A stretch of 64,000 bases of DNA. Source: Thermoplasmatales archaeon. GTDB lineage: Archaea; Thermoplasmatota; Thermoplasmata; Thermoplasmatales; Thermoplasmataceae. The position numbers were made by a program, and so were the translations under genes. Below, one piece after another: positions 1 through 64,000 of the stretch. The notes under the pieces were generated by a model. It saw only the letters and a program-made list of their open reading frames with translations. It had not been told where the DNA came from and did not search any database. Position 1 is the first letter of the stretch. Each line of letters opens with the position of its first letter. The stretch is taken from NCBI GenBank assembly GCA_026127925.1, contig JAJSLM010000003.1, forward strand, positions 62,001 through 126,000, written 5' to 3'.

Positions 1-493
1 CAAGTCTAGACATTTTTAATCTATCAATAATAGAATAATGGATAATAACATTTTCTAAGACTCTTTCGATCTATCGAAGAATCGGTTCTCAGCGATGAAA
101 ACGAATCTTGGAAGGTGCAAATCGCGGTTTACTATTGATCACCTTGGTATGCAGCCTTTTACTAGCTTGGTTAAGCTTATTCTTTCAAAAAGAATTCCCA
201 GAAATACCACCTTCATGTCAGCATTTCCTGATGAATTCTATGGGTGGGTGCGAAAAAAAGTGTTTATATGCATCACGTTTCACTCCTCTTTATGATGCGG
301 CTAAATTTTGAGTCATTTTGCCTTTCAATAAAACTCAAACTGGGGGAAAAAATCCACCATCATTTTTCGCTTCAATTAAGAATAGTTTCGCAAATAATAC
401 TCCTCGTAAACCGATAAGTTGAAAAAAGTCTATATATAGTCCAAGCAATCTCGGTTAAAATTGGGAATAATTCCAATTACTCAAAAAATCTAG
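1..493. other. Leader region before EF-1A, no gene seen
   Basis: No protein-like reading frame or RNA gene is recognisable on either strand. The two short overlapping frames at 95-311 show no family resemblance. The right end carries the EF-1A promoter and leader. The left part is AT-rich and may hold the 3' flank of a gene outside the window. Confidence 0.5.
431..438 (+). promoter_or_regulatory. TATA box of the EF-1A operon
   Basis: The run TATATATA lies about 70 bases before the EF-1A ATG. Transcription would start near 458-462, leaving a leader of about 45 bases that carries the AGGTGA ribosome binding site at 492-497. The operon is therefore leadered, unlike many other genes in the window. 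Confidence 0.55.
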
Positions 494-505
494 GTGAAAT
501 GTAAA

Positions 506-1780
506 ATGGCACAGCAGAAACCACACATAAATTTGGTTACAATAGGACACGTTGATCATGGAAAATCCACACTTGTAGGGCGTCTGCTCTTCGAGCACGG
601 GGAGGTTCCACAGCACATTATCGACGAGTACAAGAAAGAAGCCGATGAGAAGGGAAAGGCGACATTCGAGTTCGCTTGGGTGATGGATCGCTTTAAGGAA
701 GAGAGAGAAAGAGGAGTTACAATCGATCTTGCCCATAGGAAATTCGAAACGTCAAAGTATTATTTTACGCTGATCGACGCTCCCGGCCACAGGGACTTTG
801 TTAAGAACATGATTACAGGGACAAGCCAGGCTGACGCTGCCATGCTTGTTGTGTCGGCAAGGGAAGGAGAGGGTGTAATGGCTCAGACAAGAGAACACGT
901 CTTCCTTTCCAGAACACTTGGCGTTCAGCAATTGATCGTTCTTATAAACAAGATGGATGCGACGCAGCCGCCATATTCGCAGAAGAGGTACGATGAGGTC
1001 AAGGCAGAGATAGAGAAATTGCTTAAATCTGTTGGATATAAAGACATTCCGATAATACCGATCAGCGGATACAAAGGCGACAATATTGTAAAGAAATCAG
1101 ATAACTTGAAATGGTTCAGTGGCCCTACACTTCTGGAAGCTCTTGATGCTCTGAAAGTTCCAGATAAACCAACAAACAAACCGTTGAGGCTCCCTGTTCA
1201 GGATGTTTATTCAATCACTGGTATCGGAACAGTTCCGGTAGGACGAATTGAGACTGGTATCCTTAAGGTTAACGATAAGGTCATATTTGAGCCAGCTGAC
1301 AAGCAGGGTGAAGTTAAATCAATAGAAATGCACCATGAACCTATGCAACAGGCCGAGCCTGGAGATAACGTAGGTTTTAACGTGAGGGGCATAGCAAAGA
1401 ACGACGTTAAGAGAGGAGACGTTTGCGGTGTTCTGTCGAGTCCACCCACGGTCGTCAAAGGATTCACAGCGCAGATCGTGGTCCTGAATCATCCGAGTGT
1501 GATAGCAGCAGGTTATAAGCCGGTCTTTCATGTCCATACAACCCAGATAGCGTGCCGCTTCGAGGAAATAGTAAAAACACTCAATCCCAAGGATGGAACA
1601 ACACTCAAGGATCATCCAGACTACATACAGACAGGTGACATTGCTATAGTTAAGATCGTTCCAGACAAGCCATTCGTAATAGAAAAGGTATCTGAATTCC
1701 CTCAGCTTGGAAGATTTGCTATTAGGGATATGGGTCAGACTGTCGCCGCCGGTCAATGCATTGACCTTGAAGTAAAATAA
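506..1780 (+). CDS. tuf: Translation elongation factor EF-1 alpha (aEF-1A)
   Basis: GTPase that delivers aminoacyl-tRNA to the ribosome. The first G-domain motif is GHVDHGKST near residue 15, followed by DAPGHRDF (G3) and NKMD (G4); beta-barrel domains 2 and 3 follow and end in [15 protein letters not shown], typical of the archaeal and eukaryotic factor. The 424-residue length is normal. The frame is open from a GTG at 494, but ATG 506 fits the family N-terminus ([10 protein letters not shown]) and has AGGTGA eight bases upstream, so it is preferred. It is the first gene of an operon with uS10, 11 bases downstream, and then EF-2. Confidence 0.97.
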
Positions 1781-1791
1781 GGCGATTAATT

Positions 1792-2106
1792 ATGGCATCA
1801 TATAGTGCAAGGATTTCCTTGAGTGGTACAGAACATAACGTATTGGACCTAGTTTGCAACGAAATAAAGGGTATCGCAAGCAGAACGGGCGTCGAGATCC
1901 ATGGTCCGATTCCTCTCCCGACAAAGAGATTAGTTGTTCCGGTCAGGAAGAGCCCCGATGGAGAAGGCTCTTCTACGTGGGACAGATGGGAAATGAGAGT
2001 CCACAAGAGACTTATCGACGTCGATGCAGACGAAAGGACCCTGAGGCAACTGATGAGGATTCCAATTCCAGACGGTGTACAGATAGAAATACAGATCAAG
2101 TCATAG
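1792..2106 (+). CDS. rps10: Small ribosomal subunit protein uS10
   Basis: 104-residue protein of the 30S head. It has the archaeal/eukaryotic uS10 layout: an N-terminal beta strand ([10 protein letters not shown]), the loop segment [22 protein letters not shown], the [16 protein letters not shown] block and a C-terminal [13 protein letters not shown] strand. The EF-1A then uS10 gene order is a widespread archaeal arrangement. The start is ATG 1792, 11 bases after the EF-1A stop, and the two genes are probably cotranscribed. It has normal length with nothing missing. Confidence 0.97.
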
Positions 2107-2144
2107 GTATTACACATTTTCAATTTTTAAGGAATGAATTGGGT

Positions 2145-4349
2145 ATGGGAAGAAAAGAAGACAATATTGCCAAGGCTATGAAACTTATCGAGCAACCCGA
2201 AAGAATCAGGAACATAGGCATAGCCGCGCATATAGACCACGGAAAAACGACACTTAGTGACAACCTTATTGCCGGAGCTGGCATGATGAGTGAAGACCTC
2301 GCAGGAAAACAGCTGATGCTTGACTACGACGAGCAGGAGCAGGCACGTGGCATAACGATCAACGCTGCCGTTGCTTCTATGGTTCATGATTCTGAAGGGA
2401 AGGAATATTTGATCAATCTCATAGATACGCCGGGTCATGTTGACTTTGGTGGTGACGTTACAAGAGCAATGCGTGCTGTCGATGGTGCAGTCATAGTTGT
2501 AGATTCCGTAGAAGGTGTTATGCCGCAGACGGAAACCGTAGTTAGACAGGCTCTCAAGGAACGCGTAAAGCCGATACTCTTTATCAATAAGGTTGACAGG
2601 CTCATAAACGAGCTGAAGCTGAATGCGGACGAGATGCAGAAACGCTTCGTTAAGATCATTACGGACGTCAACAGGCTGATAACAAAGTATTCGCATCCTG
2701 AGTTCGGGAACGACTGGCAACTGAATGTGCAGAACGGAAAAGTCATCTTCGGATCCGCATATAATAACTGGGCTATATCGGTCCCAGCAATGGCTCTGTA
2801 TAAGATATCATTCAAGGATATTGTTGATCTTGTAAGGGACGGAAAGCAAAAGGAACTTGCAAAAAAAGCACAACTGCATCGTGTTCTTCTTGACGCTGTT
2901 ATCAAACATCTTCCGAATCCAAAGGAAGCCCAGAAGTACAGAATTCCGCAGATCTGGAAAGGGGATCTTGATTCGGACTTGGGAAAAGCAATGCTAGGTT
3001 GCAGACATGATAGTGCGGTAAGCGTAATGATTACAAAGATAATCGTCGACCCGCACGCAGGTGAAATAGCCGTTGGCAGGGTATTCAGTGGGACAATTGT
3101 AAAAGGAAGCGAACTGTATATATCCGGTCAGGGAAGCACTAAATACAAGATCCAGATGTTATCTATGATGGTGGGTCCGGATAGAATACCGGTGGATGAG
3201 ATAGCCGCAGGAAACATAGCAGCAATGGTTGGTCTCAAGGCTGCCATGGCGGGATCCAGCGTCTCGTCACTTCCGGATATGGAGCCATTCGAACCGATGG
3301 TGCATTATTCTGAACCAGTCGTGACGCTTGCTATAGAGGCAAAGCATACCGCGGATTTACCGAAATTGATCGATGTCCTCCGAAGTGTTTCAAAGGCTGA
3401 CCCGTCGATTCAGGTGGATATAAATCAGGAGACCGGCGAGCACCTTATTTCTGGTATGGGGGAACTTCATCTAGAGATTACGCTTTACAGAATCAGGAAC
3501 GATTATAAGGTTGATGTAACAACTTCCGATCCGATCGTTGTATACAGGGAAACAGTTGAGCATAAAGGTGGTCCGTTTGAAGGGAAGTCGCCGAATAAGC
3601 ACAACCGGTTTTATTTTGAAGTCGAACCTCTCCCACCTGCGGTCATAGATCTGATAAAGGAAGGCACGATACCTCAGGGTTCACGTTTCAAGGACAAAAA
3701 GGTAATAACAGACCTGCTTGAGAAAGCTGGATTGAGCAGGGAAGAAGCACGTGGTTTAGAGGCAGTTAGTGGAGACAATCTTATGGTTGACGTGACAAAG
3801 GGAATACAGTACCTCGATGAAACCATGGAACTCCTTATAGATTCATTCGATGAGGTCATGGCAAGAGGCCCGCTCGCAAACGAGAAGGTTTACGGTGTTA
3901 AGGCAAGGCTCGTTGATGCCAAGCTACACGAGGACAGTATCCACAGGGGACCCGCACAGGTTATCCCCGCGGGTAGAAACTCAATATACGGAGCTATGAC
4001 ACAAGGCGAAAGGATCCTTATGGAGCCGATACAGAAGGTTTACATCAATGTTCCGCAGGAAGTTATGGGATCGGTCACGAACGAATTGCAACAGAGACGG
4101 GGAGTAATAGAAGAAATGAACCAGGAAGGAGACGAGATAATCGTTTCTGCAAGGGTCCCGGTTGCTGATATGTTCGGCTTTGCTTCCGCGATAAGGAGCG
4201 CCACCGGCGGTAAGGTTCTATGGAATTCCGAGAACTCCGGGTACCAGAAGGTTCCCCGCGAGCTTCAACCTGAGATAGTCGGAAAGATAAGGGAACGCAA
4301 GGGCCTGAAGCCAGAACCATACGATGAAGCCTATTACGCTTCCATGTAA
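2145..4349 (+). CDS. fusA: Translation elongation factor EF-2
   Basis: Ribosomal translocase GTPase of 734 residues, the usual archaeal length. G-domain motifs include AAHIDHGKTT, IDTPGHVDF and INKVDR. Domain IV has the segment IHRGPAQVIPAGR, whose His is the site of diphthamide modification in archaea and eukaryotes. The frame is open from 1854, inside uS10, but that extension encodes out-of-frame uS10 sequence; ATG 2145 gives the family N-terminus MGRKEDNIAKAM and lies 38 bases after the uS10 stop with a purine-rich AAGGA upstream. It is probably the last gene of the operon, because a TATA box and new gene follow. Confidence 0.96.
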   Translation: MGRKEDNIAKAMKLIEQPERIRNIGIAAHIDHGKTTLSDNLIAGAGMMSEDLAGKQLMLDYDEQEQARGITINAAVASMVHDSEGKEYLINLIDTPGHVDFGGDVTRAMRAVDGAVIVVDSVEGVMPQTETVVRQALKERVKPILFINKVDRLINELKLNADEMQKRFVKIITDVNRLITKYSHPEFGNDWQLNVQNGKVIFGSAYNNWAISVPAMALYKISFKDIVDLVRDGKQKELAKKAQLHRVLLDAVIKHLPNPKEAQKYRIPQIWKGDLDSDLGKAMLGCRHDSAVSVMITKIIVDPHAGEIAVGRVFSGTIVKGSELYISGQGSTKYKIQMLSMMVGPDRIPVDEIAAGNIAAMVGLKAAMAGSSVSSLPDMEPFEPMVHYSEPVVTLAIEAKHTADLPKLIDVLRSVSKADPSIQVDINQETGEHLISGMGELHLEITLYRIRNDYKVDVTTSDPIVVYRETVEHKGGPFEGKSPNKHNRFYFEVEPLPPAVIDLIKEGTIPQGSRFKDKKVITDLLEKAGLSREEARGLEAVSGDNLMVDVTKGIQYLDETMELLIDSFDEVMARGPLANEKVYGVKARLVDAKLHEDSIHRGPAQVIPAGRNSIYGAMTQGERILMEPIQKVYINVPQEVMGSVTNELQQRRGVIEEMNQEGDEIIVSARVPVADMFGFASAIRSATGGKVLWNSENSGYQKVPRELQPEIVGKIRERKGLKPEPYDEAYYASM

Positions 4350-4381
4350 GTTCTGCAACATAATTTTTCAACACAAACATC

Positions 4382-4387
4382 TTTAAA
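4382..4387 (+). promoter_or_regulatory. TATA box of the DedA gene
   Basis: TTTAAA is centred about 25 bases before ATG 4410, with no ribosome binding site between them, as expected for a leaderless transcript. Confidence 0.5.
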
Positions 4388-4409
4388 CAACTTTTATTTT
4401 CCCTTTTAA

Positions 4410-5057
4410 ATGAGTTTCATTGAATCCATACTTAGCCTTCTTCATGCCTCATCCTCCCTCGTTACCGAGATAGTATCGAAGTACGGTTATGAGGGGATAT
4501 TTGGATTGATGCTTCTTGAATCCGCCTCTCTGCCGATCCCCAGCGAGATAATAATGCCCATTGCTGGGTATTACTCAAAGATAGGTGTTTTGAATCCATT
4601 TCTTGCCTTTACCATGGCAGTTATTGGCGGATTGATCGGGATGGCCGTAGATTATTACATTGCCTACGGAATTGGAAAAGAAGTTGTTTACAAGCATCTG
4701 GCCTGGTTTCACATAAAGAAGGAGAGCCTCGATGCGTTCGATAGATGGTTCGTTGTAAATGGACCTGCTGCAGTTTTGATAATAAGGCTGATCCCGGGAA
4801 TCCGCGGACTTATAAGTTTCCCTGCTGGGTTTGCGAAAATGCCGTTGAAAAAATTCTTTCTCTATTCTTTCATCGGTACTTTTGTCTGGGACATTGTCCT
4901 CTTCACTCTTGGGTTTTACGCGCTCTCATACGCTCTCGAGGGACATCATGTCTACATACTCTTTGCAATAATTGCTGCAGTGGCGATAGTGATGTATCTT
5001 GCGTATTATTTCACTATGAAGAGAGTTTCCAGGGCAAAGGAGGATGGGACATCCTGA
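4410..5057 (+). CDS. DedA / SNARE-associated family membrane protein
   Basis: 215-residue integral membrane protein of the DedA family, whose members act as lipid flippases or in membrane homeostasis. Diagnostic segments are the ESASLPIPSEIIMPIAGYY block near residue 36, the re-entrant-loop region with LIIRLIPGIRGLISFPAGFAKMP (residues about 122-146), and four to five hydrophobic segments, the last at about 178-200. Start ATG 4410 has a TATA box at the leaderless distance. No neighbour clearly shares its role. The family call is firm; the transported lipid is unknown. Confidence 0.9.
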   Translation: MSFIESILSLLHASSSLVTEIVSKYGYEGIFGLMLLESASLPIPSEIIMPIAGYYSKIGVLNPFLAFTMAVIGGLIGMAVDYYIAYGIGKEVVYKHLAWFHIKKESLDAFDRWFVVNGPAAVLIIRLIPGIRGLISFPAGFAKMPLKKFFLYSFIGTFVWDIVLFTLGFYALSYALEGHHVYILFAIIAAVAIVMYLAYYFTMKRVSRAKEDGTS

Positions 5058-5272
5058 GACAATCATTTTCACAATACTCTTTTGCTTCATGTTTTGTCAG
5101 AAAACAGGCAGTTGTATTTTTTAGCCGATACCGGATGCAGATTTTAATTACGAATTAAGTGATATAAAGGATCTCTTTTTAAATTATAGATCCCCACAAT
5201 TGTTCATTCATACATAATTTAAGCACACATATGGAAAGAGATTAATATAACCATTCCTATTTTCAGCTTGAA

Positions 5273-5995
5273 ATGAGAGAAGAGAAAGCAGATCTAAGTA
5301 TCATCCTGGCTACATACAATGAAATATATAACCTTCCAGAACTGGTAAGCCGTATTGAGAATTCCGTTACAATTCCATACGAGTTAATTTTCGTGGATGA
5401 CGGAAGCACAGACGGAACGAGGGAATTCATTATGGATTACTGTGAGAATCACAATGCAAAATACATATTTGGTAACAAGAAAAGGGGTACCCTTCTGGCA
5501 AGGTACAAAGGAATCATTGTTTCCAATTCCAAATATCTAATTATCATGGATTCGGATTTGCAACACCCACCGGAAAAAATAATGGACATGTATAAAAAAT
5601 TGGAGGAAGGGTATGATTTCGTCAGCGCATCAAGATACATGGAAGGTGGTTCGCCGGGTGACAGAAAGGCTCTCAGGGGCGTTATATCACGTGGTGCGAC
5701 ATTCATGGCAAGACATTTTCTTCGATCTGTAAATCAGTTATCGGATCCGTTATCTAATTTCATCGCCTTCAGAAAGGATCTTAAGGTACAAATTTTTGAT
5801 AACTGGGTAGGGTATGAGATTCCAATGCTGATCATGTCGTCTAATGCGAAATTAAGTATAGCAGAAATACCGTTTCAGTTCAAGGAAAGGGATCACGGAG
5901 AGAGTAAACTGACAAAAACGCCAGCTTTCTTCGTGTGGTACTTTATGGAGTTGATCAGGTACAGAAAACTCGAAGGCATTATCCGAAAGCGATAA
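5273..5995 (+). CDS. Family 2 glycosyltransferase, dolichol-phosphate mannose synthase type
   Basis: 240-residue soluble GT2 enzyme. It shows the nucleotide-binding segment FVDDGSTDGT near residue 40, the metal-binding DSDLQHPPE near residue 95 (DxD type), and the FKERDHGESKL segment near residue 205 that is characteristic of polyprenyl-phosphate sugar synthases such as DPM1. It probably loads a sugar from a nucleotide donor onto a dolichyl phosphate at the cytoplasmic membrane face, supplying N-glycosylation of the many surface proteins in this window. No C-terminal membrane segment is present. AATATA at 5243-5248, about 27 bases before ATG 5273, suggests a leaderless mRNA. Confidence 0.85.
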   Translation: MREEKADLSIILATYNEIYNLPELVSRIENSVTIPYELIFVDDGSTDGTREFIMDYCENHNAKYIFGNKKRGTLLARYKGIIVSNSKYLIIMDSDLQHPPEKIMDMYKKLEEGYDFVSASRYMEGGSPGDRKALRGVISRGATFMARHFLRSVNQLSDPLSNFIAFRKDLKVQIFDNWVGYEIPMLIMSSNAKLSIAEIPFQFKERDHGESKLTKTPAFFVWYFMELIRYRKLEGIIRKR

Positions 5996-6181
5996 GATCT
6001 CAAATACATCTGATGAATCTTTTATGTATCGTTTATCTGGTTGGTAAAATTATTACTGGCACAAATATTGTATTAAAAAAAGTTAATTCTAACCTCAGGA
6101 TAACCATGATGTAAATGGCTCTCGGGAATAAGGGAAAAAATCTGCAATAAATCCGATGCTTAAATTGTTTCGAGGTGTGGT

Positions 6182-7066
6182 ATGAGAATAAAAACCATGG
6201 TTTATGGAATATATCCAAAGAACGAGAATTTGAGGAAGAAGCTCAGTCAATGGGAAAGAGACATCATTTCTGGTAAAGAAATTTGTGAGGCTATAGACAG
6301 TGAGAAGAGGCGCATATATGAATTATTTCAGGACAACGGAATAACCTATTATACGGATCCACTCCTCAACTGGTATGATATATTCCGGCCACTTGCCTTG
6401 AGCATGGAGGGAATAGAACTTGGACCTCTCACTCGTTACCTTGAAACAAACACTTTTTATCGCAAACCCATTGTAGAATCTGTAGGCGGTATCCAGGCAG
6501 ATCCAAAGGATTTCTTCGAACTGAAGGAGAATCCGCCTCTTCCACTATTCAATCTTGACAAAAATGCATCCCTGTTTTTTCCATCCCCGTACACATTTTT
6601 CAAGATGTCTATAGTCCCGGATGAATTAGATTTTTTAAAGTTCTCCCGTTCAATTCTTGATAATTATGCAAAGATCGCGCGAGTTTTCGGAATTCAAAAA
6701 ATAGTCCTCTTTGAGTCTGTTCCATATGGCAATGACGATATATCGTTCTTATCTGATTTTGCAAGAAATTTTTCTTTGACGCTCATAACAACTGGCAATC
6801 TGGGCGAGAATAACTTTAAAAAATTCGATTCCAGATTAGAATCAGTAATCACAGATACTGAATACCTGGATGTTGCACAAGCGCACTCTCGAGTTCCGGG
6901 TGTAAAATTTATTGATGCTCACAAAACTGCTATGGAAAAAGCCGATGGACTGAAGAATTTTGAGAACTATGACGATTTGATACTGACTACAAACGATTAC
7001 CTGGATTTCCTCCCCGAATCCATAGCTAATTCCAAGGTGGAGCTTCTGGGAACGGCAGGTGATTGA
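6182..7066 (+). CDS. MetE-family protein resembling the N-terminal half of cobalamin-independent methionine synthase
   Basis: 294 residues. The start resembles the MetE barrel (MVYGIYPKNENLRKKLSQWE, then DPLLNWYDIFRPLA near residue 59, compare the family's TD(G)xxxWxDxxRP). It lacks the zinc-ligand pattern H-x-C...C seen in the next gene, so it is probably a non-catalytic or substrate-binding partner. Start ATG 6182 is preceded by GAGGTG at about 6172-6177. Its stop overlaps the start region of the catalytic partner, implying translational coupling. In Bacteria both halves form one protein; in many archaea only the C-terminal half exists, so a separate N-half homologue next door is informative. 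Confidence 0.7.
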   Translation: MRIKTMVYGIYPKNENLRKKLSQWERDIISGKEICEAIDSEKRRIYELFQDNGITYYTDPLLNWYDIFRPLALSMEGIELGPLTRYLETNTFYRKPIVESVGGIQADPKDFFELKENPPLPLFNLDKNASLFFPSPYTFFKMSIVPDELDFLKFSRSILDNYAKIARVFGIQKIVLFESVPYGNDDISFLSDFARNFSLTLITTGNLGENNFKKFDSRLESVITDTEYLDVAQAHSRVPGVKFIDAHKTAMEKADGLKNFENYDDLILTTNDYLDFLPESIANSKVELLGTAGD

Positions 7067-7067
7067 A

Positions 7068-8108
7068 TTGGCCGGACTCATTACACAGGAAATCGGGAGT
7101 TTTAGGAAGCCGCTTTATCTTTCAAAGGTTTTTCACAAGATTTATGGTACCCCTGAATTTGAGGAGCTTGCACGAAAGGCTACGGTTGAAACGCTCTCGG
7201 TATTTGATGAAGTTGGTATGGATAACATTGGTGTTGGAGGGGAGATGTTTCGGTGGGAAATGTATGAACACCTGGCTGATAAACTTAGTGGGATCAAGTT
7301 CTATGGCATGGTCAGATCCTTTGATAATCGTTATTATAAGAAAGGGAGTGTAGTAAGCGAGCTTGAAAGGTCTCGCCCCTTTCATCTGGACGAGGTGGAA
7401 TTTGTTGCAAGATCGTCTAGAAAACCAATGAAGGTACCGGTGACCGGTCCCTATACTATGATGGACTGGTCCTTCAATGACTTTTATTCAAATAGGCGCG
7501 AACTCGCAATGGAATTTGCACGAGTCATAAATGAGGAACTTCAGGCAATACAGAACGTGTGGGATAAGGTTTCTAATGGAAGAAAGCTGGAAATTCAAAT
7601 AGACGAGCCGGCTGCCACCACTCATCCATCAGAAATGGATCTCGTTGTGGAATCTATTAACCGAAGTGTTAGCGGAATCTCAGCAGAAAAGAGTTTGCAT
7701 GTCTGCTACAGCACGGATTATCGCCTAGTCTACGACAAGATGCCGGAGCTAGATATTGATGGATACAATCTGGAATACGCAAACAGGGACACGATAAACC
7801 CTGGAACGGATGATGAAGAACGCGTAGGATACCAGGACATAAAATATTTTGCGGCTGTCAATGAGACATTATCGGCAAAGAAGTTTCTGGGTGTCGGCGT
7901 TACTGATGTTCATACCGACTTTATTGAACCGGTGAAACTCATAGAAGATCGAATAAATTACGCGCTTGGAATCATAAGTGATCCGGAAATAATGAGGATA
8001 AATCCCGATTGCGGTTTGAGGACTCGTAGCCGGGAAATAGGGAAAGAAAAGTTACGAAACATGATAACGGCAAGAAATAATCTTTCGAAATCGAGATATC
8101 AACGATGA
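7068..8108 (+). CDS. metE: Cobalamin-independent methionine synthase, catalytic (C-terminal type) protein
   Basis: About 346 residues, the archaeal core MetE length. Transfers a methyl group to homocysteine to make methionine. Zinc ligands are visible: HVC in SLHVCYST near residue 207-209 and the late Cys in NPDCGLRTRS near residue 310, plus an acidic GYNLEYAN segment between them. The N-terminus AGLITQEIGSFRKP is the typical substrate-binding start. TTG 7068 is chosen because AGGTGA at 7057-7062 sits five bases upstream; GTG 7059 in the same frame is the alternative. It overlaps or abuts the preceding MetE-like gene and the pair is one operon. The methyl donor (methyl-pterin or methylcobalamin) cannot be read from sequence. 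Confidence 0.87.
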   Translation: MAGLITQEIGSFRKPLYLSKVFHKIYGTPEFEELARKATVETLSVFDEVGMDNIGVGGEMFRWEMYEHLADKLSGIKFYGMVRSFDNRYYKKGSVVSELERSRPFHLDEVEFVARSSRKPMKVPVTGPYTMMDWSFNDFYSNRRELAMEFARVINEELQAIQNVWDKVSNGRKLEIQIDEPAATTHPSEMDLVVESINRSVSGISAEKSLHVCYSTDYRLVYDKMPELDIDGYNLEYANRDTINPGTDDEERVGYQDIKYFAAVNETLSAKKFLGVGVTDVHTDFIEPVKLIEDRINYALGIISDPEIMRINPDCGLRTRSREIGKEKLRNMITARNNLSKSRYQR

Positions 8109-8577
<469 letters not shown>

Positions 8578-10467
8578 ATGGCAGAATCGAGTAAAGACAA
8601 ACCGCCAATATCAAAGTCTTTAAAGATTGTTGCCATAGTTCTTGCTGCCATCATAGTAGTGTCATTCTTCACATACTATGAAGTGTCCAGAACGGTACCT
8701 TCTAAAAAAGAATCGTCAAGGATAGTAGGTTACCTTGGCCCTAAGGTTGACGTAATGGTCAATAATGGAAAACCCTTTCTCAACAATAATACAACGATTA
8801 ATGTTCAGATGTTCTTTCCAGTTCCTGCATCTTTCAGGGATTCTCTATACGGATATAATGTATCAACGTCTAATCAGTCAAGCAACGGTGCTGACGACAT
8901 GGTTTTAAACGTAACTTTGACACCGGAAAACAACACAAGTTCATTCTTTATGAATCCAACATTCAACAATATAACAAATGAATGGAGAGACCTTTTTTTC
9001 AAATATGAAGGTATTAATTATCCATCCTTAACAGTTGAGGCTCTCAAAACTGTTGTTGACAATGGAACGGCAAAGATATTCCAGTACTACAACAATTTTC
9101 CTTTCAATCCAGCAATGCAGGGGATGACACATTTCAACATAACAAAGAATGTGACGCCTGTACTATCGTCATATCTTAAAGGTACACAATTAAATTTATC
9201 CCGATTTAGCAGCTTATATATTTCAGATATTAACTTTACCCTTAATCTTACCTTCCCTTCGCAGCCAATCCAGACAGTAATTATGGATAATGCGTCATCT
9301 TATGCGGTTTCTCATTCCGATCTAAGTTCACCCCTTGTAAATCCCTTATGCAGTGGAAAAGAGGAACTGATAACGAGATACGTTACCGAAACCGTGAACA
9401 CACTTAAGCACACAGAAACATTCTATTATATACTTCCTCTCGGAGGTATTCACATTGGCAGAAGGGCGGATGATGGAAATTCCCAGGTGGTTTTTGGAGG
9501 TTCAATTTTTGTATTGAACGGCACAATAGGTCTTAATTCAAACCAGGTCTACGTTTCGAGTTCAGGCGAGGAATCCACTACAATGTCTACGTCCCCCTCT
9601 TTCATGCACGTTGTTAGTATCAATGTCTCTGCAAGCGGAAATGCAACGAGTACTGTGCCGACAAAGATATCAGAAATCTTAGGAGATAATAGTTCAAATG
9701 CTATGAACCGCACGACTGCGTTTGTAGGGATTCAGGGGGCTGAATACCAGTTCTCGCACTACGTCAGGAATACATATACTTATAAACTTACATACCAATA
9801 CATATATCCGAATTGTCTGTACCTCATATCCGATACACTGGTTTCAGCGATTTATGATGGAAATTCTACAATCGGAGAGATAATAAACATAAATTCAACA
9901 GCCGGGATTCAGATAACGGCCGAAGATGTCCCTATACCTGTGGCGTGGACAGTGCAACATGCACTTCTGCAATTCAGTAACGGTACAATACAACTTAAAA
10001 CAAAAGGGAACGGCGAGGCTTATCAGTCAAGTACACTCTGGGCAATTACATCCGGATGGACAAACGCGACAAATGGTCTTAAGAAAACAGCAGAAGCAAT
10101 GAAATTATTCTATTCTTTTTCTTCTCCTCTCTCACTGGGTTTGGCTGTCGTGGACGGTATTGCTGCTGTAAATGAGCTTGATTTGGGAGAACGTGCTGTG
10201 ATCGCGGAATCTCTCAGCCTTATAGCATCTACTATAGGCCTTGCTGCAACAATTTTGAATCAATTTTCTTCCATCAGTTTTATTGACAGTACTCAATATC
10301 CTGGTGGTACGATTTACTCCTTTAACAATTACAATCAAATAGATAACGGCTCAAACTACACGATGCCTCTTTACGAAAGCTCTTATTCAGTAACCTTCAC
10401 AGTGCAAGGAAGCGAGTATTCTTTTTACGCCCCTGAAAACTACTATAACGCCACAGAGATTTCCTAA
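8578..10467 (+). CDS. Large surface protein with one N-terminal membrane anchor
   Basis: 629 residues, family not recognised. A short basic N-terminus (about 16 residues) precedes a hydrophobic segment KIVAIVLAAIIVVSFFTYY (about 16-34), which fits a signal-anchor. The rest is rich in Ser, Thr, Asn and Tyr with many N-x-S/T sequons, typical of exported glycoproteins of acidophilic Thermoplasmatales. A second, moderately hydrophobic stretch lies near residues 510-565 (LGLAVVDGIAAVN..., SLIASTIGLAATILNQF) and may be a membrane-interacting or fusion-like helix. No catalytic motif was recognised. It is a single gene: a decayed transposase follows. The promoter is the AT microsatellite. Confidence 0.75.
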   Translation: MAESSKDKPPISKSLKIVAIVLAAIIVVSFFTYYEVSRTVPSKKESSRIVGYLGPKVDVMVNNGKPFLNNNTTINVQMFFPVPASFRDSLYGYNVSTSNQSSNGADDMVLNVTLTPENNTSSFFMNPTFNNITNEWRDLFFKYEGINYPSLTVEALKTVVDNGTAKIFQYYNNFPFNPAMQGMTHFNITKNVTPVLSSYLKGTQLNLSRFSSLYISDINFTLNLTFPSQPIQTVIMDNASSYAVSHSDLSSPLVNPLCSGKEELITRYVTETVNTLKHTETFYYILPLGGIHIGRRADDGNSQVVFGGSIFVLNGTIGLNSNQVYVSSSGEESTTMSTSPSFMHVVSINVSASGNATSTVPTKISEILGDNSSNAMNRTTAFVGIQGAEYQFSHYVRNTYTYKLTYQYIYPNCLYLISDTLVSAIYDGNSTIGEIININSTAGIQITAEDVPIPVAWTVQHALLQFSNGTIQLKTKGNGEAYQSSTLWAITSGWTNATNGLKKTAEAMKLFYSFSSPLSLGLAVVDGIAAVNELDLGERAVIAESLSLIASTIGLAATILNQFSSISFIDSTQYPGGTIYSFNNYNQIDNGSNYTMPLYESSYSVTFTVQGSEYSFYAPENYYNATEIS

Positions 10468-10526
10468 TTTTTCTCATCTCGGTCATAATTATAACCTTAA
10501 CTCCTCAATTTTCTAGGACATAAGTC

Positions 10527-12173
10527 AAAAAAAAATCTTTATTGTTCCTAATCCTTCGCTTTTTCGTGAGTACATGAATCCCAAAATCAGGGAGATTGCC
10601 AAAAGGATTGGAGAGGAACGCGGAATCCTGTTAAAGTCAAGAAAAGCGGAAATTCTTATCTCTCTATACAGGGACACAACGTGGTAGGACAGGGAGAAGA
10701 AGAAACGTTTCGGTGTATCGGAATACACAAAGAGGGCAGATGAACATGGCCTTGTGGAGAAGAATAGGAGATCGATATACGAGTTCGGCAATTTCGAACT
10801 CCTTCTATCCGCAGTGAAGGACATAGTTCCTGAACTCAAGCACTACTTTCTGGATCACTGGCCTGAGATCATCGCTATGTCCATGATTAGGGCACAGGAT
10901 CCTAAACCGACACGCTATATGAAGAGCTGTCAACGCAGATCAATGCATTCCTCTCTGAAAATACAATATTGGAAAAACTGAGGATCATCGGATCAGACAT
11001 AGCCTCTCAGACGCGGTTTTTCGAGTCGCTCACCAGCAATGGAGCTCGCATACCGTTCGATTTATCATCTATATTCTCACAGTCGGAAAACATCAACCTT
11101 GCAGAAAAAGGTCATAATCCGAAACATCTTCACATCAACCAGATCAATATAGCCCTGATGGTTTCGAAGTAGGATCACTAGCTCGAATACCGTGCGGTGT
11201 TTGAGGGTTCAAGATCAGGCCTAGCCACCATAAGGAATCTGTTAGCCGCGCTCACTCAACTGGGGTACAGTAAATCTCTGGGCACAATAATATAGGTTTG
11301 CGGAAATAATTCCATGAAGAATGTGAAGGATAACGAACTCACGTCATAGAATCTCATATCGGGGATTCCGAAAAGCGTGAATGCCGCAGCATAGATCATC
11401 CGCAATGCAGAAAAAAGAGAGATACCTCAGAATTTTGTCAGGAAGACGAAAGTGGCAAATGTCTATGCAACTCTCGTGAATTGGATATCTACGGCATTGA
11501 CAAGCATCGCGGTATACCTGAATACCTTGGAAACCCCCTGAACGAAAGGGCGGGTCTCAATTCAGAGCTTTTCCGTATCGACAAGGAACCATAGAACCTT
11601 CCCCCCGAATGCGTGGAATGCAATAAGGTGAAGAACCACAATGAGATATCGCGTTGTGGGTGAATGGAGGCCCTACATGGACGTGAGGATAAACAGCAAA
11701 GGCGGAAAGTGGATTAAATGGCGATACCATTCGCATGCGATGAATGCATAGGAGAAGCTTGACGGCAGATCTGCGATCCTGTGCACGGTTCCATCAATTT
11801 CCGCTGAAGAGATAGTTAACATGCATCTGGACAAGGATTTAGTGTAGACGGTATTCCGTACAATGAAGACGCAGGAGAAGATCGTTCCCGCAAGGCACCG
11901 GCTGGAGAGGTATGCAAGAGTATGTGTTTTCGTCATGATCACGGCATACCGCCTCATCGCTGCTCTTGTATATTCCCTGGGGAATCCAGCCACAGAGAGC
12001 CGTGGGAAACCATGCGGAAAATCCTTGACTCCTTTTCAAGAGTGTAGATAATAAAGATCACGTTGGGAAAAGAGTACTGGGTAAGGTATCTGAACCTTAA
12101 GCCTTCTTTCAAAGAAATACTGAAAAAGATCGGCTACGGGAAACTATTCAACGAAAAAAAACGGGCGAAATAA
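10527..12173 (+). pseudogene. Decayed DDE transposase (IS4/IS1634-like)
   Basis: Translation of the plus strand gives recognisable transposase pieces broken by many stops and frameshifts: an N-terminal part (FREYMNPKIREIAKRIGEER), a helical part (FGVSEYTKRADEHGLVEKN), the DDE-region motif LAEKGHNPKHLHINQINIAL near 11098-11157 followed at once by a stop, a GSRSGLATIRNLL block, and a C-terminal part around 11840-12173 (MKTQEKIVPARHRLERYARV, GYGKLFNEKKRAK then stop). At least eight in-frame stops are visible. Intact relatives are about 500 residues. No terminal inverted repeats were identified by eye, so the element ends are unknown. It is an old, immobile insertion. Confidence 0.85.
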
Positions 12174-12495
12174 ATACCAGATTCTGGAGGTGGCACATCG
12201 AGCGCCATTCAGGTAGGGAAACTGATTAGGTCCTTTTGCTTCAGTTCGAGATCCATCATTGGTATATTGTTAAGCATGAAAATTAGCGAAGAACCTACGG
12301 ATGAGAAGCCGTAGAGCCGCGTTGAAATTCCCTTGAATTCGGTGTATGGCGCCTTCCTCAGTCACATTTAAAGGAATGATTCCATCATGTTTCATGTTCT
12401 TGGTTTGGCCTCATGAATCGCGAGAAAATCAACTAATATCCGACAAGGTTACGAAACGCCAAAATTTATATACAGATATTGCGATAAGGTCAATT
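12174..12495. other. Intergenic region, possible trace of a second mobile element
   Basis: No intact gene. Around 12277-12312 the plus strand reads MKISEEPTDEKP followed by a stop. The nearby inverted pair CTACGG...CCGTAG (12295-12314) and this acidic tail are reminiscent of the 3' end of IS605-type TnpB genes, but the match is too short to name. The right end is the promoter of the binding-protein gene. Confidence 0.3.
12465..12472 (+). promoter_or_regulatory. TATA box of the oligopeptide transporter operon
   Basis: TTTATATA is centred about 28 bases before ATG 12496, so the mRNA for the binding protein is probably leaderless or has only a few untranslated bases. This also supports 12496 rather than upstream in-frame ATGs as the start. 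Confidence 0.6.
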
Positions 12496-15400
12496 ATGGT
12501 GCATAGAAGAAACATGCATTTAAATGAAAAGAAAGTTTTGATTGCTATAGGAATAGCGCTTTTAATGGTGCTTTCTGGTTTTGTGGCTATTTATTCTGGT
12601 ATGCCGGGGGCAAATCACGTATCACGTGGAAGCTCCACTTTGCCAGTAACTCCAAGCGCTTCGGCAGCTCCTTGGACTTATCCAACAACGACTATGAATG
12701 AACCAGGTTATACTAACGGCACATACAAAGTCGCAACAGTGAATAATATTGGGCATGAAAGTATATACCTCTATTCAAGTTTGTATGCTGCTATGGTATT
12801 CAACGAAATATACGATTCAGCGACAAATCTTCTGCCAAACGATACCATAGTTAATTGTCTGGCAACCAGTTATTCATCACAGAATGTTACAGCTCAGCAT
12901 ATGAAAACTTGGGATCCACTGACTCAGTCAGAACAGGACGTTAACTACACGTGGATCGTCCACATCAGACCCGGTGTTCAATGGACTGACTTTAATTCTA
13001 CCAATGCCGCAGATACTTATGTCTACAGTAACCATACAACGGTGTACAACACAACTGGGGCGGAATTTAATCACACCTATAAATGGTCGCCAGTTACGAT
13101 GAAAACGCATTATGTTCAATCTGCTGACTTTATAATTTCATGGGAGATACTTAATACTGCTACGGACTTCTCGGGTGAATATTCTAATGTCGTAAACGTT
13201 ATTCCAATCAACAATCTAACCGTCGAGTACGAACTCAGCAATTATTCAGCCGAATTTTTGACATACACCTTAGAAACCTCCATAATCCCGTATCATATCT
13301 GGGATTCTCATATCTTCGCTGATACATCGGGCTACTGGAACTACAATGCGACATTCGCCGCCAAAAACGCAGGAATGGGATATAACGACTGGGAGCTTGG
13401 GTACAATGCAGCGACTGGATTTGCACCCGATCTAATAGGGTCTGGTCCGTTCATGATGAATGGCGGCTATGGAATGCCTAAGGGATACATTCTTGAAAAT
13501 CATGGGTGGCAGCTTTATGTCAATCCTCACTGGTACGGTCAGTACACAAATGCGTCTGCCGGTTTGAGGCAATATACGCCAAAAATATATTCGATTGAGA
13601 TCAAATACTACACATCGGCATCAAACGAGGTTTCTGCTCTGGTGAAAGGTGAAGTGTCAACCATTATTGAAGGCGTTGGTCCTAATTTTGTTCCAACTGT
13701 TGAGACTATCCCATTTACGTACATCTACCACAAACCCTCATCTACGTTTGGTATTATGCAAGTAAATTCCCTTTCCTCTGACGCACCTTTCAACATTACT
13801 GCTTTGAGGCAGGCTCTTAATTATGCAACAAACAAAGCATATCTTGCAAGTGTGGTTGATTCCGGATACGAAATACTTGGTCAGCCAAGCATTCCTCCAT
13901 CTGATCCACTCTGGAGAAATGATACGACCCCTTCGTACGCTTACAATCCTGCCAAGGCGGAGCAACTAATTAGATCGATACCTGGAATGACAAATGTATC
14001 CGGTGAATGGTACTATCACGGAAAGCAGGTTACAGCCAATATTCAAATAACTCCAAGTAGTGAAACCCCTCTAGCTGTGGAAGGTGCACTGCTCACACAG
14101 GGATGGTGGGACGCGATTGGAATTAAGACGTCCATAACTTACGAATCATTTACGACGCTTATTCCGAATCTTGAGGATTACCATTACAATGTTATAGAAC
14201 TTGCGATCACAGGAATAACAGGCGATCCGACCGGTGACTTATTTGCATTTTATAACAATGCTTCAATTGGAACAGGCTTCTACGAAGGCCCATTCTCCTC
14301 AATCACATTCGGTGGTGTTCATTATACCGGTAAACAAATAGATGCTTTGATGAATAAGCTCACAGTGGAAATGAACGGAAATTACACACTAGGCCAGAGA
14401 ATTAAGATTTCTGATGAGATACAAGGTATCGCCGCAATAGAATCTGTGAATATCAATCCAGGATATCCTGTAGATATACTACCATTTACCAACTCAACCT
14501 TTGCAAATATATCAAGAACGTCAGCTTTACCGTATGCAGGTTATATGTACTGGGCATTTATGACCGTTCATAAGAGATCTACGCCGCTCGTATCACACGT
14601 TAGTTCACACCTGGATGTTAGCGTCAGTATTCCAAGTCTGCTGTATTACAATGGACAATACGCTAATGTTACTATAACCGTGACTAACAATAAGACTTCA
14701 ACTCCCGTTAGCGGGGCATCTGTGTATGTTGGGTATAACCCAACTGGAGCGCTGTTAAACATTACATCTAACACACTAACCACCGATTCTTCCGGAGTAG
14801 CTATCTGGGAGTTTCAGGTATTAAATTCTCAAACACTGGTATATACGAACGGATACACCGGAATGGTGAATATAAGTGCTGTCGCATCTGTAACTACAAG
14901 CGGAGTTGGACCTGGACTAGGTTATAATTCTACCAATATTGTTCCGCGTAGCCTCATGTTGAAGATTGCCTCGACACCTGTTCTAATTTCCGGTAATGCA
15001 AAGCAACTTTATGCCATAACAGTGGAAAACGGTACGGGTGTTCCTCTTTCTGGGTTCTCATATGAACTGCAGGCATTAAATGGTGCTGTAATAATCAGTA
15101 CCGCGATGTCTGGACAGACTGTGTCATATTCTACAACTCCATATGTTTCTGCAAACGATACAAATAACCATGTGAATAACAACGTAACTTCGATATCAGG
15201 TGTAACGGGTTCAAATGGAACCATAGATATATACGTCCAAGCAAATTCGAGTTTTAACTTTGCTGCTCTTGGTAGCTCTGTAACAAGCTATCTCTTTTTC
15301 GGGAGTATCGTGTCAGGAGCCCCGGTTGGAGGACTTCCTGGTTACATGTTGCCAGCTGAAATGACAACTGCTAACAATGCAGGTGGGTTTGGGGTGCAAC

Positions 15401-16065
15401 AAGTAATCGAGTTTCCTGTAACCATCGCATCATCAGCACCAGCCGTTAAACTGAACATAACCGAGAGTGCCACAACAATAGCATATAACGGATCATCAAC
15501 GGTTACCGTAAAGGTTACTAATTCTACCGGTTCTCCAGTGGCCAATGCCAGTGTTGATTTGATGCTGCAGAACATTTTCGGAGCGAATAGAGGATACTTC
15601 TATGCTCCTTCTGGGGTAGATCAGCTGTTCAGCAATCCAAATGCCGCATTCGGGAGCCTGTACCTTCAAGGTATTGCTGTTAAGACAGATTCGCACGGAT
15701 TTGCTAATGTGACCTTCTATCCAAACCTATTTACTTACTCTAACGCGAGCAGCCCAGTATTTACAAATGTGAGCTACACGGGTTATGTACCTGCAGACTC
15801 TTGGATAGTTACCGTTGAGGTTGGCAATGGTTCTACAGTTGCATCTGGATTTGTTGTCTCTAGTAGAAGCTCAACAGCCCCAACACCTACTGTTACACCG
15901 CCTCCTTCTCACAAAGTTGCTCCACCTGCACCTTTCCCCTGGCTGTACGTGATCATCGCTGTTGTCGTCATAGTGGCGGTAATTGGAGCAGTATCTGTCA
16001 TATTTACTAGAAAGAAAAGTTCGGGAGGCGGTTCTTCAAAGCCTCCGCAGCAAGGAACTAATTAA
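12496..16065 (+). CDS. Membrane-anchored ABC transporter substrate-binding protein, peptide type (SBP family 5)
   Basis: 1189 residues. An N-terminal hydrophobic segment (about 14-35) exports the protein. Residues about 90-690 resemble DppA/OppA-type binding proteins: ESIYLYSSLYAAMVFNEIYD, ADFIISWEI, LIGSGPFMM, LRQALNYATNKAYL and NPAKAEQLI are typical. A long C-terminal part (about 700-1130) has two or more Ig-like repeats (YYNGQYANVTITVTNNKTST; AYNGSSTVTVKVTNSTGSPV). A Pro/Ser linker, a membrane segment (about 1148-1170) and a basic tail anchor it. It has many N-glycosylation sequons. The start is ATG 12496; the frame extends to 12346 but the TATA box supports 12496. It is first gene of the transporter operon and probably delivers peptides to the permeases. 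Confidence 0.9.
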   Translation: MVHRRNMHLNEKKVLIAIGIALLMVLSGFVAIYSGMPGANHVSRGSSTLPVTPSASAAPWTYPTTTMNEPGYTNGTYKVATVNNIGHESIYLYSSLYAAMVFNEIYDSATNLLPNDTIVNCLATSYSSQNVTAQHMKTWDPLTQSEQDVNYTWIVHIRPGVQWTDFNSTNAADTYVYSNHTTVYNTTGAEFNHTYKWSPVTMKTHYVQSADFIISWEILNTATDFSGEYSNVVNVIPINNLTVEYELSNYSAEFLTYTLETSIIPYHIWDSHIFADTSGYWNYNATFAAKNAGMGYNDWELGYNAATGFAPDLIGSGPFMMNGGYGMPKGYILENHGWQLYVNPHWYGQYTNASAGLRQYTPKIYSIEIKYYTSASNEVSALVKGEVSTIIEGVGPNFVPTVETIPFTYIYHKPSSTFGIMQVNSLSSDAPFNITALRQALNYATNKAYLASVVDSGYEILGQPSIPPSDPLWRNDTTPSYAYNPAKAEQLIRSIPGMTNVSGEWYYHGKQVTANIQITPSSETPLAVEGALLTQGWWDAIGIKTSITYESFTTLIPNLEDYHYNVIELAITGITGDPTGDLFAFYNNASIGTGFYEGPFSSITFGGVHYTGKQIDALMNKLTVEMNGNYTLGQRIKISDEIQGIAAIESVNINPGYPVDILPFTNSTFANISRTSALPYAGYMYWAFMTVHKRSTPLVSHVSSHLDVSVSIPSLLYYNGQYANVTITVTNNKTSTPVSGASVYVGYNPTGALLNITSNTLTTDSSGVAIWEFQVLNSQTLVYTNGYTGMVNISAVASVTTSGVGPGLGYNSTNIVPRSLMLKIASTPVLISGNAKQLYAITVENGTGVPLSGFSYELQALNGAVIISTAMSGQTVSYSTTPYVSANDTNNHVNNNVTSISGVTGSNGTIDIYVQANSSFNFAALGSSVTSYLFFGSIVSGAPVGGLPGYMLPAEMTTANNAGGFGVQQVIEFPVTIASSAPAVKLNITESATTIAYNGSSTVTVKVTNSTGSPVANASVDLMLQNIFGANRGYFYAPSGVDQLFSNPNAAFGSLYLQGIAVKTDSHGFANVTFYPNLFTYSNASSPVFTNVSYTGYVPADSWIVTVEVGNGSTVASGFVVSSRSSTAPTPTVTPPPSHKVAPPAPFPWLYVIIAVVVIVAVIGAVSVIFTRKKSSGGGSSKPPQQGTN

Positions 16066-16071
16066 CATTTA

Positions 16072-16081
16072 TTTTTTTTTT
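16072..16081 (+). terminator. T10 tract after the binding-protein gene
   Basis: Ten consecutive T residues follow the binding-protein stop codon by six bases and precede the permease gene. Archaeal RNA polymerase terminates at such tracts, so this probably acts as a partial terminator that lowers permease and ATPase transcription relative to the binding protein. Confidence 0.55.
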
Positions 16082-16104
16082 CGTTGTGAAAGTTTGCTTA
16101 AAGA

Positions 16105-17088
16105 GTGGTAACTTTGAATGTCTACTTAGCTTTGAGAAAGATCTTACAGGGTGTTATACTCGTAATATTCGTAGCTATAATCATTTTTGTAGTCTATAGA
16201 TTAATGCCAGGTAATCCACTTGATCTTTTCATCCACAATCTGGGGCCCAAGGCAACGCCTGCTGATGCCAAACGCCTTGCTATTAGATTGGGCCTTGAAA
16301 ATGGTAAATGGTCGCTTTCTGGGTTTCTCATATATATGAAAGACATGTTCACGGGTAATTTCGGGACCGACTATTATTCTGGCGAAACGGTTCTTCAGCT
16401 TATCAAAACTGCCTTACCCTATACACTTGTTTTAGTCGGAACAGCTACCGTTCTGGGTTGGGTTATAGGTATCCCTCTAGGTATTACTGTTTCTAGGTTA
16501 AGGAACAGAAAATCAGAAAGTGTTACTCTTTCCCTGAGTGTGATTCTTACTTCAATACCATACTTTGCTCTCGCCATTTTTCTTTACCTCTTTCTTGTGG
16601 CAAATCCCTCAACTAGTATATTCCCTGTTTCTTCTGAATTTTACTTTAATCTTAGTAAAAATTCAATATTAACTATAGCAAGAGATTTAGCGCTTCCTGT
16701 TATAACATTAACCGTTGTTGGTGCGACGGGACATTTGATTACAATGCGGGCATCAATGGTCTCTACTTTGGGTGAAGATTACATTACCACAGCTAGAGCA
16801 AAAGGAGTACCAGAAAAGGCGATACTCAGAAGACATGCTGCAAGGAATGCGATTATTCCAGTTTCGACTAGGATGGCGCTGGAGATTGCTCTGATAGTCA
16901 GTGGGGCTCTGATCGTGGAGATAATCTTTAGCATACCAGGAATGGGGTTGCTCCTTTATGACGCTACTTTTCAGGAGGACTACCCACTCGCTGAGGCTGC
17001 AGTTTTTATTATTTCCCTGATGACTGTAGTTGCATACATTTTAATTGATTACATTCATTCATGGTTGGATCCAAGGATAAGGGTATGA
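16105..17088 (+). CDS. ABC transporter permease, DppB/OppB type
   Basis: 327 residues with six predicted membrane segments. The N-terminus has the DppB signature VYRLMPGNPLD near residue 32. The cytoplasmic EAA loop that contacts the ATPase is TTARAKGVPEKAILRRHAARNAIIP near residues 228-252. The late segment IFSIPGMGLLLYDA is also family-typical. GTG 16105 is used; TTG 16114 in the same frame is possible. It lies 39 bases after the binding protein, past a T10 tract, and 12 bases before the partner permease. Confidence 0.93.
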   Translation: MVTLNVYLALRKILQGVILVIFVAIIIFVVYRLMPGNPLDLFIHNLGPKATPADAKRLAIRLGLENGKWSLSGFLIYMKDMFTGNFGTDYYSGETVLQLIKTALPYTLVLVGTATVLGWVIGIPLGITVSRLRNRKSESVTLSLSVILTSIPYFALAIFLYLFLVANPSTSIFPVSSEFYFNLSKNSILTIARDLALPVITLTVVGATGHLITMRASMVSTLGEDYITTARAKGVPEKAILRRHAARNAIIPVSTRMALEIALIVSGALIVEIIFSIPGMGLLLYDATFQEDYPLAEAAVFIISLMTVVAYILIDYIHSWLDPRIRV

Positions 17089-17100
17089 GGCGGAGAATTT

Positions 17101-19353
17101 ATGGATAATGATTTAAAGAATAAAAAAAGATCATTTTTGCAGTCACCTGAATTTAGAAACTTAAGGAAAAATTTTAAGATTTTCTATAAATCAGCGTATG
17201 GAAAAACGAGTTTCTATATACTGCTATTGTTTGCTATAGTTGCGCTTCTTACGCCTATTTTGGCGCCACAACCCTATTCTTATATTGTCCCTGCTATAGA
17301 TACCCACTCTGCAGAATTACGCTTCTCCGAGTATCTCCCGGGAGTAAATTCATCCTCACTAACGTATTTCTCACCTCAAGCCTCATCTCCTTCGGTTTCC
17401 GGTACCACTATAATTACCTTTGGCCTTTCAAATGGCACTGTATATTCCGTCGGTGATGGAGCAACTTCTTCCGCTTCAATCGGGTCTGCATATAGGATAT
17501 TTACCGTGCATGTTAACTCAACAAATAGAATGCTCCCCCCTTCTGTGATAACTTTGTCATCGTATTATATCATGGAGCATCAGTTTGAGGAATCCCTCTC
17601 CAACTTCCTTGTTTGGGCGACTTCAAACGGCACTGTCGGTATAAGTCAGATATCTTGGACCGGCCATTCGCCTGGCGCAGGGCAGCCATTCACAAGCGGT
17701 AATGAAAGCGTGAGGTTGAACGGTTCCATTATTTCCACTCCCGTTTCAAATGCACCAAGGCTCGAATCTACTATACCGACGTACGTTCCGTTCTATGGAA
17801 CTAATGTTGTTTCATCTGCAATTGGAGGTAACCCTGGAAAAATATTGGTTATTACAGAAAATAAAAGCTCGCTCTTTCTTACGCAACTTTTTGCTTATCC
17901 ACTTTCAGTTAATTGGACAGTGAAATTGCCTGGAACATCTGCGGTTTCGTCTCCGCAATTTTATGGTTCTTTTTTTAGTTCATCCAAAGGTACAATGGCT
18001 CTCGTAGGACAAGGATCTGTGCTCTATGCTTTTAATTCAAGTAATGGTGCCTTAGTCTGGTCTCATAAATTCAATTCAAGCATTTCTAGCGTTCCTTTTT
18101 TCATTCCGCGCAGCTATCAGATAACTGATTCTACGTATAACTCAATTTTTGTAGCTTCAGGAAATTCAGTTTATATGGCGTCTCTTGCAAACGGAACTTC
18201 GCGGGAAATTCTTACTACCTCCAGTAGAATTTATACGTTAACTGGTACATACGGGTCTTCTGGATTCCCCACCGTACTGTTGACCGAAACTGGACACAAC
18301 CTTTATGTCACAACACAGAACTTAACAAGTGATAAGTTTCGTACTTTCAGATATAACCTCCCTACTTCTGCTGGCTCTTTCTTGTTCACGCCGGCATATG
18401 ATCATTCGTCCAGTACATTTGTAATTCTTTCCACTCGTGGTCTGTTTATTTCCGTAAGTGCCTCCACATCCAATGTTTCAGATCCATTTACGTGGAGCGC
18501 TCAGATAACCCCTACTCCACTGAATGTCACGGAACCTCTATTTTTCCTGGATACTACTACGGGCAGGGAGGAATTCGGAACAATCACGCAAAATGGCCAT
18601 CTAGTTGTCTATGATGTTTTATACAAAAACAACAATCCTATTCCTCCAACTTTCAACACCAGATCGGGGATGTGGCTTCCTCTTGGCACAAATCCTTCCG
18701 GAAATGATGTTTTTTCGCAATTTATCCAGAGTTTTGCTTCCGACTGGGAACTGGGCCTTGCTATCGGTCTTTTTACGATATTTATCGCTGTTTTAGTTGC
18801 CATGCTGGTTGGCTTCCTCACAAACTTTGTTAGTAAATTCCTGGAGACTATCTCTCTTGCTATATATCTTATTCCTGGCTTGGCTCTTTTGATAGCTATG
18901 GCTTCAATTTTGGGAGAAAGCTTTGGCAATTTGATTCTCATCGTGACGGTGATCGGATGGCCTTTTACGACGTTCACTCTTATAGGTGTTGTCAGGCAAG
19001 TTAAGTCGAGAACTTTTGTGGAAGCATCAAAACTGTTCGGCTCCAGCACAACAAGTATTCTTAGAAGACATATATTACCAAATATAGCACCCTTACTAGT
19101 CTACCTCCTTGCGTTGAGCATAAGTGGTGCCATTGGTGGTGTTTCGACTCTTCAGTTTCTCGGTATAGCTCCGACAACTGTAAATACATGGGGGGGGATG
19201 CTCTCTGGACTTGATGGGGACTTCTTTGAAGGCATACTCGCGCCATGGTGGGTTATTCCTCCGATCGTAGCCTTGACTGTTTTTATTCTAGCTTTCATCT
19301 TTGTTTCGAGGGGCTTGGATGAGGTTGTGAACCCAAGACTGAGGAGGAGGTAA
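17101..19353 (+). CDS. ABC transporter permease, DppC/OppC type, with large extracellular insertion
   Basis: 750 residues; DppC relatives are about 290-320. TM1 lies at about 36-56 (FYILLLFAIVALLTPILAP). The family-specific element before TM2, normally H-x-L-G-T-D-x-x-G-R-D-V, is found only at residue about 522 as MWLPLGTNPSGNDVFSQF. Between them are about 460 residues rich in Ser, Thr and sequons with recurrent strand patterns (GTVYSVGDGA, GSVLYAFNSSNGALVWSHKF, NSVYMASLANGTSREIL) that look like PQQ/WD-type beta-propeller blades. The C-terminal permease part is complete, with an EAA loop EASKLFGSSTTSILRRHILPN near 642. The insertion lies on the outside and probably meets the binding protein or substrate. 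Confidence 0.9.
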   Translation: MDNDLKNKKRSFLQSPEFRNLRKNFKIFYKSAYGKTSFYILLLFAIVALLTPILAPQPYSYIVPAIDTHSAELRFSEYLPGVNSSSLTYFSPQASSPSVSGTTIITFGLSNGTVYSVGDGATSSASIGSAYRIFTVHVNSTNRMLPPSVITLSSYYIMEHQFEESLSNFLVWATSNGTVGISQISWTGHSPGAGQPFTSGNESVRLNGSIISTPVSNAPRLESTIPTYVPFYGTNVVSSAIGGNPGKILVITENKSSLFLTQLFAYPLSVNWTVKLPGTSAVSSPQFYGSFFSSSKGTMALVGQGSVLYAFNSSNGALVWSHKFNSSISSVPFFIPRSYQITDSTYNSIFVASGNSVYMASLANGTSREILTTSSRIYTLTGTYGSSGFPTVLLTETGHNLYVTTQNLTSDKFRTFRYNLPTSAGSFLFTPAYDHSSSTFVILSTRGLFISVSASTSNVSDPFTWSAQITPTPLNVTEPLFFLDTTTGREEFGTITQNGHLVVYDVLYKNNNPIPPTFNTRSGMWLPLGTNPSGNDVFSQFIQSFASDWELGLAIGLFTIFIAVLVAMLVGFLTNFVSKFLETISLAIYLIPGLALLIAMASILGESFGNLILIVTVIGWPFTTFTLIGVVRQVKSRTFVEASKLFGSSTTSILRRHILPNIAPLLVYLLALSISGAIGGVSTLQFLGIAPTTVNTWGGMLSGLDGDFFEGILAPWWVIPPIVALTVFILAFIFVSRGLDEVVNPRLRRR

Positions 19354-19357
19354 TCGC

Positions 19358-21544
19358 ATGAGGCAAGAAACCGAGACGATTTCAAAACATACCAGTGTAG
19401 TATCTGTGAACAACCTTGACGTATCATTCATCACAGTGGACGGTCAGGTTGCCGCTCTAAGAAACATAAACTTCGAACTGCAGGAAGGAGAAATACTTGG
19501 AATAATTGGCGAAAGCGGTTCGGGGAAGTCGACGTTGGCGTTAAGTATGATGTCTCTGCTTCCGGAAAATGCCATAGTTTCCGGTAACGTAAAATTTGAA
19601 GATGAAGAAGTTACATCTGCCAAAAACTCGGGCAAGGCTTATTTTAAGATTCCTCCAAGAAAGAGGAGGATACTTGACGAAAGGCTCGCCAATATCAGGT
19701 GGAAAGGTATTTCTATGGTATTTCAGGGGGCAATGAACTCCTTAAACCCTGTATACACTGTCAGGAGACAAATTGAAGAAGTGTTCCATTTACATACGAA
19801 TTACTCCAAGGATCAAATAAATGATAAAATTCAGGAAACTGCTAGATTGGCTGGTTTTAATACCAGTTATCTGGATTCCTACCCTCATGAACTTAGTGGC
19901 GGAATGAAGCAGAGGGCCGTTCTTACGATGGCGCTTGCACTTGATCCGAAATTGGTCATTGCCGACGAGCCCACTACCGGCTTGGATGTTATAACCCAGG
20001 CCAAAATTATTTCACAATTTAGAATGCTGAAGGAGACTGGAAGAATTAAGTCCATGGTCATAATTTCGCATGATATAGGCGTCGTAGCCCAACTCGCAGA
20101 TCGTATAATGGTTCTCTATGGAGGAAAGGTCATGGAGGTAGGGACACCTGAAGAAATTTACGTTAAATCTGCTAATCCTTATACAAAGGCTTTGGCCGAA
20201 AGTTATCCATCAATTCGGAGCACGAGAAGACTCATAAAGGGAATACCAGGTTCTGTCCCGGATCTTCTTAATCCCCCAACTGGGTGTTACTTTGCAGAAA
20301 GATGCGTATATGCAGATAAGACATGTTACGAGAAGGTACCTGACTCTATAGAAATATCACCAAATCATTTTAGTTTATGTCATTATGCTAAAGCATTCTC
20401 TCAGGGTAAGCTCAAAGCCTCTAGAACTTTTCCGGAAAGCTCGGACGACAACTTTCAGCAGTCGTATACAACGTTTACAGGGGATGTTATTGAAGCAAAG
20501 GATCTCTCCAAGTATTACGATCTGATAGGAAGCGCCTCCGAACGTCTTTTTAGTGTTGGCAGCAAAAGAAAGGTGCATGCTGTGGATCATGTCACCTTCA
20601 ATATTAAGCGGAAAGAAATTCTTGGCGTAGTCGGTGAAAGTGGTTCAGGAAAAACGACGCTTGGTAGGACCCTTATACTGTCGATTCCTCCCACAAGTGG
20701 TAAGTTGGTATTCTATCATGAATCGTCAAGTGGAACAGAAGAGTTGGATCTCTTTAAACTTAAAACCAGAAACAAGAATTTTCTGGATTTTCGTCTGAGG
20801 AATCAGTTAATTTTTCAGGATCCGTATGATTCCATCAACCCAAAAATGTCCGTTCTCGATATAGTTTCCGAACCATTGAACGCACAACGGAAGAAATATA
20901 AAGATACGGATATAGAAGCGACGGTCTATAGTGCTCTAGAAACTGCAAATTTAAAACCCGCTTCCAATTATGTGAACAGGTATCCGCATGAACTTTCGGG
21001 AGGCGAAAGACAGAGGGTTTCCATAGCCAGGGCGCTTGTTACCCGGCCAGAGTTTCTTGTAACTGATGAACCAATCTCTATGCTGGATGTTTCTATAAGG
21101 GCTAACATAATGAATCTCCTGAAGAAGATAAGAGACGAGTATAGCCTCACGATTCTTTACATTTCTCATGACATTGCCTCAACACGTTACATGGCCGACC
21201 GTGTCGTTGTCATGTATCTCGGCGCAATGGTGGAGATGGGGCCATCTGAAGAGCTTATAGCAAACCCCTTGCATCCATACACTAAGGCTCTAATTAGCGC
21301 TATTCCCCAACCGGATCCAAGGATTAAATTAACCAGTATAGATATTATCGGTGAAGTCGGGAATTCCATTAATTTGCCTAAAGGGTGCAGATTCTATGAC
21401 AGATGCGTTTTCCGTAAAGATATATGCCGTGATACTCCTCCACCGGTTAAGGGAAGCGGTGATAGATTCTACGTTTGTCACTTTGATCAGGGAACTCTTA
21501 CAAAGAATGATATGATAGATGATGATTCAAGTTCTTTGCTGTAG
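19358..21544 (+). CDS. Fused double ABC ATPase, DppD-DppF type
   Basis: 728 residues: two oligopeptide-transporter ATPases in one chain, which energise the two permeases. Domain 1: Walker A GESGSGKST near 52, signature LSGGMKQR near 182, Walker B VIADEPTTGLD near 204. Domain 2: Walker A GESGSGKTT near 425, signature LSGGERQR near 544, Walker B LVTDEPISMLD near 566. Each half ends with the oligopeptide/dipeptide C-terminal extension carrying four Cys (GCYFAERCVYADKTC...C and GCRFYDRCVFRKDIC...C), which in relatives can bind an iron-sulfur cluster. GAGGAGGT at 19343-19350 precedes ATG 19358. It starts four bases after the permease gene. Confidence 0.94.
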   Translation: MRQETETISKHTSVVSVNNLDVSFITVDGQVAALRNINFELQEGEILGIIGESGSGKSTLALSMMSLLPENAIVSGNVKFEDEEVTSAKNSGKAYFKIPPRKRRILDERLANIRWKGISMVFQGAMNSLNPVYTVRRQIEEVFHLHTNYSKDQINDKIQETARLAGFNTSYLDSYPHELSGGMKQRAVLTMALALDPKLVIADEPTTGLDVITQAKIISQFRMLKETGRIKSMVIISHDIGVVAQLADRIMVLYGGKVMEVGTPEEIYVKSANPYTKALAESYPSIRSTRRLIKGIPGSVPDLLNPPTGCYFAERCVYADKTCYEKVPDSIEISPNHFSLCHYAKAFSQGKLKASRTFPESSDDNFQQSYTTFTGDVIEAKDLSKYYDLIGSASERLFSVGSKRKVHAVDHVTFNIKRKEILGVVGESGSGKTTLGRTLILSIPPTSGKLVFYHESSSGTEELDLFKLKTRNKNFLDFRLRNQLIFQDPYDSINPKMSVLDIVSEPLNAQRKKYKDTDIEATVYSALETANLKPASNYVNRYPHELSGGERQRVSIARALVTRPEFLVTDEPISMLDVSIRANIMNLLKKIRDEYSLTILYISHDIASTRYMADRVVVMYLGAMVEMGPSEELIANPLHPYTKALISAIPQPDPRIKLTSIDIIGEVGNSINLPKGCRFYDRCVFRKDICRDTPPPVKGSGDRFYVCHFDQGTLTKNDMIDDDSSSLL

Positions 21545-21561
21545 TTGATTTAAGGAAAAAT

Positions 21562-21936
21562 ATGGATAAATTAGAGACTTCAGATGAAAGCACAGGACCG
21601 CGTCACGCAAAATTGAAGCTTTCACTTCCCCCTCTCCTTCTGCTGGCTTTTTTGTTGCTATTCACTGCGACCCTGTTTCATTACCGTGGAAAATCATCGG
21701 AGGAACCAATGCCATTGGTAATATTTATAATCGGATTCTTTGTTGCGATGTTCGGTGCTTTCTATGATTTTGGTGCAAAAGGATACGTACTTAAGATTTT
21801 CGAGCATGGGGTTCCTCTTAAAGAAAATGATGTAAGATACATAAACAAACAACAACTTATAATGACTAGTATTTATATTGGAATAAGTGGATTATATTTT
21901 CTGAGCGCTTTATTGCTGTATTATTATGTACCATAA
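21562..21936 (+). CDS. Small membrane protein, last gene of the peptide transporter operon
   Basis: 124 residues, family not recognised. Three hydrophobic segments: about 25-40, 51-71 and 99-123. A polar N-terminal tail of about 20 residues precedes the first. It starts 17 bases after the ATPase gene with AAGGA upstream of ATG 21562, so it is cotranscribed with the transporter, and may be an accessory subunit; that role is inferred only from position. Confidence 0.7.
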   Translation: MDKLETSDESTGPRHAKLKLSLPPLLLLAFLLLFTATLFHYRGKSSEEPMPLVIFIIGFFVAMFGAFYDFGAKGYVLKIFEHGVPLKENDVRYINKQQLIMTSIYIGISGLYFLSALLLYYYVP

Positions 21937-21953
21937 TAGAGATCTTATAATAG

Positions 21954-21960
21954 TTTTTTT
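21954..21960 (+). terminator. T7 tract ending the peptide transporter operon
   Basis: Seven T residues lie 17 bases after the stop of the last operon gene, ahead of a region with no plus-strand gene and the convergent tricorn gene. This is consistent with archaeal intrinsic termination. Confidence 0.45.
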
Positions 21961-22145
21961 AGGAGATCTGTAGCCCTGGTACACTATCGTAATAGGGCAT
22001 TGAGTAAGAGATACGTTTCTTAGATTAAAGATTATACAATTTCTTGCATGGTATTTTCCTGACTTCTGATCCGACCCATCACTGAACAGTTCGGCTATCT
22101 AGCCAACCGTATAATTCTCAAATCACGTAAACGAGGGTATTTCAT

Positions 22146-25100
22146 CTACTCCGGAATGACGGGGTCGTTAAAGCTTGGAATATCTTCCGCCATAGAAGTC
22201 AGAGCGTAGTCGAGCTGAGGATCAACGTTCTTGTAGTAGTCCAAAGGACTGTAATGCACCTCGACATCCGGGTCGACTCCGTAGTTTTCCACGCCATAGC
22301 CGGTTTCCTTGAACCAGAACGAGTACTCCGGCTGGGTCAAAACCGAACCATCAATCAACTTACGCCTTGGCGAAATTCCAACAACTCCGCCCCATGTGCG
22401 GACACCTATCAGTTTGCCCAGCTCCAGGGCTTTGAAAGAATAGCTGAATATATCTCCGTCGGATCCTGCATACTCATTTGTGATAGCGATCATGGGCCCG
22501 TTAACGGAGTTGGTGGGATAGGGATGGAGGCTCCCTCTTCTAGGTTTGTCATATCCCAATCTCCTGTTCAGGAGTTTCTCCAAAATCAGTTGAGAAACGA
22601 AGCCTCCGCCATTATATCTTACGTCTATTATCATGCCATCATACGCAAGTTCAGTGACATACAGCCGATAAAATTCATTAAGGCCCATCATTCCCATGTC
22701 AGGGATATGCACGTAACCGATCTTGCCATTCGATTTCTCGTGCACGTATTTTCTGTTCTGCTCGACCCATGAGCGGTACCTTACGTATCGATCATCATCA
22801 AGTACATTGGAATACAGAGAGAGCGTTTCAGAATCCTTTCGTTTTAGCTTGACCCTCAAGGATACCCCAGATTTGTTGTTTAAAGCCTCAAAAACGCTAG
22901 TTTTCTCTCCTATCTCTATCCCATCTATCTCCTGGATAACGTCGCCCTCTTTGGCAGGAATATTTGAAGTCAGAAATGGCGATTTCTCGTTTTCGTTAGA
23001 TGGATCGCCACAGTAAATCTTCTTGACAGAGTATTCACCATTATGATAGGAGAAATCCACAGCAAGTTTTCCGATCTTCGATGCTTCTATCTCGGTAGCA
23101 TGGCCAATGGTCTCGTAAGAGTGTGAGGTTCTGAATTCACCCTGCATCTCAGTTATAACGAAACTGAGATCGAATCTTGTCTGGCAATAAGGCAGTAGGT
23201 TTCTGTATTTATCATAGATGGTTGAGGATATCTTATCCGCTTTTTTCTCGTCCCAGTAGTTGTCTCTCGCTAGTTTCCAAGCCTCATCATACATCTGCCT
23301 GAATTCGTCTGTTCTGGAAGATCTTAGCTTCAAACGATCAATGTCAATGTTGATCTCCTCATCTGGTTTTTCAAGATCTATTAGGTATATTTTCAAGTCA
23401 TCCTTGCGAAACAGCATCTTTTTGAGGTCGTCAGAAAACCTGAAATCCACAACATCTTTCTTAATGTCCTTTGACTTCTTTTCCTTAAAGTCGTATTTCT
23501 GAAGAATTCCTTTTTCAGGCGTTCCATTGTAATAAGCTGAGAATTCTCCATGAGGTGGAACCTTGAACAGATACACGCCCTTCTCTGTCGGAATGATGGA
23601 TCTGTAGTCTGCCCTTTCCACATCTATGATTGATGACCTCAAGATAGCATTCTCCAGATCGTACTCTCCGGGTTCTCCGATAAACTTCTCTGCTACAGTT
23701 CGTGCGGGATTTGTATCGTTTAATTTTAGTGGTATGACAAATGGTTTAGATATGCTGCTATAGCTGAAATTGAAGATTAATTTGTCAGCATCTGGATCAA
23801 GGCTTCTGGTCGAGAGGTAAAAGAGATACCGCGATTTTGGGTCGAAAGCCGGTGCATAGTCATTGGAATTCCTTGATGTCATATCATACGTTTTCTCGGT
23901 TTTTAAATCATATAACCTTATTATCCTTTGAGAATAGCTACCAAGAAAAGTGGCCTTGATGGGGAAACTGTACGCTATGAATCTAGAATCCTGGGAGATC
24001 GAAAAGTCAAGTATCATCTCTTCCTCGCTCTTGTCTATTCTCTTCACTTTTTTGTCCTTTAGGTCCACAAGAAGAATTTCAAATCTATCATTTCCAACGA
24101 CAGCATATCTGCCATCAATAGAAGTCCTGAGAGAAAATATGTTACCAAAATCAAAAGGAATAGATTCCGTCTTATCGGTGTCTTTATCGTAAAGCTTCAA
24201 GACATCGCCATTGATTGTTCCGAAAACATAGAGAATGTTTTTTCCTGCAAATTGCGCATTCCTTATTCTCAAAGTATCAGGAATCTTCACCTGATAACTC
24301 AGGTAAGTGTCGCTGAGAAAACTCTGACCTCGGGAAACGAACAGGAAAATATCATCGTTTGCAACATGATAATCATCAAGATATTTCGAAGGGGTGCTGA
24401 ATAATGCATCATCCCTGTCGGAAACAGGGCCGATCTCAATTTCTTCTACAGAATCAGTTTCGGGATTGAAGAAAAATATCCTTCCGCCTTTTGAGAAAAC
24501 TATGTTTTTTCCATCTGTGTTCAAGTGTCTTGGATAGTAGTCGTCGAAATTCGTGTGCTTCTTGAGACCTTTGCCTTCTAGGTCTGTAGAATATATCTGC
24601 CCAGATCCTTCCAAATCAGAAACAAAGTATATCCTGTCACCAAAGAGAATTGGTGAAGATATGTGGTTGTTAAGATCGATGATTTTACTGAAACCAGTGT
24701 CGGTGTTCCCTGCCCATACTTTTCCTCTCGTTCCTCCGTGGTATTCTTTCCAGTGCAGCAGATCAAACGTATTACGTCCAATGAAAGTCTTATCATTACT
24801 ATAGATTATGTGAGTCGCAGGACCAAGGTTTAGAGGCTCAAAATCTCTCCCATCATCGACCACTCTGTAAAGGAATGTCATCGATCCAAATGGTGCGAAA
24901 GTGTCGGTGGAGATGATTATTGATCCATCCTTAGAAAAGCCTGCAACATCAGTAAACATCCTTCTTCCCACACTCTTTCCTGAAAAATATGTAAGGCGTT
25001 TTATCGATCCTGTCGAGAGATCTACAGTATATAGATCAGCGGAGTTCAAGGATTCACCGGTCATGGCCCTGAATACGATTTTAGTCCCACCGTCGTAGTA

Positions 25101-25241
25101 ACGCGCATTGTTAATTACGCCTACACCGGAAACCAGCTTTCTTTTCTCTTTGCTGACTATGTTATATTCCCAGAGATCATCGCAGCAAATGAATGCTATT
25201 CGATTGTCATACACATCCGGATTCAAAAATAGGTTCGACAT
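22146..25241 (-). CDS. tri: Tricorn protease
   Basis: 1031 residues (T. acidophilum enzyme 1071). It forms giant hexameric/icosahedral complexes that cut proteasome products into short peptides for tricorn-interacting aminopeptidases. The N-terminal seven-bladed and six-bladed propellers span about 1-640, followed by the C1, PDZ-like and C2 domains. Active-site residues are conserved: Ser-His in RTSHSYE (Ser745/His746 of the Thermoplasma enzyme), nucleophile Ser927 in NEYAGSDGD (Ser965) and Glu985 in GYGVENYG (Glu1023); the 58-residue Ser-Glu spacing is identical. A TATA-like AAATTAAATAC lies about 25 bases before the ATG. It converges on the oligopeptide transporter operon. Confidence 0.97.
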   Translation of the reverse strand: MSNLFLNPDVYDNRIAFICCDDLWEYNIVSKEKRKLVSGVGVINNARYYDGGTKIVFRAMTGESLNSADLYTVDLSTGSIKRLTYFSGKSVGRRMFTDVAGFSKDGSIIISTDTFAPFGSMTFLYRVVDDGRDFEPLNLGPATHIIYSNDKTFIGRNTFDLLHWKEYHGGTRGKVWAGNTDTGFSKIIDLNNHISSPILFGDRIYFVSDLEGSGQIYSTDLEGKGLKKHTNFDDYYPRHLNTDGKNIVFSKGGRIFFFNPETDSVEEIEIGPVSDRDDALFSTPSKYLDDYHVANDDIFLFVSRGQSFLSDTYLSYQVKIPDTLRIRNAQFAGKNILYVFGTINGDVLKLYDKDTDKTESIPFDFGNIFSLRTSIDGRYAVVGNDRFEILLVDLKDKKVKRIDKSEEEMILDFSISQDSRFIAYSFPIKATFLGSYSQRIIRLYDLKTEKTYDMTSRNSNDYAPAFDPKSRYLFYLSTRSLDPDADKLIFNFSYSSISKPFVIPLKLNDTNPARTVAEKFIGEPGEYDLENAILRSSIIDVERADYRSIIPTEKGVYLFKVPPHGEFSAYYNGTPEKGILQKYDFKEKKSKDIKKDVVDFRFSDDLKKMLFRKDDLKIYLIDLEKPDEEINIDIDRLKLRSSRTDEFRQMYDEAWKLARDNYWDEKKADKISSTIYDKYRNLLPYCQTRFDLSFVITEMQGEFRTSHSYETIGHATEIEASKIGKLAVDFSYHNGEYSVKKIYCGDPSNENEKSPFLTSNIPAKEGDVIQEIDGIEIGEKTSVFEALNNKSGVSLRVKLKRKDSETLSLYSNVLDDDRYVRYRSWVEQNRKYVHEKSNGKIGYVHIPDMGMMGLNEFYRLYVTELAYDGMIIDVRYNGGGFVSQLILEKLLNRRLGYDKPRRGSLHPYPTNSVNGPMIAITNEYAGSDGDIFSYSFKALELGKLIGVRTWGGVVGISPRRKLIDGSVLTQPEYSFWFKETGYGVENYGVDPDVEVHYSPLDYYKNVDPQLDYALTSMAEDIPSFNDPVIPE

Positions 25242-25476
25242 GCAACAGTATTTTCATGATCGTATTTAATTTGTTTCATAGATCATATATGCACAAGGAA
25301 AAACTCCTCACCAAGGTGCAATTAGATGAAGCAACAGGGCTTCGAGTATAAGTTTGTTTCAATTGCCCAGGGGAATAGTTTATGATTCTTTTCGAAGAGG
25401 ATACTGCGATCTGTCTTCATGGACAAACACAATAGAAAATTAACAAAGAATATGTCTCCCCTCAGCCTGAGTGTAA

Positions 25477-26457
25477 TCATTGACTCCTTTCGGTTCTCAC
25501 AGAGTAAACTTTCTTCCTCATATCCTTGAAGTCGTGAGATATTGTCACAACCTCAGTTTCAATTAACTGCTCAAGCGAATTCTGTACGGTTCTCCTGTTA
25601 AGTCCGGTTGCGTTCATTATCGATCCCTGTTCCATAGGTCCATAGGTCGAAAGTACGTGCATTACGAACCTGGCAGAAGGTGAAATTTTCAATTTCATCT
25701 GGGCAGGGAAGGCGCCAAAAGTGTCACCTCTAAGGCCGAGTCTTTGAGTTTCCAGTGCATAAAAGCTCCCAAAGGATATGTTTCCAAGATTTATATCTGG
25801 GCCAAGACGGAGGATTAATTGGGCCTGCTGAAATTCCAGTGGTGCCTCAAACATGAGCTTTCTCCTGTCTATGCTGGAAACGATTCGATCTACCCAGTCC
25901 CATTTTATTTCGCCATTGTTGTCGAATATTTCCACACCCTTTCCCGTCTCCCTCCCTTCAATAATGAGTGTGTCAGGATCAAAGTCCAGTGACCTTTCCA
26001 GCTTGTAAATGGTTTCTTCAAGCGAGAGTTGGTTACGGGGATTCTTTTTACCTATCTCTATATGCAATCTCATGTCGTTTGAATGTGCAAATTCTGAGAT
26101 TCGTTTTTTTGCATTTTCTGGCATTTCAATTATGCCTTCGCTAAGCTCGATTGTGTCGAATCCATTCCTTTTAAGCCTGTTCAAAATGTTATCTAAGCGG
26201 CCCTTAGAATAAGCTATTTCCAGCGTTGTTCCTCCATTTGAGACAAGAAAATTATGAGCTTTAAGATCTCCGACCCTCTTTACAAGAATGTTTTCGTCGA
26301 CGATAAGCGAAAGTCCCCATCCAATTTTCACAATTGTATTCTTGCTGTGCTCGGAGTAATAAAGGACCTCAGTAGGGAATGCGAGCCTGTCAATTATCAT
26401 CGTGACCGTGTCTTTTATTGTTGAACGGTCAATGAAATCGGCAATCGAGGATTTCAT
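25477..26457 (-). CDS. Phosphosulfolactate synthase-like (ComA) barrel fused to a C-terminal winged helix
   Basis: 326 residues. Residues 1-250 resemble phosphosulfolactate synthase, which adds sulfite to phosphoenolpyruvate: KIGWGLSLIV, SNGGTTLEIA, GFDTIELSEGIIEMP, IEIGKKNP, IIEGRETGKGVEIF, MFEAPLEFQQAQLILRLGPDINLGNI. Residues about 255-322 form a winged helix-turn-helix (SARFVMHVLSTYGPMEQGSIM, TGLNRRTVQNSLEQLIE), absent from standard ComA, which is about 250 residues. The gene is divergent from APS reductase and ATP sulfurylase with a 138-base shared spacer. It could be an enzyme that removes sulfite, a sulfite/PEP-responsive regulator of the sulfate genes, or both. ComA is known from coenzyme M synthesis; no other coenzyme M gene is in view. 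Confidence 0.82.
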   Translation of the reverse strand: MKSSIADFIDRSTIKDTVTMIIDRLAFPTEVLYYSEHSKNTIVKIGWGLSLIVDENILVKRVGDLKAHNFLVSNGGTTLEIAYSKGRLDNILNRLKRNGFDTIELSEGIIEMPENAKKRISEFAHSNDMRLHIEIGKKNPRNQLSLEETIYKLERSLDFDPDTLIIEGRETGKGVEIFDNNGEIKWDWVDRIVSSIDRRKLMFEAPLEFQQAQLILRLGPDINLGNISFGSFYALETQRLGLRGDTFGAFPAQMKLKISPSARFVMHVLSTYGPMEQGSIMNATGLNRRTVQNSLEQLIETEVVTISHDFKDMRKKVYSVRTERSQ

Positions 26458-26595
26458 GCTCCGATATCTAATAGAACAATATGAAATTTCCTCATACGCT
26501 TTGCGAAAATAATAGGAATATATTACACATTGTTTTGGTGATCTTCATGCATGGAAAACGATATTGTTAGGGTCCTGATTAAACGCTGAAAACTA

Positions 26596-27282
26596 ATGGA
26601 CGAAGATGAAAAATATCTAAGCATAAAACAGCTTTTGGAAAAATCTATGGATAGATTCGACAACAATATAGTTTTTTTATCAAGTTTTGGTGCAGAGGAC
26701 ATGGTAGTACTACATGTCATAGCTTCAGAGGATCTAAATATACCGATCCATACAATAGATACAGGAAGGCTATTCCAGGAGACATATAACCTGATAGAGG
26801 ACGTCAGAAACAAATACAAAGTACAAGTAAAGATATTCTTTCCGGATAATTCTAAACTTGAGAGTTTTACATCGTTGAAAGGTCCGAATTCATTCTATCT
26901 CTCAAGGGAAAACAGACATGAATGCTGTGAAATAAGAAAAGTGGAGCCTTTAGGTCGCGCCATTGAGGGTTATAGTGCCTGGATCACCGGGGTGAGGTCA
27001 AACCAAACTGAGGTTCGTAGGTTGATGAACGAAATTGAACCGGATCCATTGCACCACGGGATATACAAGGTAAATCCGTTACTTCTATGGACTTTTCCGG
27101 AAGTGGTTTCTTTCCTGCATAAATATGACGTGCCCTATAATCACCTGATAGATCATGGATTTGTCAGCATAGGGTGTGAACCGTGTACAAGGGCCGTAAA
27201 ACCGGGAGAAGATGAGAGAGCCGGGCGATGGTGGTGGGAAGAGGGAATAAAGGAATGCGGTCTTCATACTGCGAGGGAATAG
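26596..27282 (+). CDS. cysH: Assimilatory APS reductase (CysH family, iron-sulfur type)
   Basis: 228 residues. Reduces adenosine 5'-phosphosulfate to sulfite. The PP-loop start VFLSSFGAEDMVV lies near residue 26. The 4Fe-4S ligands of the APS-type enzyme are all present: Cys110-Cys111 (HECCEIRK) and Cys194/Cys197 (IGCEPC). The catalytic Cys221 is in KECGLH at the C-terminus. The CC...CxxC set points to APS rather than PAPS as substrate, which fits the lack of an APS kinase gene nearby. It is followed two bases later by the ATP sulfurylase start and lies divergent from the ComA-winged-helix gene. Confidence 0.92.
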   Translation: MDEDEKYLSIKQLLEKSMDRFDNNIVFLSSFGAEDMVVLHVIASEDLNIPIHTIDTGRLFQETYNLIEDVRNKYKVQVKIFFPDNSKLESFTSLKGPNSFYLSRENRHECCEIRKVEPLGRAIEGYSAWITGVRSNQTEVRRLMNEIEPDPLHHGIYKVNPLLLWTFPEVVSFLHKYDVPYNHLIDHGFVSIGCEPCTRAVKPGEDERAGRWWWEEGIKECGLHTARE

Positions 27283-27284
27283 AC

Positions 27285-28376
27285 TTGAGTAGTGAAGTGA
27301 ACAGTAAAAAGTCTGCTCTCTTAACTGATTCCGAGAGGAGGTCTAATTCTTTAGAGATTTCAAAATATTTCGCTATGGATGCGGAGAAAATAGGAACAGG
27401 GGCCTACAAACCCCTTGGAGGATTCATGGATGAGAACGAAATAAATTCTGTTCTAACTCTTGATCATCTCCCGGATGGAAAAACATGGACGGTGCCCATA
27501 TTCCTTCACGTGGAGAATGAACAAAATTTTAAGGGAGGAGACGAGATATTTCTCGAATACAGGGGAGAGACGTTTGCAAGTATGCGACTAGAAAGTATTT
27601 TTAAACCTGATGTTAGAGATATTGCAAGCAGACTGTATATGACCGAGGATAAAAGTCATCCAGGTGTTAAACAGATGCGTTCATTCAAGGGAAAATTTTT
27701 ATCAGGCAAACTAACGCTGCTTAGCAGCCTTGAAAGCCTTGGTGGCGATCCTACACCAGAAGAGGTAAAGAAATATTTCAGAGAACAAGGATGGAAAACG
27801 ATTGCAGGATATCAGACCAGAAACCCACCGCATATCGCGCATGAGTACATTCAAAGAATTGCTCTGGAGATCATGGATGGCCTATTTATAAACCCAGTCG
27901 TTGGTGAATTAAAACCTGGCGATTTTGACGAAAACACTATTATGGAATCATACCGTTACATAACTGATAATTTCTACCCCCATGACCGAGTTTTGCTCCG
28001 TCCTCTGCACGTTGCAATGCGTTATGCCGGTCCAAAGGCTGCAGCATTTTTCGCCATAATAAGAAGAAATTATGGATGCACGCACTTTTTGATAGGCAGG
28101 GATATGGCAGGTGTTGGAAAGTATTATTCACCTTACGCAGCGCAGGAGTTCGTATCTTCGCTTGATCTAGGAATCAACATTATACCGTTCAAAGAAATAT
28201 ATTATTGCAAAAAGTGTGCAACGGTAGTATCAGAGCGTAGTTGCAGGCATGGAATTCCTGAAGAATCTGCACTGAGCATGTCTAGGATTAGGGACATGAT
28301 AAGAGCAGGGAAGCGCCCTCCAGACGAAGTGATGCGAAAGGAGATAGTGGACATTCTTACCAAAGCTTTACAATAA
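27285..28376 (+). CDS. sat: ATP sulfurylase (sulfate adenylyltransferase)
   Basis: 363 residues from TTG 27285. Makes APS from sulfate and ATP. The QTRNPPHIAHEYIQR motif binds sulfate and ATP (family QxRNPxHxxH). The second motif reads IGRDMAGVGKYY, where most relatives have GRDHAGxG, so the conserved His is Met here. A late Cys set (YYCKKC...C) forms the zinc ribbon seen in archaeal enzymes. TTG 27285 is preferred because GAGGGA (27273-27278) is six bases upstream and the gene then starts two bases after the cysH stop; the longer frame from 27228 would overlap cysH. It is cotranscribed with cysH. Confidence 0.9.
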   Translation: MSSEVNSKKSALLTDSERRSNSLEISKYFAMDAEKIGTGAYKPLGGFMDENEINSVLTLDHLPDGKTWTVPIFLHVENEQNFKGGDEIFLEYRGETFASMRLESIFKPDVRDIASRLYMTEDKSHPGVKQMRSFKGKFLSGKLTLLSSLESLGGDPTPEEVKKYFREQGWKTIAGYQTRNPPHIAHEYIQRIALEIMDGLFINPVVGELKPGDFDENTIMESYRYITDNFYPHDRVLLRPLHVAMRYAGPKAAAFFAIIRRNYGCTHFLIGRDMAGVGKYYSPYAAQEFVSSLDLGINIIPFKEIYYCKKCATVVSERSCRHGIPEESALSMSRIRDMIRAGKRPPDEVMRKEIVDILTKALQ

Positions 28377-28448
28377 CATTGGTGGATCTCCTGAGCTATT
28401 TTAATTTGAAGTAAATATTCATGGCATAGTCGGAAAGGTAACGTAAGA

Positions 28449-29675
28449 TTAGTCTGAGGCCTTACATGGGTATTTTCCTGAGAGAAGATCATCGTATATC
28501 TTCAATAGGTTTTTCAAATGGCTATCTGGATTCAGAATTTCCCTAGCGTCTTTATTTCCTTGTTTTCCCATTTTCTCCCGTTCAGAAGCGTGATCCATCA
28601 TATACTCTATAGCGTCCGCGAGGTTACCTATATCGTACGGCTTCACAAGAATGCCGTTGACGCAATCATGTACAAGTTCTGATACTCCCCCTATATCAGA
28701 TGCTATAACTGGCTTTACCCTCACCATAGACTCGCCCGCAGATAGCGGTATGTTGTCAAACATAATGGTAGGTATAACCGAAAATTGAATATCAGAATAG
28801 AACTGCTCCTTCTCATTTCCAGAAATCTGCCCGAGCATCTCAACGTTCTCTTCCAAGTGATTTTGATCTATGAGACTTTTGACGAATGCAGAATATTTTC
28901 CCGTTCCGGCTATGAGCAACTTAAATGATCTCCCTCTTCTTTTCATGAGTTCACACGCTAGGAGCAACTGTTTCATCCCCTTTTCCGGAACTATCCTGCC
29001 TATGTAGCCAAAAACTCCATCCTTTCCCAGCTTAGATACATGATCAGGAAATCGGATAAAAGACCTCAACACCTTTGCATTCTCTATGCTGAACGATCTG
29101 AGGTACCTGGTGAGGGCTTCGCTTGGAGCAACAAAGAGATTTATGCGCTTAGACAAATGCTTAATAAACTCACGGTAACGCATCATCTCGTATGGTAAAT
29201 TTACTTCGACCTTGCAACCTGTAAATGCGCACCTTGGTTTTATTCCACCTTCACATATCCTGCCATCTGGTATTACAAGAGTCGAAAGTGGGCAAATGAG
29301 ATCGGCATCGTGTGCAGTGAAGATTACAGGCCTGTCCATATTTTTAGTAAATTCAGTGATGGATGAATATCCTATCCGGAATCTGTGTAGGTGGATGATG
29401 TCCGGATTGAAGGTTTTTTTAACTTCCTCTATGCGGTTGAGTAGGGGTTCGTTAGGAATAGAATCGTTCATGAATCTTCTGATTCTTGAGCTATCGATTT
29501 TTATTACTGTGCTCTCCTTTCCATAGTCGAATTTCGTGTTCGAACTTGTAATTTCAATAGTGTATGTATCTACCCTGGTCTTGGCGAGCATACCATTAAC
29601 TTCCCGGATGTACTGTTCCACTCCTCCAGGAGCATCCGTTCTGGCAGTTATCCTCAAAACTCTGATCGAATCCAT
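28449..29675 (-). CDS. Family 4 glycosyltransferase
   Basis: 408 residues with the two-domain GT-B layout. N-terminal ITARTDAPGGVEQYIREVN carries the acceptor-side glycine loop. The C-terminal half has FGYIGRIVPEKGMKQLLLA near residue 222 and the donor-binding GESMVRVKPVIASDIGGVSELV near residue 320. It probably transfers a hexose from a nucleotide sugar to a lipid or protein glycan. It is the left boundary of a glycosyltransferase-rich region, on the strand opposite to sat, converging with it. The sugar and acceptor are unknown. Confidence 0.88.
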   Translation of the reverse strand: MDSIRVLRITARTDAPGGVEQYIREVNGMLAKTRVDTYTIEITSSNTKFDYGKESTVIKIDSSRIRRFMNDSIPNEPLLNRIEEVKKTFNPDIIHLHRFRIGYSSITEFTKNMDRPVIFTAHDADLICPLSTLVIPDGRICEGGIKPRCAFTGCKVEVNLPYEMMRYREFIKHLSKRINLFVAPSEALTRYLRSFSIENAKVLRSFIRFPDHVSKLGKDGVFGYIGRIVPEKGMKQLLLACELMKRRGRSFKLLIAGTGKYSAFVKSLIDQNHLEENVEMLGQISGNEKEQFYSDIQFSVIPTIMFDNIPLSAGESMVRVKPVIASDIGGVSELVHDCVNGILVKPYDIGNLADAIEYMMDHASEREKMGKQGNKDAREILNPDSHLKNLLKIYDDLLSGKYPCKASD

Positions 29676-29943
29676 CTACGATGAAAGAGATACGAAGTAA
29701 ATTAATACTACCATGAGTTTTTAAATAATAAAATCGGCAATCGTCACAAATTACCTGGAAAGCCCAAAGAAAGTGAAATAATTTTCGATAACATTAGGCT
29801 CTAACGTAAAATTTACTTAAAGCGTTCTAACTTTGACCAAATAGCTATAATGAAGCTTCACGTTATAGCAAGCTCTGATCCCGTTATTAGACAATGCTGA
29901 GGATTCACAATATTTAAACGTCCCAGGCTATTACACAATAATA

Positions 29944-31053
29944 ATGCGAAAAAAGAAGTCACGTGATATTCAATCGATCTTGGACCTCGATAACTCACCT
30001 ATCGTTGCCTCAAGGGAAGACATAGTAAAATCTCTTTCCAGTGTGCTTGATAACAATGATATAGGCGAGATAAGAAGGAAAGTGAAGTGGATAATTTCAA
30101 GAATCGAGGAAATCAAACCAGTCTTTAATCAGGACATAGGCCATAATCCCTTAGAAAGCGCATTAGAGGTAAACGTGTCGGATCTGGAACAAGTCGTTAA
30201 TTCGTTCACTGCGGAGCGAGCCAAGCATTACGTTAAAAGGATAATTAAGGGGATTACGGAGCAGAGAACATCAAAATTCAATGACATTAATCTTAATCGC
30301 TGGAAGGAATATGATTACATAATCACTGACAGTTTGTGGACTTTTGACAAACGGGAACGAGGAGAAGGACACAATGCCAAATATTGGGGGAACTTTATTC
30401 CTCAGATACCGCATCAGCTGCTTCTGCGATTTACGAAGAGGGGCGATTGGGTTCTCGATCCTTTCATGGGAAGCGGGACAACACTGATTGAGTGCAGGAG
30501 ACTCGGCCGGAATTCAGTCGGCATCGATCTGGAAGATAAGGCTATTGAGCAGGCTCAGGAAAATCTCAAAAAAACCAAGGATACTTATAGTTCTAAAACT
30601 AAGATTATCATGTCAGATAATCTTGACGTGGACTATCTGGCATTAGTCGATGAGTTGGGTATCAAATCATTTCAGTTTGTTTTATTGCATCCTCCGTATT
30701 GGGACATAATAAAATTCAGTGAGAATGACAGGAACTTCTCAAACTTTGCCTCTATGGAGCTTTTTCTGGACGGTATGAGTCGATTAGCAAAACTTCTTCG
30801 ACCGGTGTTAGGGGATGAGAGGTACCTTGCATTGGTTATCGGCGATAAATACAGCGAGGGGAAGTGGGTACCTCTTGGTTTTTATTCCATGCAGAGATTT
30901 CTTGATGCGGGATTTGGCTTGAAATCTATAATAGTAAAGAATTATGACATGACGCGAGGAAAAATGAATTCTTCTGAGTTGTGGCGCTACAGGGCTTTAG
31001 TAGGCGGTTTCTATGTCTTCAAACATGAATATATTTTCCTGTTTCAAAAATGA
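29944..31053 (+). CDS. DNA methyltransferase (N4-cytosine/N6-adenine type), solitary
   Basis: 369 residues. S-adenosylmethionine motif I is DPFMGSGTT (residues 173-181), followed by the GIDLEDKAIEQA acidic loop near 193. The catalytic motif is HPPYWD at 250-255, matching the (S/N/D)PPY(W/F) signature of exocyclic amino-group DNA methylases. Residues 1-110 form a mainly helical, charged N-terminal domain without a recognised family, possibly target recognition. No restriction endonuclease gene is next to it, so it is an orphan methylase or a regulator of DNA processes. A TATA-like TATTTAAAC lies about 30 bases before ATG 29944. Confidence 0.82.
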   Translation: MRKKKSRDIQSILDLDNSPIVASREDIVKSLSSVLDNNDIGEIRRKVKWIISRIEEIKPVFNQDIGHNPLESALEVNVSDLEQVVNSFTAERAKHYVKRIIKGITEQRTSKFNDINLNRWKEYDYIITDSLWTFDKRERGEGHNAKYWGNFIPQIPHQLLLRFTKRGDWVLDPFMGSGTTLIECRRLGRNSVGIDLEDKAIEQAQENLKKTKDTYSSKTKIIMSDNLDVDYLALVDELGIKSFQFVLLHPPYWDIIKFSENDRNFSNFASMELFLDGMSRLAKLLRPVLGDERYLALVIGDKYSEGKWVPLGFYSMQRFLDAGFGLKSIIVKNYDMTRGKMNSSELWRYRALVGGFYVFKHEYIFLFQK

Positions 31054-31274
31054 ACGTGTCATTAATAGCTTCTTGTCATGTGGCAATACTGTGTGATTGG
31101 TTAGATACTCTCTGTGACTGGTTAATGCCATAAAGCTTTAATTTTCCACGCCCAAATACAAAACCGATCCTTGTCCCCCCATCAAATATTTTAGGTGGGC
31201 TTCAATACATTCCATCGTGTGAATTTGGCCCCATTCTAAGAGGAACATGTGGATAACTTAGCAGGTATTAAGAT

Positions 31275-32225
31275 TCAGGAGTGTATCATTTCTTCAATAC
31301 TGCTGGCGATTGTCATATTCTTAATTTCGTCTTGTTTAATCTTTAGTATATCCGGTTTTGATAGCCCAACGAATCTTTCCAGAATCTTTGGATACGATCC
31401 GTGAACGCTTTCATTGTACGGTTCCCAGTTTGGTTCCTCATCAGGAGAAAATTCTTTTAGATTCTCTCTTATTGATTTATAATCACCATACTCTTCAACA
31501 AGTTTATCATTAATAAGATATCCATCATATTGCTTATATATGGCTTTTTCAGATGGCATCACATACTTAAGGTGTATCCCACCAAAGGAATTGAGAACAA
31601 TTCTCCTAAAATATTTCGGTGGGGAAAATCCTTCAACAAATTTTTTGGAATCTAGATTAGCTGATCTTGGCCTGTAAAGTTCCTTGGTGGTATTCGAGAA
31701 GATCCATCCTTCAACATCAATAGGTTTTGTGACGACCTTAGTTAGATCATTATATGGCGTCAAGAGGGGAAAATACGCAACTTTTTTAACTTTTATAGAC
31801 TTGACAAGATTGATAATTTCACTCAAGCTCCCGGTTCCATTATCTAACGCAACCATGTCTGCGTCCCAATGGACTATGATCTCTTTGCTCGATTCACTCT
31901 TGGCTCTTCGTCTAGCCTGAGTTATTCTCATATCTTCGAAAAAGTACTTTATTACGATCTTATCCTTTAGTTTGTTGACAATCATATTATTATATTTGAT
32001 ATAATCAGCATCGTCAGATGAATCTATAATCACAATTTCGTCGGCAAGATGATGTACTGACACAAGAGACTCAAGAAGCCATGGGTCATTTTTGGTGATG
32101 ATAGTAAAAGAGACACCTTTTTCAAAATAATGGTCATGATAAAGCGATAACGGCAGGTTTGATAGACATATCCTCAAAAAATGCCCTGAAAAAGTTTCTA
32201 TACGATGTAACCAACTATTGGCCAT
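31275..32225 (-). CDS. Family 2 glycosyltransferase
   Basis: 316 residues. A GT-A fold is indicated by GVSFTIITKNDPWLLESLVSV near residue 34, the EIVIIDSSDDADY segment near 65, and HWDADMVALDNG near 125 as the DxD metal site. The first about 33 residues are an extra N-terminal extension of mixed character; the true start may be internal but no better start codon was found. It lies alone between the DNA methylase and a degraded interval, and is one of the glycan assembly enzymes of this region. Donor and acceptor are unknown. Confidence 0.8.
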   Translation of the reverse strand: MANSWLHRIETFSGHFLRICLSNLPLSLYHDHYFEKGVSFTIITKNDPWLLESLVSVHHLADEIVIIDSSDDADYIKYNNMIVNKLKDKIVIKYFFEDMRITQARRRAKSESSKEIIVHWDADMVALDNGTGSLSEIINLVKSIKVKKVAYFPLLTPYNDLTKVVTKPIDVEGWIFSNTTKELYRPRSANLDSKKFVEGFSPPKYFRRIVLNSFGGIHLKYVMPSEKAIYKQYDGYLINDKLVEEYGDYKSIRENLKEFSPDEEPNWEPYNESVHGSYPKILERFVGLSKPDILKIKQDEIKNMTIASSIEEMIHS

Positions 32226-32722
32226 GAATGAATTGGTTATGACTGTAATACTAAAATAATTTCCGATCTATCAATATTCATAATTTTTAAGAATTATGCT
32301 ACTAACTTTGCTCGAATTATATCTTGTGTTCTTCAAATGTAGAAGAGAGAGCAAGCATATTCTTCTGGTTATTTCTATACATGTACGGGGTTGCGAAAAA
32401 TATTGAAACGAAACGAGCTACTTCATAGGTCATTCTATGGTTTTTCCAAAACTGAGAAATGCATTCTATGGGAGATCTATATTACCTCTAAATTATCATG
32501 CTCCGCTCTCCAACTTGCCGATATCAGAAAGTGCCATTCCAATTTCATTTTTTCGGTTATACGGTCACTTTCAAAATCAAGCAAATCTTTCTGATGGATG
32601 TTTAAAGTACAAAGCAGTTTAAGTCGCGTATTTACCTTGCAGGCTTTGACAAAGGGTATTCCGATGCTCAAAGGCTCACCACACCGTGAAAATATATAAG
32701 TAAAAGACATCCATGTTTCGCT
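32226..32722. other. Intergenic region without recognisable gene
   Basis: Short open frames occur on both strands (32391-32594 plus, 32477-32710 minus) but none resembles a known family and they overlap each other. It may contain the remains of a lost gene between two divergent glycosyltransferases. The right end has a TATA-like AAAATATATA (about 32690-32699) for the next gene. Confidence 0.45.
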
Positions 32723-33463
32723 ATGCCAATTAAGTACTCAATTTGCACTACCAGCTATAGATCAGTCTCGTTAGTTGAAGACTTCATTGATCCGTTGCTT
32801 TCTTTAGGTGATAATTACGAAATTGTTGTAGTAGACAACGATTCTGATGATGGAACATTTGAAAAACTGAAAGCATACCCGGAACGGGTATTAGCTATCA
32901 GCAAAAAGTGCACAAGAGGAAAAGGGTTTCAAACGGCAATAGATCTCTCACATGGTGAAATAATAATTCATATAGAGTTTGATGTCGGGTACGTGGGTTT
33001 ATACAGGGCTGTAGAGTACTATGAAAAGTCAGATACGAGTAAAATTTTTTATTACATCATCCCAGGGAAAAAATGTAACGCCACTCTTTACGTCGGCAGA
33101 AGAGAACTCTTTAAGAAGGTAGGTAATTTTCCTGACCTCAACTATGCTGAAGATCTTTATTTTAATAAAAAGGCTAATAAACTCAATCTCTTAAAAGTTG
33201 TATCACTAGATGTCCCTATCAAATGTTTGGAGATTAAGGGAATGGGCTCCGGAAGTGAAGCAAGGTATGAGAACAACGTATTCAGGCGGATCCAAAGACG
33301 AGTAATAGCAACGAGAGACATACTGTTTGTCAATAATATTGGTTACTCCGAACTGATGGTTAAGTATAAACTTAAGGGCTCAAAGGCTATTTTCGTAGGA
33401 TTACCTGAATACCTGCTCGGAAGACTCTTAAGATTTACAATAAAGGATCCGCCTTTGGACTAA
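32723..33463 (+). CDS. Family 2 glycosyltransferase
   Basis: 246 residues, single GT-A domain. SICTTSYRSVSLVEDFIDPL near residue 4, EIVVVDNDSDDGTFEKL near 36 and a metal-site region HIEFDVGY near 79 (E-x-D in place of the usual D-x-D) are visible. The end is Leu/Arg-rich without a membrane segment. TATA-like sequence lies about 28 bases upstream, so it has its own leaderless promoter. Adjacent genes on both sides are other glycosyltransferases, one of them degraded. Confidence 0.82.
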   Translation: MPIKYSICTTSYRSVSLVEDFIDPLLSLGDNYEIVVVDNDSDDGTFEKLKAYPERVLAISKKCTRGKGFQTAIDLSHGEIIIHIEFDVGYVGLYRAVEYYEKSDTSKIFYYIIPGKKCNATLYVGRRELFKKVGNFPDLNYAEDLYFNKKANKLNLLKVVSLDVPIKCLEIKGMGSGSEARYENNVFRRIQRRVIATRDILFVNNIGYSELMVKYKLKGSKAIFVGLPEYLLGRLLRFTIKDPPLD

Positions 33464-33533
33464 TTTAAATTCTTATAGGAACATCTGATTAATGCTCTTT
33501 TTAGTTAAACTTATTTCTTTTGGACTTTGTAAG

Positions 33534-34290
33534 CTAAGGTAACTTATTATTTTTCATTTGATCGAGCACAAATGAATTAATGTGTAATCGGAATTGCTCG
33601 AAAGAGTATCTTGCTGTTGAATCTAATATTTGTTTCTGAAAAGCTTGTGTAGTTTTCATTGCCTCATCTAGTACTTGTATCAGTTCTTCATTATTTGAAT
33701 ATCCAAATCCAAATTTCCCCATTCCTATGATATCTATCCAAGGTCCACCTGATTTTGGAACAACAGGAACTAAACCATGTGACATGGCTTCGACAATGCT
33801 AATACCAAAATGTTCTTTTCTGTTTGTATGCAAGAAAACTTTAGACGTGAGGAATAGATTTCTTTTTTCTTTGTCTGTCGGACTAGGCACTATATCGACA
33901 TTGTCCGTCTTTTCTCTGACCAATTTTTTTGTAATATTCCCGATCACCTTCATTTACTGTACCCGCAATTATGAAATTATCATCATACCTTTTGGCCGTT
34001 TCTAAAACAGTTTCTAATTTTTTCTCTTTATTTATTCTCTGAAAGGACAATATCACGTTTTCTTTTCTGGAACACGTATTGTGACTTCGAAAACTTGAAT
34101 GAAACACTTCTATTACTCTATGGATTAAACAAAGTTCTCTAAATAGTGGATTGACTGAATTCTTTGTATATCTGGAGTCAACGATAAATTTGTATACTTG
34201 AACATTTTTTTAGTGTTAGTTGGTTTCATTACGTCATAGTTCTGAGCACGAAAATGTCTATTGTATCTACAATTAAGTAAAAAAAATTAA
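33534..34290 (-). pseudogene. Degraded family 4 glycosyltransferase
   Basis: Only the C-terminal half of a GT-B enzyme survives. Reading from high to low coordinates, one frame gives KKMFKYTN, the next FIVDSRYTKNSVNPLF and ENVILSFQRINKEKKLETVL, and a third VREKTDNVDIVPSPTDKEKR and KEHFGISIVEAMSHGLVPVV (donor-binding E-x7-E region). The second shift falls in an A7 tract (T run at 33924-33930 on the plus strand): removing one base restores a continuous product. A further shift is near 34200. The N-terminal domain is missing. The left limit is the stop; the right limit is approximate. Confidence 0.75.
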
Positions 34291-34324
34291 TTATGCACGT
34301 TCTATAACATACTTAGTTACTCAA

Positions 34325-35311
34325 ATGAAAATTTCAGTTATAGTCACAGCTTACCAAAGAAGGCAATATATCTTGAAAGCCTTACAGTCATTAGAAGAGC
34401 AGAACATTTCGAAGGATAAATATGAAGTCATTATAGTTAAGGACTTTGAAGATAAGGATATAGATTCTATTATAGGATCCTTTGGATACAAGAGTATCCT
34501 AATGCTAAGTGAAAGTACACTCGGAGAGTTTATTTATTCTGGCATTGTCAATTCTGAGGGTGAGATCATTTGCTTTTTGGATGATGATGATATATTTTCT
34601 ATGGAAAAATTATCGTTAATTTATGAAAAGTTTTCGGGCAATAACGTTTCTCTTATTAAGAACAACATATTTTTCATAGACACAAGCGAAAATCCCATTA
34701 AAGAAGATAAGCTAAAAATAGCGTCTCAAATAGGCATGAGACTGCCCATTATACGCGACGCCGTCATAGCCCCTTCACAGTTTAGAAAACGCTTAGGCTA
34801 CCTCAGTGATCGAGGTGTGGATTTCAACTTGAGCTCAATGTCTATATTAAGGGGAATAATGAAGGAGGGCGATTTAAAATACCTCAGAGAAAGCGTGGAT
34901 ATTTCCCCGGACACTTTTTTCTTCTTATTGGCTTTGAAATCGGATAAGAGCATCTTAGTGCTAAAGAATAAACTAACCGGTTTTAGAATTCACAAGAGTA
35001 GTATATCCAGAAAGATAGGAAATGACATTGAGTCAGCAAGATCTAGAATTGATATTATGGAACATTTAGTCCATCAGTATTGCGGTTTTATTCAATATTT
35101 TGGTTGGGATTATAGCGAACATATACAAGCAAGAGTTTATAAGCAAAGAATAGGGATATTGCGGGAAATAAAAAAATATGGTTTTAATGATATAAAAAGC
35201 AGAGTCTCTTTGCTAGAAGCATTAAAATTTGCGTTCAAGAACAAAGAAATAATCCTAATCCTTATGATCATATATATCAGTTTACCGATAAGTGAAGGAA
35301 TGAACAGTTAA
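34325..35311 (+). CDS. Family 2 glycosyltransferase
   Basis: 328 residues. The N-terminal GT-A domain has ISVIVTAYQRRQYILKALQSL, EVIIVKDFEDKDID and FLDDDDIFSMEKL (metal site, near residue 81). A C-terminal region of about 120 residues is helical and ends with a hydrophobic stretch (about 300-322, ILILMIIYISLPI) that could anchor it to the membrane. It closely resembles, in layout and motifs, the minus-strand enzyme at 36794-37771, so the two look like paralogues flanking a degraded GT4 gene. Confidence 0.83.
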   Translation: MKISVIVTAYQRRQYILKALQSLEEQNISKDKYEVIIVKDFEDKDIDSIIGSFGYKSILMLSESTLGEFIYSGIVNSEGEIICFLDDDDIFSMEKLSLIYEKFSGNNVSLIKNNIFFIDTSENPIKEDKLKIASQIGMRLPIIRDAVIAPSQFRKRLGYLSDRGVDFNLSSMSILRGIMKEGDLKYLRESVDISPDTFFFLLALKSDKSILVLKNKLTGFRIHKSSISRKIGNDIESARSRIDIMEHLVHQYCGFIQYFGWDYSEHIQARVYKQRIGILREIKKYGFNDIKSRVSLLEALKFAFKNKEIILILMIIYISLPISEGMNS

Positions 35312-35538
35312 GATTCTAGCTAGAAATTCCATTTTCAAATTTTCGTCGACATTTGCAGTTCTATTAAAACGATGTGACAACTAGAAATTAAATTGTGGGA
35401 ATTATCTCTTCTGGAGGATTGTTTATGATGCAATTAGCACTGCCCAAAACGGAATCTCTTAGGTCGCACGCAATAGTAATCATTGAAATCTGGAATATAT
35501 CACTCGCATCACATTATAAATGAGAAGTATTTATTATT

Positions 35539-36641
35539 CTAGGTTTTGTTTTTAGCCCCGGCTATACGTCCATATGGCATGTTCATTTTATTTTTGAAAA
35601 CATCAAAAGAATACTTTTCTGATTGTGTTAAACCTTTCTCTCTCTAAGGATGTTACTAGAGTTTAGTGCTTCTTTCACTCCATTAAAATAAGAATCAACA
35701 TCAAAAGGATCTATATATATTGCAGCATCTCCACTTATTTCTCTCAAAACTGGTATATCGGAGGCAACAACAGGAAGCCTTGCTCTCAACGCTTCCGATA
35801 CCGGTAGTCCTTGGCCTTCTTCAAGGCTCGGAAACAAAAGTACATCGCAAGCGTTATAGATTTTATTTAGAGTAACATCATCAATACCGTTGAAATTTAT
35901 GCTGTCTCCAATGCCCTCACCAACCCTGACAATCCTATATTTGGTGTCCATCCTTTTACTCAATTCCCTAGTTAACTTCAGATTTTTTCTTAAAACATTA
36001 GTAGAAACGCTGAGTAATAATACTTTATCAGTTGGAAGATTAAGTTCCCTTCTTAATTTTTCTTTTGCTTCAGTAAGTTCCTTGAAAATATTGGAAATAG
36101 GATGGTGTATTGTTTCGATCTTTCCTCTATATCCATATCTTATGAGTGAATTCTTGACATAATCAGTGTTAGTAGTAATGTATGGAGACCTTAGACAGTT
36201 GGGATCGAAAATGAATTTTCCGAGTATTCTATGTAGCTTTTGAATTCTTATGTTGTCATTGCCGTTAAAATAAAGGTCGGTTTTGAAAAGTGAAAATGGA
36301 TTATCGTGCACTGTAAAAAGTGTTTTGGCTTCATAGTTAAACATAACATCCCTCTGGGACGCATAGTGAAATATGGTGTGATCTGTATCTAGACCCTTAA
36401 GATAATTGGTCAAATCGCTATGGGCATATCTTGGAAATAAAACATTCAAAAAACTCTTAGAAAACTTACCATAGAAATCAGTGCCTGAATGAGATTCGAT
36501 CTATTTTACTCTATTATCTACAACATTGATCTGCGTTGAAGCACCAACTTCAGACAAGAAGGTTACATACCGATAAATGGCAGTGTGAGGATGCCAAAAG
36601 TTAATTATTACGTGCTGAAAATTTTTAACGTAAGTTTCCAT
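35539..36641 (-). pseudogene. Family 4 glycosyltransferase with an in-frame amber stop and a GA-repeat frameshift
   Basis: The largest open part is 35628-36449 (273 codons: TVHDNPFSLFK, LLLSVSTNVLRKNLKLTREL, DVLLFPSLEEGQGLPVSEAL, RLPVVASDIPVLREI). The same frame continues upstream through TAG at 36501-36503 to ATG 36641, giving 46 more codons (INFWHPHTAIYRYVTFL) and HSGTDFYGKF after the stop. At the 3' end the open frame stops early after LRERKV, but dropping one GA from the GAGAGAGA run near 35640 yields REKGLTQSEKYSFDVFKNKM, a normal GT4 tail, to a stop at 35539. The two lesions suggest an inactive gene. Confidence 0.72.
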
Positions 36642-36793
36642 GGATTCCAAATATTCAAAGTAGATAAAAAAAATTCCTGACTAGTGATTAGAGCGTTAAT
36701 TTCGTGGAACGATTAATGAGAATGATGCAAAGCATTGTGGAACAATTATATACAATAGATAAGTTCATATAATATGTTAGCACATTTTAAAGA

Positions 36794-37771
36794 TCAAACA
36801 TGATAAATCAATTTAATTATCGCCCTTCTTAAGAAAGTGGGTGAGCTCAAAACTGCAATCCTTGGAATTTCATAAATATCGTGTTCCTTGAGATATAGCT
36901 TGTAATCTTCCAATCCAATGCTATATTTTTTAGTTAAACTCCAAAAATTATAGGCAATTTTTAGATTCGTTAATCTCGTTTTTAGATAATTGGCGAATAA
37001 TGAGCCGTTGGACATTTTTGCCATTCTGTTGTGCGCGACTAAACTTTTTTCAATAAATTCCAACTTTTTTTGCAAAAGCGAATCAAAATTATTGCGTATA
37101 AGGGCGCTGGTTTGATTTTCATGGAGTCTGTAATAGGTTAATTTACGATTGTCTATATACATACTTTTGTCAGATAATAAAGCGCATAGATATAGGAATC
37201 TATCAATGTTGGTCTCTGGCAACTCAATCTGTTTTTCGCTCTGATTAAGCCAGGGCTCGATTATATTCTTCCGGACTGAAATGGAAGAATTGTTTTCATA
37301 AGCTAGCATATGTTCAAGCCAGTATATTTTTTTGAGTTTGTCGGAATTTTTTATCAACAACGTCGTTTGGTTGGGTGGAGTAACTGTCTTTTCCTTGAAC
37401 ACTCGGCCTGCCATAAAAGGCTCAAAATTATTGTGATAATAAGAAATTTCAGTATTTTTAAAAGTTTCATTAACTATTTTCAATTTATCCGGTTCGAAGA
37501 GATCGTCGTCAAGAAACGATAAAATTTGGCCGCTTGCATTTCGTAATCCGAATTCAAGGAAAAAATGCTCAGATCCGTCTTTCGTAAAGTACTTTATATT
37601 GTGTTTATCAAGAAATTTGTCTATACCCTTGTCGTGAAAGTTCTTTACGACAAGTATTTCATAATATTGCTTTGGGAGCGTCTGATTTAAGGCGCTGCTA
37701 ACAGCGTCAATCAGAAATTCTTTTCTATTGTAGCATGTTATTAACACTGTAATAAGGGGCTTATCGGGCAT
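36794..37771 (-). CDS. Family 2 glycosyltransferase
   Basis: 325 residues. Motifs: LITVLITCYNRKEFLIDAVSSAL near residue 5, YEILVVKNFHDKGIDKFL, and LSFLDDDLFEPDKL near residue 87 as the metal-binding site. The helical C-terminal part (about 200-325) has no membrane segment except a weakly hydrophobic end. Resembles the enzyme at 34325-35311 (shared VKxFxDKxID and FLDDD patterns), suggesting gene duplication within this cluster. It lies 111 bases from the DUF2079 gene, upstream on the same strand. Confidence 0.83.
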   Translation of the reverse strand: MPDKPLITVLITCYNRKEFLIDAVSSALNQTLPKQYYEILVVKNFHDKGIDKFLDKHNIKYFTKDGSEHFFLEFGLRNASGQILSFLDDDLFEPDKLKIVNETFKNTEISYYHNNFEPFMAGRVFKEKTVTPPNQTTLLIKNSDKLKKIYWLEHMLAYENNSSISVRKNIIEPWLNQSEKQIELPETNIDRFLYLCALLSDKSMYIDNRKLTYYRLHENQTSALIRNNFDSLLQKKLEFIEKSLVAHNRMAKMSNGSLFANYLKTRLTNLKIAYNFWSLTKKYSIGLEDYKLYLKEHDIYEIPRIAVLSSPTFLRRAIIKLIYHV

Positions 37772-37882
37772 TCTTAAGAGAGGATAACAAGAAGCCTATT
37801 AATTGCTTTTACTGTATTCTCCTTAACTAAATCTTATCATTACTATCGGAGGTTAGTTTTCTTCTAAAAATTTCGCTTATTA

Positions 37883-39517
37883 TTAATCTACAATTAGTGT
37901 AGGGCCAGAATAGTTTAACTTGTAGACAATAACTGAAGAAGGTCCGAATGATCTCATTAAAATCCCATAGTGTGATATAAATGTTGTATTTGAAGCAAGT
38001 GAATTTAAGCTGGGATATCCTGCATTCGACCATCCATTTCCTGGTTGATTCACAAGGTACTCAAACTTATAATCACAAATCATATTTTTAAAGTAAGCTC
38101 CGCTAATGAATGCGTCAGCGTACGCATTCTTGTCATTCGAAAAGACTGGGAAGATGTTGTTTGTAGTTAATAAGTAAGGTTGGCCATTACCTATTTCTTT
38201 CTGCAAAAGGAACGCAGTTTTTGATCCTACGTCATAATGGTAAGATGGGAAATTAGCCATGGTTCCATGCTGAACAAACATTGAAGGCGGTGCAAGTGGT
38301 GTCATAGGAAATTCGAAAATTGTCCCTGCCAATATCAAAACTATAAACAGTGCAATTGCTCTCCCGGGAGTTAGTATTTTACCTATTCGGTGTTTGCTGA
38401 GCCTTTCAATCGTCCTAGAAATTGCGAAAGCCGTTATTACAAAAACGAATGGAATTAACATAGCGCTGTACTGGTATCCAAGTTGATAATAGGATAAGTA
38501 AAAAGAAAAGTAAGAGTAAACAAAATAAGGTATGGTTGTTATCAACAGTACCGGATCAAGAAAACAAATAAAGCCCGTTCCAGCAAAAGCATAGAACGCA
38601 AAACCAATTTTATAATGATAATTTGAAAATAGGTACCCTGCTATAACTTTCGGATTTGTAAAAAGCAAAGTAATCAGTCCAGAGAGACTATGAGATGGTG
38701 AGGATGAAACAGCAACATAAGTTGGATGTAGCTGGAAGCTTCCAGTTGCTATAAACACTTTAACTGAAGGAGCAAGTATGAAATATAAAATTGCAGTAGC
38801 GATGAGAGATAGAAGCAGTACTTTTGTGTTAAAGGAAAGTGAAGTATTAAGATAGGAAATCTTAGCTCTGGTTCCCTTTCTGTCTCTCATAATTATCCAA
38901 AGTTGAGAAAGGAGAATGAAGATGACCATGATCACAAAGGCGGAATGAAGTGCAACTATTAGCGCCAGAGTTATGCCTTCAGACAGCCACCGTTTTCTTA
39001 AGAACAAATAGTACGAGAGTGGAACAAGAAAAATTAAGAAAGGCATAAGATGAAAGTCAAAACTTAGTGGACTCTCTGTGTATGGAGAAAGCAGATACGC
39101 AGTAGAAAGAATTACAGAAACAATACCTGTCACGTTTGGGTTAACATTAAAACGTCTTTTCATTAATTCGGTCGAAAGCAAAAATAATGGAATAGCCGAA
39201 AAACCAATTACAAAGCTCTGCAGTATCAATAAGGTTTCTGGGGAAGGGAAGAAATAGTAAATGGGATAAATCAGAAACACGATTGGTGAAAAATGTTCGG
39301 CAAGATAGCTCTCGCCCAAAAGTGACGTGTAGAAGAACTCACCATGCATAGTAGTCGCATAGATTTGTGCCTCTAAACCTAAATCGAATGCAGATGCGTT
39401 CAGCGATAGATACTTCGTCACGGTATAAAAAGAAAAAATGATCGAGAAGATTAACGAAATCGAAATGGTGGTGTAAAGGTAAGGATTCTTTGAAATGTGA
39501 AATTTAAGATCTCCCAT
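37883..39517 (-). CDS. DUF2079 multi-pass membrane protein
   Basis: 544 residues with about 10-11 membrane segments. DUF2079 hallmarks are the extracytoplasmic ASAFDLGLEAQIY near residue 41 (family FDLGxxxQ), AEHFSPIVFLIYPIYYFFPSPETLLILQ near 72, and SFDFHLMPFLIFLVP near 150. The family has the look of GT-C type lipid-sugar transferases, but no activity is proven. The C-terminal about 150 residues lie outside the membrane. It is paralogous to the 51295-53313 protein. It is followed on the same strand by the GT2 at 36794, supporting a role in surface glycan assembly. Confidence 0.85.
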   Translation of the reverse strand: MGDLKFHISKNPYLYTTISISLIFSIIFSFYTVTKYLSLNASAFDLGLEAQIYATTMHGEFFYTSLLGESYLAEHFSPIVFLIYPIYYFFPSPETLLILQSFVIGFSAIPLFLLSTELMKRRFNVNPNVTGIVSVILSTAYLLSPYTESPLSFDFHLMPFLIFLVPLSYYLFLRKRWLSEGITLALIVALHSAFVIMVIFILLSQLWIIMRDRKGTRAKISYLNTSLSFNTKVLLLSLIATAILYFILAPSVKVFIATGSFQLHPTYVAVSSSPSHSLSGLITLLFTNPKVIAGYLFSNYHYKIGFAFYAFAGTGFICFLDPVLLITTIPYFVYSYFSFYLSYYQLGYQYSAMLIPFVFVITAFAISRTIERLSKHRIGKILTPGRAIALFIVLILAGTIFEFPMTPLAPPSMFVQHGTMANFPSYHYDVGSKTAFLLQKEIGNGQPYLLTTNNIFPVFSNDKNAYADAFISGAYFKNMICDYKFEYLVNQPGNGWSNAGYPSLNSLASNTTFISHYGILMRSFGPSSVIVYKLNYSGPTLIVD

Positions 39518-39883
39518 AATAGGTACTTTCCACGTAAGTTTTGAAATACATAGGACAATGTTGTTTATATTTTTGCCTATACGCTCCTCTTACGATTTAT
39601 ATAAGATACAAATTTAAAACACGAATTTAAAACGTGGGTATTACCAGTGTTATAGGTTTATTCCCGTCGAGTGCTATTTACATCGTAAAAGCATGCACAC
39701 TTGAAATCATTATCCAACTTCTCTTTGAAGTAGGTTAACTTAATCCGCAGACAACTCATTTCTTTTGAGAATTCTCTGTAATGAAATATTATGAAGACAC
39801 GCGTTCGGTTTAAATTTTGTAGATTTTAAGCAGAAATTATTATATTGTGAATCCTATAACTGTATATATAGGGGGAGGTTAAT
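39518..39883. other. Intergenic region with short direct repeats
   Basis: No gene is seen. The sequence AATTTAAAAC occurs twice within 24 bases (about 39610-39635). The left end holds the promoter of the minus-strand DUF2079 gene; the right end holds AT-rich promoter sequence and a strong ribosome binding site (GGAGGT, 39874-39879) for the small basic protein. Confidence 0.5.
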
Positions 39884-40066
39884 ATTCCAGCAAAGAAAAA
39901 GTCAACAAAACCGAGAAAGAGAGTACTGAATTCTGCAAATGGAAAATATTACGCCATTCGGCAGAGGAACACAAAGTACGGTAAAAGAGGGGAGTACAAG
40001 GGGCTCTGGAAACCTCCTAAGAAGGATACGAAAAAGAAAACTAAAAAAACCAGAAAACGTCGCTAA
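39884..40066 (+). CDS. Small, very basic protein with probable ATT start
   Basis: 60 residues, family not recognised. The chain is Lys/Arg-rich (PAKKKSTKPRKRV at the start, KKDTKKKTKKTRKRR at the end) with an aromatic core KYYAIRQRNTKYGKRG and LWKPPKK. Such composition suggests binding to DNA or RNA (ribosome-associated or chromatin-like protein). The perfect GGAGGT at 39874-39879 sits four bases before ATT 39884, and no ATG, GTG or TTG is available in frame nearby, so a rare ATT start is proposed. It is a single gene between DUF2079 and UbiA. Confidence 0.65.
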   Translation: MPAKKKSTKPRKRVLNSANGKYYAIRQRNTKYGKRGEYKGLWKPPKKDTKKKTKKTRKRR

Positions 40067-40171
40067 CCTCTGATAATATTTTCTTAGATAGCCTATGCGC
40101 GCGAATTTCTAGTTCTTGTTTACTACAATTATTGACAGTTTGTATCCGTGTTGCTTTTATGGAGATAAACG

Positions 40172-40180
40172 TTTTATTTA
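40172..40180 (+). promoter_or_regulatory. TATA box of the UbiA gene
   Basis: TTTTATTTA is centred about 23-25 bases before ATG 40199 with no ribosome binding site in between, as for a leaderless mRNA. Confidence 0.5.
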
Positions 40181-40198
40181 ATCAGGACATAGCATTTT

Positions 40199-41239
40199 AT
40201 GTCTGAAGGGGGACCTAGATACTGGCTGTACCTGACTTATTCTATTCCTAAAGTTAGTAAGCAGGAATTTGGGAAACTCGATATATTTTCCCGATGGCTG
40301 GTCGCTTCACGTTCAGCAGTTCTCGTAATGACTTTTATTAGTGGATTACTGGGCGTACTCTTTGCTGTTCTCTACGGTTATTCCAATGCACTTCTTTCGA
40401 TCCTAGTTATCGTTGGTCTCGTGATTTCACATGCGGCAAGTAACCTATTTAATGATTACTGGGACTATAGGGAAGGTGTTGACACAGACAATTATTTTAG
40501 GGCAAAATATGGCCCACAACCCATTGTTTCCGGATTACTTTCAGAGAAACAGCTTCTGAAGTGGGCGATTATAACAACAGTAATAGGTCTTGTAATAGGC
40601 GGGTATCTTGTTTATGTTCGTGGTTATATCGTCATTGTGCTTATCGCACTTGGTCTTTTGATCATAACACTATATTCAGGTGGGCCTTTTCCATTAAAGA
40701 GATTTGGTCTAGGTGAAGTTGCAGTCTTTATAACGTGGGGTCCGCTGATGGTGGGAGGTGCCTACTTTATCGTGACAGGAGTATTCTCTTGGTTTGTTGT
40801 CTTGGCTTCATTACCCTATGCGCTTGGCACTACGTTAGTTATCTTTGGGAAGCACATAGACAAGATAAAATATGATTCATTTAAGAAGATAAGGACACTG
40901 CCCGTTATTCTTGGAGAAAAGCCTGCAAGATATGTTACGATAGTATTACTGACTGCAATGCTCATAATTACACCGTTATTTGTTATTCTCGGTATACTTC
41001 CATGGCCAACTCTCCTTGTTTTTCTCACTCTTGGGACTTATTATAAAACCATCAAATTCTTTAGTGAGTCAAGGCCAGAATCGCCGCCAGAAAATTATCC
41101 GAAAGAGGCTTGGCCATTATGGTTTGTTGGTTCAGCTTTCATATATAACAGGAATTTTGGATTCCTATTTTTCATCGGCCTAGTAGTTGGGATATTGCTT
41201 TATCATCTCACGTCTTTTCCTGCGTTTGTCCACATTTAA
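40199..41239 (+). CDS. UbiA-family prenyltransferase
   Basis: 346 residues with about eight to nine membrane helices. The first Asp-rich motif is NLFNDYWDYREGVD (near residue 82), which binds the Mg-diphosphate of the prenyl donor; the second is weaker, around KHIDKIKYDSFKK near residue 219. The pattern fits MenA-type enzymes that prenylate 1,4-dihydroxy-2-naphthoate to make menaquinone; Thermoplasmatales use menaquinone-type and methionaquinone-type quinones. Other UbiA roles (ether lipid or haem side chain) cannot be excluded. It is a single gene with its own leaderless promoter. Confidence 0.85.
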   Translation: MSEGGPRYWLYLTYSIPKVSKQEFGKLDIFSRWLVASRSAVLVMTFISGLLGVLFAVLYGYSNALLSILVIVGLVISHAASNLFNDYWDYREGVDTDNYFRAKYGPQPIVSGLLSEKQLLKWAIITTVIGLVIGGYLVYVRGYIVIVLIALGLLIITLYSGGPFPLKRFGLGEVAVFITWGPLMVGGAYFIVTGVFSWFVVLASLPYALGTTLVIFGKHIDKIKYDSFKKIRTLPVILGEKPARYVTIVLLTAMLIITPLFVILGILPWPTLLVFLTLGTYYKTIKFFSESRPESPPENYPKEAWPLWFVGSAFIYNRNFGFLFFIGLVVGILLYHLTSFPAFVHI

Positions 41240-41340
41240 ATCGCTGGACTTTCAATTGCCTTGTTTTCAGGTTTCCTTTTAAACAGAGCTGTTGATTAAG
41301 AATATCGCTTATATAGACGCGGATCAATGCAGATGTTCCC

Positions 41341-41502
41341 TTGGATCGAATCTATCGCGGAATATGGAAGCAGGGATTCAAGAAAGATGCGAAAACAAAA
41401 ATCTATCTTGAATATCATCGTTATCTGGATCCATCTTTTCACAAACCTCGACTGAAATTATTGTTAATAAAATTTGTTAGACAAAAGCATCCACGCTCAT
41501 AG
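41341..41502 (+). CDS. Possible small basic protein
   Basis: 53 residues, no family recognised. From TTG 41341 it reads DRIYRGIWKQGFKKDAKTKI..., then EYHRYLDPSFHKPRLKLLLI and ends QKHPRS. The amino-acid mix (many Lys, Arg, Tyr, Trp, few Ser or Ile runs) looks coded rather than random. A TATA-like CTTATATA at 41308-41315 lies about 26 bases upstream, which suits a leaderless start at this TTG. It lies alone between UbiA and the SPFH cluster. Confidence 0.4.
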   Translation: MDRIYRGIWKQGFKKDAKTKIYLEYHRYLDPSFHKPRLKLLLIKFVRQKHPRS

Positions 41503-41567
41503 GTAATATCCAAATGGGTATTAAGATAAATATTTATTCTGATTGGAATATCTCTAGTCAAGAGAAA

Positions 41568-42116
41568 ATGGAATCCAATGATCATGATCCAAACATCGAG
41601 GACGTAGTTTCAGAAAATATGGGAATTATAAAGAAATTACAGCTTCTTATTCCCGGATTCAGGGCCTACCGTATGGGCGATGATCTGAGAGTGGCGGATG
41701 CCCTCCTTCGCAAGCAGGTTTCCTCGAACCTGCAAAATGCCATGAACAATCTGAAAATGGCCAGAAGCCGCATGGCTCAAGAGGGGGATTTTCAGGATCT
41801 CACTGCGATCGGATCAGTTCTATCTGAGCTTCAGCAGCTAGACGGCGAGATCCTGCATTCAGCCCAGGGGTATACGGGAATATCTCCATCAATAAGGATT
41901 GATGATTCCAAGTTAAAAGATCTTTATCAATACGACTATAACTTTCTTGATTCTGCTTCCAACCTGGAGAAGTCATCAGACATTTCCTCATTTGTGGACA
42001 GTAACGACGTTGCTTCGATCCAAAAGCAAATGCGATCGGTTCAGGATTTGATCGCGGCTACCAGGACGAACTGGGAGAAGAGAATAGAAAGTGTTGAGAA
42101 AATCATTTTAAAATGA
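41568..42116 (+). CDS. Coiled-coil protein associated with SPFH proteins (PGxRxY family)
   Basis: 182 residues, soluble and mostly helical. Contains the segment LLIPGFRAYRMGDDLRVADALLRKQV near residue 28, like the PGYxGYxxxExxReaDxxLR pattern of proteins that neighbour SPFH or zinc-ribbon genes in other prokaryotes. The rest is predicted coiled coil with a short linker. ATG 41568 is preferred: GATAAATATTTATT (41526-41539) could be a TATA box at a leaderless distance. ATG 41514 in the same frame is the alternative. It is first of a three-gene operon with the SPFH and zinc-ribbon proteins. Confidence 0.65.
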   Translation: MESNDHDPNIEDVVSENMGIIKKLQLLIPGFRAYRMGDDLRVADALLRKQVSSNLQNAMNNLKMARSRMAQEGDFQDLTAIGSVLSELQQLDGEILHSAQGYTGISPSIRIDDSKLKDLYQYDYNFLDSASNLEKSSDISSFVDSNDVASIQKQMRSVQDLIAATRTNWEKRIESVEKIILK

Positions 42117-42132
42117 GTGGATGTGAGGATAT

Positions 42133-43299
42133 ATGATAGGTAAAAAATCAAAGATTATACCAGACAAAGGGGGAAGCGTGCTCGGTTCAATCACAATTGC
42201 CTGGGAAACACAGTTTAAGGAAGGCAACATTATGTGGAAGGTCCCGAGGCTCATTAGGCTAAACGATAACATAGTCGTACGGGAAGATGAGACCGCAGTT
42301 TTCTACAGGGATGGTAAAGTCCTTACTTATTTTGATCAACCGAACAGGTATGCCCTTACAGACTTTAACGCTCCTGTAGTGCAGGGTCTCCTGAAATTTT
42401 TTACCGGAGTCCAGCAACAAGCTGAGGTGTACTACATTCAGAGGCGTTATCTGGATGGAAAATTTGGGAGCACTGAGCCATATCAGTTTACAGACCCCAC
42501 GTTTGGCATTGTCAGCCTGAAGGTCTACGGAGAATATCGATGGAAGATATCGAATCCTGAGAATTTCATAAATCAATTTGTCGGAACTTTTAATCTCGAA
42601 ACCACCGATCAGGTTGAAGACAGGATGAAGGACCAGATGGTCATTCTCATCTATAATGCCCTTGGAAAGATGAAAGAGAAGGGTCTGAAAGTTACGGACA
42701 TACCTGCAAACCTTCTCAATATTGAGCAGGTTGTTCTTGCAGAAGCTCCTGATCAATTCCAGCAGTACGGAGTGGAGATAAACAAAATTTCTGGGCTTAA
42801 CATAAACCTGCCAGATGAGGTACAGAAAGCAGTGGATAAGAGATCGGAGATGTCTGTGCTTGGCGTGAACTATCTTCAGTTACAGGCTGGCAAAGCTATG
42901 GTTGATGCGGCTAAGAATCCGACGGGTGTAGCGGGTGCAGGCGCTGGAATAGGTATAGGCCTTGGTGCTGGTGCTGGAATGGGTTACGCCATGGGTGGCC
43001 AGATGATGGGCGGTATGTCTGGCGGACTTCAGCAGCAACAGACGAAGGCATGTCCGAAATGCGGTGCAATTGTACCGATAAACTCGACATTCTGTCCTAA
43101 CTGTGGGGCTCCCTTGCAGGGAGCGCAGAATCAGGGGGCGATCAAGTGTCCAAAATGTGGAACGGAGTCACCGCCTGGCACAAAGTTCTGTCCGAATTGC
43201 GGTACGAGCCTTGTTCCTCAGATGACTAAATGCCCCAGCTGTGGCTTCGAATCCCCTGCAGGTACTAAATTTTGCCCAAATTGCGGTGCTAAACTATAG
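42133..43299 (+). CDS. SPFH-like protein with three C-terminal double zinc ribbons
   Basis: 388 residues. Residues about 20-250 resemble the SPFH/Band-7 group related to YdjI and so-called virion core-like proteins (IMWKVPRLIRLNDNIVVREDETAVFYRDGKVL; YGEYRWKISNPENFI). A Gly/Ala/Met-rich hinge follows (about 262-300). Three paired zinc ribbons end the chain: CPKCGAIVPINSTFCPNCG, CPKCGTESPPGTKFCPNCG and CPSCGFESPAGTKFCPNCG. It probably acts at the membrane as an oligomeric scaffold. It starts 16 bases after the coiled-coil gene and ends eight bases before the next zinc-ribbon gene, so all three probably form one complex. Confidence 0.78.
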   Translation: MIGKKSKIIPDKGGSVLGSITIAWETQFKEGNIMWKVPRLIRLNDNIVVREDETAVFYRDGKVLTYFDQPNRYALTDFNAPVVQGLLKFFTGVQQQAEVYYIQRRYLDGKFGSTEPYQFTDPTFGIVSLKVYGEYRWKISNPENFINQFVGTFNLETTDQVEDRMKDQMVILIYNALGKMKEKGLKVTDIPANLLNIEQVVLAEAPDQFQQYGVEINKISGLNINLPDEVQKAVDKRSEMSVLGVNYLQLQAGKAMVDAAKNPTGVAGAGAGIGIGLGAGAGMGYAMGGQMMGGMSGGLQQQQTKACPKCGAIVPINSTFCPNCGAPLQGAQNQGAIKCPKCGTESPPGTKFCPNCGTSLVPQMTKCPSCGFESPAGTKFCPNCGAKL

Positions 43300-43307
43300 G
43301 TGAGAGT

Positions 43308-44333
43308 ATGTTTTGTGAAAAATGTGGAGCACAGATACCAGATGATGCAGTATTTTGCCCGAAATGTGGATATAAGGTTGGTCAATCACAGGGTAATAGC
43401 GGTGGATCGCCTTCTCAGGGACAGACTGTCCAGGTTGTGGCCCCACCTGATGCACAAGAACTCAAGTGCCCGAGCTGCGGAGCCCCGTTGAAACCACAGT
43501 TCGGTGAGATGGTTATAACCTGTGAATACTGCGGAGCAAGTATATGCCTAAATACGAACGGATGGAAGAATATAGAAAAGAATTCCATGCTTCCTCTGAA
43601 GATCCCGGACCAGGATTCTCTTGTCAACGTCCTCAAGGGATATATGGATCGTGGCCTTTTGAGGCGCCACCTCGAGGAAGAATCCAAGCTTGAACAGGTA
43701 AGCCTTGCATACATTCCATACTGGGTCGTAACTGTGTCGGCAAGGACGCAGTACACAGCAGTAAGCGAAGCGTCGACCATCGGAACAGTGGCTGGCAGCG
43801 TTGCACTTATGAGCCTCATGGGCGGGGCCATGGGCGGACGCAGAGGAATGGGTATGGGAATGATGGATGGCGCTCTAATGGGGGGTATGATCGGTGGAGG
43901 AATGGGCATGGGAGGAGGAAACCTTAGAGCCTACACATATGACCAGAATTACAACTATCCTGTAGTTGCAGTGAAGGGGCTACTGGAATACCAGCCGAAG
44001 GATTTCTCCTTCAACCTGGATGAAAGAATACCATTTGACATATCAAAGGTCCCAAAGGGCATAAAGGTTCTGAATGGGGAGATAGGAGAAGATGCAGCAA
44101 AGTACGAGGCAAAGACATACGTCGATCAACTCCAGAGCCAGAAAGTCCATCAACAACATCACATGGTTCAGAAGATCGTGACCCAGGATGATGTTTCCGA
44201 TCCGGAATTAATTCATGTCCCTGTATGGTTTGCGAAGTTTTCCTATAAATCTAAAGAAATATCTATAGTCGTCGACGGAAATTCTGGAAAGGTGATCAAC
44301 AGCATAGGCCTCAATGAGGATAAGAAGTTATGA
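43308..44333 (+). CDS. Zinc-ribbon protein, partner of the SPFH protein
   Basis: 341 residues. Begins with a double zinc ribbon MFCEKCGAQIPDDAVFCPKCG, then a second ribbon CPSCGAPLKPQ...CEYCGASI near residues 52-75, followed by a conserved alpha/beta domain (LPLKIPDQDSLVNVLKGYMD; IPYWVVTVSARTQY), a Gly/Met-rich loop (about 164-204) that could insert in a membrane, and a C-terminal beta domain (IHVPVWFAKFSYKSKEISIVV). Similar multi-ribbon proteins occur beside SPFH genes in bacteria. Start ATG 43308 follows AGGTGAG at about 43299-43305. It is last in the three-gene operon. Confidence 0.75.
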   Translation: MFCEKCGAQIPDDAVFCPKCGYKVGQSQGNSGGSPSQGQTVQVVAPPDAQELKCPSCGAPLKPQFGEMVITCEYCGASICLNTNGWKNIEKNSMLPLKIPDQDSLVNVLKGYMDRGLLRRHLEEESKLEQVSLAYIPYWVVTVSARTQYTAVSEASTIGTVAGSVALMSLMGGAMGGRRGMGMGMMDGALMGGMIGGGMGMGGGNLRAYTYDQNYNYPVVAVKGLLEYQPKDFSFNLDERIPFDISKVPKGIKVLNGEIGEDAAKYEAKTYVDQLQSQKVHQQHHMVQKIVTQDDVSDPELIHVPVWFAKFSYKSKEISIVVDGNSGKVINSIGLNEDKKL

Positions 44334-44403
44334 TCATTGGAATCGTTAACAAAAATTGATTATTCATTTCGTGAGATCAATAAAGTAGATATCCCTATTT
44401 TGC

Positions 44404-45198
44404 ATGTTTACAGTGATGGGTATTTCGAATCCTGAAGAGATGGACGTTCTTATCCGGACATTTAACTCGGGCGACACCATACGCGATTGTCTGACTTCGG
44501 TAGAGAACCACATCCCAAAAAGAAAAATAATTGTTGCGGATCATAACAGCACCGATGATACGGTTTCCATAGCGAAAAGTTTTGGTGCAGAAGTACACGA
44601 GGAAGAGGTTGGCCTGGGTTACGCAACAAAGATGTTAATTTCGCTTGCTGAAACTAGGTATGTTCTCTTCGTTGACGGCGATATCACTATAGTAAATCCT
44701 AACTTCGCTAAAGATGCCAAGGAACTATTTAAGATAAAGAACACTGGAGCCGTTGTTGGGTGTGCCCTCGGGCACGATTTTCTCTTCGGTATCCCACTGG
44801 GGCTAACGCTTATGCCTCTCGAACTTCTGAAAAAGATCGATATGCCAGATAGCATCCAGGGCCGGGAGACTTTCTATTTTGAAGAACTGATGAGAAAGAA
44901 TTCCCTGAAGGTTCGTTATGTGAGGGATTCCATGATCCACCGGTCCACATACAGAAAGTACCGCTACTGGCCTGAATGGCAGGGGGCACAGATAAGGTTC
45001 ACACCTTCTGGTCATTTCAGGCAACTGGTAAACGCATTAACGGTCGTATTCATGATGCACATCAACAGTAAGAGCAAGAAGAACTTTCTCTATTCACCGA
45101 TCTATTACCTCAAATTGCTGAACGGTTATTCCAATCCAAGAAAGTGGGGGTCGATTGACAGAAGGATCATAGAGCCGGAGCTGAGGAAGAATGAATAG
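44404..45198 (+). CDS. Family 2 glycosyltransferase
   Basis: 264 residues. GT-A motifs: DVLIRTFNSGDTIRDCLTSV near residue 14, KIIVADHNSTDDTVSIAKSFGAEV, and YVLFVDGDITIVNP near residue 85 with a D-x-D metal site. C-terminal helices contain RYWPEWQGAQIRF and a YSPIYYLKLLNGY segment. ATG 44404 is used; ATG 44416 is possible. No convincing ribosome binding site is seen. It heads a plus-strand run with a small protein, a methyltransferase fusion and an acetyltransferase. Confidence 0.83.
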   Translation: MFTVMGISNPEEMDVLIRTFNSGDTIRDCLTSVENHIPKRKIIVADHNSTDDTVSIAKSFGAEVHEEEVGLGYATKMLISLAETRYVLFVDGDITIVNPNFAKDAKELFKIKNTGAVVGCALGHDFLFGIPLGLTLMPLELLKKIDMPDSIQGRETFYFEELMRKNSLKVRYVRDSMIHRSTYRKYRYWPEWQGAQIRFTPSGHFRQLVNALTVVFMMHINSKSKKNFLYSPIYYLKLLNGYSNPRKWGSIDRRIIEPELRKNE

Positions 45199-45263
45199 AT
45201 TGTCAGGCAGTGATGAGATTTTTGGGCCATGCTCCTCTTTCAAAACCAAGTCAGGTGAGATGT

Positions 45264-45482
45264 TTGAAGATCTATTCTGAGCTTTTTCCCGTAAAATACC
45301 TCTTCTCGAATCAGGGTATTTGCCTTGGTGCAGATACGAAGAGGAGATCCTTTCTTTTCATAGTTTCTAAAAAAGGAATACTCTTCAGGAAGAGGCCCGT
45401 CGGGGACAAAGTTGTTGAAAATCACGGGTACGAGATCGACAAAATATATGACGCCATTCTAGCAGAGGAAAAGGTAGGATAA
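45264..45482 (+). CDS. Small protein of unknown function
   Basis: 72 residues from TTG 45264, no family recognised. Segments FLFIVSKKGILFRKRPVGDKVV and YEIDKIYDAILAEEK look coded. The frame is open from GTG 45210, but AGGTGA at 45253-45258 is five bases before TTG 45264, which favours the shorter form. It lies between a glycosyltransferase and the methyltransferase fusion and may be cotranscribed with them. Confidence 0.5.
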   Translation: MKIYSELFPVKYLFSNQGICLGADTKRRSFLFIVSKKGILFRKRPVGDKVVENHGYEIDKIYDAILAEEKVG

Positions 45483-45498
45483 GATTTAATACGTACAT

Positions 45499-46674
45499 TT
45501 GTTAAGTAGAGCAATTACGTTAATTCAGAATGAAAATGAAAGCTCGCTCTCCCTGGATGTACGGGGTAAGTTGGTCAGGCTTGCGTTTGTCTATGAAGAC
45601 GACACCATATTCGTCATTTCTACCGATTCAGGTGCAAGATGGCCTTCCCATATCCTAAGGGAACGCAGTGCTGCATTGGACCTGATGGGACAGAAGCGGA
45701 AAGGAGTGCCGTATTTGATCGGGGATCTTACAGAGAAAAGGGAAGTAATTCAAAAATTTACCAACAAATACGGAGACGCATATGTATCAAAGTACTTTTC
45801 CCATCCTTCAAGGATCATAAAGATAAAGCTCGGAATAGATGGTGGCTTGGATAAGGAGAACTACTACGAATGGCTTGAAGAGGAGTTTGACACGGTTGCA
45901 GATGATTATGACGAACACATATTCGGCAACATAGTAAACGTATTACTTCGGAACAGATCCCTCAAGGTCTTGAGGCAATACCTTCCAAAAAACAGCAGTA
46001 TCCTCGAGATAGGTTGCGGCACAGGCGCAGAAACTCTGGAATTGCTTAAAGATGGTCATAGCGTGCTCGCCGTAGACATCTCTGGAAGGATGCTTCAAAA
46101 TATTAAAGAGAAAGCAAAATTGGAAGGCTTAAACGATAAGCTTGAAACGAGAAAGATGAGTGCATCCATGATCGATATCCTTTTGCGTGAGGAAGGAGAA
46201 CAAATGTTCGATCTCGGATACTCTACCTATGGGGCTCTTAATTGCGAACCACACATTGAAAAGATGGCAAGACCCCTCAGTTTGCTTCTGAAGAAAGATG
46301 GCCATTTCGTGGCCGGAGTGTATAATAAATTCTGTTTATCTGAACTTATGATCCAGCTCTCTTCCATGAAATTTAACCAGCTTTCATGGAGGTTCAGGAA
46401 TCCGGTACCTGAAGGTAGGTCGAGATTCTGTATCGATGTCTATTCATTTACGCCTTCGGAATTCTTTCGTATATTTAGCGACTACTTCAATGTAAGCGAG
46501 ATAATTGGCGTTCCTGTTATATTTCCGCCATCAAATTACAAGAAATTGTTTCCGTTCATAAAGAACCGGTACAGACAAATGAACTGGCTGGATGAAAAGC
46601 TTTCAGGAGTGTGGCCGACGAAGTTTCTCGGAGATCACTTTCTAATGGTCATGGGTCAAAAACTGCTGGAATGA
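45499..46674 (+). CDS. Split-barrel (flavin-binding-like) domain fused to a SAM methyltransferase
   Basis: 391 residues. Residues about 20-115 resemble the FMN/F420 split beta-barrel of nitroreductase and pyridoxamine-oxidase-like proteins (LVRLAFVYEDDTIFVIST, ARWPSHILRERS, EVIQKFTNKYGDAYV). Residues about 125-390 are a class I methyltransferase: YDEHIFGNIVN, motif I ILEIGCGTGAETLELL near 170, acidic loop AVDISGRMLQNI, motif IV region DLGYSTYGALN. The combination is unusual; it could be a two-step enzyme on a quinone or lipid, or the barrel may only position the substrate. The first codon is TTG 45499; no strong ribosome site is visible. Confidence 0.7.
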   Translation: MLSRAITLIQNENESSLSLDVRGKLVRLAFVYEDDTIFVISTDSGARWPSHILRERSAALDLMGQKRKGVPYLIGDLTEKREVIQKFTNKYGDAYVSKYFSHPSRIIKIKLGIDGGLDKENYYEWLEEEFDTVADDYDEHIFGNIVNVLLRNRSLKVLRQYLPKNSSILEIGCGTGAETLELLKDGHSVLAVDISGRMLQNIKEKAKLEGLNDKLETRKMSASMIDILLREEGEQMFDLGYSTYGALNCEPHIEKMARPLSLLLKKDGHFVAGVYNKFCLSELMIQLSSMKFNQLSWRFRNPVPEGRSRFCIDVYSFTPSEFFRIFSDYFNVSEIIGVPVIFPPSNYKKLFPFIKNRYRQMNWLDEKLSGVWPTKFLGDHFLMVMGQKLLE

Positions 46675-46776
46675 ATATTGGATAGCCACCTACCTTATCT
46701 TTTTCCACTTGATTCGTCTAGTTCCAACGCAGAATTCTTGACCAAAACGTTAATACATCAAAGCTATAAATATAGA

Positions 46777-47277
46777 ATGAATGCTACAAAACTTTTGTTA
46801 AGAAAGCCCGTAGAAACAGACATTGAAAGCATGTACATTATGCTGAAAAATTCGCTAAGTCCGTATCTGACTATTAACAACTCTTCCTCTAAGAATGCTC
46901 AATTGATCATTGATAAAAGTATCGGTGAGGATTATGTGAAAAAGGATGTTTATCTGTGTCTGGTCGCTGAGATCAATTCAATAATTGCGGGATGGCTGGC
47001 TGGAAGCGGCAAGACTGACATCCTCTCTGAGCATAGCTGTTCGTTAGGGGATTTTTATATCGAAGAGATAGTAGTCGATTCTCACTACAGAAGAAAAGGG
47101 GTCGGTAGCTTTCTGTTAAGGGGAATACCAAAAGATCGATTGAAAGATATTGTCGTAGATACACCGCTGATTAATAAACCGACTATCAAATTTTACGAGA
47201 AAAGCGGATTTGTAAAGGTTTTAGGATTATCAGAAGAATTCTATAAGACATGGACCAGAATGTCAAAACCTGTCTAA
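46777..47277 (+). CDS. GNAT-family N-acetyltransferase
   Basis: 166 residues from ATG 46777, the usual length. TKLLLRKPVETDIESMYIML is the typical first strand and helix. The acetyl-CoA binding motif A is IEEIVVDSHYRRKGVGSFLL (R/Q-x-x-G-x-G/A form), and PTIKFYEKSGFVKV is the final GNAT strand. The frame is open from TTG 46678, but the extra 33 residues do not fit the family. Substrate unknown; the neighbours suggest a sugar or lipid head group, or a protein N-terminus. Confidence 0.8.
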   Translation: MNATKLLLRKPVETDIESMYIMLKNSLSPYLTINNSSSKNAQLIIDKSIGEDYVKKDVYLCLVAEINSIIAGWLAGSGKTDILSEHSCSLGDFYIEEIVVDSHYRRKGVGSFLLRGIPKDRLKDIVVDTPLINKPTIKFYEKSGFVKVLGLSEEFYKTWTRMSKPV

Positions 47278-47294
47278 ATGTACTTAGCTGGGAT

Positions 47295-47554
47295 TTACAA
47301 GTCATCATAAACGTTATTCCTGTTTCCCACATCAACCACAAGGATTACGAGTTTATTCCTTTCTATACTTATGATTACCCTGTACTTTCCGATTCTCAAA
47401 CTATAAAGTGGGACTCCCTTCATGCGTTTAATGTAATGAAACGGGTTCTTGCTGACAAGCTTCACTTTTCCAAAATTCTTTTTGCGTCAGCCTTTTCCAT
47501 TTTCTCTAACAACCGGGCAGTTGTCTCTCTCCATTTTACCTCGTAATCAGGCAA
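47295..47554 (-). pseudogene. RelE/ParE-type toxin with one frameshift
   Basis: From TTG 47554 the frame gives PDYEVKWRETTARLLEKMEK and ADAKRILEK, then a stop. Adding one A in the GAAAAG run at about 47467-47472 continues it as VKLVSKNPFHYIKRMKGVPL, YSLRIGKYRVIISIERNKLV and VVDVGNRNNVYDDL to the stop at 47295, a complete RelE fold of about 86 residues with the basic catalytic segment. The start overlaps the antitoxin stop (TTGCCTGA). The toxin is therefore inactive, frameshift-controlled, or affected by a sequencing error. RelE relatives cut mRNA on the ribosome. Confidence 0.75.
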
Positions 47555-47777
47555 TTTTTAGCCTCTTCCTCACTTCATCTATTGTGTATACCCTACCCTC
47601 TTTAATGTCCTTCAGGGACATTTCTATCTTCTCAATTGTATCTTTGGAAAGAGGTTCTTCGTCCTCTGCCAGTTCTGAAAGTCTTCTTATGACTGAATCG
47701 TAAGACTCGTTTGGGTAGAGTCTCAAAGCATTGAGCTTTTCCTTAAGGTCCTTTTTAATTTGGATAGTTGTCTTCAC
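47547..47777 (-). CDS. Ribbon-helix-helix antitoxin
   Basis: 76 residues. TTIQIKKDLKEKLNALRLYP and ESYDSVIRRLSELAEDEE form the ribbon-helix-helix DNA-binding and dimer part common to archaeal VapB/RelB-like antitoxins; the C-terminal IDEVRKRLKIA segment would wrap the toxin. Starts with GTG 47777. The gene overlaps the RelE-like toxin by eight bases, the classic coupled order. Two inverted repeats upstream (47798-47815 and 47834-47845) look like its own operators. Confidence 0.8.
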   Translation of the reverse strand: MKTTIQIKKDLKEKLNALRLYPNESYDSVIRRLSELAEDEEPLSKDTIEKIEMSLKDIKEGRVYTIDEVRKRLKIA

Positions 47778-47797
47778 ATTGATTTAATTATATGCGT

Positions 47798-47845
47798 ATA
47801 GTTAAATTTTACTATGACTAGCTATAATAATGTATAGTAAACTAT
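47798..47845. promoter_or_regulatory. Two operator-like palindromes before the antitoxin gene
   Basis: ATAGT(8 bases)ACTAT lies at 47798-47815 and ATAGT-AA-ACTAT at 47834-47845. Both share the half-site ATAGT, 21-57 bases before the antitoxin start, overlapping the expected promoter. Ribbon-helix-helix antitoxins usually bind such paired palindromes to repress their own operon. Confidence 0.5.
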
Positions 47846-47896
47846 GGATGCTATCCACTTAATTAAGTAATCGACTCCTTACCGATTCGCTTGTCC

Positions 47897-48775
47897 TCAG
47901 GAAAATATTATCCCGTCTCTGAATCCGACTCTGTGGTGGCAGTTGGTGCACTCGACTTCACTGCACGAAAATAAAGAATCTAAATTTATGGAAGAATGAC
48001 AGTCTGGACAGCACAGGATATCCTCCTCATAAAAGACCAAATCATTGTCTTTTCCGGATTTACTCATCAAAACAAATGTGTGCGGTATGAATTTAGAAAA
48101 CTTCAGAATATCGGAAAGTCCGGCAAAGAATTGCCATGGAAAATACTTGAAGGGTCTGTAATCTTCCATTCCTGAAACGCGAATTTCACGAATAAAAAAA
48201 CCTGAGTTTTGGGCCATATGCCTAAACAGCGCTCTTGAATAAAAGTATTCCGTAAAGTTTGATCGACGAACCCTAACCTTGTCCCTTTTCATCGATCTCG
48301 CATGGTCATATTCATCATTCTCGTTTCTGAACAGCGTGTCGAATATTTCTGATACAGATCCCGTATTGAAGAAGCTAATTACCGCTATTCCACCTGGCCT
48401 TATGACCCGATAGATTTCGTCAAGTGCTTTCTGCGGTTCGTCCAGGAAATTGAATACGCGTATCATCAAAACAACATCTATTGAATTGTCTGATACGGGC
48501 ATCTTATACAGATTCCCTCTTATTTTGATAATCTTTTTCTGATCATCTTTAACCTGGATATCCATTAAAAATTCTGGAATGTAGTCAAGGGCAAAATATG
48601 TCCCAAAATAATCTGAAATTACATTTGCAATCCTTCCTTTTCCGGCCCCAATCTCGAGAGCCGTGGAGCCAGTATGTGATTTAATCATTGAAAGGATTAT
48701 TGCATTCTCGACCCTTGTGACATTATCGCGACCGCTCCACAGCTTCTCAAAGTCAAGTTGAGAAAAATCATTCAT
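47897..48775 (-). CDS. SAM methyltransferase with C-terminal Trm112-like zinc domain
   Basis: 292 residues. The methyltransferase part (about 1-200) has motif I ALEIGAGKGRIANVI near residue 40, ALDYIPEFLMDI, and SIDVVLMIRVFNFLDEPQKALDEIYRVIRPGG (motifs IV-VI). The C-terminal about 45 residues contain ILCCPDCHSSINL...CSEVECTNCHHRVGFRDGIIFS, four Cys in pairs followed by a GI segment, like Trm112/UPF0434 zinc domains that activate methyltransferases in trans. Here the activator-like domain is in cis. It diverges from the nucleotidyltransferase-like gene at 48911. The substrate may be a lipid, sugar or quinone. Confidence 0.8.
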   Translation of the reverse strand: MNDFSQLDFEKLWSGRDNVTRVENAIILSMIKSHTGSTALEIGAGKGRIANVISDYFGTYFALDYIPEFLMDIQVKDDQKKIIKIRGNLYKMPVSDNSIDVVLMIRVFNFLDEPQKALDEIYRVIRPGGIAVISFFNTGSVSEIFDTLFRNENDEYDHARSMKRDKVRVRRSNFTEYFYSRALFRHMAQNSGFFIREIRVSGMEDYRPFKYFPWQFFAGLSDILKFSKFIPHTFVLMSKSGKDNDLVFYEEDILCCPDCHSSINLDSLFSCSEVECTNCHHRVGFRDGIIFS

Positions 48776-48910
48776 TGAAATACAGAATTAAGAATTAATC
48801 GCGGTTTATAAGGATTGGGAATCCAATTTAGTGCAGCGACGGTGTAATCCCTAGATTCACAAAAGATATAAATATCGTATGCGGTTATATTCAGAATTGT
48901 AGATGACGTG

Positions 48911-49606
48911 ATGTTAGAATACCCTCCGTCCCTTGGGCGAAACTCGGTAGAAGATTTCAGTTTTGAAGAGGCTATCAAGGAGGAAAAACTTGCGATTGCA
49001 AGACGATTTGTTAACAGACTATCCAAAAAAGATATTCTCTTTGCGGGTGTTTCAGGCTCTGTTTCCTATAAGCCTAAAGCTGAGGATGACATAGATATCT
49101 TCCTCATTACCAGAACGAACAGGTTGTGGAGTGGGTTGCTAAAGGCGTTTATAACAAGAAGGCTGTTTCGAAATAAAGACATATGCATAAGCCTTGCCTT
49201 TGATGATAGATTTGTAGTCAGTTATTTTAAGGAAAAGATTTCAGGTCTGCCCCTGAAGGATTCTGTTAATGTTGTCAGTATATTTGGCCAGGAATATTAC
49301 GAAGATTTGATATCCAATTCGCCAAGAATAAGAGATGTTTATTCCCTACCCCGCAAAAATTTAACCGGGGAAAGATACTCAAATAAGACCAGAAATGCCC
49401 GTTTAGGCATAATCGAGGAAGGCTGCTTCTTTGTTCTTTCCTGCTGGCTGGAGCTTAAATCCATGTATACAAACAGCAAGATCCGCCGTGAAGGACCGCC
49501 TGATGATCAATTCGAAACGATTCTTGGTCTACACCATTTCTATCTCGAATCGGAAAGATACAGAAAAATGAATCGCCTGATGAAGGAGGAGGGCATAAAT
49601 GAATGA
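48911..49606 (+). CDS. Nucleotidyltransferase-fold protein
   Basis: 231 residues from ATG 48911. FAGVSGSVSYKPKAEDDIDIFLIT near residue 44-67 has the G-S...D-x-D signature of the minimal nucleotidyltransferase fold, with two acidic residues for metal. The C-terminal half is helical (FVLSCWLELKSMYTN; LGLHHFYLESERYRKMNRLM). It probably transfers a nucleotide to a protein, sugar or small molecule, though it could also be a non-catalytic relative. The gene overlaps the GT2 gene that follows by eight bases, so the two are translationally coupled and probably act on the same product. Confidence 0.68.
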   Translation: MLEYPPSLGRNSVEDFSFEEAIKEEKLAIARRFVNRLSKKDILFAGVSGSVSYKPKAEDDIDIFLITRTNRLWSGLLKAFITRRLFRNKDICISLAFDDRFVVSYFKEKISGLPLKDSVNVVSIFGQEYYEDLISNSPRIRDVYSLPRKNLTGERYSNKTRNARLGIIEEGCFFVLSCWLELKSMYTNSKIRREGPPDDQFETILGLHHFYLESERYRKMNRLMKEEGINE

Positions 49607-50474
49607 ATTTACCGCGGTAGTAATAAGCTATGATGATGGTTTCACCCTTTACAGACTAGTTAAGGAAATTCTCGTCTCCGATGTGTCACGCGTTGTCGTT
49701 ATGTACGGAGGGCATAACGGGGAATCGAAATCACTTAAGGGAATCCAGGATAAGCGGTTGATTCTGGAGGAGAACGAAGAAAGATTGGGAAAATGTGAAT
49801 GCCTTAACCGCGCCCTTACTCACGTTACCGGCGACTTTGTGTTTGTTATGTCTGGAGATATTGAAATCGATCACGGCATTTTTGAGAGAGCTTTCTCCTC
49901 ATTCAGTGATAATGTTGGTGTAGTCGTTCCCAAGGTTCAACCAAGGAAAGAGCGGGGAATGCACGGCACCCTTGGGGCGATAATATGGAAGCTCCATGAC
50001 ATTCAACTGTCGTACCTTTCTGCAAGGGGAATGAATGTTCACGGTGGAGAATTTATAGGAATCAGGAGGTCCCTGCTCAAAACTCTCCCTCTCGTAGTGA
50101 ATGATGATGCATATCTTTGTCTCTCAGCCAGAAGCAGTGGATATTATGTGGTTTATAATGCAGGCGCGATAGTGCACAATTTTTTGCCATTGAACACTTA
50201 TGACCTGATTCGTCAGAGGATTAGGATCAATTTCGGACACAGGCAGCTCCTCAATATGAAAATGGACCCACTTGTCATGAGCACCATGGTTCTTACAAAT
50301 AGAAAAATATTCTTTGACATTCTTAGAATTTATCTGAAAAAGTATCCCCAGGATGCGTTTATTCTTCCTTTTGTTTTCTTTATTGAACTATTCTCAATAA
50401 CAATGGCTCAGATCCGTATCATTAGTGGAAAAAGTTATCTCATATGGCCTCTAATAAAGAGAAACACGCAATGA
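49599..50474 (+). CDS. Family 2 glycosyltransferase with C-terminal membrane segment
   Basis: 291 residues. TAVVISYDDGFTLYRLVKEI near residue 4, ENEERLGKCECLNRALTHV and DFVFVMSGDIEIDHGIFERAF (metal site S-G-D-I-E, replacing D-x-D) define the GT-A domain; VNDDAYLCLSARSSGYYVVY is the acceptor-side block and RQRIRINFGHRQL the C-terminal conserved segment. The final hydrophobic stretch (about 248-272) may anchor it. It overlaps the nucleotidyltransferase-like gene. Confidence 0.82.
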   Translation: MNEFTAVVISYDDGFTLYRLVKEILVSDVSRVVVMYGGHNGESKSLKGIQDKRLILEENEERLGKCECLNRALTHVTGDFVFVMSGDIEIDHGIFERAFSSFSDNVGVVVPKVQPRKERGMHGTLGAIIWKLHDIQLSYLSARGMNVHGGEFIGIRRSLLKTLPLVVNDDAYLCLSARSSGYYVVYNAGAIVHNFLPLNTYDLIRQRIRINFGHRQLLNMKMDPLVMSTMVLTNRKIFFDILRIYLKKYPQDAFILPFVFFIELFSITMAQIRIISGKSYLIWPLIKRNTQ

Positions 50475-50515
50475 GTTTTATTAATACAGACTCTCCGGAT
50501 AGTTGTGGCTGAGAT

Positions 50516-51040
50516 TTACTTAGTCTTGGTACTATCGCCTGTGTTCTTCTTCTGAGGGGATTCCTTCGGCAGTTTTCTGTAAACATAGAAGCCGAATCCT
50601 GCAGCTATTATATATATAGCAAACAGTACATCATAGAGTCCGGGAATGTATGGCAACGCTCCTGGAAATTTCGAAAATCCAAAGAGATAGGTAGCGAATT
50701 TTCCTGCCGTAAGCCCTACCTTGAGTGACGCGTATGTTGCGATATCAGCAACCTGGAAGACGGCCATGAATGCTGCCCATATTAAGCCTACCAGTACAAA
50801 CTGTCTCCTGTTAATAACAAGCAGAACAATGAAGGCAATTATGTCTCCTATCCCGGTTATCATAAGACCGTACCAGTGAATAAAGTATTTCGGGACTGTT
50901 CCGAAATCCGTCTGAAGGTTGTGGTCAGTGAATAGGATCGCGAATGTTATAACAAACTGGATCAAAAAGAACGAGGAAAAATAAAGGTAATATTTCCTTG
51001 TGGAGACTTTTTTCTTTTGTTCTTCGTTTTTCTCGGTCAT
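50516..51040 (-). CDS. Membrane protein with five predicted helices
   Basis: 174 residues from ATG 51040, family not recognised. Hydrophobic segments: about 20-40 (YLYFSSFFLIQFVITFAIL), 56-78, 83-110, 118-125 (weak) and 132-152. Charged tails are at both ends (EEQKKKVSTRK; PKESPQKKNTGDSTKTK). The frame is open to TTG 51052. It converges with the upstream GT2 gene (49599) and shares no obvious operon. No functional residues are recognisable. Confidence 0.65.
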   Translation of the reverse strand: MTEKNEEQKKKVSTRKYYLYFSSFFLIQFVITFAILFTDHNLQTDFGTVPKYFIHWYGLMITGIGDIIAFIVLLVINRRQFVLVGLIWAAFMAVFQVADIATYASLKVGLTAGKFATYLFGFSKFPGALPYIPGLYDVLFAIYIIAAGFGFYVYRKLPKESPQKKNTGDSTKTK

Positions 51041-51294
51041 AAGAAATAACAATATATAATCCTATTTAAGATTTACTATTATCTTATATTCATTTTATTT
51101 TTCAAAATCATAATACTCTCTTGCAGAAGAATCGTATGCGCCGAACCATGAATTCAGCGTTCCTCAGTTTTCATTCATTGAATTTTGTATTTGCTGGGAA
51201 ATGGAACAACCAATCGTCCTCTAACCGCACAAGAAAAACTATCCTAGAGGACAGCAACAACACTTAATATCCAATTCTGCATGATAATAATGGA

Positions 51295-53313
51295 ATGTTC
51301 AAGAATTTTCTTGTTAAAGTATACCGATCCTTGACTTCAGATCATTGTGCTCTTTCTTTTGCTATAGCGCTTTCTGCAATATTCTTTGTAGTCTACTCTT
51401 ATTTCTCCGTGCTGAGATATGATTCTTCGAACGCAACTGCCTGGGATCTTGGTCTGCATGCCCAGGTTTTGTCGAGCTACCTTGATGGGAAATTCTTCTA
51501 TTCTTTTCTTCTTGGAAAGAGTCTACTTGCTATTCACTTCCAGCCATTCATATTCTTTTTAGTTCCTCTTTACAAGGTTTTTCCGACACCCATATCGCTC
51601 CTAATTTTGCAGAGTTTTTTTCTATCTTTCTCTGCTGTGATTCTTTTCGATCTGTCTTTCAGAATTTTTAAAAAGAGAATTACGGATCTGAGGTACTCAT
51701 TGCTAATATCTTTCGTCTTAACCTTATCCTACCTTATTTCACCGCTAACATTTGGTTCCGTGATGTTTGATTTTCACTTCCTTTCATTTCTTCCTTTCTT
51801 CTACTTTCTTGCAATAGATTCATTTCTGACCGGGAAGAAAATTACGCATTTGGGCAGTCTTGCCTTAATAGTCTCTCTTCATTCCAATTTCGTATACATT
51901 GTTGCATGCATACTAATTTTTGAATTCTATCTTATGCGTAAAGGCGCAGACTATCTGGAGTGGAAGCCCATGAAAACCCGAAATTATCAGTTGATGATCT
52001 TACTTTCTTCTTTTGTTGTTCTATTCATATACCTGATTCTGTCAGGGCTTGCGAAAGGAATAATACTTGTCGGCTTCCACAAAGGCCTCTTAATGGGCCT
52101 CTCGCACCTTTCCCTCCTTCCTCCGACCAGTCAGGTCGAATCTGCAGCCTCAACCCCAATCGGGTTACTGATAGCTCTCTTTAAATCTCCAGCTTATGTT
52201 CTCGGCTTTGTAGGCGCGAACTATCTTAGCAAGGTATACTTTTTTTTTATTGTTATAGGGACTACAGGAATAATCTCAATTTTGTATCTTCCTGCCCTAA
52301 TCCCTATTATCCCGTTTCTTCCACTCGCAATATTCTCCGCCTATTCGCCCTACTATATTCTTGGGTACCAGTATTCCTCGATGATTCAGCCAATCTTCTA
52401 TGTTTCTCTTCCATTTTCCGTGATATGGCTGATTGGACGGATTGGGAAGGTCAAAACAGCAAAATTTAAGAACATCTTGAAAAATTATAAACCGGGGATA
52501 GCCGCAGTCATCATTGCCTCAACTCTTATATCGATCCCGTTCTCTCCTATTTCCCCACAGGGCATCTATGTTGGCGATTCTTACGGGCATCTTTACAGTG
52601 TTTATGGTTATAGGAGCTCTCCTGCTTTGAACTTTCTCCTGGAAATCCGAAAGGACATACCGGCAAATGCATACATTCTCACGCAGAATAATCTCATGCC
52701 GTATTTTTCAAATTATTTGCATGCTGACTCTACGCCTTATTCCAATACAATCGAGCCAAATCTTGGAAATTTTAACTATGTTATAGTTCAATCTTCTAGT
52801 TCATGGGCAAGTTATTCCAGCGTTGGTTATAGTCTCGATAGCTATGCAAATTCCTATTTGCAGGACGGCTGGAAAATAATGGCGGAGTACTCCGATTACT
52901 CTATTCTGATTATCAAGAAGGGCTCGCTAAGTGTGCCTGAGGCTATTATTCCACTTAACGAGTCACTGACCTTCCATTCTAGCCAATCTGCTGGATTAGT
53001 GGACAATAGTTTATCGAAAGGTTATCTCTTCATTCCGGATCTGCTTCCAGGAAATTACACGGTGTCGCTGAGGGCGCCAAAAGGGAACTCTGCATACCTA
53101 TTCGACTCAGAGGTTACTATCTCTGCCAAGCTGAGTACAACAATCAAAAATTCTGCGATATACACGAATTTTTCCACAACATCATACGGTGGGGTCAGAT
53201 TTAACCTTTCGACCAATTATATCCTCCAAAATATCATTATTACGGTTGATACGATAAATACGCCTTTCAATATGTATCTGGGACAGGCCAGAATTATTCA
53301 GGTCATAGCCTAG
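51295..53313 (+). CDS. DUF2079 multi-pass membrane protein with C-terminal extracellular extension
   Basis: 672 residues with about 10-11 membrane segments in the first 440. Hallmarks: ATAWDLGLHAQVLSSYL near residue 42, AIHFQPFIFFLVPLYKVFPTP near 82, MFDFHFLSFLPFFYFLA near 158. It aligns by motif and spacing with the 37883-39517 protein but has about 130 extra residues at the C-terminus (beta-rich, with LLPGNYTVSLRAPKGNSAYLF), likely on the outer face. A TATA-like CTTAATA about 28 bases upstream suggests a leaderless mRNA. Probable role in surface glycan or lipid-sugar handling, inferred from context. Confidence 0.83.
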   Translation: MFKNFLVKVYRSLTSDHCALSFAIALSAIFFVVYSYFSVLRYDSSNATAWDLGLHAQVLSSYLDGKFFYSFLLGKSLLAIHFQPFIFFLVPLYKVFPTPISLLILQSFFLSFSAVILFDLSFRIFKKRITDLRYSLLISFVLTLSYLISPLTFGSVMFDFHFLSFLPFFYFLAIDSFLTGKKITHLGSLALIVSLHSNFVYIVACILIFEFYLMRKGADYLEWKPMKTRNYQLMILLSSFVVLFIYLILSGLAKGIILVGFHKGLLMGLSHLSLLPPTSQVESAASTPIGLLIALFKSPAYVLGFVGANYLSKVYFFFIVIGTTGIISILYLPALIPIIPFLPLAIFSAYSPYYILGYQYSSMIQPIFYVSLPFSVIWLIGRIGKVKTAKFKNILKNYKPGIAAVIIASTLISIPFSPISPQGIYVGDSYGHLYSVYGYRSSPALNFLLEIRKDIPANAYILTQNNLMPYFSNYLHADSTPYSNTIEPNLGNFNYVIVQSSSSWASYSSVGYSLDSYANSYLQDGWKIMAEYSDYSILIIKKGSLSVPEAIIPLNESLTFHSSQSAGLVDNSLSKGYLFIPDLLPGNYTVSLRAPKGNSAYLFDSEVTISAKLSTTIKNSAIYTNFSTTSYGGVRFNLSTNYILQNIIITVDTINTPFNMYLGQARIIQVIA

Positions 53314-53456
53314 AGAATTAATTCGTTGAGGGATTGATCTGTTTTAATCGTCAATAATCATATAAGACGAGAATATCGAAAGGATCGTAGGAAGTCTGGG
53401 AAAACCTACAATACCTATGACTTTATATTGATATACATAATTCTTGTCGGATATCA

Positions 53457-53819
53457 ATGGATTCTAAACTATCAATTTCTGTCGTGGTTGCAGTTGTTCT
53501 CACTCTTTTCACGGCTCTGTTGTTTTATTATATTCTTACCTCAATCACTGACAGATTTATTGCTGGTATTTATGTCGGGATAATCTCCGTAGTTTTTTCT
53601 CTGGTGGGGTATTTTTTGTATGCGTTCATTGGGAATACCCTTATTCTTAGGGTGTTTATGTGGTTATATTATCTATTTGGTTTTGGGATGATGTTCTACT
53701 CTGCTACAGTAACGATTTTCAATATACCTTACTTACTTATTCTGTTTATTATATTGGCACTTTCCCTGGTCTTCATAAGATGGAGGATTGTTTCAACAAG
53801 TAAGTCCCAAAAGGCGTGA
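53457..53819 (+). CDS. Small membrane protein with four helices
   Basis: 120 residues, family not recognised. Hydrophobic segments cover about 7-27, 35-57, 62-85 and 88-107, leaving a short basic tail. A TATA-like TTTATATT lies about 27-30 bases before ATG 53457. It follows the DUF2079 gene on the same strand with a 143-base gap and its own promoter. Confidence 0.6.
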   Translation: MDSKLSISVVVAVVLTLFTALLFYYILTSITDRFIAGIYVGIISVVFSLVGYFLYAFIGNTLILRVFMWLYYLFGFGMMFYSATVTIFNIPYLLILFIILALSLVFIRWRIVSTSKSQKA

Positions 53820-54171
53820 TTACAACAATATTTTCTCAAAATTTTTAGATAATTTAATTGAGCGAAATGGTTATTGATATTTTTCTTCATGCGGCTTCCT
53901 GTATGAAAAAGTTTGTTAGACTCGACTTTCATTCTTTTGTCCTTACAATGTTCATAAATTATTCCAAATTTATAATAGAAGGGACTAGAGATCGTGAACA
54001 TATGTTTTGGAAGTCTATGTTGAGACGAGTACGTTTGGATTCATATTGCAACGATCCGTAGAGAGGAACGAATTTCCAAAAACTTGGAGTATGTTGTCGA
54101 AATATTTATTAAAGCATTTGTGAAAAATAAAAGTACCGGTAGGCTTAATAATTCAATGCATATTATGTTAG
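53820..54171. other. Intergenic region without recognisable gene
   Basis: A short plus-strand frame (53858-54061) and a minus-strand frame (53729-54001) overlap each other and match nothing recognisable. The right end includes an AAATATTTATT element (about 54100-54110) that may be the thermopsin promoter. Confidence 0.45.
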
Positions 54172-56394
54172 GTGCATTATTTAATAAGTAGAAAAAAATC
54201 AATTTATTTGAAGGTAGTTGTCATTCTTCTTTTATTTGTATTTCTTTTAGTTTCTGAAGTGCCTTCATTTGAGCATTCTAATCCCAGTGGCGTTTTCGGG
54301 GATACATATGCGAATAATTTTAATTTGTTCGGTCAGCGCTGTAACGTCTGTGATGTAGGTCATCCCAAAAATGTAATGTCATCTTTCGAGGGCCAAGTAA
54401 GAAATGTTTCGGCTAGCCCATCAACAGGGCTGGAGGTAAATCCATTCTCTCTGTATTCCGGAGAACCTGCACCTATGGGTATTGCTGATTATGGTATAGG
54501 TGCTAACGATGGCCCGTATGAATACAACACGACATCGTTCCTGGGAATTGTAGGCATTAATTCTCTAAGTACATATAATTCATCGCTAAACTATAACAAC
54601 TATACCGGTGGACCTTATGGAATGACCTTTCAGCTCAATGTCAACCTACAATTTTTCAACGGTGGCTCGCAATATGTATATTGGGTACAGGATGTGGCAG
54701 ATTTGAATACAAGTTCCAATAATATTAACTTCATAGATAATGTTTGGAATTTATCCGCATCTAATGCTAACATGCACAATTCCACGGTGTCCGGAAATGG
54801 CACGGTATCCAATTCATCTGGAACGTACTTCTATTACGATTGCGCAGGTCTATCGATGGGCGGCAACGACGTGGCTCTGCACTATCCAACAAGAGTAGAG
54901 TTCAAAATGGATTCGCTGATCACAACCAGCAATCAACCAGAAGTTGCATTTATGTACAACGATGGATACGGTTGGATCACCTACGATAACGTGGTGTTTA
55001 AGTTTGTTGGAGATTTGACTGCAGATCATGGTTTCGTAGTCAACGGCAATAACTACGAACCCAATGGTTTTGCTTTTTACGATGCTGAGTTGATACTCGG
55101 GGGACCCGGTGGAGGCTCAAAGACTACCGATTGTTCATCTAACTTGCAGTTGCAGTTAGAATACTGGAACGGACACAACTTCCAACAGGTTGTTAACGCA
55201 TTCAACTTTGGAAGCGACACTGCTGAAGGTATTCATAATGTTGTTTCTTCTGGAATGTACTATAATGTCAATGGGACGCTTTTTGCCAATGTTACTGATG
55301 GCAATGGTAGTTTGGAACAGATATATAATAGATCCGAAATAGGAATAATTAACGTCTCAACGGACATGCAATCAGGTACCTTAATAATCAATGAAACATC
55401 CTATCCTTTTATAAATGGTGACATCAACATTACGCTATTTCCCGGAAATTATGTATGGGAGTTGTACAGTCCAGAAGGCATTATTGTAACTCAAGGCAAC
55501 TTCAGTCTATTACCAGGTCAGTATCTTGCACTTATGACCTCCTCTACTTACGCTACTGTTTTCACTGAAATTGGCCTTCAAGCAGGAACTATATGGTACG
55601 TGAATATTACAGGAAATAATTTGACTTATGATTCCGGCCCGATATCCGGCACTTCCCATTCTTTTCAACTAACGAACGGATCTTATACATATACTGTTGC
55701 TACATCTGATCACACATACAAGCCGTCTGCGTATTCAGGTTCTTTCCCGGTGGATGGTACTGCAGTCACAGTGTCCATTACCTTTAGTGAAGTGACATAT
55801 TTCATCATATTCACAGAATCCAATCTTCCGAGTGGATCGACATGGTATGTGAACATAACAGGTCATGATTCAGGTCCAATTACAGCATCCACTTACACTC
55901 TTTCCTTGCCTAACGGAACATACTCATACACCGTATCGACATCGGATCACACATACGGGCCGTCTTCATCTTCGGGTTCTGTCGCAGTTGCCGGTTCCAC
56001 AGCATCTAAATCAGTAAGTTTCGCGGAGTTATATACTGTTACATTCACAGAATCAGGTCTCTCCTCTGGAACATCGTGGTCTGTGACCTTGAACGGAACA
56101 ACGGAATCCTCTACCACGAATACGATCACCTTCTCCTTACCCAATGGAACATACTCATACACCATCGCTAATATATCCGGATACAACATATCAAAACCCT
56201 CAGGTTCCGTAACGGTCAATGGAAAGAATGTGACTCAATCCATAAACTTCTCCCAGGCACCTTCAACCACGCCCCCACCAAAGAAGCCCTCAACTCCTAC
56301 ATCCTCAAACACCGATCTCTACATAATCATAGGCGCAGTAGTAGCAGTTGCTGTTGTTGGTGCAGTCGTTGCGATAATGAGGAAGAAGAAATGA
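54172..56394 (+). CDS. Thermopsin-family acid protease (peptidase A5), anchored
   Basis: 740 residues from GTG 54172. The signal segment is KVVVILLLFVFLLVS (about 13-27). The A5 catalytic domain spans about 90-410: PAPMGIADYGIGANDGPYEY, TTSFLGIVGINSLSTYN, QLNVNLQFFNGGSQYVYWVQD, FIDNVWNLSASNANM, FKFVGDLTADHGFVV and FYDAELILGGPGGG are family blocks. Three tandem beta repeats of about 75 residues follow (FTEIGLQAGTIWYVNITG; FTESNLPSGSTWYVNITG; FTESGLSSGTSWSVTLNG), then a Pro/Ser/Thr linker and an anchor NTDLYIIIGAVVAVAVVGAV with basic tail. It digests proteins outside the cell at acid pH, supplying peptides for import. Confidence 0.9.
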   Translation: MHYLISRKKSIYLKVVVILLLFVFLLVSEVPSFEHSNPSGVFGDTYANNFNLFGQRCNVCDVGHPKNVMSSFEGQVRNVSASPSTGLEVNPFSLYSGEPAPMGIADYGIGANDGPYEYNTTSFLGIVGINSLSTYNSSLNYNNYTGGPYGMTFQLNVNLQFFNGGSQYVYWVQDVADLNTSSNNINFIDNVWNLSASNANMHNSTVSGNGTVSNSSGTYFYYDCAGLSMGGNDVALHYPTRVEFKMDSLITTSNQPEVAFMYNDGYGWITYDNVVFKFVGDLTADHGFVVNGNNYEPNGFAFYDAELILGGPGGGSKTTDCSSNLQLQLEYWNGHNFQQVVNAFNFGSDTAEGIHNVVSSGMYYNVNGTLFANVTDGNGSLEQIYNRSEIGIINVSTDMQSGTLIINETSYPFINGDINITLFPGNYVWELYSPEGIIVTQGNFSLLPGQYLALMTSSTYATVFTEIGLQAGTIWYVNITGNNLTYDSGPISGTSHSFQLTNGSYTYTVATSDHTYKPSAYSGSFPVDGTAVTVSITFSEVTYFIIFTESNLPSGSTWYVNITGHDSGPITASTYTLSLPNGTYSYTVSTSDHTYGPSSSSGSVAVAGSTASKSVSFAELYTVTFTESGLSSGTSWSVTLNGTTESSTTNTITFSLPNGTYSYTIANISGYNISKPSGSVTVNGKNVTQSINFSQAPSTTPPPKKPSTPTSSNTDLYIIIGAVVAVAVVGAVVAIMRKKK

Positions 56395-56637
56395 TATTTT
56401 TCTCCAATATTTCCTTCTGTTCAATTTTGTTAATCTTATAATGTCTGTGATCTTACTTTTTGTTAGTGAAGCATGTGTATAAGGACTTTTGTTCCCAAAC
56501 ATGATTTTGTATACTATTACGTAATTCTTCAATCAGAAAACATTGTGCAATATAATGCATTATAAATCGCATTATTGAGTATTATGATGTGTAATAATTG
56601 ATGTTCCACAGCATTTACTTCAACACCGACAAGCATT

Positions 56638-57213
56638 TCATTGGCGTATCAATTCGATATTTCTGTTCTTTCCAAACATTCTCTTAGAATAATCCTTCAA
56701 CTTTGATTCATCTATTCTATTTCTGAGCTCAGTCATGGTCTCAGGATCTAGTTTAATCCCATAGTATGTGAAATCAAGAAGCGTCTTCTCTGGATCTGAT
56801 ACGGGAACAAATATTCCATCATAGTTCATGTAATCAAATCCAAAAAATCTCTCTGGGCCGATTCTATGTACTATGACCTTGATTCCCATGAGTTCTCTCG
56901 TTCCTGGATTCGCCTTAGTTCTCGTTATTATCACAGGAACTGATTGTTGTGTCCATATTTTTCTGATCGTAAGGGCATATTCGAGACCGTAATAGAACGG
57001 TCTAAATTTGAATCCAACTACGGCCTCATTTTCTTGTAGAGTATAGATCCCTTTGCCAATCTTTATTACCTTCCCGGAGTGTACCATATTGTGAAGCATT
57101 AATCTGATATAGCTTTCACTTGCGCCGAGACGGGACAGAAACCTTCTTGCATCACTCATAGAAAAAAGATTATGTTTAGAAAAGAAATCTATAAATGATT
57201 TTTCATATTTCAT
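56638..57213 (-). CDS. AbiEi-like antitoxin / transcriptional regulator
   Basis: 191 residues. The N-terminal helix-turn-helix (LFSMSDARRFLSRLGASESYIRLML, GKVIKIGKGIYTL) is followed by the AbiEi C-terminal domain (VPVIITRTKANPGTRELMGIKV; VSDPEKTLLDFTYYGI). In type IV systems this protein represses the operon and counteracts the nucleotidyltransferase toxin. It is the second gene of the pair: its ATG 57213 lies inside the end of the toxin gene (overlap 57203-57213). Usual AbiE operons have the antitoxin first. Confidence 0.8.
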   Translation of the reverse strand: MKYEKSFIDFFSKHNLFSMSDARRFLSRLGASESYIRLMLHNMVHSGKVIKIGKGIYTLQENEAVVGFKFRPFYYGLEYALTIRKIWTQQSVPVIITRTKANPGTRELMGIKVIVHRIGPERFFGFDYMNYDGIFVPVSDPEKTLLDFTYYGIKLDPETMTELRNRIDESKLKDYSKRMFGKNRNIELIRQ

Positions 57214-57844
57214 CAAGCCACCTCTTAATGTATGTAACCATACTGATAAAACTCAGATTGCTTGTCCCTGAATAGAGTAAAGAGGATAATATCTGTTCAT
57301 CGACTGGTGTTGGGATCTCATTCAGGAACCTGTAAAGCTTGGTTCTAATAAAATAATCGCGCTTATCTAACCAATTCGTTAGAACAAAAAGATCGTATAT
57401 GTCCCTGATGAATCTTCGACCAAGATATGCCTCTACTTTCCTCACCATCAACTCTGTTGCGCTCAGAACGCTTATTGTCTTTGTAGATCCGTCAATTCTT
57501 GAGTATGCTCTTATCTCATTTTCAGCGTACCCTTCCTTTGTTTCCAGCAGGAGCTCAGCCTGATTGTTTGATATCCTAACTGTGGTTGGAAATTCTGGAT
57601 CTTGCCATATAAGTCTAAGACCGTACTTGTTAAGCGAGGAAACGAAACTGTCGAAAGATCTCTTATCCAAGTACATATCTATATCCTCTGAGAATCTGGT
57701 TCCTCCAAAACATCTCCATATCGCCGTCCCTCCGTATAACAAAGCATCTGATTGATACTTATCATAGATAATATCAATCACGTAGTCTTGGAGTTCTGAT
57801 AGCTTAAGTCTATTTCCACGTAGGAATGCCCCTATTGGTTCCAT
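57203..57844 (-). CDS. AbiEii-like nucleotidyltransferase toxin
   Basis: 213 residues. The core DALLYGGTAIWRCFGGTRFSEDIDMYLD near residue 33-60 has the GG(T/S)...R.S.D.D nucleotidyltransferase signature of AbiEii/MenT-type toxins, which add nucleotides to tRNA or other targets. TELMVRKVEAYLGRRFIRDIYDLFVL near 130 is the second family block with the conserved K and R.x.RD.YD. The gene starts with ATG 57844 and overlaps the AbiEi-like gene. The pair lies between a complete thermopsin and a copy of its 3' end, suggesting horizontal insertion. Confidence 0.83.
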   Translation of the reverse strand: MEPIGAFLRGNRLKLSELQDYVIDIIYDKYQSDALLYGGTAIWRCFGGTRFSEDIDMYLDKRSFDSFVSSLNKYGLRLIWQDPEFPTTVRISNNQAELLLETKEGYAENEIRAYSRIDGSTKTISVLSATELMVRKVEAYLGRRFIRDIYDLFVLTNWLDKRDYFIRTKLYRFLNEIPTPVDEQILSSLLYSGTSNLSFISMVTYIKRWLDEI

Positions 57845-58088
57845 CTTAGTAAGTAATTGTTATATTATATTATAACTTTCACTTACCGGTTATTGCAATC
57901 GATTTACGTACAGGATCAATCATAAGAGTGTGTCTCCTTGAATAAAAAGAAGTAACTCGATCGAACTTATCGACGCAAAATGATCAGAAACTTAAGTTGC
58001 ATGGCCTATATTTATGAATAACATCAACATGTAAATGAGGATTATGAATTAAGATAAATTCGCAAATAACGGCAGAAACAAACTCTAA

Positions 58089-58217
58089 TTGAAAGAGCAA
58101 AATCCATCTTCAAGTCCCACATCTCCGAACACTGATCTCTACATAATCATAGGTGCTGTAGCTGCGGTTGCTGTTGTTGGTGCGGCCGTAACGATAATGA
58201 TGAGGAAGAGAAAATGA
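58089..58217 (+). pseudogene. Thermopsin C-terminal fragment (linker, anchor and 3' flank)
   Basis: About 40 codons read PSSSPTSPNTDLYIIIGAVA, then AVAVVGAAVTIMMRKRK and a stop. The complete thermopsin at 54172-56394 ends with TSSNTDLYIIIGAVVAVAVV and a KKK tail. The DNA similarity continues past the stop codon (TGATATTTTTCTCCAAT in both copies, 56392 and 58215). A stop lies directly before the fragment, so it is the 3' remnant of a second thermopsin-like gene whose body is gone. Confidence 0.8.
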
Positions 58218-58522
58218 TATTTTTCTCCAATCTTTTCTTTATGGATCAATTTTATCAATTATGTTAAGTTCAAGATCCAATTCCTTGCTATTGAAAGCAC
58301 ATGGATAGGTATTCTTTGTCTTACGCATGATTCTTGGCACTACGCGGGATAGAGAAGTTTGCTGATCCGAGCACGAAGATGATACTTTCAGACAGGCTCA
58401 AACAGAACCCATATACGGATGAGATGTTGAGTATTGCATACAGTTCAAGAGGGAAATGACCGAGAAACGCTGATCCGATAGGGCCCTAACCATATTTCAG
58501 CGCTATAGGAAATGGATAAAAG

Positions 58523-58530
58523 TTAAAATA
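58523..58530 (+). promoter_or_regulatory. TATA box of the ABC exporter
   Basis: TTAAAATA is centred about 25 bases before GTG 58551, consistent with a leaderless mRNA and supporting GTG as the start. Confidence 0.5.
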
Positions 58531-58550
58531 TTGATAAGGGATTATTTAAT

Positions 58551-59279
58551 GTGGATCTTAGAATTTCAAACCTTTCAAAGTCCTTTGGTAAAATTAAGGC
58601 ACTAAATTCAATTTCTATGGAAATATCTGGGAATGGCGTCATAGGTTATCTTGGTCCAAACGGTGCTGGTAAGACAACTACCATAAAGGTAATGGCAGGT
58701 CTCATCAGACCCGATTCTGGAGATGTATTCATTAATGGTTTTTCCATAACGAGTGATAAACGCACTGCACTATCTAAGATCTCAAGTGTAGTTGAAACGC
58801 CATCTCCATATCCTTATCTGACAGTGAAAGAGTATCTTCTTCTTATTGGTTCACTGAGGGGCATGGAGCGAAACCTAGTCAAAAATAAGATTGATGAATT
58901 GCAGAAAACATTCAGATTGGAGGATCTGAATCAAAGTTGCGGTCATCTCTCCAAGGGTAACAAACAGAGGGTCATATTGATGGCTGCACTTCTTCCAGAA
59001 ACAGAAATCATAATTCTTGATGAGCCCACATCGGGGCTTGATCCGATAGAATCTAAAATATTCCGCGATTACATGAAGATTTTGAAAAGAGAAAAATTGT
59101 TATTCATAAGTTCGCACCTCATGTTTGAAGTTTCTGACTTGTGTGATGAAGTTATCTTCATAAATAAAGGAAAGATAATATCGAGGATGTCTGTTGCTGA
59201 AGTCAATAAAATGTTCGAAGGCAAAGGAGCCCTGGGAATGGAGGAGGCGTACATTAAGATGATAGGCGGAGACAAATGA
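58551..59279 (+). CDS. ABC transporter ATPase, ABC-2 exporter type
   Basis: 242 residues. Walker A is GYLGPNGAGKTTTIK near residue 31; signature LSKGNKQR near 133; Walker B IIILDEPTSGLDP near 150; H-loop SSHLMFEVSDL near 186. The pattern is that of ATPases paired with ABC-2 membrane proteins exporting lipids, glycans, drugs or peptides. It starts with GTG 58551 and overlaps the permease gene by four bases (ATGA). The substrate is unknown. Confidence 0.92.
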   Translation: MDLRISNLSKSFGKIKALNSISMEISGNGVIGYLGPNGAGKTTTIKVMAGLIRPDSGDVFINGFSITSDKRTALSKISSVVETPSPYPYLTVKEYLLLIGSLRGMERNLVKNKIDELQKTFRLEDLNQSCGHLSKGNKQRVILMAALLPETEIIILDEPTSGLDPIESKIFRDYMKILKREKLLFISSHLMFEVSDLCDEVIFINKGKIISRMSVAEVNKMFEGKGALGMEEAYIKMIGGDK

Positions 59280-60079
59280 AGCCAAGTTTCATGAAAGTGA
59301 CGAACGCATTCTACCTTACTTTTCTTCGTTACTACGTTCGGAGCTGGAGATTCTACGGAATGCTCATTGTTTCGGCGTTGCTTTCCGTTATGATGGCTAC
59401 AGTCTACTTCTCCGGTGCCATCAAATTTCCACACTTGGCAGCCTCATTCATAAGCGATGTTCTTGGGAACGTAACCCTGGTTATAGTGGTGGTTGCGGTA
59501 TTTTTTGGAGGGGATGCATTTGCTCAAGATTTCTATTCTGGCACAGGGCTCATGATCTTGACCCAGCCTATCTCAAGGATATCAGTTTATGTAGGAAGGC
59601 TCTTCGGCGCTCTCACATCTGGAGTTTTGGTGATTGGCGTTTACTATGCGGTAGATGCTGCAGCAAGCTTATATCACTACTCCTCAATCCCAGCAGGAAT
59701 AGTAAGTTCCTACGGACTCGCAATCCTTTTCTTACTAGCCAGTTTGTCTTTTGCCTTCTTTTTCAGTACCTTGTTCAGGAGCATTCCTGTTTCTATCATA
59801 TCATCATTTATGCTACTCTTCGTGGGTTTTCTAGCGATAGAACAGGTCGTACTTCAGTTAGGAAGGGAACCGTGGTACATTCTTACCTATGGTGGTGATG
59901 CGATCGATGCGGTCCCTCTTCCCACCTATCCACCCCACATTTCATCCTATGTTATCAACGGAGTTCAAGTAACATCTTATTTCCCGACGGTGGCAGAGTC
60001 GGTCATAATAATGCTCTCGTACTTTGCTATTACCACAATGATCTCCATTATAGTATATAATGCAAGACAGCTTAGATAG
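59276..60079 (+). CDS. ABC-2 type membrane permease
   Basis: 267 residues with six predicted membrane segments (about 27-45, 68-86, 111-130, 141-165, 170-190, 240-260). GGDAFAQDFYSGTGLMILTQPISRISVYVGR near residue 78 is the conserved coupling region of ABC-2 permeases. An extracellular loop of about 50 residues precedes the last helix. It forms the exporter with the preceding ATPase. A degraded hydrolase begins about 30 bases after its stop. Confidence 0.88.
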   Translation: MKPSFMKVTNAFYLTFLRYYVRSWRFYGMLIVSALLSVMMATVYFSGAIKFPHLAASFISDVLGNVTLVIVVVAVFFGGDAFAQDFYSGTGLMILTQPISRISVYVGRLFGALTSGVLVIGVYYAVDAAASLYHYSSIPAGIVSSYGLAILFLLASLSFAFFFSTLFRSIPVSIISSFMLLFVGFLAIEQVVLQLGREPWYILTYGGDAIDAVPLPTYPPHISSYVINGVQVTSYFPTVAESVIIMLSYFAITTMISIIVYNARQLR

Positions 60080-60106
60080 GGGCACCGATAAAAGCGAGGA
60101 GAACGG

Positions 60107-60765
60107 CATTCGAAGTCTCTTTGGGCAAGGAAAAATGCCAATACTCTTGATATCAGTCCTGACAGAATTACCGTGGCAGGTGACAGTTTCAGCGGAGACT
60201 TTCGGCTGTTGTCTGCATGATGATCAAGGACCGCGGCATTGAAGAACCCAAGTTTCAGGTTCTATTCTATCCTCCTCTCGACCTGGACTTCTTCTCCGAA
60301 TCAATAAGTGAATTCTCTGATGGGTTTTTCCTCACTGGAGATCAGACTGACTTGTTCGCAGAGATGTACATGAGAAATAAGGATAATGCTCTAAACTCCT
60401 ATTTATCTCCGATACTGCACAGCGATCTCTCACGATTGCCTGAAGCAGTAATCATAACAGTAGAGCATGATCCCCTTAGGGACGATGGGGAAACCTATGT
60501 TGCGAAGCTTGGATCGGCAGGCGTTCAGGTGACCGGCATAAGGGCAATGAGAATGATTCATGGGTTGCTGAACTTTACACTGGTTCTTCCTGTTGCTACA
60601 GGCGTTGCCGACATGGTTTGTCCCTTGTCGGAAAGAAACTGGGTTCCGGCCCTCATGAGTGATCCGAGCCCTCTAAGTGGCTTGAAAAGAGAGTTTGTAA
60701 CCAATCTTATGACGGGGATTTATAATAGTGAATTTAAAAAGCTTAAGGGGACACAAAAATTCTAG
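60107..60765 (+). pseudogene. Truncated, frameshifted alpha/beta hydrolase (HSL/esterase type)
   Basis: Plus-strand translation gives HSKSLWARKNANTLDISPDR, then TVAGDSFSGDFRLLSA, where the family has the nucleophile motif GDSAGG, then a one-base shift near 60215-60217 into MMIKDRGIEEPKFQVLFYPP. Downstream blocks are LPEAVIITVEHDPLRDDGE (catalytic Asp) and RMIHGLLN (catalytic His region, usually HGF). About 130 N-terminal residues including the oxyanion HGGG are missing. The gene is broken directly behind the ABC-2 permease, possibly by the rearrangement that placed it there. Confidence 0.75.
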
Positions 60766-60936
60766 GGATATTTCAGAAATCATAAACATTAGCACGATTA
60801 AGAGTCTTATGTAAATCCTACAAGATGCCTCTGACATCACTTTTTTTATGTGAGCTAAGGGAAGAAAAGTTTTTAACCAAAGATACAGGTTCCTGCATGA
60901 CCGAACAGACTTATTTGATAAAAAAACAATTTCTAA

Positions 60937-61875
60937 TTATATTTTGTTTAGGTCGTTACGCCATTTTTGTAATAATTCTATTGATGTTTCTCGTACATCT
61001 TCAAGTTTCAGCACTAGGCGCTTAGCTTTTGACCAGCCAATAGTATAGTCTTCATCCTCAACAATTACATACATTTTAAATGGCGATCTTTTCTCGCTCT
61101 GATGATCTTGAAGATTTCTGTCTATATACGCAGAATAGGCATGAGTGAGTATCTCAATTTTCCTGCCCCTTGCATATAATGATATCTCCTTCAGGTTTTC
61201 TGCTTGTCTTTTTAAAATTTCTTCTGCTATATCCTGAACATGGCTATTCTCATCAACAAAAATAGCATCTGGGAAGTAATCGAGTATTTTTGATATCCAT
61301 TTCGGTCCGTGATTTGCCGGAGAAAACATAACATCCATAACAAAGCCATTTAGATATCCTGCCCTTGTAAGGTTATAAAATTTTTTAATGTTCGAACCAA
61401 GTTTGCTCTTGAATGCCTTTTCCATCAGAGTTTTAGCATCATCATATTTACCTTTATCTTCTAAATTTATTATTTTAAGAGCTATTGCTAAGGCGTTAAA
61501 TATCTCCTCTGGCCATTCAGCTCTCTTAAGAATTTTTATTTGCCTAATCTGAGTCTCTGATAATGCGGTGGAATGTATAACCGAAACGCTTGAATCAAAC
61601 GAAACGCCGTATCCCTCATTATTTTCTATGCCGGATGCTAGATTTCGTGTGAATTCCTTAAAATCCTTTTTATCGTACGTTTTATCAGTCTTATCAACAT
61701 TAATATTCATGTAAATATTATTATTAATTACTACATTGTTCGAGTTTTTAATCATGCCATTCTTGTTGATTTCTATGACGTTACCAGAATCAGGATCTAT
61801 AAAACTTATTTTGAGCCACTTAAATGCTTTAGATACATATTTCTTCAATAAAGCTAAAAAGGCTATTGAAACCAT
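60937..61875 (-). CDS. Protein of unknown function, second gene of an orphan pair
   Basis: 312 residues, no family recognised. The first about 20 residues are hydrophobic and basic (MVSIAFLALLKKYVSKAFKWL), perhaps a membrane or amphipathic helix. It continues with DPDSGNVIEINKNGMI, an Asn-rich strand region (NNVVINNNIYMNIN), then a helical domain rich in Lys/Glu (ALSETQIRQIKILKRAEWPEEI; DVMFSPANHGPKWISKILDYF; VQDIAEEILKRQAENLKEI). No catalytic motif is evident. ATG 61875 is five bases after the stop of the 61880-62119 gene, so the two are cotranscribed. It is more AT-rich than the neighbours. Confidence 0.6.
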   Translation of the reverse strand: MVSIAFLALLKKYVSKAFKWLKISFIDPDSGNVIEINKNGMIKNSNNVVINNNIYMNINVDKTDKTYDKKDFKEFTRNLASGIENNEGYGVSFDSSVSVIHSTALSETQIRQIKILKRAEWPEEIFNALAIALKIINLEDKGKYDDAKTLMEKAFKSKLGSNIKKFYNLTRAGYLNGFVMDVMFSPANHGPKWISKILDYFPDAIFVDENSHVQDIAEEILKRQAENLKEISLYARGRKIEILTHAYSAYIDRNLQDHQSEKRSPFKMYVIVEDEDYTIGWSKAKRLVLKLEDVRETSIELLQKWRNDLNKI

Positions 61876-61879
61876 ATTC

Positions 61880-62119
61880 CTAATAGCTCTTGAAGTATTC
61901 TTCTGCTTCTATTAGATCAGTTATGACATCTAAGGATCCAGGTAACACAGCCTTGACATCTGCAATTCTGACATAACTGGATCGATCATGCGTTAAAACT
62001 CTTTTATCTTCTTTAAGCAAATAACCATTTTTATCAATAGAAAAGCCCATACCTTCAAGGATTTCTTCTTTTTCAACTCCTTGAAAGTTGATCAATAGTA
62101 TATTATTATTTTTAGTCAT
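61880..62119 (-). CDS. Small protein of unknown function, first gene of an orphan pair
   Basis: 79 residues from ATG 62119, no family recognised. Segments: NNNILLINFQGVEKEEILEG, FSIDKNGYLLKEDKR, and a C-terminal helix SLDVITDLIEAEEYFKSY. It is acidic overall, in contrast to the larger basic partner. The frame is open to 62173, but the extra 18 residues look like upstream sequence. Function is unknown; its position beside AbiE genes and CRISPR-like units is the only clue. Confidence 0.55.
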   Translation of the reverse strand: MTKNNNILLINFQGVEKEEILEGMGFSIDKNGYLLKEDKRVLTHDRSSYVRIADVKAVLPGSLDVITDLIEAEEYFKSY

Positions 62120-63651
62120 TTCTGAACATGTTATTCCAAGGTCCAATAAAAGGATTATTCTATTAAAAAGCATGCAAACTTATTACGACTTAGAGATCGT
62201 AGAATACCATTATCCTTGCGATCCTTTTCCAACTTCCCTATGGTAGCTTCTGATGATTATTCTCGACCAGTGCGAAGGAATCGTCTTTGATTCCGATGAA
62301 TTTGGTTCCTCTGGCGCATTTTATTCAAGTGATTTTTTGGGTTTATGGCAATATTTTTATTTTCCACTATGAATATTTATCCATTTTATTGGTTCTCGTA
62401 GCAGTGGGAAAATAAAACGATTTTTATATTCCATTTTATTACCCTTTATTTCCCCTTATTTCCCTATTTATTTCCCTAGTGGTAAATATACTACGTATAT
62501 ACTCTCTTTTTTCCCGACATGAGACTTGCAGTTTCTCAAAATTTAGATCGGAAATCTGGGGTGGGGAAATAAAATGGAAAAACGTAATGGTTCAGAGGTT
62601 AAGGAGAGATGGATTCTCATATCAGAACGAGAACATAAAGAACACTAATATGTCAAACCTTCCTTGTCCTTACATGTTCGCTTTGATTCCATTCTTCACC
62701 CTAGTTAACAGATCAGACTCGTTTAAGTAAGGTTCTTAGACCATACCCTTTTCTCTGAAAGGCGCGGAGATCACCTTTTGATTTACCTGTGATTCTCTCT
62801 TACAGCTGCTTAAGCTTTGCTCGAAGATAAAGATCGACCCTTTCCCATTCAATTTTTTCTGTTCAGTTTTACTTTTTTAAACACTCGATAAATATTATTT
62901 GTACGTGCACTTAAATTATCGTGCAGATCGTCAAGAATTCAAATGTGAATAGAGAATGTGCAATGGACAGAAATAAAAAAATCGCCACCACAGAATCATT
63001 ATCCCTCGAAATAGTTCAAGAGTCAATTGTGATGTTTGTTTCTTTCATCCCCCTGTACGATCGTGAGGAGAGATTCATGGAGAATTATAATTGATATTTT
63101 ACCGATAGTTTAAATGTACGTGGCGGAATCCATAATTTTGATGGATTCGCGGTTGAAATTGAATCTATTCAAATAATCCGAATAGTGCTTGAGTCTCAGA
63201 GCATCGTTGGTGAATCCTTCGAGAGTGCCAAGAGACTTTGGGTGTGTGAAGGAATTGTTCATAGTATTTCTAAATATACTGTCTTTCCTATGAATTCTTT
63301 AGGTCAATCCACCTTTGCACTTGTTCCGAATCTTGTCACTGTCTTCACGAAGAATCCCTGTATCTCTTCTATACCGAGTATGTTCACTACATTCGTCTAC
63401 ATTTTTTCATTGGGTATCGAACGGATCTTCATAAGCTAGGAACGGATACTTCCTTTGATTAGAATGGAAACCAGGAATGAATTCTTGTATCACAGAAATA
63501 AGTATCTTCGGAGATACTACCCAATTACAAACATTTTTTAACTAACAAACATGTACTCATGCGGATACAATAATGAATCTCGATGGTAGAAGAATTCGAG
63601 TATCTCTTGAAAATTTAACTAGGTCTTCCATTCCAGAGGAATACCATTATG
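62120..63651. other. Long stretch without a recognisable gene
   Basis: About 1.5 kb. Frames at 62479-62730 and 63185-63439 resemble nothing known. It contains repeated motifs: CCATTTTATT at 62391-62400 and 62431-62440 with an inverted copy AATAAAATGG at 62568-62577, and three TTATTTCCC units in 62443-62475. Two small hairpins occur at 63126-63148 (8-bp stem) and 63501-63518 (7-bp stem, followed by a T run near 63535). Confidence 0.55.
62353..62577. repeat. Cluster of CCATTTTATT and TTATTTCCC repeats
   Basis: Direct repeats of CCATTTTATT, an inverted copy 130 bases away, three near-tandem TTATTTCCC units, and an inverted pair (TTTTATTTTCC-AC near 62354-62366, GTGGGAAAATAAAA at 62404-62417) are packed in about 220 bases. 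This is not explained by coding sequence. It could be a regulatory, replication or element-end region. Confidence 0.6.
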
Positions 63652-63746
63652 AATTGCAGTTTAACCAGTTAGTATTGAAAGCAGCTCGTAGCTCTGTATG
63701 AGAGCCACATCCAAGCAAATTGCAGTTTAACCAGTTAGTATTGAAA
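63652..63746. CRISPR. CRISPR-like unit 1: two repeats, one spacer
   Basis: The 29-base sequence AATTGCAGTTTAACCAGT followed by TAGTATTGAAA occurs perfectly at 63652-63680 and 63718-63746, separated by a 37-base unique spacer. The repeat ends in ATTGAAA, the usual 3' end of archaeal type I/III repeats that becomes the 5' handle of crRNA. Spacer and repeat lengths fit CRISPR. No further copies are present and no cas gene is in the window, so this may be a remnant or a minimal array. Confidence 0.55.
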
Positions 63747-63828
63747 AGCATCTGTTACGCGGTACTTCTGTCGGGTAGGAATTCTTATAATTCTTATTAT
63801 ACCTCTAATAGTTTAAAACCCCGAGAGA

Positions 63829-63926
63829 GTCAGAATACAATGATACTTTACTTGGACCTATAGGTACTAGAAGAATAGCCGAAACTGTTAATATGGTCAG
63901 AATACAATGATACTTTACTTGGACCT
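63829..63926. CRISPR. CRISPR-like unit 2: two repeats of another family, one spacer
   Basis: A 31-base repeat beginning GTCAGAATACAATGATAC and ending TTTACTTGGACCT occurs perfectly at 63829-63859 and 63896-63926 with a 36-base unique spacer. The period (67) is nearly equal to unit 1 (66), but the repeat is unrelated in sequence. It does not end in the ATTGAAA handle in either orientation, so the CRISPR call is less certain; another short direct-repeat origin is possible. Confidence 0.42.
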
Positions 63927-63943
63927 CGGATTATTCGATTCGA

Positions 63944-64000
63944 TTACTTGCCCATTATAAAGTCGACAAGTGCATCTTCAATACTTATCTTTTCCATGTT
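63944..64000 (-). CDS. Possible C-terminal end of a gene entering from the right
   Basis: On the minus strand the last 18 codons before a TAA read MEKISIEDALVDFIMGK. The pattern S-I/L-E-D-A/V-x-x-x-x resembles the end of ABC transporter ATPases, but the piece is too short to identify. It runs off the window edge, or could be chance. Confidence 0.25.
   Translation of the reverse strand, partial: NMEKISIEDALVDFIMGK

Follow-up and report, generated by a model that had tools for sequence, protein, structure and literature searches.

Phosphosulfolactate synthase (ComA) uses two substrates, sulfite and phosphoenolpyruvate (PEP). Representatives of this (2R)-phospho-3-sulfolactate synthase family are ComA of M. 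jannaschii (1QWG) and YitD of B. subtilis (1U83). A metabolic enzyme joined to a helix-turn-helix (HTH) domain is known as RbkR (TA1064) of Thermoplasma, a riboflavin kinase with an HTH, which is mentioned as a bifunctional gene regulator/enzyme in a passage of PMC8305020 (its ref. 236). Sulfite-binding regulators are described from bacteria, where YeiE and FinR belong to the LysR type (PMC12880088). The protein considered here, a ComA-like barrel fused to a C-terminal winged helix (wHTH), resembles ComA in its barrel fold and in most invariant residues, including K137, but differs from it by the additional winged helix, by a score below the NCBIfam equivalog cut-off and by frequent replacement of E237 and G161. 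A further difference is that no sulfopyruvate decarboxylase exceeds the cut-off in the family's genomes, and the fusion gene is divergent from cysH instead of being part of a coenzyme M operon. RbkR and the fusion occur in the same lineage and both combine a metabolic enzyme with an HTH; however, enzyme family and pathway are different, and in the fusion the wHTH is C-terminal and its DNA binding is predicted. With YeiE/FinR the fusion would share the response to sulfite and the neighbouring sulfur genes as targets, both of which are only proposed for the fusion, whereas the bacterial regulators consist of an N-terminal wHTH and a LysR effector domain and have no enzyme barrel. MarR/TrmB-type regulators are similar in the topology of the C-terminal domain and in a palindromic (here candidate) operator, but in the fusion a ComA barrel takes the place of the MarR or TrmB effector region. 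Literature searches found neither a description of a ComA-HTH fusion nor an archaeal regulator of sulfate assimilation of such a kind.

The window, i.e. the whole analysed stretch of 64,000 nucleotides from a Thermoplasmatales archaeon, harbors the following features:

25477..26457, minus strand: ComA-wHTH fusion gene, 326 aa (Pfam/NCBIfam, AlphaFold, Foldseek, conservation in 85 of 400 genomes); barrel at residues ~17-247, winged helix at residues ~258-320
26458..26595, no strand: divergent intergenic region, 138 bp (sequence)
26478..26498, no strand: second candidate operator AATATGAAATTTCCTCATACG, weaker (7.4 bits in the window), near the fusion promoter
26511..26531, no strand: main candidate operator AATAGGAATATATTACACATT (PWM 16.8 bits; held-out p=0.005)
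26596..27282, plus strand: cysH, APS-type reductase, sulfite-forming (PF01507, 6.7e-45; NF002537 above cut-off)
27228..28376, plus strand: sat, ATP sulfurylase (PF01747, 2e-79; NF003166 above cut-off)

The spacer of 138 bases that the initial annotation had placed between the fusion and cysH-sat has exactly this length. CysH carries the CC...CxxC cysteines expected of [4Fe-4S] APS reductases and reaches 234.8 bits with TIGR02055 (cut-off 235.3). Read from its first ATG, sat shares 55 bp with cysH (27228-27288), and the true start may be located further downstream.

The same annotation had read the protein as a ComA-like barrel joined to a winged helix and had suggested a structure prediction, and both domains are borne out. 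Residues 17-245 match Pfam ComA with E=6.8e-56 and 189.9 bits (gathering score 25.2), and among solved structures M. jannaschii ComA (1qwg) comes closest (Foldseek E=1.5e-21, TM 0.85 by target length). The NCBIfam equivalog TIGR03849 is missed with 197.8 bits (cut-off 280). For residues 258-320 of the window protein, Pfam yields matches to several HTH families, all of them sub-threshold (TrmB, 18.9 vs 25.6 bits; MarR, 12.3 vs 24.6 bits), and MarR_2 matches the C-terminal domain in 27 of 35 family members (best 2.5e-7). In the AlphaFold model (mean pLDDT 88.5) the barrel is followed by helices at 260-272, 277-284 and 288-300 and by strands at 304-308 and 316-320 that form a two-stranded wing; by this model, the C-terminal domain is a winged helix. 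R288, T290 and Q292, counted as its recognition residues, are invariant among the fusions. As in the RbkR/BirA-like wHTH factors, an enzyme domain and a DNA-binding domain are thus combined in a single polypeptide.

A search for the fusion and its divergent pairing across relatives, which the initial annotation had proposed, detects the fusion in 85 of 400 sampled genomes of the class. Inspection of 60 related loci showed cysH as the adjacent, divergent gene in 38, often with sat next to it; no other gene is a recurrent neighbour. Because of this recurrence, fusion and arrangement are not attributable to chance. Within the window's family (f1), the fusion is found in 31 sampled genomes and cysH in 30; all 30 cysH genomes also encode the fusion, mostly in divergent orientation, and 28 listed genomes have neither gene (Fisher p~5e-16, uncorrected for phylogeny). 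The sole f1 genome with the fusion but without cysH (G143) harbors both fusion and motif. Co-occurrence and motif statistics in general are incompletely corrected for relatedness, some genomes are incomplete, and the start codons of some homologues are guesses. A clear standalone ComA was not seen among the 400 genomes of the class, in which one 265-aa frame lacks the HTH part (G338) and a few further ComA matches are cut; standalone ComAs exist elsewhere in the phylum (family f38). One fusion was found outside the class (L125, family f53). Since the in-class fusions group together with a support of 0.995, and of 0.905 when L125 is included, the fusion probably arose once, as judged from the sequence tree. 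A location of the homologues consistently away from sulfur genes, named beforehand as an argument against the regulatory reading, applies solely to the type-B clade (family f15), where the fusion is mostly not situated beside cysH, with the genus g89 as exception (L077, L078, L083). Half of the fusion promoters and most of the unlinked cysH promoters of this clade carry one common palindrome. Many of the type-B fusions (L074-L093) reside in genomes that have sat and in which cysH was not detected. In the binned genome G258, fusion and cysH occur in triplicate, on L035, L069 and one more contig, and the copies differ in type; they represent either mixed lineages or true paralogues.

A de novo palindrome search in 32 type-A spacers resulted in WATAYGNAAAWTTTNCRTATW, a palindrome of ~21 bp (log-likelihood 135.7 vs 38-44 for shuffled sequences). 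When position weight matrices (PWMs) are trained only on loci whose fusion is <60% identical to that of the locus under test, p<=0.05 is reached by 24 of 36 held-out spacers (20 at p<=0.01), and 12 miss this level. The spacers outscore 81 further intergenic regions taken from these loci (p=2e-14), and also the 25 divergent ones (p=2e-8). The main site of the window is centered between the two start codons, 64 bp off the ATG of the fusion and 75 bp off that of cysH. Under the independently derived f15 PWM it takes rank 2 among 118 positions, and the second site rank 1. The latter, which scores 13.1 bits in a sister genome (L034), is 33 bp (about three helical turns) apart from the main site; a distance of 32-33 bp is the commonest spacing of site pairs (9 pairs). 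In many loci, some 64 bp separate the main site from the start of the fusion and 67-75 bp from that of cysH, which places it upstream of the expected TATA boxes, provided that the messages are leaderless. Elsewhere, sites reach into the region close to the start of one of the two genes; the position relative to the start codons thus varies, and either repression or activation may apply.

The type-B clade offers a separate view of the motif. An EM motif search in the upstream regions of unlinked f15 cysH genes alone gave CGCAGaatCTGCG; also obtained there was CGCAGAWTCTGCG, a GC-rich version of the palindrome that lies ahead of most cysH genes and of half the fusion genes in this family. Without refitting, the f15 cysH PWM matches 10 of 20 type-B fusion upstream regions at p<=0.05 (6 at <=0.01), several of them at the same position. 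Its center coincides with that of the type-A PWM in 18 of the 32 type-A spacers, where chance would give 0.3; a formal p for this coincidence is overstated, as the sequences are related and palindromes resemble each other. The columns of both PWMs correlate with 0.74 in register; once they are shifted out of register, the correlation is close to 0. An earlier type-B motif, GTTC...GAAC, was discarded, since it originated from conserved coding sequence within the searched stretch. Upstream of ten cysH genes from fusion-less genomes (f10, f19, f22), the type-A PWM has no match and the type-B PWM one. The palindrome is also absent upstream of sat (f15), SQD1 and comB-like genes, so that a wider regulon was rejected; among the tested genes, candidate operators are confined to the fusion and cysH. 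By this comparative evidence, the candidate operator is found upstream of the factor's own gene and of a pathway gene, as in the RbkR/BirA-like factors. Type-B fusions of genus g51 (L086, L088, L089) show no significant site upstream of their own genes, although the unlinked cysH there has one, and in G356 (f15, 72% complete) the palindrome is present at cysH with no fusion detected; both cases leave room for another regulator.

The explanation preferred here, with a probability of roughly 0.72, is that the fusion represents an autoregulated transcription factor derived from phosphosulfolactate synthase, which would bind sulfite and/or PEP, possibly still be catalytic, and control the supply of sulfite. 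We infer DNA binding, the identity of the ligand and, in either direction, the sign of regulation and the retention of catalysis as parts of this explanation. The winged helix would bind the ~21-bp palindrome in the promoter region common to the fusion and cysH-sat or, in relatives, the one upstream of unlinked cysH, and the protein would thereby control sulfate-to-sulfite reduction along with its own gene. The barrel most likely binds sulfite and/or PEP, because the ComA active site is kept. Its occupancy, or turnover to phosphosulfolactate, might report sulfite and adjust cysH-sat, such that toxic sulfite would be made no faster than it is used. For this, a ComA oligomer would need some way of offering two winged helices to a palindrome, a point that counts against the model. 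The sulfite-responsive switch built from an enzyme, as postulated in the initial annotation, is strongly backed, on comparative grounds, by the conserved divergent arrangement, the near-perfect co-occurrence with cysH and the conserved palindrome even at unlinked cysH; the sulfite response itself is a proposal derived from sequence comparison. The fusion would be a specific candidate regulator, with a candidate operator, for archaeal sulfate assimilation, and would add an enzyme family that was apparently recruited as sensor.

The comparison of barrel residues is based on 21 positions that are invariant in 13 canonical ComAs (M. jannaschii numbering). Nearly all of them are maintained: 18 of the 21 recur in 55 or more of the 56 fusions, among them K137, E79, E103, E133, E168, E171 and E205, whereas G161 and E237 are commonly replaced and S172 is often Thr. 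These intact catalytic residues suit an enzyme as well as a sensor, and the reading that the fusion captures excess sulfite stays viable because of them; the protein may act as such a sink. A closely related alternative is a bifunctional protein, a phosphosulfolactate synthase still active in disposing of surplus sulfite as phosphosulfolactate while also regulating cysH-sat; it overlaps with the preferred explanation and differs in that catalysis would be physiologically important. Catalysis may be kept alongside regulation by analogy to RbkR, and this alternative is a serious contender at somewhat less than even odds. The conserved lysine and glutamates argue for it, as does a ComB-family phosphatase encoded in 57 of 61 family genomes, but such genes are equally present in fusion-less genomes and lack the operator, and ComB was therefore set aside as uninformative. 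The replaced canonical invariants, the missed equivalog cut-off and the absence of the next enzyme of the coenzyme M route (see below) also count against an important catalytic role. The same holds for the divergent out-of-class fusion L125, from one incomplete genome, in which E133, N227 and the R170-S172 region are gone but the wHTH persists; its sequence suggests that the function retained can be DNA binding. L125 adjoins an ornithine carbamoyltransferase-like ORF and is possibly a sensor-only version.

An intact active site also implies that any substrate or product could be the effector. The fusion might accordingly sense another metabolite (PEP or energy state, APS, or sulfolactate) and report carbon or product status instead of sulfite, all the more as PEP is a ComA substrate besides sulfite. 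This is possible but rather unlikely, given the specific linkage to the sulfite-forming cysH and the restriction of candidate operators, among the genes tested, to the fusion and cysH.

The window genome (98% complete) encodes no siroheme sulfite reductase domain (NIR_SIR), which is missing from 23 of 25 f1 cysH genomes tested, the window's included, and present in two. Sulfopyruvate decarboxylase (ComDE) exceeds the cut-off in none of 31 family genomes, but does so in two control genomes; coenzyme M biosynthesis, which had not been expected from the outset, was hence rejected as the role of the fusion. A homologue of UDP-sulfoquinovose synthase (SQD1/Agl3) is encoded in the window genome (G000:C1:10247-11416, L109; E=2.6e-112 to Arabidopsis SQD1, 1qrr) and in 55 of 61 family genomes. 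Agl3 of Sulfolobus converts UDP-glucose and sulfite to UDP-sulfoquinovose (PMC4388408), and the N-glycan of Thermoplasma is stated, in a passage of PMC12448462 citing Vinogradov 2012, to contain a C-sulfonated sugar. Since the genome has neither sulfite reductase nor ComDE but a UDP-sulfoquinovose synthase, sulfite is probably made for sulfonated surface glycans by way of this enzyme, the best candidate consumer. Sulfate reduction would then have an unusual end, namely sulfite without a reductase in most genomes, and sulfate uptake would be linked to the sulfonated sugars of acidophile cell surfaces. A more far-reaching formulation regards the fusion as a catalytically competent phosphosulfolactate synthase that is sulfite sensor and sink at once and controls a Sat-CysH route lacking a sulfite reductase, with sulfite destined for sulfosugars and not for cysteine; such an undescribed archaeal factor family is put forward tentatively.

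The absence of sulfite reductase would also suit an enzyme of purely biosynthetic role whose C-terminal helical domain is incidental, where Sat, CysH, ComA and the ComB-family protein together would yield sulfolactate or a related sulfonate and the palindrome would belong to another regulator. The conserved active site fits this scheme, but a wHTH in nearly every in-class ComA homologue (the exceptions being cut or short frames), its invariant recognition residues, the divergent rather than co-directional arrangement and a palindrome that goes with the fusion and is missing at the cysH of families without it make it improbable. That the neighbourhood is devoid of regulatory meaning, the palindrome being a promoter element and the linkage inherited synteny, is the least probable reading. 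In its favor, promoters of archaea are rich in A and T, and the second site, near -31 of the fusion, lies where a TATA box would usually be found. Against it speak the held-out contrast with other divergent intergenic regions, the GC-rich palindrome at unlinked f15 cysH and the lack of the palindrome at cysH where families have no fusion.

Two further observations concern the flanks of the locus. A tricorn-protease-like gene (22146-25241) is located downstream of the fusion and accompanies it in only few relatives. On the other side, a run of glycosyltransferase-like genes (28449-37771) adjoins cysH-sat, a neighbourhood that is not kept in most relatives; it could be linked to the use of sulfite in sulfosugars.
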